Source: Ceratorhiza oryzae-sativae (lineage: Eukaryota > Basidiomycota > Agaricomycetes > Cantharellales > Ceratobasidiaceae). From it: DNA of 64,000 bases. Location of the stretch: contig JARWMV010000243.1 in assembly GCA_030998015.1 (NCBI GenBank), positions 1,176,001-1,240,000 of the forward strand, read 5' to 3'. How positions within the stretch are numbered: position 1 is the first letter of the stretch; each line of letters opens with the position of its first letter. Positions 1-64,000 of the stretch are shown piece by piece. The notes under the pieces were generated by a model, which worked only from the letters and a program-made list of their open reading frames with translations, was not told the DNA's origin and made no database searches. Both the position numbers and the translations under genes were made by a program.

Positions 1-1250
1 AACTGCGGTATGAATGGGGTCGAGAATGGCAGCCTTGAGGGTGTGGGGAGGAGACATGTAGTAGGCGATCCCAGACTTGGCCATGAGTTGTTGCGAATCC
101 TCCAAAGGCTCCCAGACACCAAGGAGGCGAACGAGGAAGTTCTCGGGGAAGCGGTTGAAGAGCATCTGGCTGAGGATGTACACGTTGCTAGTCAAGGCAC
201 TCTCGAGCATGATGGGCATGTTGCTGGTGTAAAAGAGCTTGACGGGGTAGCTGCCACGTTGGCCACGGAAACGATTGCTCTTGACCGGAATTTCGATGCG
301 GAAGCCTTGGAGGTAGATGACAATGGCAAAGACAACGACGGTCGCAAACAGGTTCATGATGTTGGGAAGGCGCTCCCTCCAGAAGGCCTCCTTGAGCGCG
401 CGGGACTTGTCGTTCCATGTGAAGAGTAGGTGGAATAGCGCGATTATGGCGCCCTCGAATTCGGGACCGCGGCCAGTGTTAATGGTGGTCGGAGAGAACG
501 CCTTCCAAACGATGCTCTCGCAAATGTTGGTCGCAATGAAGAGCGATACACCAGAGCCAAGACCGTACCCCTTTTGAAGGAGCTCATCCAGGAGGATGAC
601 GATCAGAGCTCCGACGACGAGCTGCAGGATGAGAAGCAGGCAGACACCGGCCCCCAGCTCGGACGGCTGTCCATACAGTCCAGTCAGGACATAAACAGTT
701 GCGTGGCCGACAGAGATGATGAGGGCAAACACTGTGCAAAGATTTAGCTATACTGCCACGTGCGCATGAATGACTGATTTTACTCACGCTTTTGAGCGGC
801 CCCAAACAGAGCACGGTCTTCCTTGAGATTAAAATCGATCTCGATGAGGTTCGCGCCCGCAAGCAGCTGCATGATCATGCCAGAAGTGACGATAGGAGAT
901 ATACCGAGCTCCATGAGGGTGCCGCGGTTCGAGGCGAGGATGACTCGCATCCAGTAGAGCGGGTCGGACGAGTCGGACGACATGATGCCGTAGAGAGGGA
1001 CCTGGGAGCAGACCAGGAAGACAAGGAGCGTGACGGCAGTCCATAGGATCTTGTGGTTGAACGGGATCTAGCGCGGGGTCAGCGCCGCGTCTTGGTGCTC
1101 GTGCGCCAGACGTACCTTGCGCTCGGGCGAAGAAACCTCGGGGAGGAGGGGCAGGAACGGCCGGACAAGGTTGAGGAATCGGACTGTGTATGCGAGCTCG
1201 TCGTCAGTTCATGTGTCCACGCTGCGAGTCCCGTACTTACAGCCGCTCAT
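1..1250 (-). CDS. sec61: Sec61 alpha, ER translocon channel subunit (3' end beyond window)
   Basis: Core pore subunit of the Sec61 translocon, which moves secretory and membrane proteins across or into the ER membrane. I read four exons on the minus strand: 1250-1241, 1183-1116, 1067-788 and 731-1, all with GT...AG introns of 48-57 nt. They give 363 continuous codons out of about 475 usual for the family. The N-terminus reads [20 protein letters not shown]; then come the plug and TM2 region around [20 protein letters not shown] and the helix region [18 protein letters not shown], which are near-invariant in eukaryotic Sec61 alpha. The ATG at 1250 is followed after 10 nt by GTAAGT. The last exon is open to position 1 and ends on a complete codon, so the remaining C-terminal third lies outside. 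Identification is from direct recognition of family sequence; exon borders are inferred from frame and consensus sites. Confidence 0.96.
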
Positions 1251-3146
1251 GCTGCTGCCTGAATGTGGTTTGCGGTAGACCGAGTTGCGCGCCTCACTTG
1301 GGGTTTTATTATTATTTGCAAGCGACGTGGCATCCGTGACGCCGTGACAGCGCTCCTCATTTGCACGTGACATAGACTTTCCTACAACCGTGACACTAAT
1401 GCATACGTGTCATCGCTTTGTATTACGTGGCGAATACCTCCAGCGAGAAACTCTAGCATCATCTACGCGCGGGCCTCGAGGTTTCCAGACGCGACCTTGG
1501 CTCACGTACCGATAGCCGTATCCTGAAGCGGGGTATCGAGTCAACATCCGTTGGCTACTTGTGGGGCTAGCACAACTGGCCATGATTTTGACAAGCATAT
1601 AGTCGCTGGTCATGAGTTTGTTTATCACCCTAAAATATTGGCTGTAGAACTACATAAAGATCTAGAGCATCGTTATCCAGGTGGCCGCGATTCGGACGAT
1701 AACCTACCTGGTAATGCCGCGTAGGAGAGTGAGAGGCGAACATGACGCCAGACTATCAAACAATATGCGAAAGATTTGGAACATCAAGCACCTGCGTCAA
1801 GTAGCCTTTGCAGAGTCGGGTAGAGGCCACTTGCTCAACAATAAGCAAATACCTGGGAACAACCCACCACCCGGGATGAGTTTTATCCAAGATTTCAAAT
1901 CCAGCGCTGGGTCGTTTGTCCACCTGGGGTCCTCTTATATGCCCGAAGGACGCCGGTAGTAGCTGGTGTTTTGTTTTGTTTTGGGCTCTCCTGTCTCGAC
2001 AAGAGCCTCTCCACGGCACCCCTTGCTCGACAGATATGTGATCTGCATTCCACGAAATCCGCAAATTTCGGTTTGACATATCCAATACTATGCCTTGGGT
2101 GTGAGCCACCATGCATTATATTGCATATATCCAAAATGACGCAACCCCCCAGTAGTAGGCAAAAAACGAGAGGCAGGGTGGGCGTTTTAGGCTAGCCAAA
2201 ATTGTTTGATCCTGTTGTCCGGGGCCATGTATGCCAAAATCACATATTTAGCTCTGGTGGATTGACGAGAAATCGTCTGTAGAGCTCGCTCATTGTATAC
2301 ATATTGCACTTTGAATCATGTGTTTCTGACTTGTGGTCGAGGACAAACAGGCCAAACAAGTTGTACAAAAGTGTATGAAATCACAAAATTTGTAATACTT
2401 TTTTTAATCGGCCAGTGCACAAGCAACAAAGCGCTTAATCCAGCTCCAAAACTGCTAGAGGCTGACACGTAGACATCAGATCGGAGAAGTGAGCATGGAG
2501 GGGACCGAACCCACGAAGGGTTTTTAGAATGTGCAAACCGAGCCAGCGGCAATAGTTATTGTCCCGCCGGCGGGGTCTTTGCGGTTCGATTGCCCGCCAG
2601 CATCCGGAGTTCTTCGGAGCGTGTAAACAAATCCCAAAATCCAACCGGCGACAATGAAGGATGATCATCGCATCTAGAATGGGCAAAGCGGTCATAAAAC
2701 TTACCGGACGCTCCGTCGCGACGGAATACGAAATGACTCCATCAACCAATACCAAAATCGGCCGGCCCTTGCGCCCACTCACATCCCCACTTAGCCGAGC
2801 AATTTGCACACTAGGCCGATCGGGCAAACATTGAGTCCATAACTTTCACCTACCCCGGGGAACAATACCTGTCCAATGAGACGCATACCTTATCAAGGAT
2901 AAAACGATCCGGCCCGAGCCGGAGGTGAACATCATTTCATTTGAATGATCGAAACATCTCCCGAGACGGTCCCGAAATGAATGTCGATCGAGAGCATTTG
3001 GCAAGTATGAGGCACACCACACGCTTAAAGTCTCCAGATGGCGAATCAGTGGAACAAACTCGATCATGTCGAGCGCCGGGGTTTGCCAGGAGCGTTCAAA
3101 GGTCAATCTATCAAAACTTTGTTGGACGTGAGGGGGGAGATCAATT
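1251..3146. other. Intergenic, no supported gene
   Basis: About 1.9 kb between the sec61 start and the 3' end of the dioxygenase gene. Open frames here (for example 1756-2112 and 2435-2827, minus) have no recognisable domain, no good splice partners and ordinary intergenic composition. The first 150 bases presumably hold the sec61 promoter; I see no clear TATA box. Confidence 0.6.
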
Positions 3147-3206
3147 TCATTTCATCCCAAGCCTGAATAATCGACAAAGATATAGTTGCCACAGACACTT
3201 TGGCAC

Positions 3207-4566
3207 TCACGGCAAATCGGGGCCGCGTGTGGCGAGCAAAATTCGTGTACGGTCCAACAGATCATCCACCTCGACATAGCACCCTTTGAGCCACCGGTTA
3301 GTACCCTCAGCGCCGTCGGTGTCGTGCGGCCCCTTTCTGTCCCAAAAGGCTGTGCGAGCGTGCAGGACGCGGCGGTTATCAAATACCACACACTCGCCTT
3401 CGCCTAGGGTGTGCTCGAATCTACCCTCGGGTCGGGCAAGGAGCTCTGTGTACATTCGGAGGGCCGAGTATAACTCAGGAGGTGCGGTGGCTGGCAGAGG
3501 GGCTTGGAACGGCGGAGAATAGTTGATATGCGCGATGTGCGGTGGGTCCGACGGCTTGCGGTCTGAACGTTGAAGATGCGGAGGCGAAAGTTGGATCGTG
3601 GGGTGGGAGCAGTGAAGGTGATGTCCATCGTTTTCATAGTGGAACGGGATGGGTACGCTAGCGAGGAGGTTAAACGCAGCTCGATCAAGATCCCAAAGAT
3701 CGTTGGCCGCTTTAATGGCGTCAACAAATACTGAAGTGCCACCCTCGACACGGTTCTTGATGCAGTGCAGAAGCTGCAGATGGGGCGGATGCTGCATGTA
3801 CCTATTTCGAATGTGCAATGAGCACGGATTGAACGAATTGGGCAGCTTACAAGAGGTCCATGTGCAAGTCGAGGTTCAAGTTGGTGTAGGCAATATTCGC
3901 GCTACCCGTCAGGTTAACCACATCCCAGAATCGACCGTAAAATGTCTCCCGCACGGGGCCGATCATATTCGCCAGCTCTCCAATCCCCCGTCCTCCCTCG
4001 GGCCCTCTGGTAGTCGTGTGATGCGGGAGTCCACGCACGACAAGGAGGCCATATCGTAGTAACTGGAGGAACCCCGGGAGTGGATCCGCCTTGAGCGATG
4101 CATAGTCGACAAACGGCTCGGCAGGCAGATCAGACACGCTCCACGCTCGAGGTGCAAACACATTGTCGAAATGAGAAGCTGTTCGTGTCTGGCCAGATGG
4201 GTCCGCATATCGCTTCAAAAAGTCGACCGCATACACGGAAGCGTGCCCCTCGTCCGCCCAGTCGACTTTGATGGCTGAACCGTGGTCCACCACGGCGGCC
4301 GCGCGGGGGACTGGGCCGACAAAGTCGCCCGTCCGGACGAGCTTTTGTCTCGTAGAGGGGTGAACACATTGGGGACACTGGCAGCTGTCTCGCAGCCAAT
4401 TGAAGGGGAGGGTGAGCCCGGAACGGGGCAGAGATGTGCCAGACAGATGCAGTGCCGCAGGGTCCTGGCGGAGGACGATGTTGGGACCAGTCGCCAGGGG
4501 GCGAATAGTCGTAATGCCAGGACGCGATGGACCTAGAAGACCACGGGCACGCTGCAGCCGATACAT
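3207..4566 (-). CDS. Gamma-butyrobetaine / trimethyllysine dioxygenase family (Fe(II)/2-oxoglutarate), carnitine pathway
   Basis: Enzymes of this family hydroxylate gamma-butyrobetaine or trimethyllysine in carnitine synthesis, using Fe(II), oxygen and 2-oxoglutarate. Two exons, 4566-3851 and 3801-3207, joined across a 49-nt GT...AG intron, give 436 aa. Residues 56-75 hold the family's N-terminal zinc-binding motif (CQCPQCVH, C62/C64/C67/H69). The catalytic HxD is H235-M-D237, next to the splice junction, and the distal histidine is H386 in RRVLHAR. The C-terminal NRWLKGCYVEVDD segment matches the family's end region. The start at 4566 (MYRLQRARGLLG...) is preferred over the frame-open ATG at 4611 because the basic, Ser/Thr-containing N-terminus resembles a mitochondrial presequence. 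A GTGAGT site overlaps the stop codon; splicing to 3162 would replace the last codon and end at 3147, adding LGMK. Which of the two substrates it uses cannot be decided. Confidence 0.88.
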
Positions 4567-5407
4567 GATAATTATCCTATCGATTCCGTGGCAGAGATCC
4601 GCGCTGCACAAGCTGAACAGAGATATAATCAGAGTTCGACGTCAACGTTGTGGGATGCTTCAGATGAAGCCTAGGACAGAATCGGTGCGACGAAATAACC
4701 CGAAACGGTGTGAGCACACCTGCCACGGATCCAGCCGGGCTCACGTAAGCTGGCGGCGAGCAGCCCGAAAAGCAGACTCGACGCGCAGTGTTGAGTCGCG
4801 TCGTCGAGGGTAATATAGAATAGGGGCATGTTGGACGCGTCGCGTCGCAACCAACATTGAGCTGCGGACGGAGAGGCGATCGCCCCACTCGTCACATCCG
4901 TCACCCCTGATTGCAGTCATATGGAGCATCACGATCACATGGAAGCCCCCCTTTGCGCGGGTTCTCGACCGGCAAAATCATTGATGAGCACTCTCAAACA
5001 AGGGGCATCCCCCTGTTCCTACTCCTAGTCCGATACCGGAGAGAGCGCGTGCTCGCCTGGAGATCGAAGAAGTCGCGAATCCGAGGCGCCCAAGTTCAAA
5101 TTATCCATGGATGCATTCGACAACGCTACACAAACGAACGAACAAGCGAAAGCAACAGCAACGGCGATGAAAAGGAAAGCAGAAGTGGCATAAGGTACAA
5201 AAACAGTGGCAAATACATATACGTACATCATAAATCCAGGTGCACACATACAAACTCATAGATCCTAAATGGGAAACATTTCCCAAATTAGGGCGACAAA
5301 AACAATCCAAGGGTATCATCCAATCGTCGCACAAACGGAACGAACAAGCCATGGGTATCATAGTCGTGACGCGCGTCCCAAACAGCCGGAATGCTTCTCG
5401 CGTGAGA
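4567..5407. other. Intergenic between two minus-strand genes
   Basis: Upstream region of the dioxygenase and downstream region of the homeodomain gene. A purine-rich stretch near 5135-5200 is low-complexity. Open frames here look like chance. Nothing else seen. Confidence 0.5.
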
Positions 5408-6348
5408 TTACCACACACGCTTCACCCCATTCCCAGTGCCTCCAGACCGTAAATCCGCCTCGGGAAACCGATTCTGGGCCCAGGTCGCGAGCCGATCCTG
5501 AAACGACCAGGATGACTCGTGTGTGTCGGGGGCCCATGACCAAGCGGGCGTCTTGGTTTCTGGCCGGGGCTCCATGGGTGTCGTGATCTCGGCGACGGAG
5601 AGGCGACGGTTTCGGCTGGGCGGGGGTGATTCGAGCTCGGACGCGACCGACTCGGCGTCATCGTCGTAGGCAAGGTCAGGAAGCGAGGCGGGAGAGTCGG
5701 GAGACGGAGAGCTGTGGCGGGGCGGAAGCGAGAGCCTGGGGGGTGGTGGCAGGCTGTGCTCGGGATGAACGGGGGCAGTGGAAATGAGCTCGATCGGGGA
5801 AATGAGTCGGACACGAGACGGGACTGCATAGGGCCGTGTCCGTGTCGATCGAGGGACGTACTCGGTGTCGTCGGAAACCTCGGAGCGCGCCGAGTCGATG
5901 GACGGTTCGCGAGGCAGGCGACGGGCCGGAGGAGACATCTTGGACGGTCGTGGCGGCAGAGGCACGGCAGCGAGCGCCACGGGCGAGAGGGACATGTTCG
6001 AGGGCGCCACTTTGCCGCGCTCTGCAATGACGAGCGCTGGGGCGCGTGCGTCCGAGTAGCCAATGCCGCTCTCGCGCAGTTTCTGGCGTTTGTTCTGGCA
6101 CCAGACCTGGACCTGTCGCTCAGTCCTGGACCATTGGATGAGCGCAAATGAAACGGGAGCATGCGAGCGACCTACACGTTGAGGCGGTTGGCCATTGCGA
6201 CGCGTTCGTCCTTGGTTGGGAAGCAGACGATGCGGGTGTGGAAGAGCATGTCGAGCAGGAGCTCAAAGTCGTCCTGCGAGGGCTGCCAGCGGGTGTCCTG
6301 GGGGCCGGAGGAGAGGCGTTTGCCACGGGAGGCACGGTAGCAGGGCAT
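5408..6348 (-). CDS. Homeodomain transcription factor, divergent
   Basis: Two exons, 6348-6176 and 6125-5408, separated by a 50-nt intron, encode about 296 aa. Residues 19-76 form a homeodomain: helix 1 and 2 region RWQPSQDDFELLLDMLFHTR, then helix 3 with VQVWCQNKRQKLR. The intron falls inside the homeodomain, just before helix 3. The recognition helix keeps W48, Q50, N51 and R53 (standard numbering) but has Cys at the usually aromatic position 49 and Lys at 52. The rest, residues 80-296, is Pro/Ser/Arg-rich and probably disordered, ending in a short aromatic C-terminus (GNGVKRVW). The start at 6348 follows a TATA-like stretch near 6391. It is transcribed divergently from the F-box gene across 384 bp. 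A nuclear DNA-binding regulator is expected; its targets are unknown. Confidence 0.85.
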
Positions 6349-6732
6349 GGTGGAGAGGATGTCGATGGCGAAATGAACAGCGCGGGCCTCTATATAACAC
6401 AGGAAGCAGCGAAAAAGCAAGACCGGTGCAACAATGAGAGCCGGTATCATGTCCCGGGATGGACGCCTCCCGAGATGAAAGCAATAGGGGCTGGTCACGT
6501 GGGTCCATTGTTCGGCGAGCTTTTGCCCCCGGAATGAGTGTTGCAGCGCAGGGGCCGCTCACGTGGGTGCTTTGTCTAGCGTCTCCGTGTTGCTCGTCTC
6601 GGTTGCCAATTCGCGGGGACAGCTTCGCCAGCCTCAACGGGCGTCGCCGATGCGCCAGCCCCCGTCGCACCGTCGCAGGGCTGCGCGGTGCAGTGCGCGG
6701 CAGTCCGGGGGGCCAGCCAGCAGTCACGTGCC
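6349..6732. promoter_or_regulatory. Shared divergent promoter with three CACGTG boxes
   Basis: The 384 bp between the homeodomain and F-box start codons contains CACGTG palindromes at 6496-6501, 6560-6565 and 6725-6730, the last ending two bases before the F-box ATG. CACGTG is the classic E-box bound by bHLH proteins. A TATATAA stretch lies at 6391-6397. Use by either gene is inferred from position only. Confidence 0.45.
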
Positions 6733-8514
6733 ATGCCCCGCATCGAGTCGCTCCCGTTCGACGTGGTGCATACAGTGGTCGCCCAGCTCGGCGCAGGCGA
6801 TCTGCCGGCCGTTGCGCTCGTCTGCCGGCTCTTTTGTGCCGTTGCCACCCCCAGAATATACACCCACGTCCGCTACACCCCGCAGCTCGCGAAACAGCAC
6901 GGCCAAGTACGCACACACACACACGCATGTCCGCTGGCCGCTACTGAGCATCCCAGATCATCTCGCCCTTTGACTTGCTCGCCGCCCGTGCCGAGCTTCT
7001 GGCCCATCTCAAGGCCCTCGGTGCGTGCAATTTCATTTATCTCGAATTCTTGTCTCGACCGCATGCGCAGACATCCGCGCGCTCCCACTGTACAAGGGCG
7101 TCCCCCACCCGCAATTCACTCGCGCCTGTCTCCATGTGGTCGCCCGCGCACCGTTCCTTGCGTCCTTTACCTGGTCGGGCACTAGCGCCAGTGCGTCCCT
7201 GCTTCCCAGCATTCTCCCTCTCCTGGCCGCCAGCCAAGCCGACTCCGTTGGTCCGACAACTCTCGGACCGGTCAATAGACCGCCACTCGCGCGGCTCTCC
7301 ATCACGGACGACTGTCTGTCGCCTAGCGACGCACAATTAATTCCTCGGCTCGGCCCAGTCGAGCATATTGCTTTCTACAAACCATCCACCGGCGCCATAC
7401 GGGCACTTGTCGACTGGATCGCGCCTTCCTCCGACTCGGACCTGTCTCCCACACGCTTACACACGACTTTGTCGCAAGCACATGCGCTTCAACCGGAGCT
7501 GCTCGTCCGGATTCTCGACCGTGCATCGACGCTTCGATCGCTCAACATCACTGATAGTGTTCATGTCTCTCACAAGGCCCTCTTTTGTGTCCTCCAAGAA
7601 ACCCAGCCAGTCCTCGAGTCCCTGAGTTTCACACTGTCCGACGACTGGAACGATGCAGACTTTCCTCCCATCCCCACCCTGAGGCATATCACTGTCGCGA
7701 TCAACCCACCCCAGGAGCCGCTGCCCGACCGCTACACCGATGCGCCAACCGACCCGCTGACTCAGCGGCTTTTTCGTGGAATGCTCAACGCAATCCCCCA
7801 GGCCACGCTGCATGTGCGTAATTTCGAGCACTACCTGCTCCAATCGCTCCACACTCACCACTCATGTGTTATGGTCCACCAGTCGATGACACTTCGGCTC
7901 TCTTCGCGGCGCTCGCTCACCGACAAAACTGTCAAACTCCTCATCACACAGCACGGCCCCACGCTGCGCCGGCTCAATCTCTTCAAGTTGGGGCTTTCGG
8001 CTGCTGCGGTTGGGGCTGTGCTTCGCAGAGTACCGAGCCTGGAGCAACTCAGTGTTGAACTGCCTTTGGAGGAAATCGTACGTAAAATCGTTTCGATTGG
8101 CTTTTTTTTTTATTGCGACTTAAGCTTTATGCGGTTCTCGTCGGACCTGTTTCGTAGGAGATGCTAATCAGCGCCCTTGCCAACGCATCCCATCTTCACA
8201 CCCTCATCGACACGTCCCCTATTCCAACCACACCCACCTCAACTCGGGCCCAGCCCCGACGACAGCCCAGACCGGGCAAGTCGAGCACCCCAAATCGAGG
8301 TCTGACGCGCGTCCAAGCTGCGCAGCTTTTACAGGCTGGGCCTGTGCTCGTCAGTATCATGTCGCAGGGAAGAAACTGGACGGTGCGCGCCGAGTTGCGG
8401 CTCATGATGCGTGCGCAAACACTAATTTACTGGATTTAGAAAGAGTGCGTCTGGTCTTCGGGTCGATGTGAAACGGTTGTGTTGATGCGGAGGATGCGCA
8501 TGGCTGGGCATTGA
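6733..8514 (+). CDS. F-box protein with leucine-rich-like C-terminal region
   Basis: Likely a substrate adaptor of an SCF-type ubiquitin ligase. Exons are 6733-6906, 6957-7020, 7071-8077, 8158-8382 and 8440-8514, giving about 514 aa. Residues 1-45 carry an F-box (ESLPFDVVHTVVAQLGAGDLPAVALVCRLF region), usually the Skp1-binding helix set. The middle of the protein has irregular leucine-rich segments such as LRSLNITDSV and LRRLNLFKLGLS, consistent with degenerate LRRs common in fungal F-box proteins. The first intron has a (CA)n run. The end is uncertain: without the last 57-nt intron (8383-8439, phase 0) the frame stops at TAG 8437-8439; with it, it runs to 8514. I prefer the spliced form because GTGCGC and TTTAG fit the sites of the other introns. 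Substrate unknown. Confidence 0.8.
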
Positions 8515-8780
8515 GTTGGTATTGACCAGATAGGACACGTGCCCACGCTCGGGAAGATATTCCAGGGAATATCCAACTGTGCGTTGACGCTTGTGTCCCT
8601 AGGATGATGGGAAAGCCCAAGAGTTGCCCAGTAAATAGTCTATTCAATCAACACATGAACATGTTACACGGCTTATGGCGATCCCATTGTATTGGTACAA
8701 ACAAAAGGTACATCACATCAGTCCACACGGGAAGGAAAGAAACAAGGATATTGCTGACATAGGGACACATAATGTTCACA
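8515..8780. other. Short convergent intergenic gap
   Basis: 3' flanks of the F-box gene and of the minus-strand membrane protein gene. No gene seen. Confidence 0.5.
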
Positions 8781-11480
8781 TCAAATTGCATGTGGCCTAT
8801 CTCCAGCAAACGGATCGCTGCTCGTGCTAGGGGGTCGGTATGGCGCCAGGCTCCGCCTCACAAACTCTCCTTCGTATCGCCCCAAAACCTCGCTATCTTG
8901 CCAGCGCCCGCTTCCCTCGCCCAATGCTTTCTCCTCGGCGGCTAAGCCACTCAGTGTTGGTACTCCTTCCTTTCCGTCGGACACCTTGCGGCCCCAGCCT
9001 TCCACATTCGAGCCGGGACGACCCGCCCTGGGGTTCGCAGGCAGTCCCAGCGGCACACGTGTCGGGGTTCCAGGTAAGCTGGGCGCCGTCCTGGTCGGTG
9101 TCCCAGCCCCGGGGAACCTGAGCGTTGATTGACCAAGCTCAGGTGAAGGCGGATGCATAGACGCATACGGCACGTGGGCTGACCAAGGCGAACGTGGCGA
9201 CGTGTTGCCTTCCACCTCTACCCGAGCGCTCATGTAGTCGTTCCCTACCGCCGAGATCTCTGGTGTGCGAGAAATCACCGTGCTCTGGCTCGTCGAGGCA
9301 GGAACGACCATATCTCCACGGGACCGTCGCATCCAGTTCCGCTCGACCTCACGCCTCACGATTTCAGACGCTTCAGTCCGTTCAGTCAAGCGGTCTGGCC
9401 GTCGAAAGCGTTCTGGACTTTTGGTGTTGGGCGCTGTGGCGATCGCTGTGCTGGTCAGATCGGACATGGGCGAGGAGCGGGCGCTCGACTGCGGAGATCC
9501 CGGAACATAATCCACCATAGGATCGGCAGTCTCGGGGAACAGAGCGCTATGCGCCTCAACAGCGACCTCCTCTCCAGAATCAGTCTTGGGGATGCTCGGT
9601 CGCCTCTCTTGCTCGTTTGGGACAATGATGGTTCCGCGTGGGGTATGGGGTGGAACCGGTTTGCGTCGAGAAGAAGAGCTCAAGACAGACGTAACAGACT
9701 CTTCAGTATCGGTGCGTGCATGTGTCCGGATGTGTTCTCGCGAGTGTTGCCGAGACGATGGTGGTTCGCTCTCTTCTTCTACCGCGTAGGCTAGCTGAGT
9801 GGGCCCACGCCGAATGACGCGTGGCGGAAGCCCGGGAAATGGTGGACCGAGGTCACGAGCTCCTTCGAGCGAGTCGTTCAGGCTATTGGTAGACCGCGTT
9901 GCAGAGCGTTGGATTGACCCGATTTGCAGCGTGGATTGCCTAGGTGGGGATTCTCGAGCGGGTTGTGGTAGCGGAGGGAGACTGGTCATGCTAGAAGTGG
10001 CAGACTGGGTCGCAGTAACCCCAGCCAAGACAGCAATGTCTGGAATGGTGATAGACGCAAGACGGGTGCCAGATCGTTTCTCGGAAAGAGTCCTTGATCG
10101 CGCCGGGGTTGCGGCTGTGGTCGAATGGCCACCATGCCCAATCACACTCGTTCTCCTCGAAACGATACTGTTAGATCGGATTGACCGGGTTGTGAATTTT
10201 GAAGAGTCGGGTAGTTCCAGTCCAGAGAACCTCATTTGCAGCACTGGCGCGCTCTTCTGGTCGTACATGACTGTAACTCGAGTCTGAGTTGTGCTGTTTG
10301 TGAACGGGGGGTCACCACCGGGTGTCGGATTGGCAGGGCGAAAAGCGCTAGAAGCTGCACGAGGCATATCGTAAAATGCTGTTGCGTTTGGAGTCAGTTG
10401 GGCAAAAGTGCTGAGACGGGGGTTCGAAATGAGGGCACGGATGCCGCCGGCGCGGACCCTGCCATCAGCCATGACTGTTGTACCGTCTTCGAGATTCGAG
10501 AATCCATCGCTCGAGCCCCGAACGAGGCTGTAAAGCAGAAAGCCTCGAGACAGGATACGCAAAATTCGTCTGACGAGAACTGAAACGAACCCTTGGGGTG
10601 CAAAGGCCAGGAAAGTTTCGGCAGCACCTAGGCATAAAGCCAATGCCAGCCAGGATAACCCTCGAACACCCTGTTCATCGCCGAGATAGGAGTGGCTGGT
10701 ATGCGAGTTGCTACGGTTACGGCTCACGGGTGGCCGCGAGGCAATCTCAAACAGCGGTGGAGGCTGACTCCATACACGGGATATGTGCCACGTGCAGAGT
10801 AAAAAAATCAAGAGTTGAAAAACGCCTAGCAGAACAACGGTCGAGATGGTGAAAGCGAGCGAAAGCGTTCTGGAATATGCCGAGTTGAAACCGATCTCTG
10901 GAACCGCGCCAGAGGGAGTTTGGCGAGCACGATATGCGACTCCGAGCAGTGATCCGAGTTCATTCGTCATCGCGACAGGAGGGATGAGGGAAAAGATGGT
11001 GAATTGGAATACGGTCCGAAGTGAGGTGGGCGTAATTAGGGGCAGGAGGTCGGCTCGGGTCAAGAGGAAGAGAAATGACATATATAAAAGGATGGGTACG
11101 ACCGAAAGTGCACCTGCACCAGGAGATCAGTATTATGATGAATAAGTGTGAGTCTGGCCTACCAATTGCCCTATCAAAGGGAGCAAAGATCAACAGAGAG
11201 ATGTTATTCCGAACGATATCGTGAGATGCAAAGTCCAACGCAGTGAGGATCAGAAATATCCACGCTTCGGCGACAAGCAGCCAGCGTTTTCTGAGGCTGG
11301 GATGAGTCAAATCTTAGCGATCATGTGGTCGACTCACCGTCCGTTTCTCCATACGGCCCGAATCAAAAAGAGCGAAACGATTGCTTCTATAGCTGGGGGT
11401 ATCAGCAGAACGATTGACTGTGTTCGCGAGATCCCGGCGCAGCGTAGGGTGGCGGGGAGGGAGAGACAGAGGGCGCTCAT
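8781..11480 (-). CDS. Multi-pass membrane protein with long disordered C-terminal tail (unknown function)
   Basis: Three exons (11480-11338, 11296-11163, 11113-8781) joined by 40-nt and 49-nt introns encode about 869 aa. I do not recognise the family. The N-terminal 290 residues hold about seven hydrophobic segments (near 22-43, 53-70, 92-111, 122-141, 176-200, 245-265 and 268-289), so a seven-pass membrane protein is plausible. Residues 300-869 are rich in Ser, Pro, Thr and Arg, with many SP/TP and RxxS sites, and look like a cytosolic, phosphorylatable tail. A 91-codon open frame upstream (11510-11785, minus) also contains hydrophobic segments and could be a missed 5' exon, but no consensus donor joins it. 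The start at 11480 follows an in-frame stop, so the model is self-consistent. A sensor or receptor role is conceivable but not shown. Confidence 0.7.
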
Positions 11481-12343
11481 GCGACTCAGGAATAGCAATC
11501 AAGAGCAGATCAGAGGGCGGCAGTAAGAGTGTGATTGACCAGCAGCAACACAAGCATCGGGCCGGCCGCGGCAGAGAACGAACGAGTGGGGTGGAAAAGA
11601 GCGAAAACAACAGGCCAGCTGTGGTGCAGCACACAGATGAAGACGGGTTCAGGAATCCACCTCGTCGTCATGGCGCCTACTGTTGTCCACGCGGCCAAAT
11701 AGACCCGTGGGTGAGCAAAGGCGTTGCCTTGCTGCTCAACGCGGGTATTGACAATGGTGGGTACAACGTTTTGAAGAGCACAATCTAGCCATGAACAACG
11801 CAGACGCTGGCGGAATCCAATGCACCAAAGGTCACTCGAGCGCTGTATTGCTCAGATCATCAGGGTCCAAAGGGTTTGGAAGCTGCCAGAAAAGGTCTGT
11901 TGGATATTTCATTTGGCACAAACATATAGTTTTAGAGGGCAGGGATAATTGCTATCGCATCTCAATGAGAGTGCGAGGCAGTATATGAACACTTCGGGGG
12001 GTCGTGCGTGTTTCTATGTCCGAAAGGCAGTCAAATGGGCGTGGCTCCTGCGCTTGAGTGCTGTCACACCTCGGTTGTCGGCTGCTGATCACCAGCAGAG
12101 ACAAGGGAGCTTGTCGTGCAGATACCGACAATAAATGTGGTTGGGTGACGGTGTGCCAGAGCTAGTTGTAGTAGGCGGGATCCCATCTGGGCATTATGAC
12201 GCGGCTCTGGTCCAAGTCGCATCTGATTGGTTCGGAGCTCCAGCGGTAAACTGACAGCGGACCACGCCAATCAAACGCAAGCGACGAGCGCACTCGTAGA
12301 AAAAAAAACCTCCCCCAGGCTTGGCCACCGCCCGAACCCAAAC
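11481..12343. other. Divergent intergenic region between membrane protein and VIT genes
   Basis: Promoter regions of both genes. A hydrophobic minus-strand frame at 11510-11785 is the only notable content; see the membrane-protein entry. No TATA box stands out. A poly-A run lies at 12300-12308, about 40 bases before the VIT start. Confidence 0.5.
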
Positions 12344-13698
12344 ATGGCGTGTTGCAAAGACAGTAAGTCAACGCTAAAGCGGATGCGAGCTCGGCTCATC
12401 GCGTTTAGACCACGGACAAGCAGGGTGCCAGTGCGCGTCGGCGAGCGCGGCATCCTCGCCGCCTGCTGCTCTCAGCGTGGCGCTCCCAAAGCGCAAGCCG
12501 AGTGACCAGCAGCTGGCCTCAAGCCGCCCCCCGGTATGGTCTATCAACTCTGGCGTTGAGAACGATGCGCCACTCCCGTCCAAGTGCGACCGTCACAATG
12601 AAGCCCGCGAGGGGGTTTGTTGCAAGGAACTCAAGGGAGACGATGAAAGAACTTTGATTGACCCCGACATCGTTCGTGACGTGTAAGCCTTCTCTTCTTG
12701 TCGTCGAGTCTTGACTCGAGCGCAGCTAATGGCAATATCCTTAGGATCATTGGACTGTCTGACGGCTTGACGGTGCCGTTTGCGCTAACCGCTGGCCTCT
12801 CCTCTATCGGAAATTCGCGACTGGTCATCATTGGAGGCATTGCCGAATTGATTGCTGGGGCCATTAGCATGGGTGTGGGGGGCTTCCGTGAGCAGGCTGT
12901 CGATTGTCCCCCTTGATCTCCGCTTACAGATGTTAACCAGTTGCCTCCCAAGCCGAACGAGATCATTTCAGATATCTGAGACGCACAACTCGTGAACGTG
13001 TGCTCCGTTCCTGCAACGGAGAGATGGAGCGCGAGGTCCACGCCGTCCTTGGGCCTGTAGGCGTATCCGAGTCTACTTCACGCACTCTTGCGTCGGAATT
13101 GCGCCAGATTGAACAAGACGTATCGGGAAATTCAACTGTCCAGCCTGATGGAAATTTGACCAAACGTCGGGGCTGGCTTAGCTTCTCGACTTTGGGTCGT
13201 ACGAATGACCCGCCGGCAGAGGAGGCGCAATCGCTGCGCTGGCAGGAAGATGTCGGACTGACCGCGTTTTTGCTCAAGTTTGGAGAGGGGATGGGTCAGT
13301 ACAGCACCCGGTGTTTCGCTATTCTATTGCTAACCTTATATTCAGACGAGGTCCCAACAGCCCGACTTTACATTTCTGCGTTTACTATTGGGGCGGGATA
13401 TCTTGTAGGCGGTCTTGTTCCATTAGTCCCATATTTCTTCGTCGACGTGGTACAAATCGCTCTCCTTTATTCATGTGTAAGTTGCGTGGAAAGGTGGACT
13501 AGCCTAACAACTAACCGTTACATATAGATCATCACCGGCATAACGTTGCTAGTGTTTGGCGCAGTCAAAACGCACTATACTGGAGCAACCGGTGGTCCAG
13601 GGGGATACATATGGGGTGCTGTTTCAACACTACTTGTGGGTGGATTTGCAGCTGGGGCAGCCTTTGGGATTGTGAGAGTGTTAGAGGGTGCTGAGTAG
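12344..13698 (+). CDS. VIT1/CCC1-family vacuolar iron/manganese transporter
   Basis: Members of this family move Fe2+ or Mn2+ from the cytosol into the vacuole. Six exons (12344-12362, 12409-12682, 12745-12887, 12941-13294, 13346-13476, 13528-13698) give 363 aa. TM1 starts near residue 99 with the family signature IIGLSDGLTVPFALTAGL, whose Asp lines the ion path. TM2 and the start of the cytosolic metal-binding domain follow (ELIAGAISMGVGGF, then LASQAERDHFRYL and an acidic/arginine helix). The C-terminal half holds TM3-5, including AGYLVGGLVPLVPYFF and a Gly-rich last helix ending in VLEGAE. The N-terminal 90 residues are cysteine-rich (ACCKD, CQC, VCCKE), unlike the core. A 51-nt in-frame stretch at 12536-12586 begins GTATGG and ends AAG rather than AG after a purine, so I treat it as exon. 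Borders are chosen by frame and consensus sites. Confidence 0.92.
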
Positions 13699-13794
13699 TG
13701 TTCAGTCAGCCACGGAATTAGCATACATTGTGATATGATTGGAATATGTGTTGCCTTGTGACAATAGGACATGCTGCTGCTCAAAATGATTAAA

Positions 13795-14200
13795 GTGATT
13801 ACAGTATTACAAGAATACAAAGACAGGTCAGTCTCCTGTGTTCACCCATTCCATGTTCTTTGCTGCCCATGCTTCTCCTTCTTCCCTTCAATGTCTGGCC
13901 AGCACTTGGTAATCACCACTCTGCTGTTGCCAAGTATAATTGTTGGTTGCACCTTCATTGATTTCACATGCTGGTATCAGCCTGTGAAGTCTGCCTCATA
14001 CCAGCTCAGGGCCCTGTGCAAGTACTTCTTGTTCATGTGGACTGTGTTGTCTAGGATCCATATGTCAGTGTCCTCCAACAGTGCTGCTGTGTTCCACATG
14101 TGGTGCATTTGGCTGTGCAAGCCTGTTGATTGGGTGTAGGCCATCTTTCCTGTCCCAGTCTCTCCTTCCTCTGGCTGCCTGTGTGTGCCATGTGTCTGCC
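13795..14200 (-). pseudogene. Decayed copy of the Rep-like superfamily-3 helicase domain
   Basis: On the minus strand this stretch parallels the C-terminal part of the Rep-like gene inside element C1. It has a Walker A block GETGTGKM (last Thr replaced by Met, an ACG to ATG type change), the WILDN Walker B region, and a motif C-like IILGNS. One in-frame TGA follows the ADFTG segment and the frame ends in stops. Similarity reaches past the former C-terminus to about 13795, only 100 bp from the VIT stop codon. No N-terminal endonuclease part is visible. It is a remnant, not a working gene. It shows that the Rep sequence exists in more than one copy in this genome. Confidence 0.7.
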
Positions 14201-14616
14201 TGTTCCACATAAGCATGTAACAATGAAAATATGCCAAAATTCAACTCCCACATGCTGAAATTCAGCACATTTGGGCCTTTGTGGCTCATTGTCATGAGCC
14301 TTTGTTATGGATCACTAAAAAATTTCTATTAATTTAGTCTGCTCTGCCAACCTCAAGCAATGCCTCTGTAATTTTCTTGAAATTAAATGAATTGTATGTG
14401 TCTGAATTTGTACTACTTGTGTTCCATTAAATAGTACAAAATCTCCTCTTTCCAACACACATTTTATTGTGATTTTATCTTAAGAACTCAGAGAGATATA
14501 GAGGTTGTGATATTTCCTCTTATCAGGAGATACTGATTACAACATTGCACTGCTCATATCTTGGCAACTGCTTACACTATCAAAGCAACCTTATGCTCTA
14601 TCAATAGCTAATCTTT
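14201..14616. other. AT-rich spacer, nothing identified
   Basis: AT-rich sequence between the Rep remnant and the left LTR of element A2. It ends in TCTTT (14612-14616), the left target-site duplication of A2. Confidence 0.5.
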
Positions 14617-14992
14617 TGTTGACGATGACAAGTCAGGCGACAAGGAAAATAGTAAGAAAAGAAAAGAACTTGTATTTGACAAGAGGTCAAGTTCTTGAGG
14701 AGTCCTCTGCCAACTTGACCTGGTTTATATACATAGTACAAGCCACATCATAACAAACAAGTCTGTACAGTGAGTCACAACCAATAAGAGATAGAAGCAG
14801 TAGAAGCAACTGTGGAACTGCAGAATTTCACATCAGAGTTGAAATACATCTCAGTTATTGGTCCAGAACATCCCCTGAATCACATGACACAGATACACCA
14901 TAAAAGGCAAGTATGTTTTCAAGATGATCTCATAAAATGTAGTAAATCAAGAAAATATTATAGAGTGGATATATGCATGTCAGTTCATGACA
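14617..14992 (-). repeat. LTR, family A (3' LTR of A2)
   Basis: 376 bp, TG...CA ends. Same LTR as at 38754, 45323, 45952, 49530, 52726, 53156, 60455 and 61661. On the minus strand it holds TATATAAA followed about 33 nt later by CAAGAACTTGACCT, the presumed transcript start and self-priming segment. Confidence 0.9.
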
Positions 14993-15402
14993 CTTCCCCC
15001 CTTCAAGGCATGGGGGTCATGGGGTGCCTTTGGATGTGACTTGACATAGTCAGCAATGAGTTCTGGTGCATTCACCAGGTCATCATAAGTTAACCATTGT
15101 TGCTTGTTGTAGCTGAGCCATTTGATGTAGTATTTGAAGATGTTAGACCTTTTGTTGTATCGTGACTTTATGATCTGTTCCACTTTGAATTCTTCTTCCC
15201 CTTCAGGAGTTACCACAGGTGGTGGTGGGGGAACCTGATGGCCATAGGGGTCATCTTTATATCTGGTGAGAAGTGAAACATGAAACACTGGGTGTATTTT
15301 CATGGTTATTGGTAGGTCCAGTTTGAAAGCATGTGTGCCATGTTGTGCTACCACCTTGAATGGTCCAACTCTTTTGTGGGCCAGTTTCCTGGAGGCCTGT
15401 TG
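14980..15402 (-). pseudogene. A2 pol, C-terminal fragment (integrase end and chromodomain)
   Basis: Last part of A2 pol, cut from the rest (25667-28771) by insertion of C1. It holds the GPFKVVAQHG-like integrase C-terminal (GPY/F) region and a chromodomain (EGEEEFKVEQIIKSRYN, then YYIKWLSYN). Such chromodomains direct integration to marked chromatin in chromoviruses. The stop codon overlaps the LTR edge next to the polypurine tract. Confidence 0.85.
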
Positions 15403-15959
15403 TGTTATGACCCATCAAACGGAGATAACAAAACAACCAAATATTTTTACAGATTTATGGCATTTTTCCTAAGAAGAACAAGCCATAAACAAGGTCACGT
15501 GACCTTGGCGCTTAGCCAGCACTTATGGTGGTTACCCTGAACTTGCTCCAGCATTTCTCTCCATTGTTACTTGGAGTGAGGAGCGAGTTGTCACATGATC
15601 TCGGCGCTTATGGCAGGATCACGTGACCTCAGCACCTACCCCTCGGACCTTGCGCAGCTCTATAAGATTCAGAGCCACACAAACTTAAGACAAACAATTA
15701 CCTAACCCATAGTACTGTACATAACCTACACCTACTGCGGAGTGTGCTTAGATAATACGTCTGCAGCCACCGCAGCCACAGGCATATATAAGAAGGATAA
15801 AGCAAGACTGGACGCCTCAGCTTGCTTTATCTTGTCAACCACCATAGACCATAGCAAACACTGTAACTAGAACACTCAATACATACTGTATAGCACCAAA
15901 CTGTCAACACAGCCACTACTTAAGGTGCTTCACAAGGAAGCCTCCAGAGGGTCACGACA
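15403..15959 (+). repeat. LTR, family C (5' LTR of C1)
   Basis: 557 bp, 113 bp shorter than its partner because it has one instead of two copies of an internal unit with CTCGCTCC...GGAGCGAG inverted repeats and GTCACGTGAC palindromes. TATATAAG lies at 15785-15792; the self-priming complement AGCTTGCTTTAT lies at 15819-15830. Confidence 0.9.
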
Positions 15960-15979
15960 TTATAAAGCAAGCTCTTAAC
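15960..15979 (+). promoter_or_regulatory. Self-primer type primer-binding site of C1
   Basis: ATAAAGCAAGCT at 15962-15973, two bases inside the LTR, is the exact reverse complement of the LTR segment 15819-15830, about 34 nt past the TATA box. No TGG start typical of a tRNA primer site is present. Confidence 0.7.
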
Positions 15980-16079
15980 TTAACTAGTGGTGAACATAAG
16001 TATACTACACAGATACTAAGGGCTGAGTACACGAGAAACCAGCTAACTCCTGTGATACATAAGAGAACACAAAGAAACT

Positions 16080-17915
16080 ATGTCACAGAGACCACAAACT
16101 CAATCTCAAAGCAGAGTGGCAAATAGTAGGCCACAATCACCCAAACCCGTTGCTTCCCCAGAGGCTGAAGGTAACCCAGATGAGACCCTCCAAGGAATGC
16201 CAGGGGGGTTGCCACAAAACCCATGACCAGTGGCTCAACCTAACCCCACTTGGGCCCCCATCCTGGGAGGGGAAATAGGGGGAATACTGCTCTGCAGCCC
16301 TCAACCACCAATTCACCTGATAAATCCAGACCCAGAAGATATCTCAAATCCAGAGAGGGATGAGGTAGAAGATATGACCCGAACCATACACGAACAAGGC
16401 ACAGCCTTGGCGGAAGAGGCAAGGACACAACCCCAGCCAGGTTCCAGAACCATAGCCACTGCCAACCCTATTCACACCATTGCCACCACCATCAGGGTGG
16501 GGCTCAAGGAACTTAGAAACAATAACCATAGGGAACTAGAAAAGACAATCATGGGTATAAATCAGTGTCAAATATCACTAACCCGACAAGAAGGAAATGT
16601 GGACTGGATGGTAAGGTCAATGGAAACATCCAACAAAAATGTCCTCTATGTGGCAAAGAACCAGGACGACCTAAAAGCAGAAATGGGGAACCTGATAAAA
16701 GAATTAAAGGACATCTCCATGGAAATAAACCAGGTACTGGGAATGCAAGAGCAAAAGCTCGAAAGCTTAGAGAGGAAAACTGAAAACACAGGGGAGATCC
16801 TAATCGCACTAGAACAACGGGTAACCAATCTAGGAAATGAGCTCTGGAAAACAACTGAAGCAGGAAGGCCAAGGGAAAGGACAGAAGAAACCAGGGGAAG
16901 AACTAGGGTGGTCATAGGAAGCCCCTCACAATCCCCCTCAGCCTCCCCAGTACGAACACCCTTTCTGGGAAGAACCTTCCAGGCTGAGTCCACAATAAGA
17001 CCCTGAACAGAACCTCCATCCCAAGCAAACCAACCTACCCTTGCTGCAAACCACACTCCTAAGGAGGCGTGACTAGGGAGACCCAGCAAATTTAATGGGA
17101 AAAAGGGGAAGGAAGCAGAGAACTTCATAATCAGCATGGAACTTTTCTTTGCTGACTATGACAAATCAGCCTTTGATGACCAAAAAAAGATATCTGCTGT
17201 GTTAATGAACATGGAGGACAGGGAAGCGGCAAACTGGGCACAACCTTACTGCCGGAAACTACTAGCAGGCGAACACACAGGTATTCTTGCATCCTGGAAG
17301 GATTTCAGGAAGGGATTCCTGGATGCTTTTAACGACCCAGTCATAAAGGAAAAGACCATCCAGAAACTAAGGAAATTAACACAAACCAAGAGTGCATTGG
17401 ATTATGCTACCCAATTCTGGATCCTGATCCAAGAGGTAGACTGGAACCAGGAAGCCCTCAAGGACCAATTCAGGGAAGGGTTAAAACCCGAAGTACGACA
17501 AGAGATCTTAAGGATTGAAGTACTGGCAAATGAGGCTGAAGGTCCATCATATACCTTAGATCAATTAATTGACTTTGCCTGCAAAATGGACGACATGCAG
17601 TTTGTGAACCAGAAAATGAATGCAAGGACCAGCAACTCATCAAATTCAACCTGGGCACCAGCGAAATACAAACAAGGGGGGAACAAGCCTTTAGGGACCA
17701 GCGGCAAACAGGGGAATACCCAAACCAACAACATGGTAAGGATACCAAACAGTGAAAAGGACAGGCGAAGGAAAGAAGGACTCTGTATCAAATGCAGTAA
17801 ATCAGGGCATGTCCTGAAGGAGTGCCGAGGCCAGTGGACCTACGACAAAGCTAAGATACAAGGGAAGGCCAGCAGACAAGTTGAGGAAGAAAGCAGCTCT
17901 GAGTCGGAAAACTAA
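16080..17915 (+). pseudogene. C1 gag (nucleocapsid), three in-frame TGA stops
   Basis: Structural protein forming the virus-like particle. Reading starts at ATG 16080 (MSQRPQTQSQ) and continues in one frame to TAA 17913-17915, broken by TGA at 16224, 17004 and 17070. The N-terminal third is Pro/Gln-rich; 16560-16860 is a charged, coiled-coil-like stretch. The capsid-like core follows after the third stop (MELFFADYDKSAFDD onward, with FKEAFLDAF-like capsid helices). A CCHC zinc knuckle (CIKCSKSGHVLKEC) lies near 17785-17830. Each TGA fits a CGA arginine codon changed by one C-to-T step. Length without the stops would be about 611 codons. Confidence 0.85.
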
Positions 17916-17932
17916 TTGGTCCTACCACTTCC

Positions 17933-20900
17933 ATGTTGGAGGACCCCAATATAACCCCTACCACAGATGTATGTTACCTCAAGAAGTCTAGTAATCAATC
18001 AATAATATACACTACGGTAGAGGGAATCATGGAACCAGCAAAGATGCTGATTGACTCAGGATCTTCAACCAACTTCATCAATAAGGCCTATTCAAGGGAA
18101 AAGGGGATTCCAACCACTCCCCTCAAACACAAGAAATCAATTGTGGCCATTGATGGAAATGAAATCAAGGATGCCATAGAAGAAAGGGCAGAACTAAACA
18201 TCGAAGTGGAAGGGAAGACACTGAAATGCTCCCTTTATGTGATGACCCTAGGTGACACAGACATAGTCCTAGGGAAAGAATGGCTTGAAGAAGCAGAACC
18301 TATCATAGATTGGAAAGACCTTACCATCTCATACCCAGGCAAAATCAAGGCAAGGGCAGCAAGTGAAAGCCTACAAATCCCAGAAGAATTTAGGGATTTT
18401 GAAGACCTATTTGGGGAAGAAGGTTTCTGAGAACTTCCACCCCACTGAGGTAACCTAGACTTCAAAATGGACCTGATCAAGGGAGCGGAGCTGCCAAAGC
18501 CTGCAAAGAGGTACAGTATGTCACCAGCAGAAACAAAGGTGCTCAGGGAGTACCTAGAGGAGGAACTAAGAAACGGGAAAATAAGGCCCAGCCAGTCAGT
18601 TGTAGCTGCACCCTGTTTCTATGTGAACAAAGCAGATGGAGGGCTTAGGTTGGTAGTCGACTACCATAAGATGAATGACATCACCAAGCCAGACAGGTTT
18701 CCACTTCCAATCCAAATAGAATTGATTGAGAGACTGAAGGACGCAACCATCTATTCAAAAATGGATGTTCAATGGGGGTTCAACAACATCAGGGTAAAAG
18801 AGGGAGACAAATGGAAAACAGCTTTCAGGACAGGAGAAGGCCAGTTTGAATGCTTGGTCATGCCATTCGGAGTAAAGGAAGGACCAAGAACCTTTACAAG
18901 GTTCATGATGGAAAAGTTCCATGACATAATAGATGATTATGTGGTAATCTACATGGATGATGTACTAGTGTTTTCCAGAAACAGGGAAGAACATGTACAA
19001 CATGTCAGGGAAGTGTTAAGAAGAATGAGGGAAAACCACCTCTTCCTCAAACCACACAAGTGTCAGTTCTTTGTGAAGGAGGTAAGCTTCATCGGAATTG
19101 TCATATCCCCAGAAGGGATATTGATGGAAAAGGAAAAGGTAAAGGCAGTTCTAGAATGGCCAGAACCTAACACAGTAAAACAAGTCCAAGCCTTCCTAGG
19201 CTTTGTGGGGTTCTATAGAAGGTGGATAGAGAAGTTTAGTACCTTAGCCAAACCCCTCACAGACCTCACTCAAAAAGATGTCAAATTCCTGTGGGAAAGA
19301 AAACAACAGGAAGCATTTGAAGCTATCAAAGAAGCAGTAGCAAGAGAACTGGTCCTAATCCACCCAAACCCAAACAAGCCATACATACTGGAAACAGACA
19401 CCTCAGGAGTGGCCATGGGGGTGGTACTAAGCCAAAAGGGTGATGACAACTGATTGCATCCAATTGCCTTCCTATCAAAGAGCTTCACCCCACCAGAGAA
19501 AAATTATGACACCTACGACAAGGAGTTGCTTGCAATTGTTAGGTCCTTAGAGCACTGGAGGTTATACCTAGAAGGGACAGAGGAACCTATTGTGATATAC
19601 ACCGACCATAGGAACCTCCAGTACTGGCAAAATGCCCAGATGTGGAATAGAAGGCATGCCAGATGGTATCTCACTCTGGCACCCTTCAATTTTCAGATTG
19701 TGTATAGACCAGGGAAACTCTCACAGAAGCCAGATGCCCTTTCCAGAAGGAGCAACCATGGGGATACCCCTATGGAACCACAGATCATGATTCCAGAAGA
19801 AAAGTTCATAGGTTTCAGGGCAGAAGTACAGGGGAATTTCTGGGAAGAGCTTAAAGAAGCTCAGGAAGAAGACGAATCTATCAGATCCTTAAGGCTGAGC
19901 ATGGCAAATAAAGAACAACTACCGCCCTCAGTACAGAAGGAATTTAGACAGTACGAAATGAAGGAGGGCCTATTAAGGTATGATGATAGGCTCTACATCC
20001 TGGATGACAAGGACTTGAGGTTGAGTCTCCTTGAGGAGTGCCATGACGCCCCTGTGGCGGGTCATCAGGGACAAGCCTGAACACTAGAATTACTATCAAG
20101 GGATTACTATTGGCCAGGAATGAAGGCCCAAGTAAACCAATACATGGAATCTTGTGAAACATGTCAAAGAAGCAAAGGACACAAACAAGGCACCCCCCTG
20201 AAGTCCTTACCAATCCCATGGAAACCATGGGCAGATGTCACATATGACTTCATCATCAAATTACCTGTCTCAAAAGGGTACAACAGTATCTTGACAGTTG
20301 TAGATCACTTCTCCTGGCAGGCCCATTTTGTAACATGTCTGGAGAGCACCAATGCAGAAGAACTGGCAGAAATATTCATAAGGGAGGTATGGAGACATCA
20401 CAGGACCCCAGAAACCACTGTCTCAGACTGAGGGCCAACCTTTAACAGCCAATTCCTAAAAGCCCTATACAAAGGAATTGGGACAAAGCCCAGATTCTCC
20501 ACTGCCTTCCATCCAGAAACAGATGGTCTGTCAGAAAGGACAAATCAATGGGTAGAAGGGTTCTTAAGAACCTTCTGCAATTATAGACAAGATGATTGGG
20601 TAAAATGGTTACCCATTGCTGAATTCTGCCATAACAACCATGTAAATGCTACAACAGGACAAACCCCATTTGAAACGGTATATGGAAAAAACCCAAGATG
20701 GGCTGTCCAAGAGGGAGAAGAACCATCTGAGGCACCCGCTGCAGACAACATGCGTAATCAAATGGAAAAGGTATGGGACAAGGCAAGAGCCTCAATGGAA
20801 TTACACCAACAAATGGAAAAGAAAGGGAGGGAATTCAAGGTAGGAGACAAGGTTTGGCTGCTCCTAACAAACCTCTCGTCCAAGAGACCCTCCAAGAAAC

Positions 20901-21346
20901 TGGACAACCAAAAAGGGGGGCCTTTTGAAATCACAGAAAAGATCTCATCCCATGCATATTGCCTGGACCTACCTAAAACCATACGTGTACACAATGTATT
21001 CCATGTAAATCTCCTCTTGCCATTCACAGAAGATAAAGACTTCCAAAGAAGGCAGGCCAAACCACCACCAATCATAATGGAAGAAGGAGAGGAGGAATAT
21101 GAGGTGGACCACATTGCAAATTATGAATGGCGGAATGGCGAGCTGTTTTACCAAATCAGATGGAAGGGCTACGACCCAATAGAAGACACAATGGAACGTG
21201 CCAGCAAGTTTGCTGACATGAAAGAGGTTCTAAATGACTTGCAAAGGCACTTACCAGATGCACCAATGCCAGTCAAGACAAGTCAACACTCAGGTGACTT
21301 GAAAGGCAGGCCAAAGAGAACCAAACGAGGATCTGGAAAGCTTTAA
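17933..21346 (+). pseudogene. C1 pol: protease, reverse transcriptase, RNase H, integrase, chromodomain; five TGA stops
   Basis: Polyprotein that copies and integrates the element. It starts at ATG 17933, 17 nt after gag's stop and in a different frame, so it needs reinitiation or frameshifting. Domains in order: aspartic protease (LIDSGSSTNF near 18050); RT with palm motif VIYMDDVLVF near 18960; RNase H (ETDTSGVAMG near 19390 and YTDHRNLQYW near 19600); integrase zinc region (H..H then CETCQRSK, 20040-20180); DDE core from about 20235; GPY/F-like region; chromodomain (EEEYEVDHIANYEWRNG then YQIRWKGYD, 21090-21180). TGA stops at 18428, 18446, 19451, 20078 and 20429 stand at places where the family has Arg, for example PPHR and SDRG. 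Not functional as it stands. Confidence 0.92.
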
Positions 21347-21399
21347 AAAGAGCCATCCAGGATACCCAAGAAAGGCCAGAGCCTGCTCTACCACCTCAC

Positions 21400-22251
21400 A
21401 TGCACCACAATACACCTGCGAAACCCCAAAACATGCCTTTCATCACTCACCCAGTCGCACATCCCAACCGTTACACACCACTTGCTGAAAATCAGGTGGC
21501 CCCACTTTGGCAGCCACCCACCACTAGGCAGCCAGCACCCTACCCTGGCAGGGAAAATCGTCCTAAACCAGGGATGTACTGCTCCAGTGTGGAAGACGCC
21601 CAGAGGTACACCGAACGACTGTTGCCAGGGGCTAACCTAGTGTACATCCCAAAGAAGTTAAGGGATGAAAGGAACTGGATCAACGATGACAAGTACCTGG
21701 ATCCCAGGTTAGGGGTCCTGACATGGCATGGAAGCCGGAAGCCAACGACGAGAAACGCCTTGCTAAGAACACCAATGTATGTCATTGACAATATTGTGGG
21801 ACCAACAGTCGACATGGTGACCAAGGCAGCAAGACAACAGAGGAGGGCCACAGGCCAAATGGCAGATGGGGGGGACTGGGAGGTGGAGCACCAGGCCAAG
21901 GCATTGTTGGAAGAATGGAAGTTGACAGCTGCGCAGTATGTGGGACTGCTCGAAGCAACTACCACTGATGAGATGTTTACTGCTATCAGGACGAAGCAGG
22001 CAAACATGAGCGACTTCTGAAATTGGGTGAAGGTGCACCCAAACAAAAACACCAATTACAACACTGATATGACGAGCCTTACATCAAGCCTAGAATCACT
22101 GGTCGTGGCTGAGGAAGAAGCCAAGCCAGAAATAAAGGAACCCACCCTGGACCCAGCTGCGGAGAAAGCCAAACAGGACTGGGACCAGTGGGAAAACGAG
22201 CTTGTCGAAGCTCTGGAGGAGGTGCCACTGTTGGAACCAGCCCCCATATGA
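21400..22251 (+). pseudogene. C1 ORF X1, unknown protein, one TGA
   Basis: Begins with ATG 53 nt after the pol stop. 206 codons run to TGA 22018-22020, then the same frame stays open to 22251, for about 283 codons. The N-terminal 60 residues are Pro/His/Gln-rich; the middle has aromatic and basic residues (GMYCSSVEDAQRYTERLLPG, then RLGVLTWHGSRKP); the last 80 residues are acidic with a coiled-coil look (WENELVEALEEV). No domain is recognised. It is in the same direction as pol, converging on X2, whose stop codon is 87 bases away. It might be an accessory or capsid-like product of the Rep module, or an extension of the retroelement itself. I cannot assign a function. Confidence 0.6.
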
Positions 22252-22338
22252 CCACTTTGCCTCCCACGGATTTTCTCCCAAATGTATAAGAGTTTTTTTT
22301 TTTTACACATCAAACTTAATACATTTCCTTTTTACTCT

Positions 22339-22871
22339 CTATTTACGTTTGCCCTTGAGGGGCCAGGTATAGGGCTTCTTGCCTTTTTTATCCTTCTTAT
22401 TGGTCTGAACAACTGACTGGGTAGTGGGCTGCAGCCAAGGAGCCTCCCCCCCTGGGAAGTCAGCCATGTAGTTCTGGAAACACCCAGAACCAGACGCTGC
22501 AAAGGGTGAAGCCTCATCAAACAAGGGAGCAGAGCCCTCCTCAAAGAATTTGGCAAGAGCAGCCTGGTGAGACTGCTCCTCAAAGCACTTGTAGTCCTGA
22601 TCAACGAGCGCCCAGACACGCTCAAGGGTGGCCTCATGGGCCCGACCATCAAGGAGGATGCGCTCTTCTACAGAACAAGTTAGCTATGTGAGAACGATGA
22701 AGAACGAGCACATGTACCTGGCACCCCACAGAAGAACCAATCCCCGACACCTCCATAGAAGTCTTCAAGGGAGGTGTTGCAGATGACATCACAGTAGGCG
22801 CAGTACTCCCCCTCAGGGAGAGACCAGCAGGTGCAGTCAAGGGGATTGTAGTTAAGGGAAATAACGTGCAT
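22339..22871 (-). CDS. C1 ORF X2, antisense two-exon gene, unknown
   Basis: On the strand opposite to the retroelement. Exons 22871-22718 and 22667-22339 with a 50-nt intron (GTACAT...CTGTAG) give about 160 aa. Without splicing the frame stops at once; with it the frame is clean. The N-terminus is Cys/Trp/Tyr-rich (LDCTCWSLPEGEYCAYCDVI), with a possible Cys cluster. The middle is acidic and helical, and the end is basic (NKKDKKGKK, then LKGKRK), suggesting nucleic-acid binding or nuclear entry. No family recognised. No in-frame stop has accumulated although the neighbours on the other strand each carry TGAs. An intron in antisense would not be removed when the sense RNA is copied, so it can survive retrotransposition. 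Confidence 0.6.
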
Positions 22872-22974
22872 AGTAAAGACAGGATGAGGAAGGAAAACAA
22901 CAAAAACCACAAACATTAAAAAATCATGGTGCAACACAATAACTTGCACAAACATCAAAACAAGGTCTGGTCAG

Positions 22975-23110
22975 GTGACACCAACGGACACATGACCATC
23001 TGCCAGAAAACAAACAACAAAGCACGGGAATCACATGACCTAGCCTAGTCATGTGACCACCTGCCAGAAAACAAACAACAAAGCACAGGAATCACATGAC
23101 CTAGCCTAGT
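22975..23110. repeat. Tandem repeat with palindromic stem-loops upstream of the Rep-like gene
   Basis: Two copies of a unit of about 59 bp (from CTGCCAGAAAACAAACAAC to TCATGTGA or TCACGTGA), in direct order. Each contains TCACATGAC, an 8-nt spacer CTAGCCTA, then GTCATGTGA (perfect 9-bp stem) or GTCACGTGA (one mismatch). Further single TCACRTGA-like boxes lie just before the array and at 23282. The array lies in the gap between the divergent X2 and Rep starts. In CRESS-type genomes this gap holds the replication origin with iterons, so the position is suggestive. The TAATATTAC nonanucleotide itself is not seen. Confidence 0.65.
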
Positions 23111-23368
23111 CACGTGAATATATGCTATCCCCTAACTACCAGAGGGGTTGGAGAGGGGGCACCGACCAAAGTGGAGGAGTGGAGGCCCTGAGCGTAGCAA
23201 GGAGAAAGGCTGACGCAGGGGAACGCAGGAAGGGCACCCCTTGGAGATGTGTCATAACCAGCACAAGCCTACATCAGGAAACCACATGACCACAACAACC
23301 AGAGAGGGTATATCTAGGGGACACCTTTGGGGGTAAAAGGGGCTATCATCTCATGCCCTCCCCACAAG

Positions 23369-24682
23369 ATGCATCTACTTCTAAAAATACCAACAATGCT
23401 AAGTGAAGATGGCTTGAATGTGGGAACACCCCAGCCAAACAAATCAAGCACAGGGTGGAGGTCAGCATTGCCATCGCTGGTGCCCTCAGCATCAAGCCGA
23501 GCCCCCTCACCTGCTTCTATGCAGCTTATGCTGACAGATCATGGGTCCAAAGAGCTGACTGAAACCGCATGGGTCCCCCGATTCTGTGTCCAGACCAGGG
23601 CAGTGCTGCTGACCTGGTTGAAGCTACACGATCAGCCCTCAAGTGGGCTTGCCGCCCAATATGAGGTGTTCTGCTGCCACCAGCCCAATCACTGGGCAAC
23701 CTTAGCTGTGGTCGAACAGCACAACCCAGAGGAGCCGAACTACGACCCAACCCGGCCCCTGCACATCCACGCCCTCTCCATCAGTCAGGAACGGATGGGC
23801 AGGTGGAACACCCAGAATGTGGGGTTCTGGGACTTCGAGGGGCAACACCCCAACATATGGCCCAAAGACCTCAAGGACAGACCAGGAGGCAACCCAGCAA
23901 GGGATGCCTTCAACTATCTCTGGAAGGATGTTGGAGCTAATGGCGAGGAGATAGAGGATTTGATGGCAGGGGACCTGACCTTGGAAAGGTTGGAGGAGAT
24001 CTTGGTGAAGGGAAAGGGTGGAAAACAGTCAAGGATGGAGGCAGACTTGGAGGATGGGATGGAGATTGTTGCCTCAGCAACAAAACAGGAGTACTACCAG
24101 GCGTTCAAGCACCTCCGCCCCCTCCAGATGGTGACAACATGGAACTCAGTACGAGCATATGCCGAGTACACATACAAGGAAGACTGGGGTTGCATGCCTG
24201 CAATCCCTGTGGAGTTAGAGGTCCTGGAAGACCAGGAGCACATTGACCAAGCAGACAGATGATTTGCTGAGCAGGTCGAGAAGAGGGGAAGAGGGGTGCA
24301 CCATCGCATCCTGGTGATAGAAGGAGAAACTGGAATGGGGAAAACAGCATATGCACAATCCAAGGGCTGCCACAGCTGGATGTGCAATGTGTGGAATATG
24401 GGCAACTTGTCAGAAGATGCCAACATTTGGATCCTGGACAACATGGTCCAGTCAAATGGGAAGTACTCGCTCAAGGCCCTGAGCCAGTATGAGGTGGACT
24501 TCACAGGCAGATACACGCATGTGAAATCGATGAAGGTACAGCCAACAGTTATTCTGGGAAATAGCTGGTTGGCAATCATGAAATGTTGGTCGGACATAGA
24601 GGGGGAAGAAGGGGACTTATGGGTATCAAGAAATGTGGAATGGGTGTATGCAGGAGGAAAACCATTCTTTGTATTCCCTTAG
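23369..24682 (+). pseudogene. rep: C1 Rep-like protein: HUH endonuclease plus superfamily-3 helicase, one TGA
   Basis: Resembles replication initiators of CRESS-DNA (geminivirus/genomovirus-like) replicons, which nick an origin and drive rolling-circle replication. First ATG in the frame is at 23369. An RCR motif I-like VLLTW lies near 23605; motif II HUH is PLHIHALS, with the two His codons at 23762 and 23768; motif III is YLWKD with the catalytic Tyr at 23915 and Lys at 23924. The helicase has Walker A GETGMGKT (24323-24346), Walker B WILDN (Asp codon 24437) and motif C VILGNS (Asn codon 24560). A single in-frame TGA (24260-24262) separates endonuclease and helicase; the frame is otherwise open to 24682. 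It is not a Helitron protein: no Pif1/SF1 helicase follows. The coding match is by motif order; overall identity to any virus is unknown. In its present state it would be truncated. Confidence 0.8.
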
Positions 24683-24794
24683 AATAATTTACTGTACTGT
24701 ACAACTTCTGCTATGCCCATTCAAACAGTTGGGGCATTCTGAGAAGAAGCAGACAAATCCTCACCCCTAAATAACCTCCACAACAAAGAAAAGA

Positions 24795-24930
24795 AAAACA
24801 ATCTCATGTAACGGAGAGGTTAAGGGGTCTAGCCTGACTCGGCCTGACCTCATCAAACAATACTGAATCAGCTGAAAGGTTGTTGGTTCAAGTCCAGCGC
24901 CCTTAACCTCCTTGGTGCATGAGATTCCTT
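24795..24930 (+). other. tRNA-like / SINE-like hairpin with Pol III A and B boxes
   Basis: The B box GGTTCAAGTCC (24885-24895) sits in a perfect T-arm shape (GTTGG, loop, CCAGC). An A-box-like TAACGGAGAGG starts at 24809. Outer arms AATCTCATG (about 24800) and CATGAGATT (about 24918), and inner arms GGTTAAGGG and CCCTTAACC, pair into a long stem. It is not a regular tRNA because the arm after the T-arm does not match the acceptor stem. It lies between the Rep-like gene and the polypurine tract. Confidence 0.5.
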
Positions 24931-24991
24931 TTGCATAAGGAACTAAACCATGTCTTGAGGTCCCCCAAGACATGTCCAAAGGGGGGGATAA

Positions 24992-25661
24992 TGTTATGAC
25001 CTGTCAAATGGACATAACAAAACAACCAAATATTTTTACAGATTTATGGCATTTTTCCTAAGAAGAACAAGCCATAAACAAGGTCACGTGACCTCGGCAC
25101 TTAGCTGGCGCTTATGGTGGTTACCCTGAACTCGCTCCAGCATTTCTCTCCATTGTTACTTGGAGCGAGGAGCGAGTTGTCACGTGATCTCAGCGCTTAC
25201 AGAAGGATCACGTGACCTCAGCGCCTACGGTGGTTACCCTGAACTCGCTCCAGCATTTCTTTCCCTTGTTACTTGGAGCGAGGAGCGAGTTGTCATGTGA
25301 TCTCGGCGCTTACGGCAGGATCACGTGACCTCAGCACCTACCCCTCGGACCTTGTGCAGCTCTATAAGATTCGGAGCTGCACAAACTTAAGACAAACAAT
25401 TACCTAACCCATAGTACTGTACATAACCTACACCTACTGCAGAGTGTGCTTAGATAATACATCTGCAGCCACTGCAGCCACAGGCATATATAAGAAGGAT
25501 AAAGCAAGACTGGACACCTCAGCTTGCTTTATCTTGTCAACCACCATAGACCATAGCAAACACTGTAACTAGAACACTCAATACATACTGTATAGCACCA
25601 AACCGTCAATGCAGCCACTACTTAAGGTGCTTCACAAGGAAGCCTCCAGAGGGTCATGACA
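24992..25661 (+). repeat. LTR, family C (3' LTR of C1)
   Basis: 670 bp with two copies of the 113-bp internal unit. Directly preceded by the polypurine tract at 24978-24991. Confidence 0.9.
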
Positions 25662-25666
25662 TGTTG

Positions 25667-28600
25667 TGTCTGTATGTTCTTGGTATCAAGCCAGACTTTG
25701 TCTCCAACCTTAATAGCTTCTGGGGTCTGATGCTTCTGGTCATAGTATTCTTGATCCTCTGGTTTGCTATTTCCAGAGCTGCCTTAAGTTCGTCATGGCC
25801 CTTGTGGAGCCATTCTGCATGGTTGTCTGCTAAGGGGAGTTCTTGTTCCTCCCTGTCCCCAACTGCCAGCCTTGGGTGGAAACCATAGTTTGCAAAGAAT
25901 GGTGATTTGCCAGTCGAAGTGCTGACACGGTTATTGTAGGCAAATTCAGCCAATGGTAGGAGCAAGACCCAGTTGTCTTGCCGGTCTGGTACATAATGTC
26001 TGGTGTACCCTTCCACTACTTGGTTGGCCCTTTCGGGCTGGCCATCTGTCTGAGGGTGATATGCTGTGGAGTAGGAGGGTTTTATATCCAGACGTTTGTA
26101 TAAGTGCCTTAGGAATTTGGATGCAAAGTTGGGGCTGTGGTCTGAGATTGTTTTCCATGGTAACCCATGAAGTTTCCATACATATGTTAGGAAGAAGTTG
26201 GTGCAATCCATAGCACTGGCTTCTGATTGACATGGAATAAAGTGGACCATTTTTGTCAGGTGGTCGACAACTGTAAATATGGCGTCAAACCCCTCTGACA
26301 GGGGTAGCCCAGTGATCAGGTCATAGGTAATTTCCTCCCAAGGTTTTTCTGGTGCTGGTATTGGGTTTAGGAGCCCTGGGGGAACTTGGTTGCTGTGCTT
26401 GTTCCTGATGCATGACTCACAATGTGTGACATATTCGTTGACCGATTTTTTCATTGATGACCATGTGTATTTGTGATTTAGCAATTTGTATGTTCTGAAC
26501 TGCCCTGGGTGTCCTGCTGCTGGGCTATCATGACAGCTTTCAATGACCAGTTTGCAAAGTTCTTTGTTATTCGGGACATAGATTCTGCCCTTGTGTTGTA
26601 GAAGTCCTTCGTCCCATTCCCAATCTTTAACCTTCTCATTGTCATCTAGGGCTTTTAGCACTTTTGATAGGTGTTTGTCCCCTGGGATAGCATCCCTAAT
26701 GAGTTGTTCCAGGTCATGGTCTGTCGTGATTGCTTGCAGGCACAGTGATTTCAGCTCAAAAAATTGGTTTTGCACAAGCAGAGCTTGGCTCTCACCCCCC
26801 TCTTTAGGGATGTGTCTTGACAGCCTAGAGAGTATGTCTGCCCAGCCATTCTTTGCCCTTCGATGTATAGAATCTTGAATTTGAACCTGGATAGGAACTT
26901 GTGCCACCGTGTGACTTGACTATTCAGTGGCTGATTTGTCTTCCAATACTCCAAATTCTTGTGGTCACAGACAATGTTTACTGGGTGTTCAGCCCCTTCT
27001 AGTAAATGATGCCAGTGTTTGAGGGCTTTTATAATTGCCAGCATTTCTTTGTTGTAAATATCATAATTTCTTTCTGTTGGGACCATTGCCTTGGAGTAGT
27101 AGGAGATTGGGTGAAGCATTCCGTCTTCTCCATATTGCAATAATACAGCACCTGTGGTGTAGCCTGAGGCGTCTGTTTCCAGAATGAATGGTTTGCTGGG
27201 TTCTGGCTGAATTAGGAGGGGGGCTTCCTTTAATTTCTGCTTCAGCAGGTTCCATGCCCAATCCCTTTCTTCTGTCCATTCCCACTTTACATCCTTCTTG
27301 ACAAGTTCATAAAGACATTTTGTGATTTTTGAAAAGTCCTTTATGAAGTGCCTTAACCAATTTGCAAACCCCAGCCCTTCCAGGACTTTGGTTGGGTTGG
27401 TAGGGGTTGGCCATTCAACAGCCTTTTCAACCTTGGCTGGGTCTACTTTAATTCCCTGGGGAGTCACTACTATTCCCAGGTAGTCCACTTCGGTGACATC
27501 AAAAACACATTTCTCCAGGGTGCAGTATAGGCCAGCCTTTTGGAGCTGATGCAAGACTTCTCTGACATGTTCATCGTGTTCCTCTTGGTTTTTTGAGAAT
27601 ACTAATATGTTGTCCATGTAAATTACAACGTAAATGCCTTCAATGTCCTGGAATTCCTCTTGGATCATGGCCATGAAGGTTCCCAGTGCATTCTTTTGGC
27701 CGAATTGCATGACTAAGGGCTCATACAGCCCGTATTTGGTCTTAAAAGCGGCCTTCCATTTGTCTCCTTCCCAAATTCATATGAGGTTGAAACCCCACTT
27801 TAGGTCAAACTTGGTGAATATCTTTGCCCCATGCAAAGTTTCCACAATATCATTGATGCGTGGGAGTGGGTACACATTGGAAACAGTCATTTCATTTAGC
27901 TGCCAGTAGTCGATGCACATGTGCAGCTTTCCATTCTTCTTTTTAACAAATATGACTGGGGATGCCATTGGTGACCTTGAGGGTCTAATATGCCCTGCCT
28001 TCAATTGGCAGTCTAAGGTTTTGCGCAATTCTGCGTCTTCTTTGACACCCACACTGTATATTGGGCCATGCCTTGGTTTCGCATCTGGTTTCAGATCTAT
28101 CTCCATATCCCACTTCCTATGGGGTGGTAGTGGTTGGACATTGTCTTCTTCAGCAAATATTTTCTTGAACTCCCTGTACTTTACTGGAAGCGAGTCTAAA
28201 GAGTCCAACTGGAGCTCCTTGGGTTCATTCGCTCGCACATGTAAGGGTTTTGTAATGCAATGCTTCAGGCATATTGGTGAGTTGAACTTCATGTCCTTCC
28301 CATCCCAGTCAATGTCTGGATTATGGAATTTGAGCCATGATATGCCCAGGACTAAATCATTTTGCCAATGTTCACAACATAAGCACTGAGAATTTCCTGG
28401 TGCTCCTGAATGCACAACTCAAAGGTGCAATAATGGGTAACAGACCCAGAGTCAATCTCCCTTCCATTGATTACTCATAGTTTTTTTGGTGTTTTTAGGG
28501 AGATGGTAGGAATACAGTATTGTTTAACCAGCGCTTCATGTATAAATACTGATGTGGCCCCTGAATCAATCATGGCCCATCTGTTGAATTTTTTCATATT

Positions 28601-28771
28601 ATATGCAGACTTGTGTTTGGGGGTTGTGCACAGTGGGAATGCATGAAAGAAAAACTGAAGTTGTGATTGGTTTCCTAACAACATACATTCCATTCCCATA
28701 TTTTTATTTTCATTCTGTGCACTTTGTAACATAGCGCCCAAGACTGCCCCCCTAGCATGGTTTGAGCTCAT
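25667..28771 (-). pseudogene. A2 pol, N-terminal and central part
   Basis: Continuation of A2 pol on the far side of C1. It reads, from 28771 down, protease (MIDSGATSVF), RT with the palm motif degraded to YMDN (27610 region, GAC to AAC), RNase H, integrase zinc and DDE parts, up to the C1 insertion. In-frame TGA breaks lie near 28475 and 27777. A one-base deletion near 26870 shifts the frame (GCCC against GCCCC in A1). The start ATG overlaps the gag stop as ATGA, as in A1 and A4. Confidence 0.88.
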
Positions 28772-30084
28772 TCTTTTACTGACTCCTCGTCAGTTGTTTC
28801 TACATCCTCCACAACCGCTTTGTAACCTGACATCTTGGCTGAAGGGCATTTGGCAGCAATATGACCATGTCCTCCACAGTTATAGCAGGTATTCGTTCCT
28901 TTCCCTTTTCCTGCACTATCCAGGTCCATTGCATCTGGATCTTTTGCTTTGGGGGTTGCCAGCGGATGATTGTCCTTCTTTATGTCCTTGAAGGATTCTT
29001 GTACGTTGGAATTGCTACCATTGTAGCGAACAGTAGGGACAGTCAAGCCCTTGGCGTTGGGCCCAATGGCCACAATCTGGCCCTTGACTGCCCTGCTGTC
29101 CTTGATCTTGTATATCTGCTCCCCACTCTTGAATTTCTCCTTTTGGGGGTTGCTTTGTGAGGTAGCTGTTGGCCTGCTTGACGAGGCATTGTTGCTGCTG
29201 GACTTGTTACTCCCATGAGACGTCCTTTTGCTACTGAACGATATCAGGTGGCAGTCAATTTCCAAGGCTCACTGAGTGAGCTGGGCAAAGGTTTTGGTGC
29301 AGGGGTTGTAGTTTTGGGCCACCATGCTGTCTGTTACATCTGATGATAGACCATCATAAAACTGGTCATGCATGGCCACATCATTGTAGTTGAGCCCTGT
29401 TGAATATAAGTTGAATAGGGTGAGGTAATCCTGAACTGTCTTGGATTGTTTCAGTTTCTGCCACTTGTTGCGGTTATTTTTGGTGTGGTTCAAGTCCCCA
29501 TAACAGGTAGTAAACTCTTGCCAGAACAAGTTGGCATCATGAAGCCATGGGATCGCAGTTCCAGGGTTTAAGATTTCAAATTCTTCATACAAGTTGACCC
29601 ATTCAGCAGCAGATCCCTCAAGATAGGATGTGATAAAGGCGACCACTTGGTCAGCTGAGTGCCTGCTCATATTTGTATTGATGTATTGGGCACACACGAT
29701 TCTGAATGAAATAGCATCTTCACGCTTTGTACCATCAAATTTTTGTGGAGCAGCCATTTTAACTTTTGCAGTCGACCCACTGGAGGGAGTAGTAGCTGCT
29801 GGTTGTGGCTGAGTTGTGCTTGAGGAAGGTTGTACTTGGGCAACACTGGTGCTGCCTGAAGAGGTGTGTATTTGCGCTTTGATGTGTGTAATGGTGGTTT
29901 GAAGGATTGCTAACATGCCAACTAGGTTATTAACATTGGTGGCCAGCCTGGCCACATTGGCATTGATCTTTGCTTGGTTCGTTGTGAGCTTTGCCTCAAG
30001 CGAGTCTGTGTAGGTCTTGTTGTTATGTTCAATGTCCCCAATATTGTTTTGGAGGTTGTTGGTTCGTTCTTGCAGTTCATCCAT
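28768..30084 (-). pseudogene. A2 gag, main part
   Basis: Gag of A2 after the B1 insertion point; the first 25 codons are at 37078-37152. It carries the same coiled coil, capsid-like region and zinc knuckle (CYNCGGHGHIAAKC) as A1 gag, with one TGA at 29269-29271 in place of an Arg or Trp codon in the relatives (A1 has R, A4 has W). Confidence 0.88.
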
Positions 30085-30603
30085 TGTAAAGGTCACACCC
30101 ACACAACTAAGGCCAAACGCTTGTGAGGCGATGGCGGACCTATAGGCTATAACGGCTGGAGGTCAAACCGCAACGTCTAAGGTTGGACGCGCAGGGAGCG
30201 AGGGGTTTGGAGTGATGAGACGCTGGGGATAGAGTAGGGGCACTTGTTGCAAAGGCAACTGGGCAAATACCAAATGGCGTGGCGACCACTGGTGAGAAAC
30301 TGGATGGTAGAACAGGAGGTTGAGTTCTGAGGCTTAAGGCTCTCAGACTCTCCCTTATATATTCATGGCCGAGGCAGTACAAATCAAATACCAGGACCAA
30401 TAAGAAGCTAATAGTGCCATGTCACTACAGAACATTCCGGTAACACCAAACATTGAGTCAACAACAACAAGGTCACATGACATGAAGGTAAATAAACTGC
30501 ATATATCTGAATAAACAGGACTTGTCCAAAACATCGTAAAAAAGGAAGTTATAAAATATAGAAAATTCATAATAAAATCGTGCTCATGGTCTAGGCCATG
30601 ACA
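30085..30603 (-). repeat. LTR, family B (3' LTR of B1)
   Basis: 519 bp, TG...CA. Minus strand TATATAAG near 30355, then CTCAGAACTCAACC about 30 nt later. Confidence 0.9.
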
Positions 30604-30614
30604 CTTCCCCCCCA

Positions 30615-33600
30615 TTAAGGCCCAGGTGCGTCAGGGTGATCTCGGTGGAAATTGGATAATGCTTCTGGTGCATTCTTGAGATGGGCTTTAGGTTCCCAAC
30701 TATTTTCTTCTGTGCCGTAGCCTTTCCAGCTGACATAATATTTGAGTCTCCGACCGACTTTGCATGAGTCCAGGATACACTCCACTTCATATTGTTCCTC
30801 TCCTTCAGGGGTTATTACCATGGGTACTGGGACAGGGTCCCTTTGGTAATCGTCCACTGGTTTAGGATACAGAAGGGCAGTATGGAAAACCAGGTATACT
30901 TTCATGGATTTGGGCAGATCCAATTTAAATGTATATTTCCCGATTTGTTCAACAACCTTGTAGGGACCGAAGCGCCTATTATCCAACTTCTTGGATGGTC
31001 GGATGGTTTTGATATTTGATCTGTCTAAGAAAACCTTTGAGCCTACTTCGATCTTGGTTGCCTCACGATGCTTTCGGTTGTAGTATTCTGAGTAAGTGCG
31101 ATTTGCAATCATGAGTGCAGCCTTAGCCTCTTCATGGATAGTTTTGAGGTGATCAGCATATTCATCGGCTTGAGGGACACTGCTTCCTTTGGTATTTCTG
31201 ACCATAAAGTCTGGATTGTGGCCATAGCAGGCAAAGAACGGAGTATGTTTTGATCCAGCATGTTTCCCATTGTTATACGCGAATTCCCCAAGAGGTAGTG
31301 CAGCAACCCAGTCCGTCTGCCGATGGTTTATATAATGATGCAGATAGATTTCAATGAACTGGTTGAGTCTTTCACTTTGGCCGTCTACCTGTGGTCAGTA
31401 GGCCGTGGAATAATGTGGCTCTATACTGAGGCGACTGTATACTTGGCATAGGAATTTGGCGTTGAAGTTGGGGCCGCGGTCAGAGATTGTTTTTCAGGGA
31501 AGTCCATGTAGTTTCCAGACAAAGTTTACAAACAGGTTTGCGACATCTACCGCAGTGGCGTTTGAGTGAGTTGGTATAAAGTGCACCATCTTTGATAAAC
31601 GATCAACCACCGTGAGTATTGCATCATAACCTTCAGACATCAGCAATCCGACAATCAGGTTGTAAGTGATTTCCTCCCAGGGTTTATTGGGTAAGTCTAT
31701 AGGTTGGAGTAAACCCGGAGGAGCCTGATTTGAATGCTTATTGCGGATGCACGAGTCGCATACCTGGACATATTTGACAATGGACTTTTTCATTCCCGAC
31801 CAATAGTAATCCCTCGATACAAGATCTAAGGTTTGGAAGTGCCCTGGGTGCCCTGCTGCAGGATTATCATGCTGGCTTTCTATTACTGCATGTCTGATTT
31901 CTAACTTGCTTGGTACATAGATTCAGTCGTGATAGTACAGCAAGTCATTTTCAAGACGCCAGCCTTTAACCAGAATGTTTTCCTCGAGGGACTTGAGGAT
32001 CTTGGATACGGACTTATCATCTGGTAACGCATCCCTTATCATGTCATTGAGGGAGTGGTCAGTCAGAATTGCCGAAATGAAAAGCTCGGGGCTGATAAGC
32101 AGCGGGATTTCACCCCCCTCTTTAAGTGCCTGTTCCTGGAGGTCTTCTTGACGGGAGAGGATGTCTGCTTTGCCATTTTGTGCCCCTGAGTGGTATTTGA
32201 TCCTATAATTATAATCGGCTAGGAATCCCATCCACCTTGCTTGTCTTCGATTCAGTTCCCTTTTTGTCTGGAAGAATTCTAAGTTCTTGTGATCCGACAG
32301 CACTTTAATTGGGATTACTGATCCTTCGAGCAAGTGACGCCACTCTTTGAACGCCCTTATCATTGCCAGCAACTCTTTGTCATGTATATCATAGTTACGT
32401 TCAGCTGGTGATAGGGTTTTGGAATAAAATGCCACTGGATGTAGTTTTCCATCCTTGCCTAACTGGTTGAGGATTGCACCAGTGGCATAGTCAGAAGCGT
32501 CACATTCCAGGGTGAATTCCTTGGTGACGTCAGGTTGGATGAGGATGGGGGATTCTACTAGGGCTCTTTTAAGAATGTTAAATGAGCTTTCTTCATTTTG
32601 ACCCCACCGCCAAGGATTTTCTTTGCGGAGTAATTGGTAGAGCGGATATGCTTGTCCAGCAAAGTCCTCAATGAATTTGCGGTAGTAGTTCATGAATCCT
32701 AGGAATTCCTGAACGCCTTTCACGGTTTTCGGTGTTGCCCAATTCACTGCTTCTGTGATTTTTGCTGGGTTAGCTCGGACTCCTTCGCCGTTAGCGATGA
32801 CGCCTAGATATTCCACTTCAGGAGCATTGAACACGCATTTAGACAAGTTGCAGTATAGTTGATGAAGCCTTAATTGGCATAGTACTTCTGCGACATGCTT
32901 GGCATGATCTTCTGAGTTTTTCGAGAATATAAGGATGTCGTCTAGGTATACAATTACGTAGACATCTAGAATATCTCGGAAGATTTCATTCATGAAGTTC
33001 TGGAACGCGGCCGGAGCGTTGCATAGTCCAAACGGCATTACCAGGTATTCGAACAGACCATACTTTGTTTTGAACGTGGTTTTCCATTCGTCGCCTTCCT
33101 TAATCCGAACAAGATTATAACCCCATTTCAGATCCAAGGTAGTGAAAACTTGTGCACCCCGTAATTTTTCCACCAATGTAGATATTAGTGGAATGGGGTA
33201 CGAGTTTTTAACTGTATTTTCATTAAGCGCACGATAGTCGACACACATTCTCCTTTTGCCATTCTTTTTGGGTACAAAGATCACTGGGGAGCTATAATGT
33301 GACTTGGATGGTCTAATTAATCCTTTGTCAAGCTGCTCTTTGAGTATCTGGCAAAGTTCTTCATCATCCAAAGGGTGTAAGGGATATATGGGTCCTTTAA
33401 CTGGTTTTTGGGGATCTTGGAGGACTATCTCCAGATCATATGGACGATGGGGAGGTAATTCCATCACCACATCATCATCTGCAAAAACATCTGAATAGTC
33501 TCGGTATTTGACTGGGATGCCTTCAAGTGGTTTTGAAGCCACGACACCTCCAGGGTCCCTTTGGATGCCTTCAAGAGGTTGGAATACCTCGACACCTCCA

Positions 33601-34142
33601 AGGTCAGATTCAAACGGATCCAAATGACCACCAATATTACCAAAGACTACATTTGATGTGGGAACACAATTTTTAATACAAAAGGCAGAATTAAAATCAA
33701 CACGTTTTATAGGCCAGTCAATATGAGGATTATGTAACTTGAGCCATGACATTCCTAGTACTAAACTATGTTTACCTATGTCTGCTACGTTACAAACCAA
33801 CTCCTCTTTATGACTACCAATTTCTAATATAAATGTACATTCCGAATCGACAAGTCCAGAACTAATTTCACGACCATCAATAACTTTTAATTTTTTTGGG
33901 TTTTTCTTTTTATGAGTTGATATTTTGTATTCTGAGACGAGGCATGGGTGGATGAAGCAAGATGAGGCTCCTGAATCTATCATGGCCCATCCATGCAGTC
34001 TCTTCATACGATTCAAGCTTTTACTATCAGGAGCGGTCTGGACTGGAGATGCGATAAAAAATATATTTAAAGGAGACACGTTATCTACAGCATAAATTTC
34101 CAGGTCCATGTTTGGTTCCTCTGAGACGCTTGCTCCGTCTGC
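30615..34142 (-). pseudogene. B1 pol: protease, RT, RNase H, integrase, chromodomain; three stops
   Basis: Reads from about 34142 (ATG at 34109, MDLEIYAVDN) to the stop at 30615. Domains: protease MIDSGASSCF near 33980; RT with palm motif VYLDDILIF near 32940; RNase H (ECDASDYATG near 32500 and LSDHKNLEFF near 32290); integrase zinc region (H...C..C, DSCIRNK near 31750); DDE core; chromodomain EEQYEVECILDSCKVGRR with YYVSWKGYG, 30680-30800. Stops: TGA at 31922-31924 (an Arg position), TGA near 31494 (Trp, LPWKT in relatives) and TGA near 31390. The first 728 codons are open, so the RT half is intact and only integrase is broken. Confidence 0.9.
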
Positions 34143-34144
34143 AT

Positions 34145-36163
34145 TCAGAGGTCCTCATTTTCCGACTCCTCATCAGATAAAGTGGCCCCTTGCCCTGAAT
34201 AGGGTTTGGATGGGCAGGCGCTTGCGATATGGCCTCTTCCTCCACAGTTATTGCAAATAAGCGGCTTTTTCCCTTTGCCCGCTGAGTCAAGATCCATGGG
34301 TCCTGGACCTGATCCTTTAGCGAGTTGGGGAGCTGGAGGAGCAACAACGATCGGATGGGAATCTTTTTTGATTGCATTAAAAGTGGATTCTTCAGATGTC
34401 CCATCATTCCATTTGATCGTTGGTATGTTCTTGCCTTTACTGTTTTTGGAGATAGCCGAAATGGTTCCTTTACGAGCCTTTCCATCAACAATTGTATACA
34501 CCTTTTCCCCGATGGACAGTTTTTCCCTGGCTGAGCCTGTGGGAGCTGCCGTCGACAGCAAAGTGTTACTCTTGGATCCAGAGGTATTTGTATTGGAGGA
34601 TGTGCCTGATGACTTATTCTGGGCCTGGAACTGCTCTAAGTGCTGATCAATTTTAAGTGCTTTGTCCGCCAAAATAGGTAGTGTGACAGTATCGGCAGAA
34701 TGATCAAAGTCTTGCACCATAAGCATTTCCTTGATTTTGACCGTAAGCCCATCATAGAAGAAGTCGCGCAAGGATGTGTCGTTGTAACCCAAGTTCTGAC
34801 TGTACATCTGGAAGTCTTTGTAATATTCTTGGACCGATTTGGTTTGTCTGAGCGCCTTGAATTTGGCGCAGAAGTTTTCAGTCTTGTTTGCGACATTCCA
34901 GCAAGAGTTGAATTGATTCCAAAACTGATTAACATCATGCAACCATGGAATCGGGGTGTTTTGGACGACGTCCTGCTCGAGATATGGCTCTAACCAGTCA
35001 TGGGCCTTGTGTCGTGACCCTCTGGAGGCTCCCTTGTGGAGCACTTAAGTAGTGGCTGCGTTGACTGTTTGGTGCTATGCAGTATGTATTGAGTGTTCTA
35101 GTTACAGTGTTTGCTATGGTCTATGGTGGTTGACAAGATAAAGCAAGCTGAGGCATCCAGTCTTGCTTTATCCTCCTTATATATACCTGTGGCTGCGGTG
35201 GCTGCGGACGTATTATCTAAGCACACTCTGCAGTAGGTGTAGGTTATGTACAGTACTATGGGTTAGGTAATTGTTTGTCTTAAGTTTGTGCAGCTCCGAA
35301 TCTTATAGAGCTGCGCGAGGTCCGAGGGTCATGTGACCTTTTTGGACTTAAGCACCCGGCGCTTAATCGCTGAATAAGCGCCGAGGTCACGTGACAACTC
35401 GCTCCTCGCTCCAGGTAACATGGGAGAGAAACGCTGGAGCGAGTTCAGGGTAACCACCGGCGCTTAATCGTTAGGTAAGCGCCGAGGTCACGTGATAACT
35501 CGCTCCTCGCTCCAGGTAACATGGGAGAGAAACGCTGGAGCGAGTTCAGGGTAACCACCGGCGCTTAATCGTTAGGTAAGCGCCGAGATCACGTGACCTT
35601 GTTTATGGTTTGTTCCGCTTCGGGAAAAATGCCATAAATCTGTACAATATTCGGTTGTTAGGTTATGTCTTCTAGGCAGGTCATAACACCTTGCCGTCGA
35701 GGCACGAGATAATGAATGCAACCTGCTCATCAACCGTAGCGTTAGGGTAGGAGGTGTGCAGGTAGTGGGTAACCGCAACCCTGAAGGAAACCACCTTATT
35801 TTTGTCCAAGCCATCAAACTTGGCAGGGGATGAGAGTTTGGGCGCACGAGTAGAAGCACCACCAGAACGACCACCAGCTGTAGGAATCATGGCCATAACC
35901 CAGACCATGTTGGTTTCCAGGGCTGTGACACTTTGATCGATGGCTTGGTGATTTTGGTTTGAGGCGGCAAGATCTGCACCTGTGACCGTCATAAATTCCT
36001 GGAGATTATGATTGATTGCGATCAAAACGTGTTTGATATCCGCATAGAATCGCGGTACGTCAGATTTGTCGGCAGGGAGGATGAGGCCATTAGGGTTGAC
36101 CTGGACATAGTTTGGCGCAGCGGGCAGAGCGTTGGGAGCAGCAGTATTGGCGGGTTGGGACAT
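34145..36163 (-). pseudogene. B1 gag, split by a solo C LTR
   Basis: N-terminal 157 codons from ATG 36163 (MSQPANTAAPN) to 35694, then a 679-bp solo LTR with TSD CCTTG, then the rest from 35004 to TGA 34145-34147. It contains the PEG10/Ty3-like capsid region (KFDGLDKNK, then the WLEPYLEQD block), a Ser/Thr linker and a CCHC knuckle CNNCGGRGHIASAC near 34240. Without the LTR the frame would be continuous. Confidence 0.9.
35010..35688 (-). repeat. Solo LTR, family C, in B1 gag
   Basis: 679 bp, reverse orientation relative to C1 LTRs. TSDs CCTTG at 35005-35009 and 35689-35693. Probably left after LTR-LTR recombination of a full C element. Confidence 0.93.
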
Positions 36164-36553
36164 AATGGAAGCTATAATAAAAGAACCTAGAAAGGTAGGG
36201 GTGCTCTTGGGGCTGGGATTTACGCGTGTTTAATTGCTGCGAGTGCTCTACTACTAGTGTTGAATACTCCCTACTGCTAATCAACAAGCCTTAGATGGGC
36301 GTGATGTAGAGCGGGTTTTGTACAAGCAGTAGCTTCGCTGACTCAAGTGCAAAGTGAGGGACAAGGGTCCAGCCAAGGGGCGATAATCCATGAAGACCTT
36401 ATAGACACCGGTTACTGGATAGAGCTCTGTCACTTTTGATTATTATGTGACTCTCCCTTTCTCCATTTCACCGTAGGCTAGTATCTAAGCGATTTCTCAA
36501 TTCCCGAAATCCGTAAAAACCTCCTTCAAGCAGTTCGTAAGAACTCGACCTAA
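36164..36553 (-). other. B1 5' leader and self-primer site
   Basis: Untranslated leader between 5' LTR and gag. Its first bases (36537-36551 on the plus strand) hold the primer-binding segment. No open frame of note. Confidence 0.6.
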
Positions 36554-37072
36554 TGTAAAGGTCACGCCCACACGACTAAGGCCAAACGCTTGTGAGGCGA
36601 TGGCGGACCTATAGGCTATAATGGCCAGAGGTCAAACTGCAACGTCTAAGGTTGGACGCGCAGGGAGCGAGGGGTTTGGAGCGATGAGACGCTGGGGATA
36701 GAGTAGGGGCACTTGTTGCAAAGGCAACTGGGCAAATACCAAATGGCGTGGCGACCACTGGTGAGAAACTGGATGGTAGAACAGGAGGTTGAATTCTGAG
36801 GCTTAAGGCTCTCAGACTCTCCCTTATATATTCATGGCCAAGGCAGTACAAATCAAATACCAGGACCAATAAGAAGCTAATAGTGCCACATCACTACAGA
36901 ACATTCCGGTAACACCAAACATTGAGTCAACAACAACAAGGTCATGTGACATGAAGGTAAATAAACCACATATATCTGAATAAATGGGACTTGTCCAAAA
37001 CATCGTAAAAAAGGAAGTTATAAAATATAGAAAATTCATAATAAAATCGTGCTCATGGTCTAGGCCATGACA
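36554..37072 (-). repeat. LTR, family B (5' LTR of B1)
   Basis: 519 bp, same ends as the 3' LTR; differences are almost only CG to TG or CA. Confidence 0.9.
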
Positions 37073-37077
37073 TCCAT

Positions 37078-37152
37078 TGACTGAAGCATGTAGACCACTT
37101 TGTCTCCATCAGACATATTTGCCCAAGCGGGGGCAGGAGTTGGTGATGCCAT
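37078..37152 (-). pseudogene. A2 gag, first 25 codons
   Basis: Starts at ATG 37152 (MASPTPAPAWANMSDGDK) and is cut by the B1 insertion at MLQSMD; continues at 30079. Confidence 0.85.
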
Positions 37153-38438
37153 TTCAAAAAGAACTCAGATGGATTCTAGAGGCAACAGAGACAATAAGGA
37201 AGTACAGGAAATTGAGAGTTATTTTGATAGTAAAATATTTCTGTTCCTTGCACAAGTCTATAAATTTCGAAGTTTTTGATTCCCCCAAACCTCAACCATG
37301 TGTCGTCCAAATCCCAACTTTTGGTGTCTTGGCAACGATATGGCCGTTCCACCCTTTTCAGTTTAATTTGATCCTGAAGGAGGGCTTCCTTGGGGAGAAT
37401 TGACTTGGGCTGCCTGAAGGGGTGCTTCTTCCTGAATTGGCGAGCCCGTGCCACTTAAAAAGGTAGGATGAGGGAGGTCTGACAGCGTTGAGAAGATGGG
37501 GAAGGCATACTCATGGGGTGCAGTTGTTTCTCGGATTATTGTTTCTAGTCTGAGATGGTCTTGGAGGAGGGATAGATAGTCCTCCTGATGTTCATGCAGT
37601 TGTTTGGTTAGGTATGCGCAATGGGCCTTAGCTTTGTGAAGTTTTTCACAAGTTTCTTTGTACTTATTTTGGTAATAACGATACCTGTCTTGGAAGTTTT
37701 TGATAGTATTTAACAGGTGATGAAGGAGTTGTTGGCTGAGGTTCTCCAGCTTATAGCTGGTTGTGGGGGATGGTGTAATAGTATAGGAATTTGTCCTTCT
37801 TAGGACAATAAGGGCAGTGCACTGGGAAGGTGGCTCCATTCGCCTGATGGCAGATTTTGCACTCAGGGGCACCCGGCTTGGTAATGAAGGCTTGTTGGGC
37901 ACATCCAACTTTCTGGGGGCGGACTTTGATAATTACCACACAGTTAAAATCGATGTGCCTGGCCTGTTCAAGGATGTCTTCGACCAAGTTGAGCATGAAG
38001 CAGTGGATGGAGAGGTGTCTGAACCACCCACACTGATGGCAGTGCTGATCTTCTGTAAAAGTTTGTGCCACTGAGGGCCGTGCGTTCTGTCAGAGACATA
38101 CTCAAGTGGGAACAAGATAGAACAAGAGAGATAGACCCTTTCCCAAGTCTATTGGAATAGGAAGGTGTCCTCTGTTGCTCAACTACTTAAGGGCAATGAG
38201 CGACCCCACCTCTTGTCGACAAAAGAGATTAGAGAACCAAAGCTTGTTATGACATGTGAGGGACCCGACTATGCAAGGTTTCACAGAGGCATGTATAGGG
38301 CAACAATGTCTTGTGGCTGTGGATAGGTGGAGTGGGATTGGGGAAGGCAACAGGGAGTTATCTCGAGACAATGCCAATGGCGTTCCAGACGTATCCCAGA
38401 CAACACTGAGACTTACGATTGTCAAGAACTTGACCTGA
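37153..38438 (-). pseudogene. A2 5' leader with decayed CxxC leader ORFs
   Basis: Same leader as in A1: a CxxC zinc-finger-like frame (37751-38071: CHQCGWFRHLSIHC and CKIC...CPYC), a coiled-coil frame (37363-37908) and a third short frame (37176-37454). No ATG start in the first two. See the A1 leader entry. Confidence 0.6.
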
Positions 38439-38753
38439 TGTTGACGACGACAAGTCAGGTGATGAGGAAAATAGTAAGAAAAGAAAAGAACTTGTATTTG
38501 ACAAGAGGTCAAGTTCTTGAGGAGTCCTCTGTGAACTTGACCTGGTTTATATACATAGTACAAGCCACATCATAACAAACAAGTCCGTACAGTGAGTCAC
38601 AACTGATAAGAGATAGAAGCAGTAGAAGCAACTGTGGAACTGTGGAATTTCACATTGGAGTTGAAATACATCTTGGTTATCAGTCTGGAACATCCCCTGA
38701 ATCACATGACACAGATACACCATAAAAGGCAAGTATGTTTTCAAGATGATCTC
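38439..38753 (-). repeat. A2 5' LTR, inner part
   Basis: 315 bp of the 376-bp LTR; the remaining 61 bp lie at 45705-45765 beyond A1. The break has TSD ATCTC. Confidence 0.92.
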
Positions 38754-39130
38754 TGTCGACGACGACAAGTCAGGCGACGAGGAAAATAGTAAGAAGAGAA
38801 AAAGAACTTGTATTCGACGAGAGGTCAAGTTCTTGAGGAGTCCTCTGCGAACTTGACCGGGTTTATATACATAGTATGAGCCACATCATAACAAACAAGT
38901 CTGTACAGTGAGTCACAGCAGATAAGAGATAGAAGCAGTAGAAGCGACTGCAGAACTGCAGAATTTCACATCAGAGTTGAAATACATCTTGGTTACTGGT
39001 CCGGAGCTTCCCCTGAGTCACATGACACAGATATACCAGAAAAGGCAAGTATGTTTTGAAGATGATCTCATAAAATGTAGAAAATCGAGAAAATATTGTA
39101 GAGTGAATGTATGCGTGTCAGTTCGTGACA
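38754..39130 (-). repeat. LTR, family A (3' LTR of A1)
   Basis: 377 bp, TGTCACG...GTCGACA on the minus strand, with polypurine tract GAAGGGGGGAAG directly inside. Confidence 0.93.
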
Positions 39131-42100
39131 CTTCCCCCCTTCAAGGCGCGGGGGTCCTGAGGTGCCTTTGGGTGCGACTTGACATAGTCGGCGATGAGTT
39201 CTGGTGCGTTCACCAGGTCGTCATAGGTTAACCATTGTCGCTCGTCATAGCCGAGCCACTTGACATAATATTTGAAGACGTTAGATCTTTTGTTGTATCG
39301 TGACTTTATGATCTGTTCTACTTCGAACTCTTCTTCCCCTTCAGGGGTTACCACAGGTGGTGGTGGGGGAACCTGACGACCATAGGGGTCGTCTTTATAT
39401 TTGGTCAGGAGTGAGACATGAAACACTGGGTGTATTTTCATGGTTATCGGTAGGTCCAATTTGTATGCATGTGTGCCGTGTTGTGCTACCACCCTGAATG
39501 GTCCAACTCTTTTGTGGGCCAGTTTCCTGGAGGCCTGCTCTGTCCGTATGTTTTTGGTATCAAGCCAGACCTTGTCTCCAACCTTAATTGCTTCAGGAGT
39601 TCGATGTTTCTGGTCGTAGTATTCCTTGATTCTCTGGTTTGCTATTTCTAGAGCTGCCTTAAGTTCGTCATGGCCCTTTTGGAGCCATTCTGCATGGTTG
39701 TCCGCCAAAGGGAGTTCTGGTTCCTCCCTGTCCCCGACTGCTAGCCTTGGGTGGAAGCCGTAGTTTGCAAAGAATGGTGATTTGCCAGTTGAGGCGTTGA
39801 CACCATTATTGTAGGCAAATTCGGCTAATGGTAGGAGCGAGACCCAGTCGTCTTGTCTGTCTGATACATAATGTCTGATGTACCCTTCCACTACTTGGTT
39901 GGCTCATTCGGACTGGCCATCTGTCTGAGGGTGGTATGCTGTGGAGTAGGAGGGTTTTATATCCAGTCGTTTGTATAAGTGCCTTAAGAATTTGGATGCG
40001 AAGTTGGGGCCACGGTCTGAGATTGTTTTCCATGGTAACCCATGGAGTTTCCATACATATGTTAGGAACAGGTTGGCGCAATCCATAGCACTGGCTTCCG
40101 ATTGACATGGAATAAAGTGGACCATTTTTGTCAAACGGTCGACTACTGTAAATATGGCATCAAATCCCTCTGACAAGGGTAGCCCAGTGATCAGATTGTA
40201 GGTAATTTCTTCCCAAGGTTTTTCTGGTGCAGGTATTGGGTTTAAGAGCCCTGGGGGAGCTTGGTTGCTGTGCTTGTTCCTGATGCATGATTCGCAGTGT
40301 GTGACATATTCGTTGACTGATTTTTTCATTGATAACCACGTGTACTTGCGATTTAACAACTCATATGTTCTGAACTGTCCTGGGTGTCCTGCTGCTGGAC
40401 TATCGTGACGGCTTTCAATGACTAGTCTGCGAAGTTCTTTGTTATTTGGGACGTAGATTCTGCCCTTGTGCCGTAAGAGTCCTTCATCCCATTCCCAATC
40501 TTTGACCTTCTCATTGTCATCTAGGGCTTTTAGCACTTTTGACAGGTGCTCATCCCCTGGGATAGCGTCCCTAATGAGTTGTTCCAGGTCGTGGTCTGGT
40601 GTGATTGCTTGTAGCCACAGTGATTTTAATTCCAAAAATTGGTTCTGTGCAAGCAGAGCTTGGCTCTCACCCCCCTCTTTAGGGATGTGTCTTGACAGCC
40701 TAGAGAGTATGTCTGCCCAGCCGTTCTTCGCCCCTTCAATATATAAAATCTTGAATTCGAACCTGGATAAGAACTCATGCCACTGTGTGACCTGACCGTT
40801 CAGTGGCCGATTTGTCTTCCAATACTCCAAATTCTTGTGGTCGCAAACAATGTTTACTGGGTGTTCAGCCCCTTCTAGCAAATGACGCCAGTGTTTGAGG
40901 GCCTTTATGATTGCCAGCATTTCTTTGTTGTAGATATCATAGTTCCTTTCTGCTGGGACCATCGCTTTGGAATAGTAGGAGATTGGGTGAAGCATTCCGT
41001 CTTCTCCATATTGCAATAGTACGGCACCTGTGGCATAGCCTGAGGCGTCTGTTTCTAAGATAAATGGTTTGCTGGGTTCTGGCTGAATTAGGAGGGGTGC
41101 TTCTTTCAATTTTTGCTTTAGCAAATTCCACGCCTGATCCCTTTCTTCTGTCCATTCCCACTTTGTGTCCTTTTTGACAAGTTCATAGAGACATTTTGTG
41201 ATTTTTGAGAAGTCTTTTATGAAGTGCCTTAACCAGTTTGCAAACCCTAACCCTTCCAGGACTTCGGTTGGGTTTGTAGGGGTTGGCCATTCAACAGCCT
41301 TTTCGACCTTGGCTGGGTCTACTTTGATCCCCTGGGGTGTCACCACTATTCCCAGGTAGTCAACTTCGGTGACATCGAACACACACTTCTCCAGGGCACA
41401 ATATAGGCCAGCCTTTTGGAGGCAACGTAAGACTTCCTTGACATGTTCGTCATGTTCTTCTTGGTTTTTGGAGAATACTAGTATGTCGTCCATATAGATT
41501 ACGACATATATGCCCTCAATGTCTTGGAACTCTTCCCTGATCATGGCCATGAAGGTTCCTGGTGCGTTCTTTTGACCAAATTGCATGACTAAGGGCTCGT
41601 ACAGCCCATATTTGGTCTTAAAGGCTGCTTTCCATTCGTCCCCTTCCCGAATTTGTATGAGGTTGAAGCCCCACTTTAGATCGAACTTGGTGAATATCTT
41701 TGCTCCATGCAGAGTCTCCACTATATCATTGATGCGTGGGAGTGGGTACACATTAGAGACTGTCATTTCGTTCAGTCGACGGTAGTCGATACACATGCGC
41801 AACTTCCCATTCTTCTTTTTGACAAATATGACTGGGGATGCCATTGGTGACCTTGAGGGTCTGATATGCCCTGCTTTCAGTTGGCGATCCAAGGTTTTGC
41901 GCAATTCTGCATCTTCCTTGACACCCATGCTATATATGGGACCATGCCTTGGCTTGGCGTCTGGTTTTAGATCTATTTCCATATCCCACTTTCTATGGGG
42001 TGGTAATGGTTGGACATCGTCTTCTTCAGCGAATATGTTCTGGAATTCTTTATATTTTGTTGGGAGGGGGTCTAGGGAGTCCAGCTGAAGCTCCTTAGGT

Positions 42101-42648
42101 TCATTTGCCTGTACGTGCAAAGGTTTTGTGATGCAATGCTTCAGGCATATTGGCGAGTTGAACCTCATGTCTTTTCCGTCCCAATCAATGTCAGGGTTAT
42201 GGAATTTGAGCCATGACATGCCCAGGACTAGGTCATTTTTGCCAACGTTAACAACATAAGCACTGAGGATTTCTCGGTGCTCTTGAATGCACAACTCAAA
42301 GGTGCAGTAATGGGTCACAGACCCAGAATCTATTTCCCTTCCATTGATTACCCTCAATTTCTTGGCTGTTTTTAGGGCAACGGTAGGAATGCGGTACTGT
42401 TTAACCAAATCTTCATGTATAAATACTGATGTGGCCCCTGAGTCAATCATGGCCCATCCATTGAATTTTTTCATGTTATATGCAGACTTTCGTTCGGGGG
42501 TTATGCGCAGAGGGAATGCATGAAAGAAAAACTGTAGTTGTGATTGGTTTCCTAACGACATACATTCCATTTCCATATTTTTATTTTCCTTATGCGCATT
42601 TTGTAACATAGCGCCCAAGACCGCCCCCCTGGCACGGTTTGAGCTCAT
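39118..42648 (-). CDS. A1 pol polyprotein (one TGA at 39904-39906)
   Basis: 1177 codons in one frame from ATG 42648, broken by a single TGA in the integrase (QTDGQSE then stop where relatives have R). Domains: protease D69-S-G; RT from about 220 with palm YMDD 385-388; RNase H about 530-650 (ETDASGYATG, CDHKNLEYW); integrase zinc region about 745-800 (H, H, CESC); DDE core about 810-960; GPF/Y-like region RVGPFRVV; chromodomain about 1105-1160 (EEFEVEQIIKSRYNKR, YYVKWLGYD). The ATG overlaps the gag stop by ATGA, so pol is probably expressed by termination-reinitiation or a -1 shift. The stop would remove the end of the DDE core and the chromodomain. Confidence 0.93.
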
Positions 42649-44036
42649 TCTTTTACCGACTCATCGTCGGTTGTTTCTACATCCTCAACCACTGCCTCGT
42701 ATCCTGACATCTTAGCTGAGGGGCATTTGGCTGCAATATGGCCCCGTCCTCCACAGTTGTAGCAGGTGTTTATTCCCTTCCCTTTTCCTGCACTATCCAG
42801 ATCCATTGCGTCTGGATCCTTTGCCTTGGGGGCCGCCGGTGGGTGATTGTCCTTCTTTATGTCCTTGAAGGATTCTTGTATGTTGGCATTACTGCCATCG
42901 TAACGGACGGTGGGAACCGTGAAGCCCTTCGCATTGGGGCCAATGGCTACGATTTGACCTTTTACAGCCCTGCCATCTTTAATCTTGTATATGCGTTCCC
43001 CATTCTTGAATTTCTCCTTTTGGGGAGTGCTTTGGGGGTTATTTGTGGGCCTGCTAGTCGAAGCATTGTTGCTGCTGGACTTGTTACCCCCATGAGATGT
43101 CCTCTTGCTACCGAAGGAAATGAGGTGGCGGTCAATTTCCAGGGCCCGCTGTGTGAGCTGGGCGAATGTCTTTGTGCGAGGATCATAGTTTTGGGCCACC
43201 ATGCTATCTGTTACGTCTGACGACAGACCATCATAGAACTGGTCACGCATGGCGGCATCATTGTAGTTGAGGCCTGTGGAATATAAGTTGAATAGGGTGA
43301 GGTAGTCCTGAACTGTCTTGGATTGTTTCAACTTCCGCCACTTGTCGTGGTTGTTTTCGGTGCAGTTCAGATCCCCATATCGGGTAGTAAATTCTTGCCA
43401 GAATAAATTGGCATCGTGAAGCCAGGGGATCGCAGTCCCAGGGTTGAGAATTTCGAATTCTTCATACGAGTTAACCCATTCGGCTGCTGACCCTTCGAGG
43501 TAAGAGGTGATGAAGGCGACCACTTGGTCAGCTGAGTGCCCACTCATGTTTGTATTGATATATCGGGCGCATGCAATTCTGAATGAGATGGCGTCTTCCC
43601 GTTTTGTACCATCAAATTTTTGAGGGGCGGCCATCTTAACTTTTGCGGTTGACCCTCCAGAGGGAGCAGGTGCTGTTGGTTGTGGTTGGACTGTACCAGT
43701 GGGAGCTAGTACTTGAGCAGCACCTGAGCCACCCGTGGAGGTGTTGATTTGCACTTCAATGCGTGTGATAGTAGTTTGGAGAATGGCTAACATTCCTACT
43801 AGGTTGTTGACATTGGTGGCTAGTCCGGCCACATCCGCATCTATTTTTGTCTGATTTGTGGTAAGTTTGGCCTCGAGTGAATCTGTGTAGGTCTTATTGT
43901 TGTGTTCGACGTCCCCAATATCGTTTTGGAGATTATTGGTTCGCTCTCGCAGTTCGTCCATTGATCGAAGCATATAGATGACCTTATCTCCATCAGACAT
44001 ATTCACCCAAGCAGGGGCAGGGGTTGGCGATGCCAT
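42645..44036 (-). CDS. A1 gag, intact 463 aa
   Basis: Structural protein of virus-like particles. Residues 20-100 form a coiled coil (ELRERTNNLQNDIGD to AILQTT). Residues 145-320 are a Ty3/PEG10-type capsid region (KFDGTKREDAISFR, AAEWVNSYEEFE, KQSKTVQDYLTLF). A Ser/Asn linker follows, then a short conserved basic block (GERIYKIKDGRAVKG) of unknown role, and a CCHC zinc knuckle CYNCGGRGHIAAKC near residues 424-437. The acidic C-terminus ends at the ATGA overlap with pol. No stop. The same length is found in A4 (54875-56266), which argues that gag is kept at 463 residues. Confidence 0.95.
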   Translation of the reverse strand: MASPTPAPAWVNMSDGDKVIYMLRSMDELRERTNNLQNDIGDVEHNNKTYTDSLEAKLTTNQTKIDADVAGLATNVNNLVGMLAILQTTITRIEVQINTSTGGSGAAQVLAPTGTVQPQPTAPAPSGGSTAKVKMAAPQKFDGTKREDAISFRIACARYINTNMSGHSADQVVAFITSYLEGSAAEWVNSYEEFEILNPGTAIPWLHDANLFWQEFTTRYGDLNCTENNHDKWRKLKQSKTVQDYLTLFNLYSTGLNYNDAAMRDQFYDGLSSDVTDSMVAQNYDPRTKTFAQLTQRALEIDRHLISFGSKRTSHGGNKSSSNNASTSRPTNNPQSTPQKEKFKNGERIYKIKDGRAVKGQIVAIGPNAKGFTVPTVRYDGSNANIQESFKDIKKDNHPPAAPKAKDPDAMDLDSAGKGKGINTCYNCGGRGHIAAKCPSAKMSGYEAVVEDVETTDDESVKE

Positions 44037-44060
44037 TTCAGGAAGGACTCAAGTAGATTT

Positions 44061-45001
44061 TTAGAGGCAACGGAGACGGTAAGGAAGTACAGGGAATTGA
44101 GAGTTGTTTTGATAATAAAGGATTTCCGTCCCCCTCACAAGTCTATAAATTTCAAAGTTCCCAATTCCTGCGAACCTCAACCAAGTATTGTCCAAGTCCC
44201 AGCTTTTGGTGTCTTGGCAACGATATGGACGCTCCACCCTCTTTAGTTTAATTTGGTCCCGAAGGAGTGCTTCCTTGGGAAAGATTGATTTGGGCTGCCG
44301 GAAGGGGTGCTTCTTCCTGAATTGGCGAGCCCGTGCCACTTAGAAAGGTGGGGTGAGGGAGGTCTGACGGTGTTGAGAAGACGGGGAAGGCGTACTCGTG
44401 GGGTTCAATTGTTTCTCGGACTATAGATTCTAGTCTGAGATGGTCTTGAAGGAGGGATAGGTAGTCCTCCTGGTGTTCGCGCAAACGCTCAGTTAAGTAT
44501 GCGCAACGGCCCTCGGCTTCGTGAAGTTTTTCACGGGTTTCTTCGTACTTATTCCGGTAATAACAGTACCTGTCTTGGAAGTTCTCGATAGTGTTTAACA
44601 GGTGACGAAGAAGCTGTTGACCGAGGTTCTCCAGCTTAGAGCTGGTTGCGAGGGATGGTGTAGTAATAGAGGAATTTGTCCTTCTTAGGACAATAAGGGC
44701 AGCGCGTGGGGAAGGTGGCTTCGTTTGGCCGACGGCAGATCTTGCACTCCGGGGCACCTGGCTCGGTGACGAAGGCTTGTTGGGCACGTCTGACTCTCTG
44801 GGGGCGGACTTTGACAATTACTACTCGGTTAAAATCGATGTGCCCTGCTTCTTCAAGGATACTTTCGACCGAGTTGAGGGTGAAGCAGTGGATCAATAGG
44901 TGTCCGAACCACCCACACAGATGGCAGCGCTGATCTTCTGTAAAAGGTTGTGCCACTTGAGGGCCGTGCGTTCCGTCAGAGACGTACTTGAGCAAGAGCA
45001 A
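44061..45001 (-). other. A1 leader ORFs: CxxC zinc-finger-like and coiled-coil frames upstream of gag
   Basis: Three overlapping minus-strand frames fill the 1.3-kb leader. Frame 1 (45001-44636) has CHLCGWFGHLLIHC and CKICRRPNEATFPTRCPYC, two zinc-binding-like modules. Frame 2 (44817-44248) has a coiled coil (ENLGQQLLRHLLNTIENF to LRLESIV) and a Pro-rich end. Frame 3 (44339-44061) is short and basic. The Cys/His positions and the coiled coil recur in A2, A3, A4 and A5. No ATG opens frames 1 or 2, so either a non-ATG start, frameshifting or splicing would be needed. A consensus donor GTAAGT stands directly after the primer site (minus, 45300-45295). Function unknown; coding status unproven. 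Confidence 0.5.
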
Positions 45002-45294
45002 GATGAAAGGAAAAATAGACCCTTTCCCGAGTCTATGGAAATAGGAAGGTGACCTCCGTTGCTCAGCTACTTAAGGGCAATGAGCGACCCCACCTCTTGT
45101 TGACGAAAGAGATTAGAGAACCGAAGCTTGTTACGACGTGTGAGGGACCTGGCTATGCAAGGTCTCACAGAGGCGCGTATAGGGCAACGATATCTTGTGA
45201 CTGTGGATAGGTGGAGTGGGATTGGGGAAGGCAATGAGGAGTTATCTCGAGACGACGCCGACGGCGTTCCAAACGTATCCCAGACGACACTGAG

Positions 45295-45320
45295 ACTTAC
45301 GATTGTCAAGAACTTGACCT
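45295..45320 (-). promoter_or_regulatory. A1 self-primer site and adjacent splice-donor consensus
   Basis: Plus-strand 45306-45320 (TCAAGAACTTGACCT) is the exact reverse complement of LTR bases 45391-45405. It starts two bases inside the LTR. The complement lies about 33 nt after TATATAAA (45431-45438). GTAAGT follows on the minus strand at 45300-45295. Confidence 0.75.
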
Positions 45321-45322
45321 GA

Positions 45323-45699
45323 TGTCGACGACGACAAGTCAGGCGACGAGGAAAATAGTAAGAAGAGAAAAAGAACTTGTATTCGACGAGAGGTCAAGTT
45401 CTTGAGGAGTCCTCTGCAAACTTGACCAGGTTTATATACATAGTATGAGCCACATCATAACAAACAAGTCTGTACAGTGAGTCACAGCAGATAAGAGATA
45501 GAAGCAGTAGAAGCGACTGCAGAACTGCGGAATTTCACATCAGAGTTGAAATACATCTCGGTTACTGGTCCGGAGCTTCCCCTGAGTCACATGACACAGA
45601 TATACCAGAAAAGGCAAGTATGTTTTGAAGATGATCTCATAAAATGTAGAAAATCGAGAAAATATTGTAGAGTGAATGTATGCGTGTCAGTTCGTGACA
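45323..45699 (-). repeat. LTR, family A (5' LTR of A1)
   Basis: 377 bp, near-identical to 38754-39130. Confidence 0.93.
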
Positions 45700-45704
45700 A
45701 TCTC

Positions 45705-45765
45705 ATAAAATGTAGTAAATTGAGAAAATATTATAGAGTGGATATATGCATGTCAGTTCATGACA
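45705..45765 (-). repeat. A2 5' LTR, outer part
   Basis: Last 61 bp of the A2 LTR after the A1 insertion; followed by TSD TCTTT 45766-45770. Confidence 0.9.
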
Positions 45766-45951
45766 TCTTTGGCAGTATCTGCTGCCCAAAGATTGTTGCA
45801 ATCCACCAGATCCTCATGCTGGAATAGCCTGAAGATCATTAGAATCTTACTGGACCATCAATCAAGATCTAATGACTCCAGTGAGTCAGGAGAGCCTTCC
45901 AAATTGATCCAGAAGCTTCTCTGACTCACTTTATGACTCACTGAGATGTAG

Positions 45952-46327
45952 TGTCGACAACAACAAGTCAGGTGACAAAGAAAATAGCAAGAAAAGAAAA
46001 GAACTTGTATTTGACAAGAGGTCAAGTTCTTGAGGAGTCCTCTGTGAACATGACCTGGTTTATATACATAGTACAAGCCACATCATAACAAACAAGTCTG
46101 TACAGTGAGTCATGACTGATAAGAGATAGAAGCAGTAGAAGCAACTGCGGAACTGTGGAATTTCACATCAGAGTTGAAATACATCTCGGTTATCAGTCTG
46201 GAACATCCCCTGAATCACATGACACAGATATCCCATAAAAGGCAAGTATGTTTTGAAGATGATCTCATAAAATGTAATAAGTCAAGGAAATATTATAGAG
46301 TGGATATATGCATGTCAGTTCATGACA
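45952..46327 (-). repeat. Solo LTR, family A
   Basis: 376 bp, TSDs TGTAG at 45947-45951 and 46328-46332. No internal sequence on either side. Confidence 0.93.
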
Positions 46328-46332
46328 TGTAG

Positions 46333-47149
46333 GCTCCATTCATTACATGTATATACTATGATAATATGATCTACAAGCCAATAGCAGGTCTCAGATGCAT
46401 CAATGCCTTTGATCCACACCCTGTCTTTACTCTCTTATCCTATACTGGGCTAGGGTGTACCCCAAGTATAGCAGTACCCTCTTTTGATGATTGCACTGGC
46501 ATGCATGCATCTATTTGGCTCTGGAATGCCCTCCTCAGGGTATAAAAGGACCTCCTCTGAGGCCCTTCCAGACCGCCTTCCCTCCTCTACTCAACTCAGA
46601 CCAGTTATTGGTTTCTTTTCTCCTTCTATTTCTCTTGTCTGTGTGTGATTTCTTATATAACTAGTACTGAGGAATAAAGTACCATATTAGTTATATACTG
46701 TCTGATTCATTGTATCTTATATACAGAAATATATAAGGATACAATATTGCCTGATTGAGCATGACATTAAGTACCAGCTATTAGAGGAAATCTAAGTACC
46801 TGTAGCTGAGGAAGTACATGCATTAGGCAGTTCACCATCTATCCTATAAGCTATTGCTTAAGTCTAGCATTAAGATTAGTATCAGTTAGTCCAAGCAACT
46901 AGGGCTGAACTACATTTAAGATATCTAAGGGAACCTGACCATAGTAGTCTTGCTCTTTATACCTATAAATTAGTCAGTTTACACTGTGAAAGATTAAGAC
47001 TACCTTGAGTGTTACTTGATTGCATTGCAACTACTTTGAGCCTTCTTACTCTAGTCTAAGAAGTATTGAGTACAATTAGTGTATACTAACATATCTACTT
47101 TTTCTTAAGCTCTAGATATCCTAGTGTACCCTGACCTGTAACATGTTTA
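46333..47149. other. Non-coding region with promoter-like block, unidentified
   Basis: Around 46540-46620 GGGTATAAAAGG is followed by a CT-rich tract and ACTCAACTCAGACC, and about 130 bases later GAATAAAG, the pattern of a Pol II promoter with a poly-A signal as in an LTR. The sequence reaches GAGCATGACA near 46766. It could be a solo LTR of a fourth retroelement family, but I cannot fix its ends. From 46770 to 47149 nothing is identified. Confidence 0.35.
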
Positions 47150-47317
47150 CTTGGGGAAAATTGATTTGGGCTGCTGGAAGGGGTGCTTCTTCCTGAATCA
47201 GCAAGCCCATGCCACTTAGAAAGGTAGGGTGAGGGAGGTCTGACAGCATTGAGAAGACAGGGAAGGTGTCAGAGCTACAACCAGAAGGGATAACCCAAAT
47301 GTCTAAGGGGACAATGG

Positions 47318-47986
47318 TGTTATGACCCGTCAAATGGACATAACAAAACAACCAAATATTTCTACAGATTTATGGCATTTTTCCTAAGCGGAACAAGCCA
47401 TAAACAAGGTCACGTGACCTCGGCGCTTAGCCGGCGCTTATGGTGGTTACCCTGAACTCGCTCCAGCATTTCTCTCCCTTGTTACTTGGAGCGAGGAGCG
47501 AGTTGTCACGTGATCTCAGCGCTTACAGAAGGATCACGTGACCTCAGCGCCTACGGTGGTTACCCTGAACTCGCTCCAGCATTTCTCTCCATTGTTACTT
47601 GGAGTGAGGAGCGAGTTGTCACGTGATCTCGGCGCTTACAGCAGGATCACGTGACCTCAGCGCCTACCCCTCGGACCTCATGCAGCTCTATAAGATTTGG
47701 AGCCACACAAACTTAAGACAAACAATTACCTAACCCATAGTACTGTACATAACCTACACCTACTGCAGAGTGTGCTTAGATGATACGTCCACAGCCACCG
47801 CAGCCACAGGTATATATAAGGAGGATAAAGCAAGACTGGACGCCTCAGCTTGCTTTATCTCGTCAACCACCATAGACCATAGCAAACACTGTAACTAGAA
47901 CACTCAATACATACTGCATAGCACCAAACCGTCAACGCAGCCACTACTTAAGTGCTCCACAAGGGAGCCCCCAGAGGGTCACGACA
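47318..47986 (+). repeat. Solo LTR, family C, in the B2 3' LTR
   Basis: 669 bp, TSDs AATGG at 47313-47317 and 47987-47991. The uninterrupted target is visible in the 5' LTR of B2 near 51250. Confidence 0.93.
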
Positions 47987-48064
47987 AATGGGAGACCTAT
48001 AGGTGACAGTGCCAGAGGTCTAAGTCATGACGTCAAGGGGAAGACATGCAACAAGGAGTGAGGG

Positions 48065-49144
48065 CGTTTTAAATGCTGTTTTCCATTCATCTCCTTCTTT
48101 AATTCTGACCAGATTATAGCCAGATTTAAGGTCCAGAGTTGTGAATACATGTGCTCCTCTCAATTTCTCTACCAAGGTGGAAATGAGAGGTATGGGGTAC
48201 TCGTTTCATACTGTGTTGGAGTTAAGTGAACAATAATCAACACACATCCTTCTTTTGTCATTCTTTTTAGGAACAAAGATTACTGGAGAGCTGTATTGTG
48301 ATTTGGAGGGCCTGATCAACCCTTTGTCCAGCTGCTCTTTGAGTATTCTCCTTAATTCCTCATCATCCAAAGGGCAAAGGGGGTATACCAGTCCTTTTAC
48401 TGGTGCATTTTGATCCTTGAGGACTATCTCAAGGTCATATGGACAGTGAGGAGGTAACTCCATCACTTTGTCCTCAGAAAATACATCCGCATAGTCTCAG
48501 AGTTCCTCTGGGATGCCTTCCAGTGGTTTTGACACCATGACACCTCCAGGGTCCCTAGGGATGCCTTCAAGAGGTTGGTAAGCCTCAACACCTCCTAGGT
48601 TTTTGTCGAATGGGTCAAAGACACCACCAACGTTGCCAAGGACTACATTAGACACAGGAACACAATTTTTTATACAAAAGTTTGAGTCGAAGGTAACATG
48701 TTTATTTGGCCAGTCAATATTTGGATTATGTAATTTGAGCCACAACATTCCTAGCACTAAGGTGTGTCTACCTATGTCTGCTACATTACAAACCAATTGT
48801 TCTTTATGACTACCTATTTCTAAAATAAAAACACATTCTGTATCAACAATACCAGAAGTGATTTCACAACCATCAATAACTTTTAATCTTTTTGGATTTT
48901 TCTTTTTATAAGTGGGTATTTGATATTGTTTGACTAGGCATGGGTGTATAAAGCATGAGGATGCGCCTGAGTCAATCATTGCCCAACCATGCATGGTTTG
49001 CATACAGTTGATGCTTTTATTTTCTGGAGCAGATGGGACTTGAGATGTGATAAAATATATATTCAAGGGGGACATGTTGTCTACAGCATATATCTCAAAG
49101 TCCATACAGGTTTCACTTGATACATTTGCTCCATCAATGTTCAA
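48065..49144 (-). pseudogene. B2 pol fragment: protease and start of RT
   Basis: From 49144 (MNIDGANVSSE, first codon TTG) it holds the protease (MIDSGASSCF near 48970) and the RT finger region (PSKSQYSSPVIFVPKKN near 48290). Stops lie near 48497 and 48206. It ends at the deletion junction 48064/48065 in the palm domain. Confidence 0.85.
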
Positions 49145-50838
49145 GCATCCTCGTTTTCCAACTCATCACCAGAAAGGGAAGCAGCTTGCCCAGAATAGGG
49201 TTTGGAGGGACAAGTGCTGGAATAATGACCACAACCACCACAAGTGCTGCATATAACAGGCTTTTTCCCTTTCCCAGCTGAATCTAAATCCATGGGTCCA
49301 GGACCAGAACCTTTAGCCAGGGTAGGGGCTGAGGGAGTGACAACAATTGGATGTGAATCTTTTTGGATCTGTTTAAATGTGGTTTCTTCAGAAGATCCAT
49401 CATTCCATTTGATCATGGGAATCGACTGCCCTTTAGCATTGCAGTTTATAGCTGAAATTGTTCCTTTGTGAGCCTTACCATCTGGACCAAGCATGTACAC
49501 CTTTTCCCCAACAGACATCTTTTCCCTGGTGTCGACGACGACAAGTCAGGCGACGAGGAAAATAGTAAGAGAATAAAAGAACTTGTATTCGACGAGAGGT
49601 CAAGTTCTTGAGGAGTCCTCTGCGAACTTGACCTGGTTTATATACATAGTACAAGCCACATCATAACAAACAAGTCTGTACAGTGAGTCATGACAGATAA
49701 GAGATAGAAGCAGTCGAAGCGACTGCGGAACTGCGGAATTTCACATTGGAGTTGAAATACATCTCGGTTACCAGTCCGGAACATTCCTTGAGTCACATGA
49801 CACAGATATACCATAAAAGGCAAGTATGTTTTGAAGATGATCTCATAAAATGTAGTAAATCGAGAAAATATTATAGAGTGGATATATGCGTGTCAGTTCG
49901 TGACACCTGGCCTGGCCTTTGGGAGGAGCTGCTGACAGCAAAGTGGAAGCTTTGGTGGAGGTGCTAGCCACATTGGAAGAGGAGGAGTTTTTGGAAGATG
50001 GGTTTTGGGCCTGGAACGACTCAATACACTGATCAATTCGAAGTGCCTTCTCTGCAAGTGTTTGCAAAGTGACATTGGCCACCATGTGGTTGTAATATTG
50101 GGCCACAAGGAACTCCTTGATTTTGACTGTGAGACCATCATAGAAGTGATTGCGAAGAGATGCATTGTTGTAGCTGAGACCCTGGGAATATGTCTGGAAG
50201 TCCTTGAAGTATTCTTGGACCAAATTCTTTTGTTTGAGCAATTTGAATTTTGCCCTGAAATTTTTGGTTTTGTTGGCAACATTCCAGCAAGCATTAAATT
50301 GGGTCCAGAAATCATTGACATTGTGGAGCCAAGTGACTGGATTGCCATTGATAATGTTGTCTTCCAAGTAGGGTTCCAGCCACTTGTGGGCTTTGCCATC
50401 CAGGCAGGAAATGATGTAGGCGATCTGCTCATCAGCAGTTGCAGAGGGATAAGAAGTCCACAAGTAATGGGCCACTGCGACCCTGAAGGACACTGCTTTA
50501 TTTTTATCTGAACCATCAAATTTGGCAGGTGCTGATAACTTGGGTGCTTGAGTACGCGCAACAGAGGTACTTGTTCCTGGTGCTTGGACTGCAGCCTGGA
50601 GTGCAACTACGTTTGTTTCAAGGTTGGATACACCTGTGTCGTAGTTCTGGAGAGTGGTGTTGATCGTGGAGAGTTCAGCCAACTGTTGATTGATGAATAC
50701 TGCAAGATTGTTATTTATAGCAATCAGCATGTCTTTGATTGTGTGGGTAAATGCTAATAGATCAGCTGGATTGGTGGGTATTTGAATCTGGGTGGCATCG
50801 AACTCAATCCAGGTGGGAGCAGGGTTTGGTGCAGACAT
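49141..50838 (-). pseudogene. B2 gag, split by a solo A LTR
   Basis: ATG at 50838 (MSAPNPAPTWIEF). The capsid region runs to 49911; after the LTR the end runs from 49524 to 49141, with a knuckle CSTCGGCGHYSSTC near 49240. It overlaps the pol frame by four bases. Apart from the LTR the frame has no stop. Confidence 0.88.
49530..49905 (-). repeat. Solo LTR, family A, in B2 gag
   Basis: 376 bp, TSDs CCTGG at 49525-49529 and 49906-49910. It keeps many CG dinucleotides, so it is young. Confidence 0.93.
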
Positions 50839-51204
50839 AGCTAAAAAAGGAAGTGGGATGGATATATATGGTGGGTGCTCTTGAAGCCAGGATTTTCACT
50901 CTCAAACACTGTGGCTGCTCTGACACCTAGTGTTGGACAATAACTACTGCTAATCAACAGCCATTGGCAGGTGTGATATAGAGTGTTTTCTTTGCAAGTG
51001 GGTGTTTTGCTGTCTGTGACACATGCAGTGATGGACAAGAGTCCTAGGGTTGGGTGGTAGATACCATCTTCCTTGTAGACACCTGTTACTGGATAGTCTC
51101 TTTCCACTTTTGATTATTATGTGGTCCAAGCCTTTCTCCATTTCACAGTAGGCTAGTACAGGGGTATGTCTCAATCCCAAGTGATAAGGAAGCACTTGAC
51201 CTAA
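50839..51204 (-). other. B2 5' leader
   Basis: Untranslated leader with the primer-binding segment next to the LTR (AGGTCAAGTGCTTCC on the minus strand). No coding frame supported. Confidence 0.55.
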
Positions 51205-51727
51205 TGTCAGAGCTACGACCAGAAGGGATAACCCAAATGTCTAAGGGGACGATGGGAGACCTATAGGTGACAGTGCCAGAGGTCTAAGTCACGACGTCAA
51301 GGGGAAGACGTGCAACAAGGAGTGAGGGTGCAATAAGATGCAGAGAGTGAAGTAAGTGCACTTGTCCTTAAGAGGACTGGGCAGGGACTATGGACTATAA
51401 GTCACACAGGTAGTAGAGGGGATATGACAGGAGGTTGAGTTCTGAGGCTTAAGGCTCTCAGACTCTCCCTTATATATTCATACAATGAGCTATATCAAAT
51501 ACACATATGGTGTGAGACGACTATTGTACAATGTAAGAATGGTGCCATGTAACAGAATATTCCAGAAGGTACAAACAGAACGTATACAACAACAAGGTCA
51601 CATGATCATGTAAGTAATTCTATGCATATATCTGATTAAACAGGACTTGTCAAAAATATGAAAAAGAGAGATGTATAAAATATAGGAAAATCATAATAAA
51701 ATCCACATCATGGTCTAGGCCATGACA
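51205..51727 (-). repeat. LTR, family B variant (5' LTR of B2)
   Basis: 523 bp. Its distal half shares the TATATAAG, CTCAGAACTCAACC and CATGGTCTAGGCCATGACA parts with B1 but the first 200 bp differ, so B1 and B2 are separate subfamilies. Confidence 0.88.
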
Positions 51728-52725
51728 GAAGGTGTACTTGTGGGGTGTGGTTGTTTCTTGGACTAGTGCTTGTAGTTCAAGATGGTCATGGAGGAGGGAT
51801 AGATAATCCTCCTGATGTTTGTGCAACCGCTTGGTTAGGTATGCACAGCAGGCCTTGGCTTCATGAAGTTTTTCACAAGTTTCTTCATACCTATTATGGT
51901 AATGACAATACCTGTCTTGGAAGTTTCTGATGGTATCTAGTAGGTGACAAAGGAGTTGTTGGCCAAGGTTCTCCAGCTTACAGCTGGTGACAAGGGATGA
52001 TGTAGTAGTATAGAAATCTGTCCTTCTTAGGACAGTAAGGGCAGCATGCTGGGAAGGTGGCTCCATTTGCCCAATGGCAAATTTTGCACTCAGGGGCACC
52101 CAGCTTGGTAACAAAGGCTTGCTGGGCTTGTCCAACTTTCTGGGGGCAGACTTTGACAATTTTCATGTGGTTAAAATTGATGTGCCTGGCCTCTTCAAGG
52201 ATGTCTTTGGCCAAGTTGAGAGTGAAGCAGTGGATAGATAGGGGTCCAAACCACCCACACAAGTGGCAGTGCTGGTCTTCTGTAAAAGGTTGTGCCACTG
52301 AGGGCCATGTGTTCTGTCAGAGATGTACTTGAGCAGGAGCAAGATAGAACAAGAAGAAAAATAGACCCTTTCCCAAGTCTATTGGAATAGGAAGGTGACC
52401 TCCATTGCTCAGCTACTTAAGGGCAATGAGCAACCCCACCTCTTGTCAATGAAAGAGATTAGAGAACCAAAGCTTGTTACAACATGTGAGGGGCCCAACC
52501 TTTGGTCAGTGAGCAGCCACATCCATGAAGACTGGTAGTGCTTCAATTGATATAGGTATGCAAGGCTTCACAGAGGCATGTATAGGGCAACAATGTCTTG
52601 TGGCTGTGGATAGGTGGAGTGGGATTGGGGAAGGCAACAGGGTGTTATCTCAAGATGACACCAACAGTGTTCCAGACATATCCCAGACAACACTGAGACT
52701 TACGATTGACAAGAACTTGACCTGA

Positions 52726-53101
52726 TGTCAACGATGACAAGTCAGGCGACAAGGAAAGTAGTAAGAAAAGAAAAGAACTTGTATTCGACAAGAGGTCAAG
52801 TTCTTGAGGAGTCCTCTGCAAACTTGACCTGGTTTATATACACAATATGAGCCACATCATAACAAACAAGTCTGTACAGTGAGTCACAACTGATAAGAGA
52901 TAGAAGCGATAGAAGCAACTGTGGAACTGCAGAATTTCACATCAGAGTTGAAATACATCTCAGTTATCGGTCCAGAACATCCCCTGAATCACATGACACA
53001 GATATACCATAAAAGGCAAGTATGTTTTTGAAAGGATCTCATAAAATGTAATAAATCAAGAAAATATTATAGAGTGGATATATGCATGTCAGTTTGTGAC
53101 A
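52726..53101 (-). repeat. LTR, family A (5' LTR of A3)
   Basis: 376 bp; faces the plus-strand LTR at 53156 as an inverted pair. Confidence 0.9.
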
Positions 53102-53155
53102 CCGCAATAGGTACAAAGAAACTTGCAAAAAACTTTGCAGAGCCAAGGCCTGCTG
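53102..53155. other. 54-bp inverted piece of family-A leader between two opposing LTRs
   Basis: Reverse-complemented, it reads as A5 leader sequence (GCAGGCCTTGGC to CCTATTGCGG) and then joins TGCAGTAATGAC at 60831. In present order it lies backwards, which suggests an inversion between the flanking inverted LTRs. Confidence 0.6.
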
Positions 53156-53531
53156 TGTCATGAACTGACGTGCATATATCCACTCTATAATATTTTCTTG
53201 ATTTATTACATTTTATGAGATCATTTTCAAAACATACTTGCCTTTTATGGTATATCTGTGTCATGTGATTCAGGGGATGTTCTGGACTGATAACTGAGAT
53301 GTATTTCAACTCTGATGTGAAATTCTGCAGTTCCACAGTTGCTTCTATCGCTTCTATCTCTTATCAGTTGTGACTCACTGTACAGACTTGTTTGTTATGA
53401 TGTGGCTCATATCATGTATATAAACCAGGTCAAGTTTGCAGAGGACTCCTCAAGAACTTGACCTCTTGTCGAATACAAGTTCTTTTCTTTTCTTACTACT
53501 TTCCTTGTTGCCTGAGTTGTTGTCATTGACA
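53156..53531 (+). repeat. LTR, family A (5' LTR of A4)
   Basis: 376 bp, followed by TCAGGTCAAGTTCTTGAC, the self-primer segment. Confidence 0.9.
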
Positions 53532-53939
53532 TCAGGTCAAGTTCTTGACAATTGTAAGTCTCAGTGTCATCTGGGATATGTCTGGAACACCATTGGTGTC
53601 ATCTTGAGATAACACCCTGTTGCCTTCCCCAATCCCACTCCACCTATCCACAGCCACAAGACATTGTTGCCCTATACATGCCTCTGTGAAACCTTGCATA
53701 CCTATATCAGTTGAAGCACTACTGGTCTTCATGGATGCGGCTGCTCACTGACCAAAGGTTGGGCCCCTCACATGTTGTAACAAGCTCTGGTTCTCTAATC
53801 TCTTTTGTCAACAAGAGGTGGGGTTGCTCATTGCCCTTAAGTAGTTGAGCAACAGAGGTCACCTTCCTATTCCAATAGACTTGGGAAAGGGTCTACCTTT
53901 TTTTATCTTGCTCTTGCTTGAGTATGTCTCTGACAGAAC

Positions 53940-54848
53940 ACACAGCCCTCAGTGGCACAAACCTTTACAGAAGACCAGCACTGCCATTTGTGTGGGTGGT
54001 TTGGACACCTATCCATCCACTGCTTCACCTGTAACTCAGTCGAAGACATCCTTGAAGGAGCCAGGCACATCAATTTTAACTGTGTGATAATCGTCAAAGT
54101 CCAACCCCAGAAAGTTGGACGAGCCCAACAAGCCTTTGTAACCAAGCCGGGTGCCCCTGAGTGCAAGATTTGTCACCAGGCAAAAGGAGCCACCTTCCCA
54201 GTGTGCTGCCCCTACTGTCCTAAGAAGGACAAATTTTAAATATTACTACACCATCCCTTGTAACCAGCTCTAAGCTGGCAAACCTTGGCCAACAACTCCT
54301 TCATCACCTACTAGATACCATCAAAAATTTCCAAGACAGGTATTGTCACTACCGTAATAAGTACGAAGAAACTTGTGAAAAACTTCACAAAGCCAAGGCC
54401 TGCTGCACATACCTAACTGAGTGGTTGTGCAAACATCAGGAGGACTACCTATCCCTCCTCCACAACCATCTCAGACTAGAAGCACTAGTCCAAGAAACCA
54501 CTGCACCCCATGAGTATGCCTTCCCCATCTTCTCAACACTGTCAGACCTCCCTCACCCTACTTTTCTAAGTGGCACGGGCTTGCCAATTCAGGAAGAAAC
54601 ACCCCTTCCAGCAGCCCAAATCAATTCTCCCCAAGGAAGCACTCCTTCAGGATCAAACTAAACTGAAAAAGGTGGAACACCCATATTGTTGTCAGGACAC
54701 AAAAAGTTGGGACTTGGACAATACATGGTTGAGGTTTGGGGGAACTGAAAACTTTGAAATTTATAGACTTGTGCAGGGAACAGAAATTCTCTACTATCAA
54801 AACAACTCCCAATTCCCTGTACTTCCTTATTGTCTCTGTTGTCTTTAA
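53940..54848 (+). pseudogene. A4 leader ORFs
   Basis: CxxC frame 53952-54239 (CHLCGWFGHLSIHC, CKIC, CCPYC), stopped by TAA after KKDKF where A1 reads on. The coiled-coil frame and the third frame (54570-54848) follow. Cys spacing equals that of A1. Confidence 0.55.
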
Positions 54849-54874
54849 AAAAATTTACCTGAATCCTTTCTGAA

Positions 54875-56266
54875 ATGGCGTCACCAGCCCCTGCCCCTGC
54901 CTGGGCAAATATGTCTGATGGAGACAAAGTAGTCTATATGCTTCAGTCTATGGACAAACTGCAAGAACAAACCAACAACCTCCAAAACAATATTGGAGAT
55001 GTTGAACATAACAACAAAACCTACACAGACACACTCAAAGCAAAGCTCACAGCTAATCAAGCAAAGATAGATGCTGATGTGGCTGGATTAGCCACCAATG
55101 TTAACAACCTAGTTGGCATGCTAGCAATCCTACAAACCACTATTACACACATTGAAGCGCAAATCAACACCTCCTCAGGAGGCACAAGCATCACCCAAGT
55201 ACAACCTTCCTCCAGTGTGACTCAGCCACAACCAGCAGCTACCACCCCCTCTAGCAGGTCAACTGCAAAAGTTAAGATGGCTGCTCCCCAAAAATTTGAT
55301 GGCATGAAGCATGAAGACACCATCTCATTCAGGATCACATGTGCGCAATATATCAATACAAATATGAGTGGGCACTCCACTGACCAGGTGGTCACCTTTA
55401 TTATGTCCTACCTTGAAGGGTCTGCTGCTGAATGGGTTAACTCATACGAGGAATTCAAAATACTAAACCCTGGAACCATGATCCCATGGCTTCATGATGC
55501 CAACCTGTTTTGGCAGGAATTCACTACCTGTTATGGGGACTTGAACCACACCAAAAATAACTGTGATAAATGGCGGAAACTGAAACAATCCAAGACGGTT
55601 CAGGATTATCTCACCCTGTTCAACTTATACTCAATGGGGCGCAACTACAATGACACAGCCATGCATGACCAATTCTATGATGGTCTATCATCAGATGTAA
55701 CAGACAGCATGGTGGCCCAAAACTATGACCCCTGCACCAAAACCTTTGCCCAGCTCACCCAGTGGGCCCTGGAAATTGACCACCACCTCATCTCATTTGG
55801 TAGCAAAAGGACGTCCCATGGAGGCAACAAGTCTAGCAGCAACAACACGTCATCCAGTAAAGCACTGACAGCCTCCCAAAGTGGCCCCCCAAAGGAAAAA
55901 TTCAAGAGTGGGGAGCGAATATACAAAATCAAAGATGGCAGGGCGGTAAAGGGCCAAATTGTGGCCATTGGGCCCAATGCCAAGGGTTTCACAGTCCCCA
56001 CTGTCCATTACGATGGTAGCAACACCAATGTCCAAGAATCCTTCAAGGACATAAAGAAGGACAATCACCCACCAGTGGTCACCAAGGCAAAGGACCCAGA
56101 TGCAATGGACCTGGATAGTGCAGGAAAAGGGAAAGGGATGAATACTTGCTACAACTGTGGAGGGCACAGTCATATTGCCACCAAATGCCCCTTGGCCAAG
56201 ATGTCAGGGTACAAGGCCATTATAGAGGATGTAGAAACTACTGATGATGAGTTGGTAAAAGAATGA
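54875..56266 (+). CDS. A4 gag, intact 463 aa
   Basis: Same start (MASPAPAPAWANMSDGDK), capsid region and end as A1 gag, without a stop. The zinc knuckle reads CYNCGGHSHIATKC, with CCHC residues kept. Its stop overlaps the pol ATG as ATGA. That gag is open while pol has many stops may be chance, or may mean that gag contains fewer CGA codons to lose. Confidence 0.93.
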   Translation: MASPAPAPAWANMSDGDKVVYMLQSMDKLQEQTNNLQNNIGDVEHNNKTYTDTLKAKLTANQAKIDADVAGLATNVNNLVGMLAILQTTITHIEAQINTSSGGTSITQVQPSSSVTQPQPAATTPSSRSTAKVKMAAPQKFDGMKHEDTISFRITCAQYINTNMSGHSTDQVVTFIMSYLEGSAAEWVNSYEEFKILNPGTMIPWLHDANLFWQEFTTCYGDLNHTKNNCDKWRKLKQSKTVQDYLTLFNLYSMGRNYNDTAMHDQFYDGLSSDVTDSMVAQNYDPCTKTFAQLTQWALEIDHHLISFGSKRTSHGGNKSSSNNTSSSKALTASQSGPPKEKFKSGERIYKIKDGRAVKGQIVAIGPNAKGFTVPTVHYDGSNTNVQESFKDIKKDNHPPVVTKAKDPDAMDLDSAGKGKGMNTCYNCGGHSHIATKCPLAKMSGYKAIIEDVETTDDELVKE

Positions 56267-59200
56267 GCTCAAACCATGCCAGGGGGGCAGTCTTGGGCAC
56301 TATATTACAAAATGCACAGAATGAAAATAAAAATATGGAAATGGAATGTATGTTGTTAGGAAACCAATCAAAACTTCAGTTTTTCTTTCATGCATTCCCT
56401 CTGTGCATAACCCCTGAACACAAGTCTGCATATAATATGAAAAAATTCAATGGATGGGCCATGATTGATTCAGGGGCCACATCAGTATTTATACATGAAG
56501 AGCTGGTTAAGCAATACTGTATTCCTACCATCTCCCTAAAAACACCAAAAAAACTATGAGTAATCAATGGAAGGGAGATTGACTCTGGGTCTGTTACCCA
56601 TTATTGCACCTTTGAGTTGTGCATTCAGGAGCACCAAGAAATTCTCAGTGCTTATGTTGTGAACATTGGCAAAAATGATTTAGTCCTGGGCATGTCATGG
56701 CTCAAATTCCATAATCCTGACATTGATTGGGATGGAAAGGACATGAAGTGCAACTTGCCAATATGTTTGAAGCACTGCATCACAAAACCCTTACACGTAT
56801 GAGCAAATGAACCCAAGGAGCTCCAGTTGGACTCCTTAGACTTGCTCCCAGCAAAATATAAAGAGTTCAAGAAAATATTCACTGAAGAAGATGATGTCCA
56901 GCCATTACCACCCCATAGGAAGTGGGACATGGAAATAGATCTAAAACCAGATGCTAAGCCAAGGCATGGCCCCATATATAGTGTGGGTGTCAAGGAAGAT
57001 GCAGAATTGCGCAAGACCTTGGACTGCCAACTAAAAGCAGGGCATATTAGACCCTCAAGGTCACCAATGGCATCCCTGATCATAGTTGTTAAAAAAAAGA
57101 ATGGGAAGCTGCACATGTGCATCGACTACTGGTGGCTAAATGAAATGACTGTCTCCAATGTGTACCCACTCCTGCGCATCAATGATATTGTGGAGACTTT
57201 GCATGGGGCATGGATATTCACCAAGTTTGATCTAAAGTGGGGTTTCAACCTCATATGAATTCAGGAAGGAGATGAATGGAAGGCTGCTTTTAAGACCAAA
57301 TACGGGCTGTATGAGCCCTTAGTCATGCAATTCAGCCAAAAGAATGCACCAGGAACCTTCATGGCTATGATCTGGGAGGAATTCCAGGACATTGAAGGCA
57401 TTTATGTTGTAATTTACATGGACAACATATTAGTATTCTCAAAAAACCAAGAAGAACATGATGAACATGTCAGAGAAGTCTTGCGTTGTCTCCAAAAGGC
57501 TGGCCTATACTGTGCCCTGGAGAAATGTGTTTTTGATGTCACCAAAGTGGACTGCCTGGGAATAGTAGTGACTCCTCAGGGAATTAAAGTAGACCCAGCC
57601 AAGGTTGAAAAAGCCATCAAATGGCCAACCCCTACCAACCCAACTGAAGTCCTGGAAGGGCTGGGGTTTGCAAATTGGTTAAGGCACTTCATAAAGGACT
57701 TTTCGAAAATCACAAAATGCCTTTATGAACTTGTCAAGAAGGATGTAAAGTGGGAATGGATGGAAGAAAGGGACTGGGCATGGAACTTACTGAAGCAGAA
57801 ATTAAAGGAAGCCCCCCTCCTAATTCAGCCAGAACCCAGCAAACCATTCATTCCAGAAACAGACACCTCAGGCTATGCCACAGGCGCTGTACTATTGCAA
57901 TATGGAGAAGACAGAATGCTCCACCCAATCTCCTACTACTCCAAAGCTATGGTCCTGGCAGAAAGGAACTATGACATCTACAACAAAGAAATGCTGGCAA
58001 TTATAAAAGCCCTCAAACACTGGTGTCACTTGCTAGAAGGGGCCAAACACCCAGTAAACATTGTTTGTGATCACAAGAATCTGGAGTTGTTGTGACCCTC
58101 TGGGGGCTCCCTTGTGGAGCACTTAAGTAGTGGCTGCGTTGACGGTTTGGTGCTATGCAGTATGTATTGAGTGTTCTAGTTACAGTGTTTGCTATGGTCT
58201 ATGGTGGTTGACGAGATAAAGCAAGCTGAGGCATCCAGTCTTGCTTTATCCTCCTTATATATACCTGTGGCTGCAGTGGCTGCAGACGTATCATCTAAGC
58301 ACACTCCGCAGTAGGTGTAGGTTATGTACAGTACTATGGGTTAGGTAATTGTTTGTCTTAAGTTTGTGCGGCTCTGAATCTTATAGAGCCGCGTGAGGTC
58401 TGAGGGGTAGGCGCTGAGGTCACGTGATCCTGCTGAAGGCGCCGAGATCACATGACAACTCACTCCTCGCTCCAAGTAACAATGGAGAGAAATGCTGGAG
58501 CGAGTTCAGGGTAACCACCGTAGGCGCTGAGGTCACGTGATCCTTCTGTAAGCGCTGAGATCACGTGACAACTCGCTCCTCGCTCCAAGTAACAAGGGAG
58601 AGAAATGCTGGAGCGAGTTCAGGGTAACCACCGTAAGCGCCGGCTAAGCGCCGAGGTCACGTGACCTTGTTTATGGCTTGTTCCGCTTAGGAAAAATGCC
58701 ATAAATCTGTAGAAATATTTGGTTGTTTTGTTATGTCCGTTTGACGGGTCATAACAGGAGTATTGGAAGACAAATTGGCCATTGAATGGCTGAGTCACAC
58801 AATGGCACGAGTTCCTGTCCAGGTTTGAATTCAAGATCCTATACATTGAAGGGGCAAAAAATGGCTGGGCAGACATACTCTCTAGGTTATCAAGGCACAT
58901 CCCTAAAGAGGGGGGTGAGAGCCAAGCTCTGCTTGTGCAAAACCAATTTTTGGAATTAAAATCATTGTGGCTACAAGCAATCATGCCAGACCACAACCTG
59001 GAACAACTCATTAGGGATGCTATCCCAGGGGATGAGCACCTGTCAAAAGTGCTAAAAGCCCTAGATGACAATGAGAAGGTCAAAAATTGGGAATGGGATG
59101 AAGAACTTTTACAATATAAGGGCTGAATCTATGTCCCAAATAACAAAGAACTTTGCAAGCTGATTATTGAAAGTTGTCATGATAACCCAGCAGCAGGACA

Positions 59201-60460
59201 CCCAGGACAGTTCAGAACATATGAATTGTTAAACCACAAATATACATGGTCATCAATGAAGAAATCAGTCAACAAATATGTCACACATTGCGAATCCTGT
59301 ATTAGGAACAAGCACAGCAACCAGGTTCCCCCAGGGCTCTTAAACCCAATACCAGCACTGGAAAAACCTTGGGAGAAAATCACTTATGACCTGATTACTG
59401 GACTACCCCTGTCAGAAGGGTTTGATGCCATATTTACAGTAGTCAACTGACTGACAAAAATGGCCCACTTTATTCCATGTCAATCAGAGGCCAGTGCCAT
59501 GGATTGCACAAACCTGTTCCTAACTTATGTATGGAAACTTCACAGGTTACCATGGAAAACCATTTCAGACCATGGCCCCAACTTCACATCCAAATTCCTA
59601 AGGCACCTGTATAAACAGCTAGATATAAAACCTTCCTACTCCACAGCATATCACCCCCAAACAGATGGCCAGTCTGAAAGGGCTAATCAAGTAGTAGAAG
59701 GGTACCTCAGACACTACATATCAGATTGGCAAGACGACTGGGTCTCACTCTTACCCTTGGCAGAATTTGCCTACAACAATGGTGTCAATGCCTCAACTGG
59801 CAAATCACCATTCTTTGCAAACTACAGTTTCCATCCAAGGTTGGCAGTTGGGGACAAGGAGGGACAAGAATTTCCCTTAGCAGACAATCACACAGAATGG
59901 CTTCAAAAGGGCCATGATGAACTCAAGGCCACTCTGGAAATATCAAACCAGAGGATCAAAGAATACTATGATCAGAAGCATTGGACCCCAGAAGCCATCA
60001 AGGTTGGGGACAAAGTCTGGCTCAACACCAAGAACATACGCACACAACAGGCCTCCAGGAAACTGGCCCACAAGAGAGTTGGACCATTCAAGGTGGTAGC
60101 ACAACATGGCACTCATGCCTTCAAACTGGACTTGCCAATAACCATGAAAATACACCCAGTATTTCATGTTTCACTCCTGACCAAACATAAAGACAATCCC
60201 TATGGACGTCAGGTTCCCCCACCACCACCTGTGGTAACTCCAGAAGGGGAAGAAGAATTCAAGGTAGAACAGATCATAAAGTTGCAATACAACAAAAGGT
60301 CTAACATCTTCAAATACTATGTCAAATGGCTTGGATATGACAAGTGACAATGGCTAACTTACGATGACCTGGTAAATGCACCAGAACTCATGGCCAACTA
60401 TGTCATGTCACACCCAAAGGCACCCCATGACCCCTGTGCCTTGAAGGGGGGAAGTGTCAT
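56263..60460 (+). pseudogene. A4 pol, multiple TGA stops and a solo LTR insertion
   Basis: Protease (MIDSGATSVF near 56460), RT with palm YMDN (57415-57430, Asp to Asn), RNase H up to 58087, then a solo C LTR, then RNase H end, integrase and chromodomain (EEFKVEQIIKLQYNKR near 60255). TGA codons near 56557, 56800, 57256, 59124, 59448 and 60345 replace Arg seen in A1 or in the other copies. The Asp to Asn change would also disable RT. Confidence 0.9.
58088..58756 (-). repeat. Solo LTR, family C, in A4 pol
   Basis: 669 bp, minus orientation, TSDs GGAGT at 58083-58087 and 58757-58761. It keeps two 113-bp units. Confidence 0.93.
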
Positions 60461-60830
60461 GAACTGACATGCATATATCCACTCTATAATATTTTCTTGA
60501 TTTATTACATTTTATGAGATCCTTTCAAAAACATACTTGCCTTTTATGGTATATCTGTGTCATGTGATTCAGGGGATGTTCCAGACTGATAACCGAGATG
60601 TATTTCAACTCTGATGTGAAATTCTGCAGTTCCACAGTTGCTTCTATCACTTCTATCTCTTATCAGTTGTGACTCACTGTATGGACTTGTTTGTTATGAT
60701 GTGGCTCATATCATGTATATAAACCAGGTCAAGTTCACAGAGGGCTCCTCAAGAACTTGACCTCTCGTCGAATACAAGTTCTTTTCTTTTCTTACTACTT
60801 TCCTTGTTGCCTGACTTGTCATTGTCGACA
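60455..60830 (+). repeat. LTR, family A (3' LTR of A4)
   Basis: 376 bp, directly after the polypurine tract GAAGGGGGGAAG. Confidence 0.9.
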
Positions 60831-62021
60831 TGCAGTAATGACAATACCTGTCTTGGAAGTTTTCAATGGTATCTAGTAGGTGACAAAGGAGTGGTTGGCC
60901 AAGGTTATCCAGCTTATAGCTGGTGATGGGGGATGATATAGTAGTATAGGAATTTGTCCTTCTTAGGACAATAAGGGCAGCATGCTGGGAAGGTGGCTCT
61001 GTTTGCCTGATGGCAGATCTTGCACTCAGGGGCACCCAGCTTGGTAATAAAGGCTTGTTGGGCTTGTCCAACTTTCTGGGGACAGACTTTGACAATTTTC
61101 ACACAGTTAAAGTTGATGTGCCTGGCCTCTTCAAGGATGTCTTCAGCCAAGTTGAGAGTGAAGCAGTGGATAGACAGGTGTCTGAACCACCCACACAAAT
61201 GGCAGTACTGGTCTTCTGTAAAAGGTTGTGCCACTGAGGGCTGTGTGTTCCATCAGAGACATACTCAAGCAAGAGCAAGATAGAAGAGGAAGAAAAATAG
61301 ACCCTTTCCCAAGTCTATTGGAACAGGAAGGTGACTTCTGTTGCTCAGCTGCTTAAGGGCAATGAGTGACCCCACCTCTTGTTGATGAAAGAGATTAGAG
61401 AACCAAAGCTTGTTACAACATGTGAGGGACCCAACCTTTGTTCAGTGAGCAGCTGTGTCCATGAAGACTGATAGTGCTTCAACTGATATAGGTATACAAG
61501 GTTTCACAGAGGCATGTATAGGGCAACAATGTCTTGTGGCTGTGGATAGGTGGAGTAGGATTGAGGAAGGCAATGGAGTGTTATCTTGAGACAATGCCAA
61601 CAGTGTTTCAGATGTATCCCAGATGACACTGAGACTTACAATTGAAAGAACTTGACCTGATGTTGACAGCAACAAGTCAGGCAACAAGAAAAATGATAAG
61701 AAAAGAACTTGTATTCAACAAGAGGTCAAGTTCTTGAGGAGTCCTCTGCAAACTTGACCTGGTTTATATACATGATAAGAGCCACATCATAACAAACAAG
61801 TCTGTACAGTGAGTCATGACTGATAAGAGATAGAAGCAACTGCGGAGCTGTGGAATTTCACATCAGAGTTGAAATACATCTTGGTCACCAGTCCGGAACA
61901 TCCCTGAGTCACATGACACAGATATGCCATAAAAGGCAAGTATGTTTTGAAAATGATCTCATAAAATGTAATAAATCAAGAAAATATTATAGAATGGATA
62001 TATGCATGTCAGTTTGTGACA
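60831..62021 (-). mobile_element. A5: family-A remnant, leader and 5' LTR
   Basis: Leader ORF remnants (60914-61234, with CHLCGWFRHLSIHC and CPYC) and a shortened 5' LTR at 61661-62021 (361 bp). Gag, pol and 3' LTR are absent. It was the target for A4 and, judging by the leader junction at 53101/53102, also for A3. Confidence 0.8.
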
Positions 62022-64000
62022 CTTATTAGCTTAAGTAACAGCTAGAAGGGCCTTGAGTCAAGGCCACATCACAAGCCCCAGCACTAAGCATCTAACTTAG
62101 CTGCTGTCCACAGTTGCTTACTCAGCAACAGGTGTCCATCAGCCTTGAGCACCTAAGTGCATATGGTGTCAAGCCACAAGACAGTAGACACACATAAGGT
62201 ATCAAGCCAAGACATGCCATGCATCAGCAGTAGTCAGGACATAGTCTAGATTGATTAAGGGCATTAGCCACTTGTAAAGCAAAGGTCTGACAACTGCTTC
62301 AGAGGTTGTGACAATGCAGGTATGCAAAGGGAAAGGACAAGTGCAAGAGCAGGAGGAAGAAGTGGAAGAGGAGTACAAGGAGGATGGGGAGGAATATTAA
62401 AGACTTGAATCGTTTTACATGTTAGCAAATGTGAGTATGTATATGAATCTTTCTGAGTAATCTGTGGTCTGTATTTTCCATATCATCAACACCTGGTGCT
62501 ATACATGTCTAGCATGCTGTGTTTTGTCCCCTATGTCCATATGTATACACACTTTGGTCTTTGCTCCTCCCTCTCAACTGATTTTCTCAATTTGAATGTA
62601 TGTCAACTGAACCAATTGAATATCTCTTGCACAACTACTATGAGCACATATCACAAGGGTCACATGTATCTTGTTGATTTGTGGTGCTAACCTCTGTGAA
62701 TTATTGCAGTAGATAAAGCCCAATTGCTTGGATTATAGGCAATCATAGCCACTCCACTCAGTTTTGCAAATTGCTTCAACCAGGGTTTTATTCCATAAAA
62801 TCAATGCTCCCATGTCTTTGATTCACTGTTATTGCTGGATGTAAATGGGGGGGGGTGAGCAATCCTTGCAACTGCTTTATGCAAGGTAATTCAATGATAT
62901 CTACTTTGATAATTTGCAGGGGTTTTTCCTGATGAAAGTGTGTATATTGCACACTCACATTGTAATGCAAATTGTCAAGGTTATTCCAAATTTCAATATA
63001 AAATCACATCTTTTTCTAGTAAAACTGAGGCCATGTTAATTTTAAAGCATTCCATATGCACCATTAGAGCCATTCACAATATTTGAATGTACTCAGAAGC
63101 CTGTGGGGAAGACTGCTTCTTATTGTGCATTGTGCCTTTTCTGTCTCCCCCAAGGTTGGGTCACCTGATTTTCTGGTGCCAAACCCCCATCAAAAACACC
63201 TCCATGACTTTTTGTTGCAGGTTTGATTACAAAATTTGTAATAGACTCTTATGAATACTAATCAAAAAGCAGACCCACCAAAAGGGGAAGGGCAACACAC
63301 TGAAAACTTGATTTGTTGCTTTAAGTAAAGTTGTTTGCACCACATATGCAATTGTGTAGAACTTTTCTTCTGCAAAAAAGGCATGGAATTGAATAAGTTG
63401 TTACTTCCCATGTGGATGCATTGCTTTCCAAGGGAGAGGAAGGAACATTTTGACATGAATAATGGCACAAAACATCTTTGTAGAATTGTCTCAATTTATT
63501 GATCATATTTACATTTGAAACCAAGGGAATCTGGTGCTACATACATTTTGACTCAACTGGGCTGTGAACCCCCCCTCCCAGTTGCCAGTGCTTGTTGGTG
63601 TTAAACCCTGAATAGCTTACAACTAAGCAGCTGTTGTCAAGTTGTAAGTAGATACCTCCATTTCCAATAGTCTATTATGAACATTGATCCATCTAAGATG
63701 TGTGTTTATGCATGAACACCATTGAATCACACTATGATGCATGAGTACACCATGTAATGGTTTGCAGTGGCTCAGGTTATCCATATTCATGCCTGGGTGT
63801 ACCCATGGTGAGGCTGTCCCATGTCAGACTCTATTGTGGCTTTACTATTTGCATACATAGGCATCTATTTTCCCACAGAATGTATTGATCCCCACCTCAG
63901 CATGTGGTTGTGCATCACATGTGAAAGAAGTTTTATTTTTTCCTTTACATAGGGTAGTTGGCCCAAAATTATTCCTTTTCAATGGATTATTCTGTTCTGA
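62022..64000. other. AT-rich non-coding region, no supported gene
   Basis: No long open frame, no LTR and no domain seen. Many TG and CA but few CG dinucleotides, so it may be old, decayed repeat sequence. Scattered short frames (for example 63262-63468, minus) have no features. Confidence 0.5.

Follow-up and report, generated by a model that had tools for sequence, protein, structure and literature searches.

As a rule, LTR retrotransposons are considered apart from rolling-circle replicons. The question raised by this locus is how a gene resembling the Rep of CRESS-DNA viruses came to lie inside an LTR retrotransposon, and whether it belongs there. Element C, at positions 15403-25661 of the window (the whole stretch of 64,000 nucleotides from Ceratorhiza oryzae-sativae that was analysed), is a chromodomain Ty3/gypsy retrotransposon with the target site duplication (TSD) TGTTG. 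The first-pass annotation had pointed out that the LTRs, TSD and polypurine tract (PPT) are all present, yet 3.6 kb with X1, X2 and a Rep-like gene follow pol. The coordinates bear this out: a 3.6-kb block lies between the pol stop (21346) and the PPT. The backbone of the element consists of the following parts:

15398..15402, no strand: left TSD copy TGTTG, read from sequence
15403..15959, plus strand: 5' LTR, with a TATA box at 15785
15962..15973, plus strand: candidate self-priming site ATAAAGCAAGCT, the exact complement of LTR 15819-15830
17073..17915, plus strand: gag, capsid part (PF03732, 3e-11)
17903..18430, plus strand: aspartyl protease (PF08284, 5.3e-11)
18449..20080, plus strand: reverse transcriptase and RNase H (PF00078, 7.4e-33; PF17919, 3.6e-15; PF17917, 1.7e-24)
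20081..21346, plus strand: integrase, zinc domain first, SH3 and chromodomain last; pol stop at 21344-21346
24978..24991, plus strand: polypurine tract AAAGGGGGGGATAA, immediately 5' of the 3' LTR
24992..25661, plus strand: 3' LTR, including an extra 113-bp tandem unit
25662..25666, no strand: right TSD copy TGTTG, read from sequence

Gag, protease, reverse transcriptase, RNase H and integrase stand in Ty3 order and are accompanied by a chromodomain, and the LTR pair, TSD and PPT complete the ends of a Ty3/gypsy chromovirus. Within the integrase, the zinc domain matches PF17921 (4.1e-12) over 20081-20428, while 20432-21343 matches PF24626 and the chromodomain PF00385 (9e-6; 25.9 bits against a cutoff of 25.1). 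In the scanned pieces, where stops interrupt the pol frame, no Pfam match of its own was obtained for the DDE core. The two LTRs share 95.5% identity across 556 aligned bases, with 24 transitions and 1 transversion. The reading of ATAAAGCAAGCT as a self-priming site is our assumption, modelled on Tf1-type chromoviruses. As for other copies, a second element (L073/L009) has the TSD CATAT and a third (L069/L017) lacks a matching TSD.

The block downstream of pol comprises an accessory gene, a divergent gene pair and a tail:

21298..22020, plus strand: open reading frame of X1, accessory gene; first ATG at 21400, stop at 22018-22020 in the window copy
22339..22871, minus strand: X2, antisense; exons 22871-22718 and 22667-22339, read from sequence
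22872..23352, no strand: intergenic region, flanked by the divergently oriented X2 and Rep; 61-bp tandem repeat at 22989-23117, TATA box at 23309
23353..24682, plus strand: Rep-like gene; an in-frame stop at 24260-24262 splits the window copy
24803..24925, plus strand: tRNA-like long hairpin with the B-box-like GGTTCAAGTCC; fold z -4.4

In many other copies the X1 frame is open to about 318 aa. The X2 product has 160 aa and a Cys-rich N terminus, with a predicted 50-nt GT-AG intron at 22717-22668. The tail hairpin with its B-box-like sequence is found in a diverged family too (L081). A tRNA gene in the tail was rejected, as ARAGORN made no call on the window, or with introns allowed, and Rfam gave none. 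At a low threshold ARAGORN draws irregular cloverleaves in the tail, which were not counted as evidence.

Two origins of this arrangement had been proposed at the outset: capture and amplification of the module by the retroelement, or insertion of a Rep element into this single copy. Matches in the genome number at least 126 for Rep, at least 131 for the pol of element C and at least 150 for X1 (neighbourhood counts for X1 took in 144 of the 150 listed). Among the matches listed, X1 follows on the same strand within 6 kb in 122 of 131 pol copies, and Rep does so within 8 kb in 92 of 131; conversely, pol lies within 8 kb upstream of 94 of the 126 Rep matches and X1 within the same distance of 108. 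In sets that include the window copy, at least part of X1 adjoins the integrase in 30/30 pol loci and X2 is there in 29/30, and the order Rep-tail-LTR, at least to the LTR start, is seen in 28/30 Rep loci. The PPT/LTR junction is identical or near-identical in 33/35 loci. Thus, the usual arrangement of the family among the loci examined is pol-X1-X2-Rep-tail-PPT-LTR. Since the other full-length elements examined do not end shortly after pol, and many copies have the same order and junction, insertion of Rep in the window copy alone is refuted; the shared multi-copy order supports capture and amplification.

What kind of protein the Rep-like gene encodes was judged from its motifs, which in the window copy, all on the plus strand, are:

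23759..23779, plus strand: HUH motif LHIHALS; both His kept in 36/36 loci
23909..23929, plus strand: motif III FNYLWKD (YxxK); Y and K kept in 36/36 loci
24323..24346, plus strand: Walker A motif GETGMGKT; T kept in 0.69 of loci
24425..24442, plus strand: Walker B IWILDN; DD in 21/36 loci
24542..24562, plus strand: motif C PTVILGN; N kept in 34/34 loci covering the motif

At the motif level, this is the layout of a CRESS-type Rep, with HUH motifs followed by SF3 Walker A, Walker B and motif C. The window copy also has a VLLTW motif at 23603, and a stretch RFWDF...HPNI which we take to resemble the GRS element of geminivirus/genomovirus Rep. Open Rep frames have 429-453 aa with SF3-type motifs. 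Mean conservation of the core is 0.86, against the invariant H, H, Y and K, and the second D of Walker B is often lost (kept in 0.61 by conservation count). The N-terminal part, from the ATG at 23353, is in a different frame from the HUH/helicase core. A single continuous frame from 23318 was rejected for the N terminus on the basis of codon constraint: the first ~70 codons have a dN/dS of 0.17-0.37 in the ATG 23353 frame and 0.73-1.36 in the core frame, so the N terminus looks constrained in the former only. A frameshift, or splicing of an intron of about 49 nt, could link it to the core.

Profile and database searches returned little. PF08283 (Gemini_AL1_M) aligns over 11-106 of its 107 positions to residues 239-335 of an open relative (L062), ending at Walker A, with a sub-threshold E of 0.058; it matched only 2/8 Rep members, and when the genome was searched with it, the three places returned were weaker (E 0.5-6) and lay outside the listed Rep places. 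PF00799 (Gemini_AL1), which spans the HUH domain, matched no Rep, and its controls gave no match either. None of the Reps tried had a significant match among profiles or in PDB, IMG/VR, GTDB, plasmids or phages, IMG/VR and GTDB having been scanned with only two short peptide patterns apiece. Matches to plasmid and phage proteins stayed at chance level, and PHROGs had no match for the two Rep pieces of the window. The IMG/VR loci matching the motif patterns (2 and 15) were rejected as CRESS Reps, since the first two had no Rep in the listed frames and the 15 lay in frames of 12-43 residues, as expected by chance. The assignment to CRESS rests on the motif order and the sub-threshold Gemini_AL1_M match.

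The lack of a significant profile match, and weak Pfam matches of the helicase part that are mostly to generic P-loop models, would suit an ATPase with coincidental HUH-like motifs. This is quite improbable, however, given that all six motifs in Rep order and similar spacing appeared in 0/200,000 shuffles of L062 (a pattern chosen post hoc), that the catalytic residues are kept in all 36 loci, and that the PF08283 alignment is near full-length and at the expected place. Of the first-pass reading as HUH plus SF3 helicase, the motifs and their conservation stand, while a significant match to a profile, sequence or structure is missing; the protein is likely to be a true HUH-SF3 Rep.

Selection on the block can be followed across subfamilies. 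The Rep core has a dN/dS of 0.06-0.13 in 15/15 cross-subfamily pairs (0.06 for L061 against L062, at a dS of 0.55). Because these ratios are far below 1, the block is not a chance reading frame, and they indicate purifying selection on Rep across subfamilies. Within subfamily 1, the Rep ratio is 0.33-0.57, and it is 0.67 for L076 against L077. For X1, dN/dS is 0.17-0.25 across subfamilies. For X2 exon 2, comparison with L064 gives 0.15-0.16 when the partner is the window copy or L004 and 0.44-0.46 when it is L061 or L062; the window copy and L076 give 0.52, and the pair L076/L077 gives 0.99. Judged by these ratios, purifying selection is clear on X1 and weaker or less certain on X2. Many copies are decayed.

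The cassette is not confined to one recent family, as a related family whose integrase is about 70% identical has it in the same order and orientation. In best stretches, X1 is 43-50% and X2 39-49% identical in 3/3 loci of this second family (L076, L077, L078), and the Rep core is 60-75% identical in 2/3 loci, its N terminus 39-47%; in L078, nested LTRs precede the end of the sequence compared. Two more distant relatives (integrase 62%) have X1, and neither X2 nor Rep was detectable in them. The integrase tree groups both Rep-bearing families together against the X1-only relatives with moderate support (84/84), and integrase dS is saturated between the two. As the distant relatives have X1 without detectable X2 or Rep, X1 seems to be older and X2-Rep gained later. 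The modules also move. Integrases are 96-98% identical between elements with differing downstream modules, and one element (C34) is 96.4% identical to the window copy in the integrase, 68.7% in X1 and 83.8% in Rep. The joining of the same pol to very different X1/Rep versions shows that elements exchange the module.

These results bear on the reading of the block as an independent rolling-circle or ssDNA-virus-like element that entered a master retroelement a single time and has since been a useless passenger. X2 and Rep, a compact divergent pair with an intergenic region, recall an ambisense CRESS genome, and the X1-only relatives lack the X2-Rep block. However, a Rep dN/dS of 0.06-0.13 over a dS of about 0.5-0.8 implies long selection, and the block is in two families with saturated integrase dS. 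Among the matches listed, 18/126 Rep are without pol or X1, and no free copy was found in the five of these that were examined (L010, L012, L015, L017, L018): two sit at the end of a contig, one is truncated where Rep begins and two do have X1, and all five end in tail and LTR. The passenger reading is thus disfavoured and improbable, whereas capture and selective maintenance of the module by the retroelement is very likely. Overall, a chromodomain Ty3/gypsy lineage probably gained the X2-Rep module and kept it as its own gene set.

The course of events would have started with a chromodomain Ty3/gypsy lineage already carrying X1 after pol. This lineage would have gained a divergent two-gene module, consisting of antisense X2, an intergenic promoter region and Rep, from a geminivirus/genomovirus-like or related rolling-circle replicon. 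Rep, expressed as a nickase/helicase from a TATA promoter of its own, may then act on extrachromosomal circular DNA of the element (one- or two-LTR circles), and the outcome would be a rolling-circle amplification step, or circle upkeep, between reverse transcription and integration. Action of Rep on the DNA of the element is a tentative proposal. A rolling-circle phase is plausible but unproven. The fullest version is somewhat doubtful: a two-phase life cycle, with an RNA phase of reverse transcription and integrase and a DNA phase in which Rep would nick and unwind circular cDNA for rolling-circle amplification, making a working hybrid of LTR retrotransposon and ssDNA replicon that has lasted while at least two element families diverged.

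An origin for such a phase was sought in the intergenic region, which holds a conserved CCCCT-loop-AGGGG stem-loop candidate. It was rejected as a CRESS origin, as its folding is no more stable than that of shuffles (z 0.14) and neither strand of the whole element contains TATTAC; no stem-loop origin with a nonanucleotide was found near Rep in element C. Geminivirus Rep acts on cell-cycle control, and Rep could likewise act on the host rather than on element DNA, raising dNTP supply and S-phase functions that aid reverse transcription and integration; X2 would be its regulatory partner. Strong purifying selection without a recognisable origin fits this, as does X2, which is small, Cys-rich and divergently placed. 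The motif TCAYRTGA occurs four times in the intergenic region and elsewhere in element C only in the LTRs (the element has 12 sites where shuffles average 0.5, and 29 more lie elsewhere in the window), so co-regulation of the two is possible. However, every locus has its nicking residues (HxH, YxxK) intact, and a purely regulatory function would make no such demand; a host-acting Rep is unlikely. Rep might also be a captured immunity gene against infecting ssDNA mycoviruses, kept for the benefit of host or element; a protective role of endogenous viral sequences is suggested in passages of PMC3198968. This is highly improbable, since interference would not require every catalytic motif to be preserved and the keeper here is the retroelement, not a host locus.

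Compared with known systems, element C is like fungal chromoviruses in its gag, protease, reverse transcriptase, RNase H, integrase, chromodomain, LTRs, 5-bp TSD and PPT, and its apparent self-priming is presumably as in Tf1. It differs from them in the 3.6-kb block of X1, antisense X2 and Rep that separates pol from the PPT. Passages of one survey (PMC3248453) name no Rep, and the terms 'helicase' and 'additional ORF' are absent from the survey. Rep of Geminiviridae/Genomoviridae has the same order of HUH, YxxK, Walker A, Walker B and motif C, and the sub-threshold Gemini_AL1_M match points the same way; unlike it, the Rep of element C is retrotransposon-borne, with no significant sequence match and no nonanucleotide stem-loop origin found. 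Helitrons, with a RepHel of about 1500 aa and an SF1 helicase (a definition taken in part from PMC6431247), were rejected on the length of the open Rep frames, the SF3-type motifs and the presence of LTRs.

A geminivirus-like Rep has been amplified in a fungal genome before, in the geminivirus-like transposon of Tuber melanosporum and endogenous SsHADV-1-like Reps, according to parts of PMC3198968. By description, the Tuber transposon has 37-bp TIRs and a transposase gene (same source), and element C was rejected as such a transposon, having LTRs and pol instead and a constant Rep-tail-LTR junction. Captured ORF3s downstream of pol are found in LTR retrotransposons of bdelloid rotifers, and passages of PMC5408684 name the types env, DEDDy, GDSL, CC and TM; neither 'Rep protein' nor 'rolling-circle' occurs as a term in its text. 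In the listed titles and abstract openings of open-licence PMC literature, no LTR retrotransposon with Rep was found. The nearest systems found are Terminons, giant Penelope-like retroelements of bdelloid rotifers that are reported to carry Rep ORFs and for which circular intermediates are suggested (passages of PMC6431247). They differ in being non-LTR, telomeric elements of up to 40 kb with other accessory genes; element C was rejected as a Terminon on its PF00078 reverse transcriptase in a gypsy pol with integrase and LTRs. If true, a stable Ty3/gypsy lineage with a selected Rep-like gene would show that both replication worlds can fuse, and would offer a testable explanation of what extrachromosomal LTR circles can do and a route for ssDNA-virus genes to spread in fungal genomes. 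One mobile element may thus combine two very different modes of copying DNA.

Elements with the gene order pol-X1-X2-Rep are the common form of a family of chromodomain Ty3/gypsy LTR retrotransposons in Ceratorhiza oryzae-sativae. The copy in the window, element C, carries X1, an antisense X2 and a Rep-like gene (Rep) between pol and the polypurine tract (PPT).

Features of element C (window coordinates unless a locus is named)
15403-25661, plus strand: whole element C, from the LTR pair and flanking TSD
15785, plus strand: TATA box of the 5' LTR, a sequence motif
Just 3' of the 5' LTR, plus strand: putative self-priming site ATAAAGCAAGCT, exact complement of LTR bases 15819-15830
From 21298 (first ATG 21400), plus strand: X1 ORF, overlapping the end of pol in a different frame
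Between X1 and Rep, minus strand: X2, encoding 160 aa that are Cys-rich at the N terminus; a 50-nt GT-AG intron is predicted
From ATG 23353, plus strand: Rep, with a TATA box upstream at 23309, from sequence reading
24803-24925 (also L061:422-544 and L081:133-254), between Rep and PPT: tRNA-like long hairpin with T-arm/B-box-like GGTTCAAGTCC
Directly 5' of the 3' LTR, plus strand: PPT AAAGGGGGGGATAA, from sequence reading

As read from the window sequence, the LTR starts with TGTTATGACC and ends in GACA, and the 5-bp duplication TGTTG is present on both flanks. The domain order by Pfam is gag, protease, RT, RNase H, integrase zinc domain, Tf2-type SH3 domain and chromodomain. Self-priming of chromoviruses is the Tf1 mechanism, and element C has, in ATAAAGCAAGCT, the complementarity expected of a self-primed chromovirus; AGCTTGCTTTAT is also present in the LTR of a second, diverged family (L081). 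Parts of an older minus-strand gypsy element lie on both sides (14617-15402 and 25662-30162), within which element C seems to be nested; relatives of the older element occur near 39-43 kb and 54-60 kb of the window. Between the LTRs (15403-15959 and 24992-25661), 23 of 25 differences are C/T or G/A, compatible with CpG loss, which suggests that the decay was driven by methylation and not by ordinary drift.

The question raised by the first-pass annotation, whether several elements share the order pol-X1-X2-Rep-LTR, is answered positively across the genome (48.8 Mb, 253 contigs; window at G000:C243:1176001-1240000). Since the searches score best candidates only, match counts are lower bounds: at least 126 for Rep, 131 for the pol C terminus and 150 for X1. 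Of the 131 pol matches listed, 122 are accompanied by X1 at up to 6 kb and 92 by Rep at up to 8 kb, downstream on the same strand; nine have neither. Among the Rep matches listed, pol lies at most 8 kb upstream in 94 of 126 and X1 is found in 108; 18 have neither. Five of these 18 were read: two are at contig ends (L012, L015), one is cut off at the Rep start (L010), and X1 is present after all in L017 and L018. With the window copy included, the order Rep-tail-LTR, the tail being the stretch after Rep, is seen in 28/30 fetched Rep loci (exceptions L003 and L021), and fetched pol loci have at least part of X1 after the integrase in 30/30 and X2 in 29/30 (exception L032). The PPT/LTR junction is present in 33 of 35 loci, across two subfamilies with differing LTR starts. 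Among eight stretches examined for 5' ends, L069 and L073 have a full 5' LTR, L072 an LTR end, L068 leader sequence only, and four neither LTR nor leader; these may reflect nested insertions, truncation or misjudged position. L073/L009 share a matching TSD, CATAT; none was found at the element ends of L069/L017.

The Rep motif series is VLLTW, LHVHALS, (T)RFWDFEGQHPNI, FNYLWKD, GETGTGKT, IWILDD and PTVILGN, an order that follows geminivirus/genomovirus Rep. A RFWDF...HPNI stretch resembles the GRS element. The catalytic H, H, Y and K are conserved in 36/36 loci (mean core conservation 0.86) and the motif-C N in 34/34 loci covering it; Walker B is DD in 21/36. None of 200,000 shuffles matched the motif order, a pattern chosen post hoc. 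Gemini_AL1_M (Pfam) gave a sub-threshold match to L062 (residues 239-335 to model 11-106 of 107, E 0.058), and matched two of eight Rep members tried; its genome search gave three weaker places (E 0.5-6), none among the listed Rep places. PF00799 did not match Rep, though its controls were equally silent. PDB sequence searches found no Rep, and two peptide patterns each in IMG/VR, which may hold no CRESS genomes, and GTDB found no relative. The identity as Rep is therefore a motif-level call.

The window Rep has an in-frame stop (24260-24262); open copies are present elsewhere in the genome. Two frames cover 23353-23560, and across copies constraint appears only in that with the conserved first ATG (dN/dS 0.17-0.37), not in the Ser/Pro-rich frame running into the HUH core. 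Joining the N terminus to the core seems to need a sense intron or a frameshift. With an intron, the genomic RNA would have to escape splicing, as it does in retroviruses.

Core dN/dS is 0.06-0.13 in 15/15 cross-subfamily pairs, 0.06 for L061 against L062 (dS 0.55), and 0.21-0.30 for L062 against subfamily 1. Pairs within subfamily 1 give 0.33-0.57, a level that decaying copies would be expected to show; L076 against L077 gives 0.67. For X1, values are 0.17-0.25 across subfamilies and 0.40 for L076 against L077. Constraint on X2 is less certain, since exon 2 spreads from 0.15-0.16 (window or L004 against L064) through 0.44-0.46 (L061 and L062 against L064) and, against L076, 0.32 (L064) and 0.52 (window), to 0.99 (L076 against L077). 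The X2 intron may survive reverse transcription because it is antisense to the genomic RNA.

Between elements of different types, dS is 0.02-0.07 for integrase and about 0.9-1.5 for X1; an element on contig C34 is 96.4% identical to the window copy in integrase, 68.7% in X1 and 83.8% in Rep. There is a sharp recombination border at integrase/X1, near the pol stop, and near-identical integrases beside divergent X1 and Rep indicate that elements have exchanged the module downstream of pol, giving new combinations of the two. This could occur by template switching during reverse transcription; gene conversion is another possibility. Across L031-L060, integrase is 95-98% identical to the window copy, and the next gene falls to about 70% in some elements.

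Five loci with integrase 60-70% identical were read downstream (C20:290798, at 69%, was left out). L076, L077 and L078 have X1 (43-50% amino acid identity in the best stretch) and antisense X2 (39-49%). L076 and L077 add Rep (core 60-75%, N terminus 39-47%), in the same order as element C; in L078 nested LTRs precede the end of the fetched stretch. In L079 and L080 an X1 relative is recognisable (22-24%, E 5e-10 and 3e-6), but with a cutoff of E 1 Rep is not matched, and the one X2 fragment, in L080 (E 0.38), is not credible. In L080 X1 is soon followed by a PPT and an LTR-like start; in L079 over 1 kb of DNA that looks non-coding separates them. In a midpoint-rooted integrase tree (17 rows, with a long-branch warning), both Rep-bearing families group together with moderate support (84/84), apart from the integrases of L079/L080 (L084/L085); further out lie four more gypsy sequences from the window. 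The simplest order is that X1 was gained first and X2-Rep next, before the two Rep-bearing families split. Less simply, X2-Rep may have been lost in the L079/L080 branch.

The tail hairpin is common to both subfamilies and the diverged family, and its fold is much more stable than those of shuffles (z -4.4); neither Rfam nor ARAGORN at default called a tRNA. X2 and Rep are divergent, with a 61-bp tandem repeat and four TCAYRTGA motifs between them. All 12 TCAYRTGA sites of element C, where base shuffling expects 0.5, lie within the LTRs or this region; the window has 29 more, many clustered as in these LTRs. A stem-loop block of the region, CTATCCCCTAACTACC..GAGGGG, is doubled in L064 and L065. 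A conserved CCCCT/AGGGG hairpin in the X2-Rep intergenic region folds with z 0.14, TATTAC is absent from the element, and no replication origin was found in element C.

The conserved nicking residues argue for a Rep that would act catalytically on DNA, and its nearest substrate would be the element's own circular cDNA. The review PMC6431247 proposes something comparable, circular intermediates, for Terminons. The main rival is that Rep serves host manipulation. The parts of PMC3411680, PMC3248453 and PMC5408684 consulted do not describe Rep in an LTR retrotransposon.
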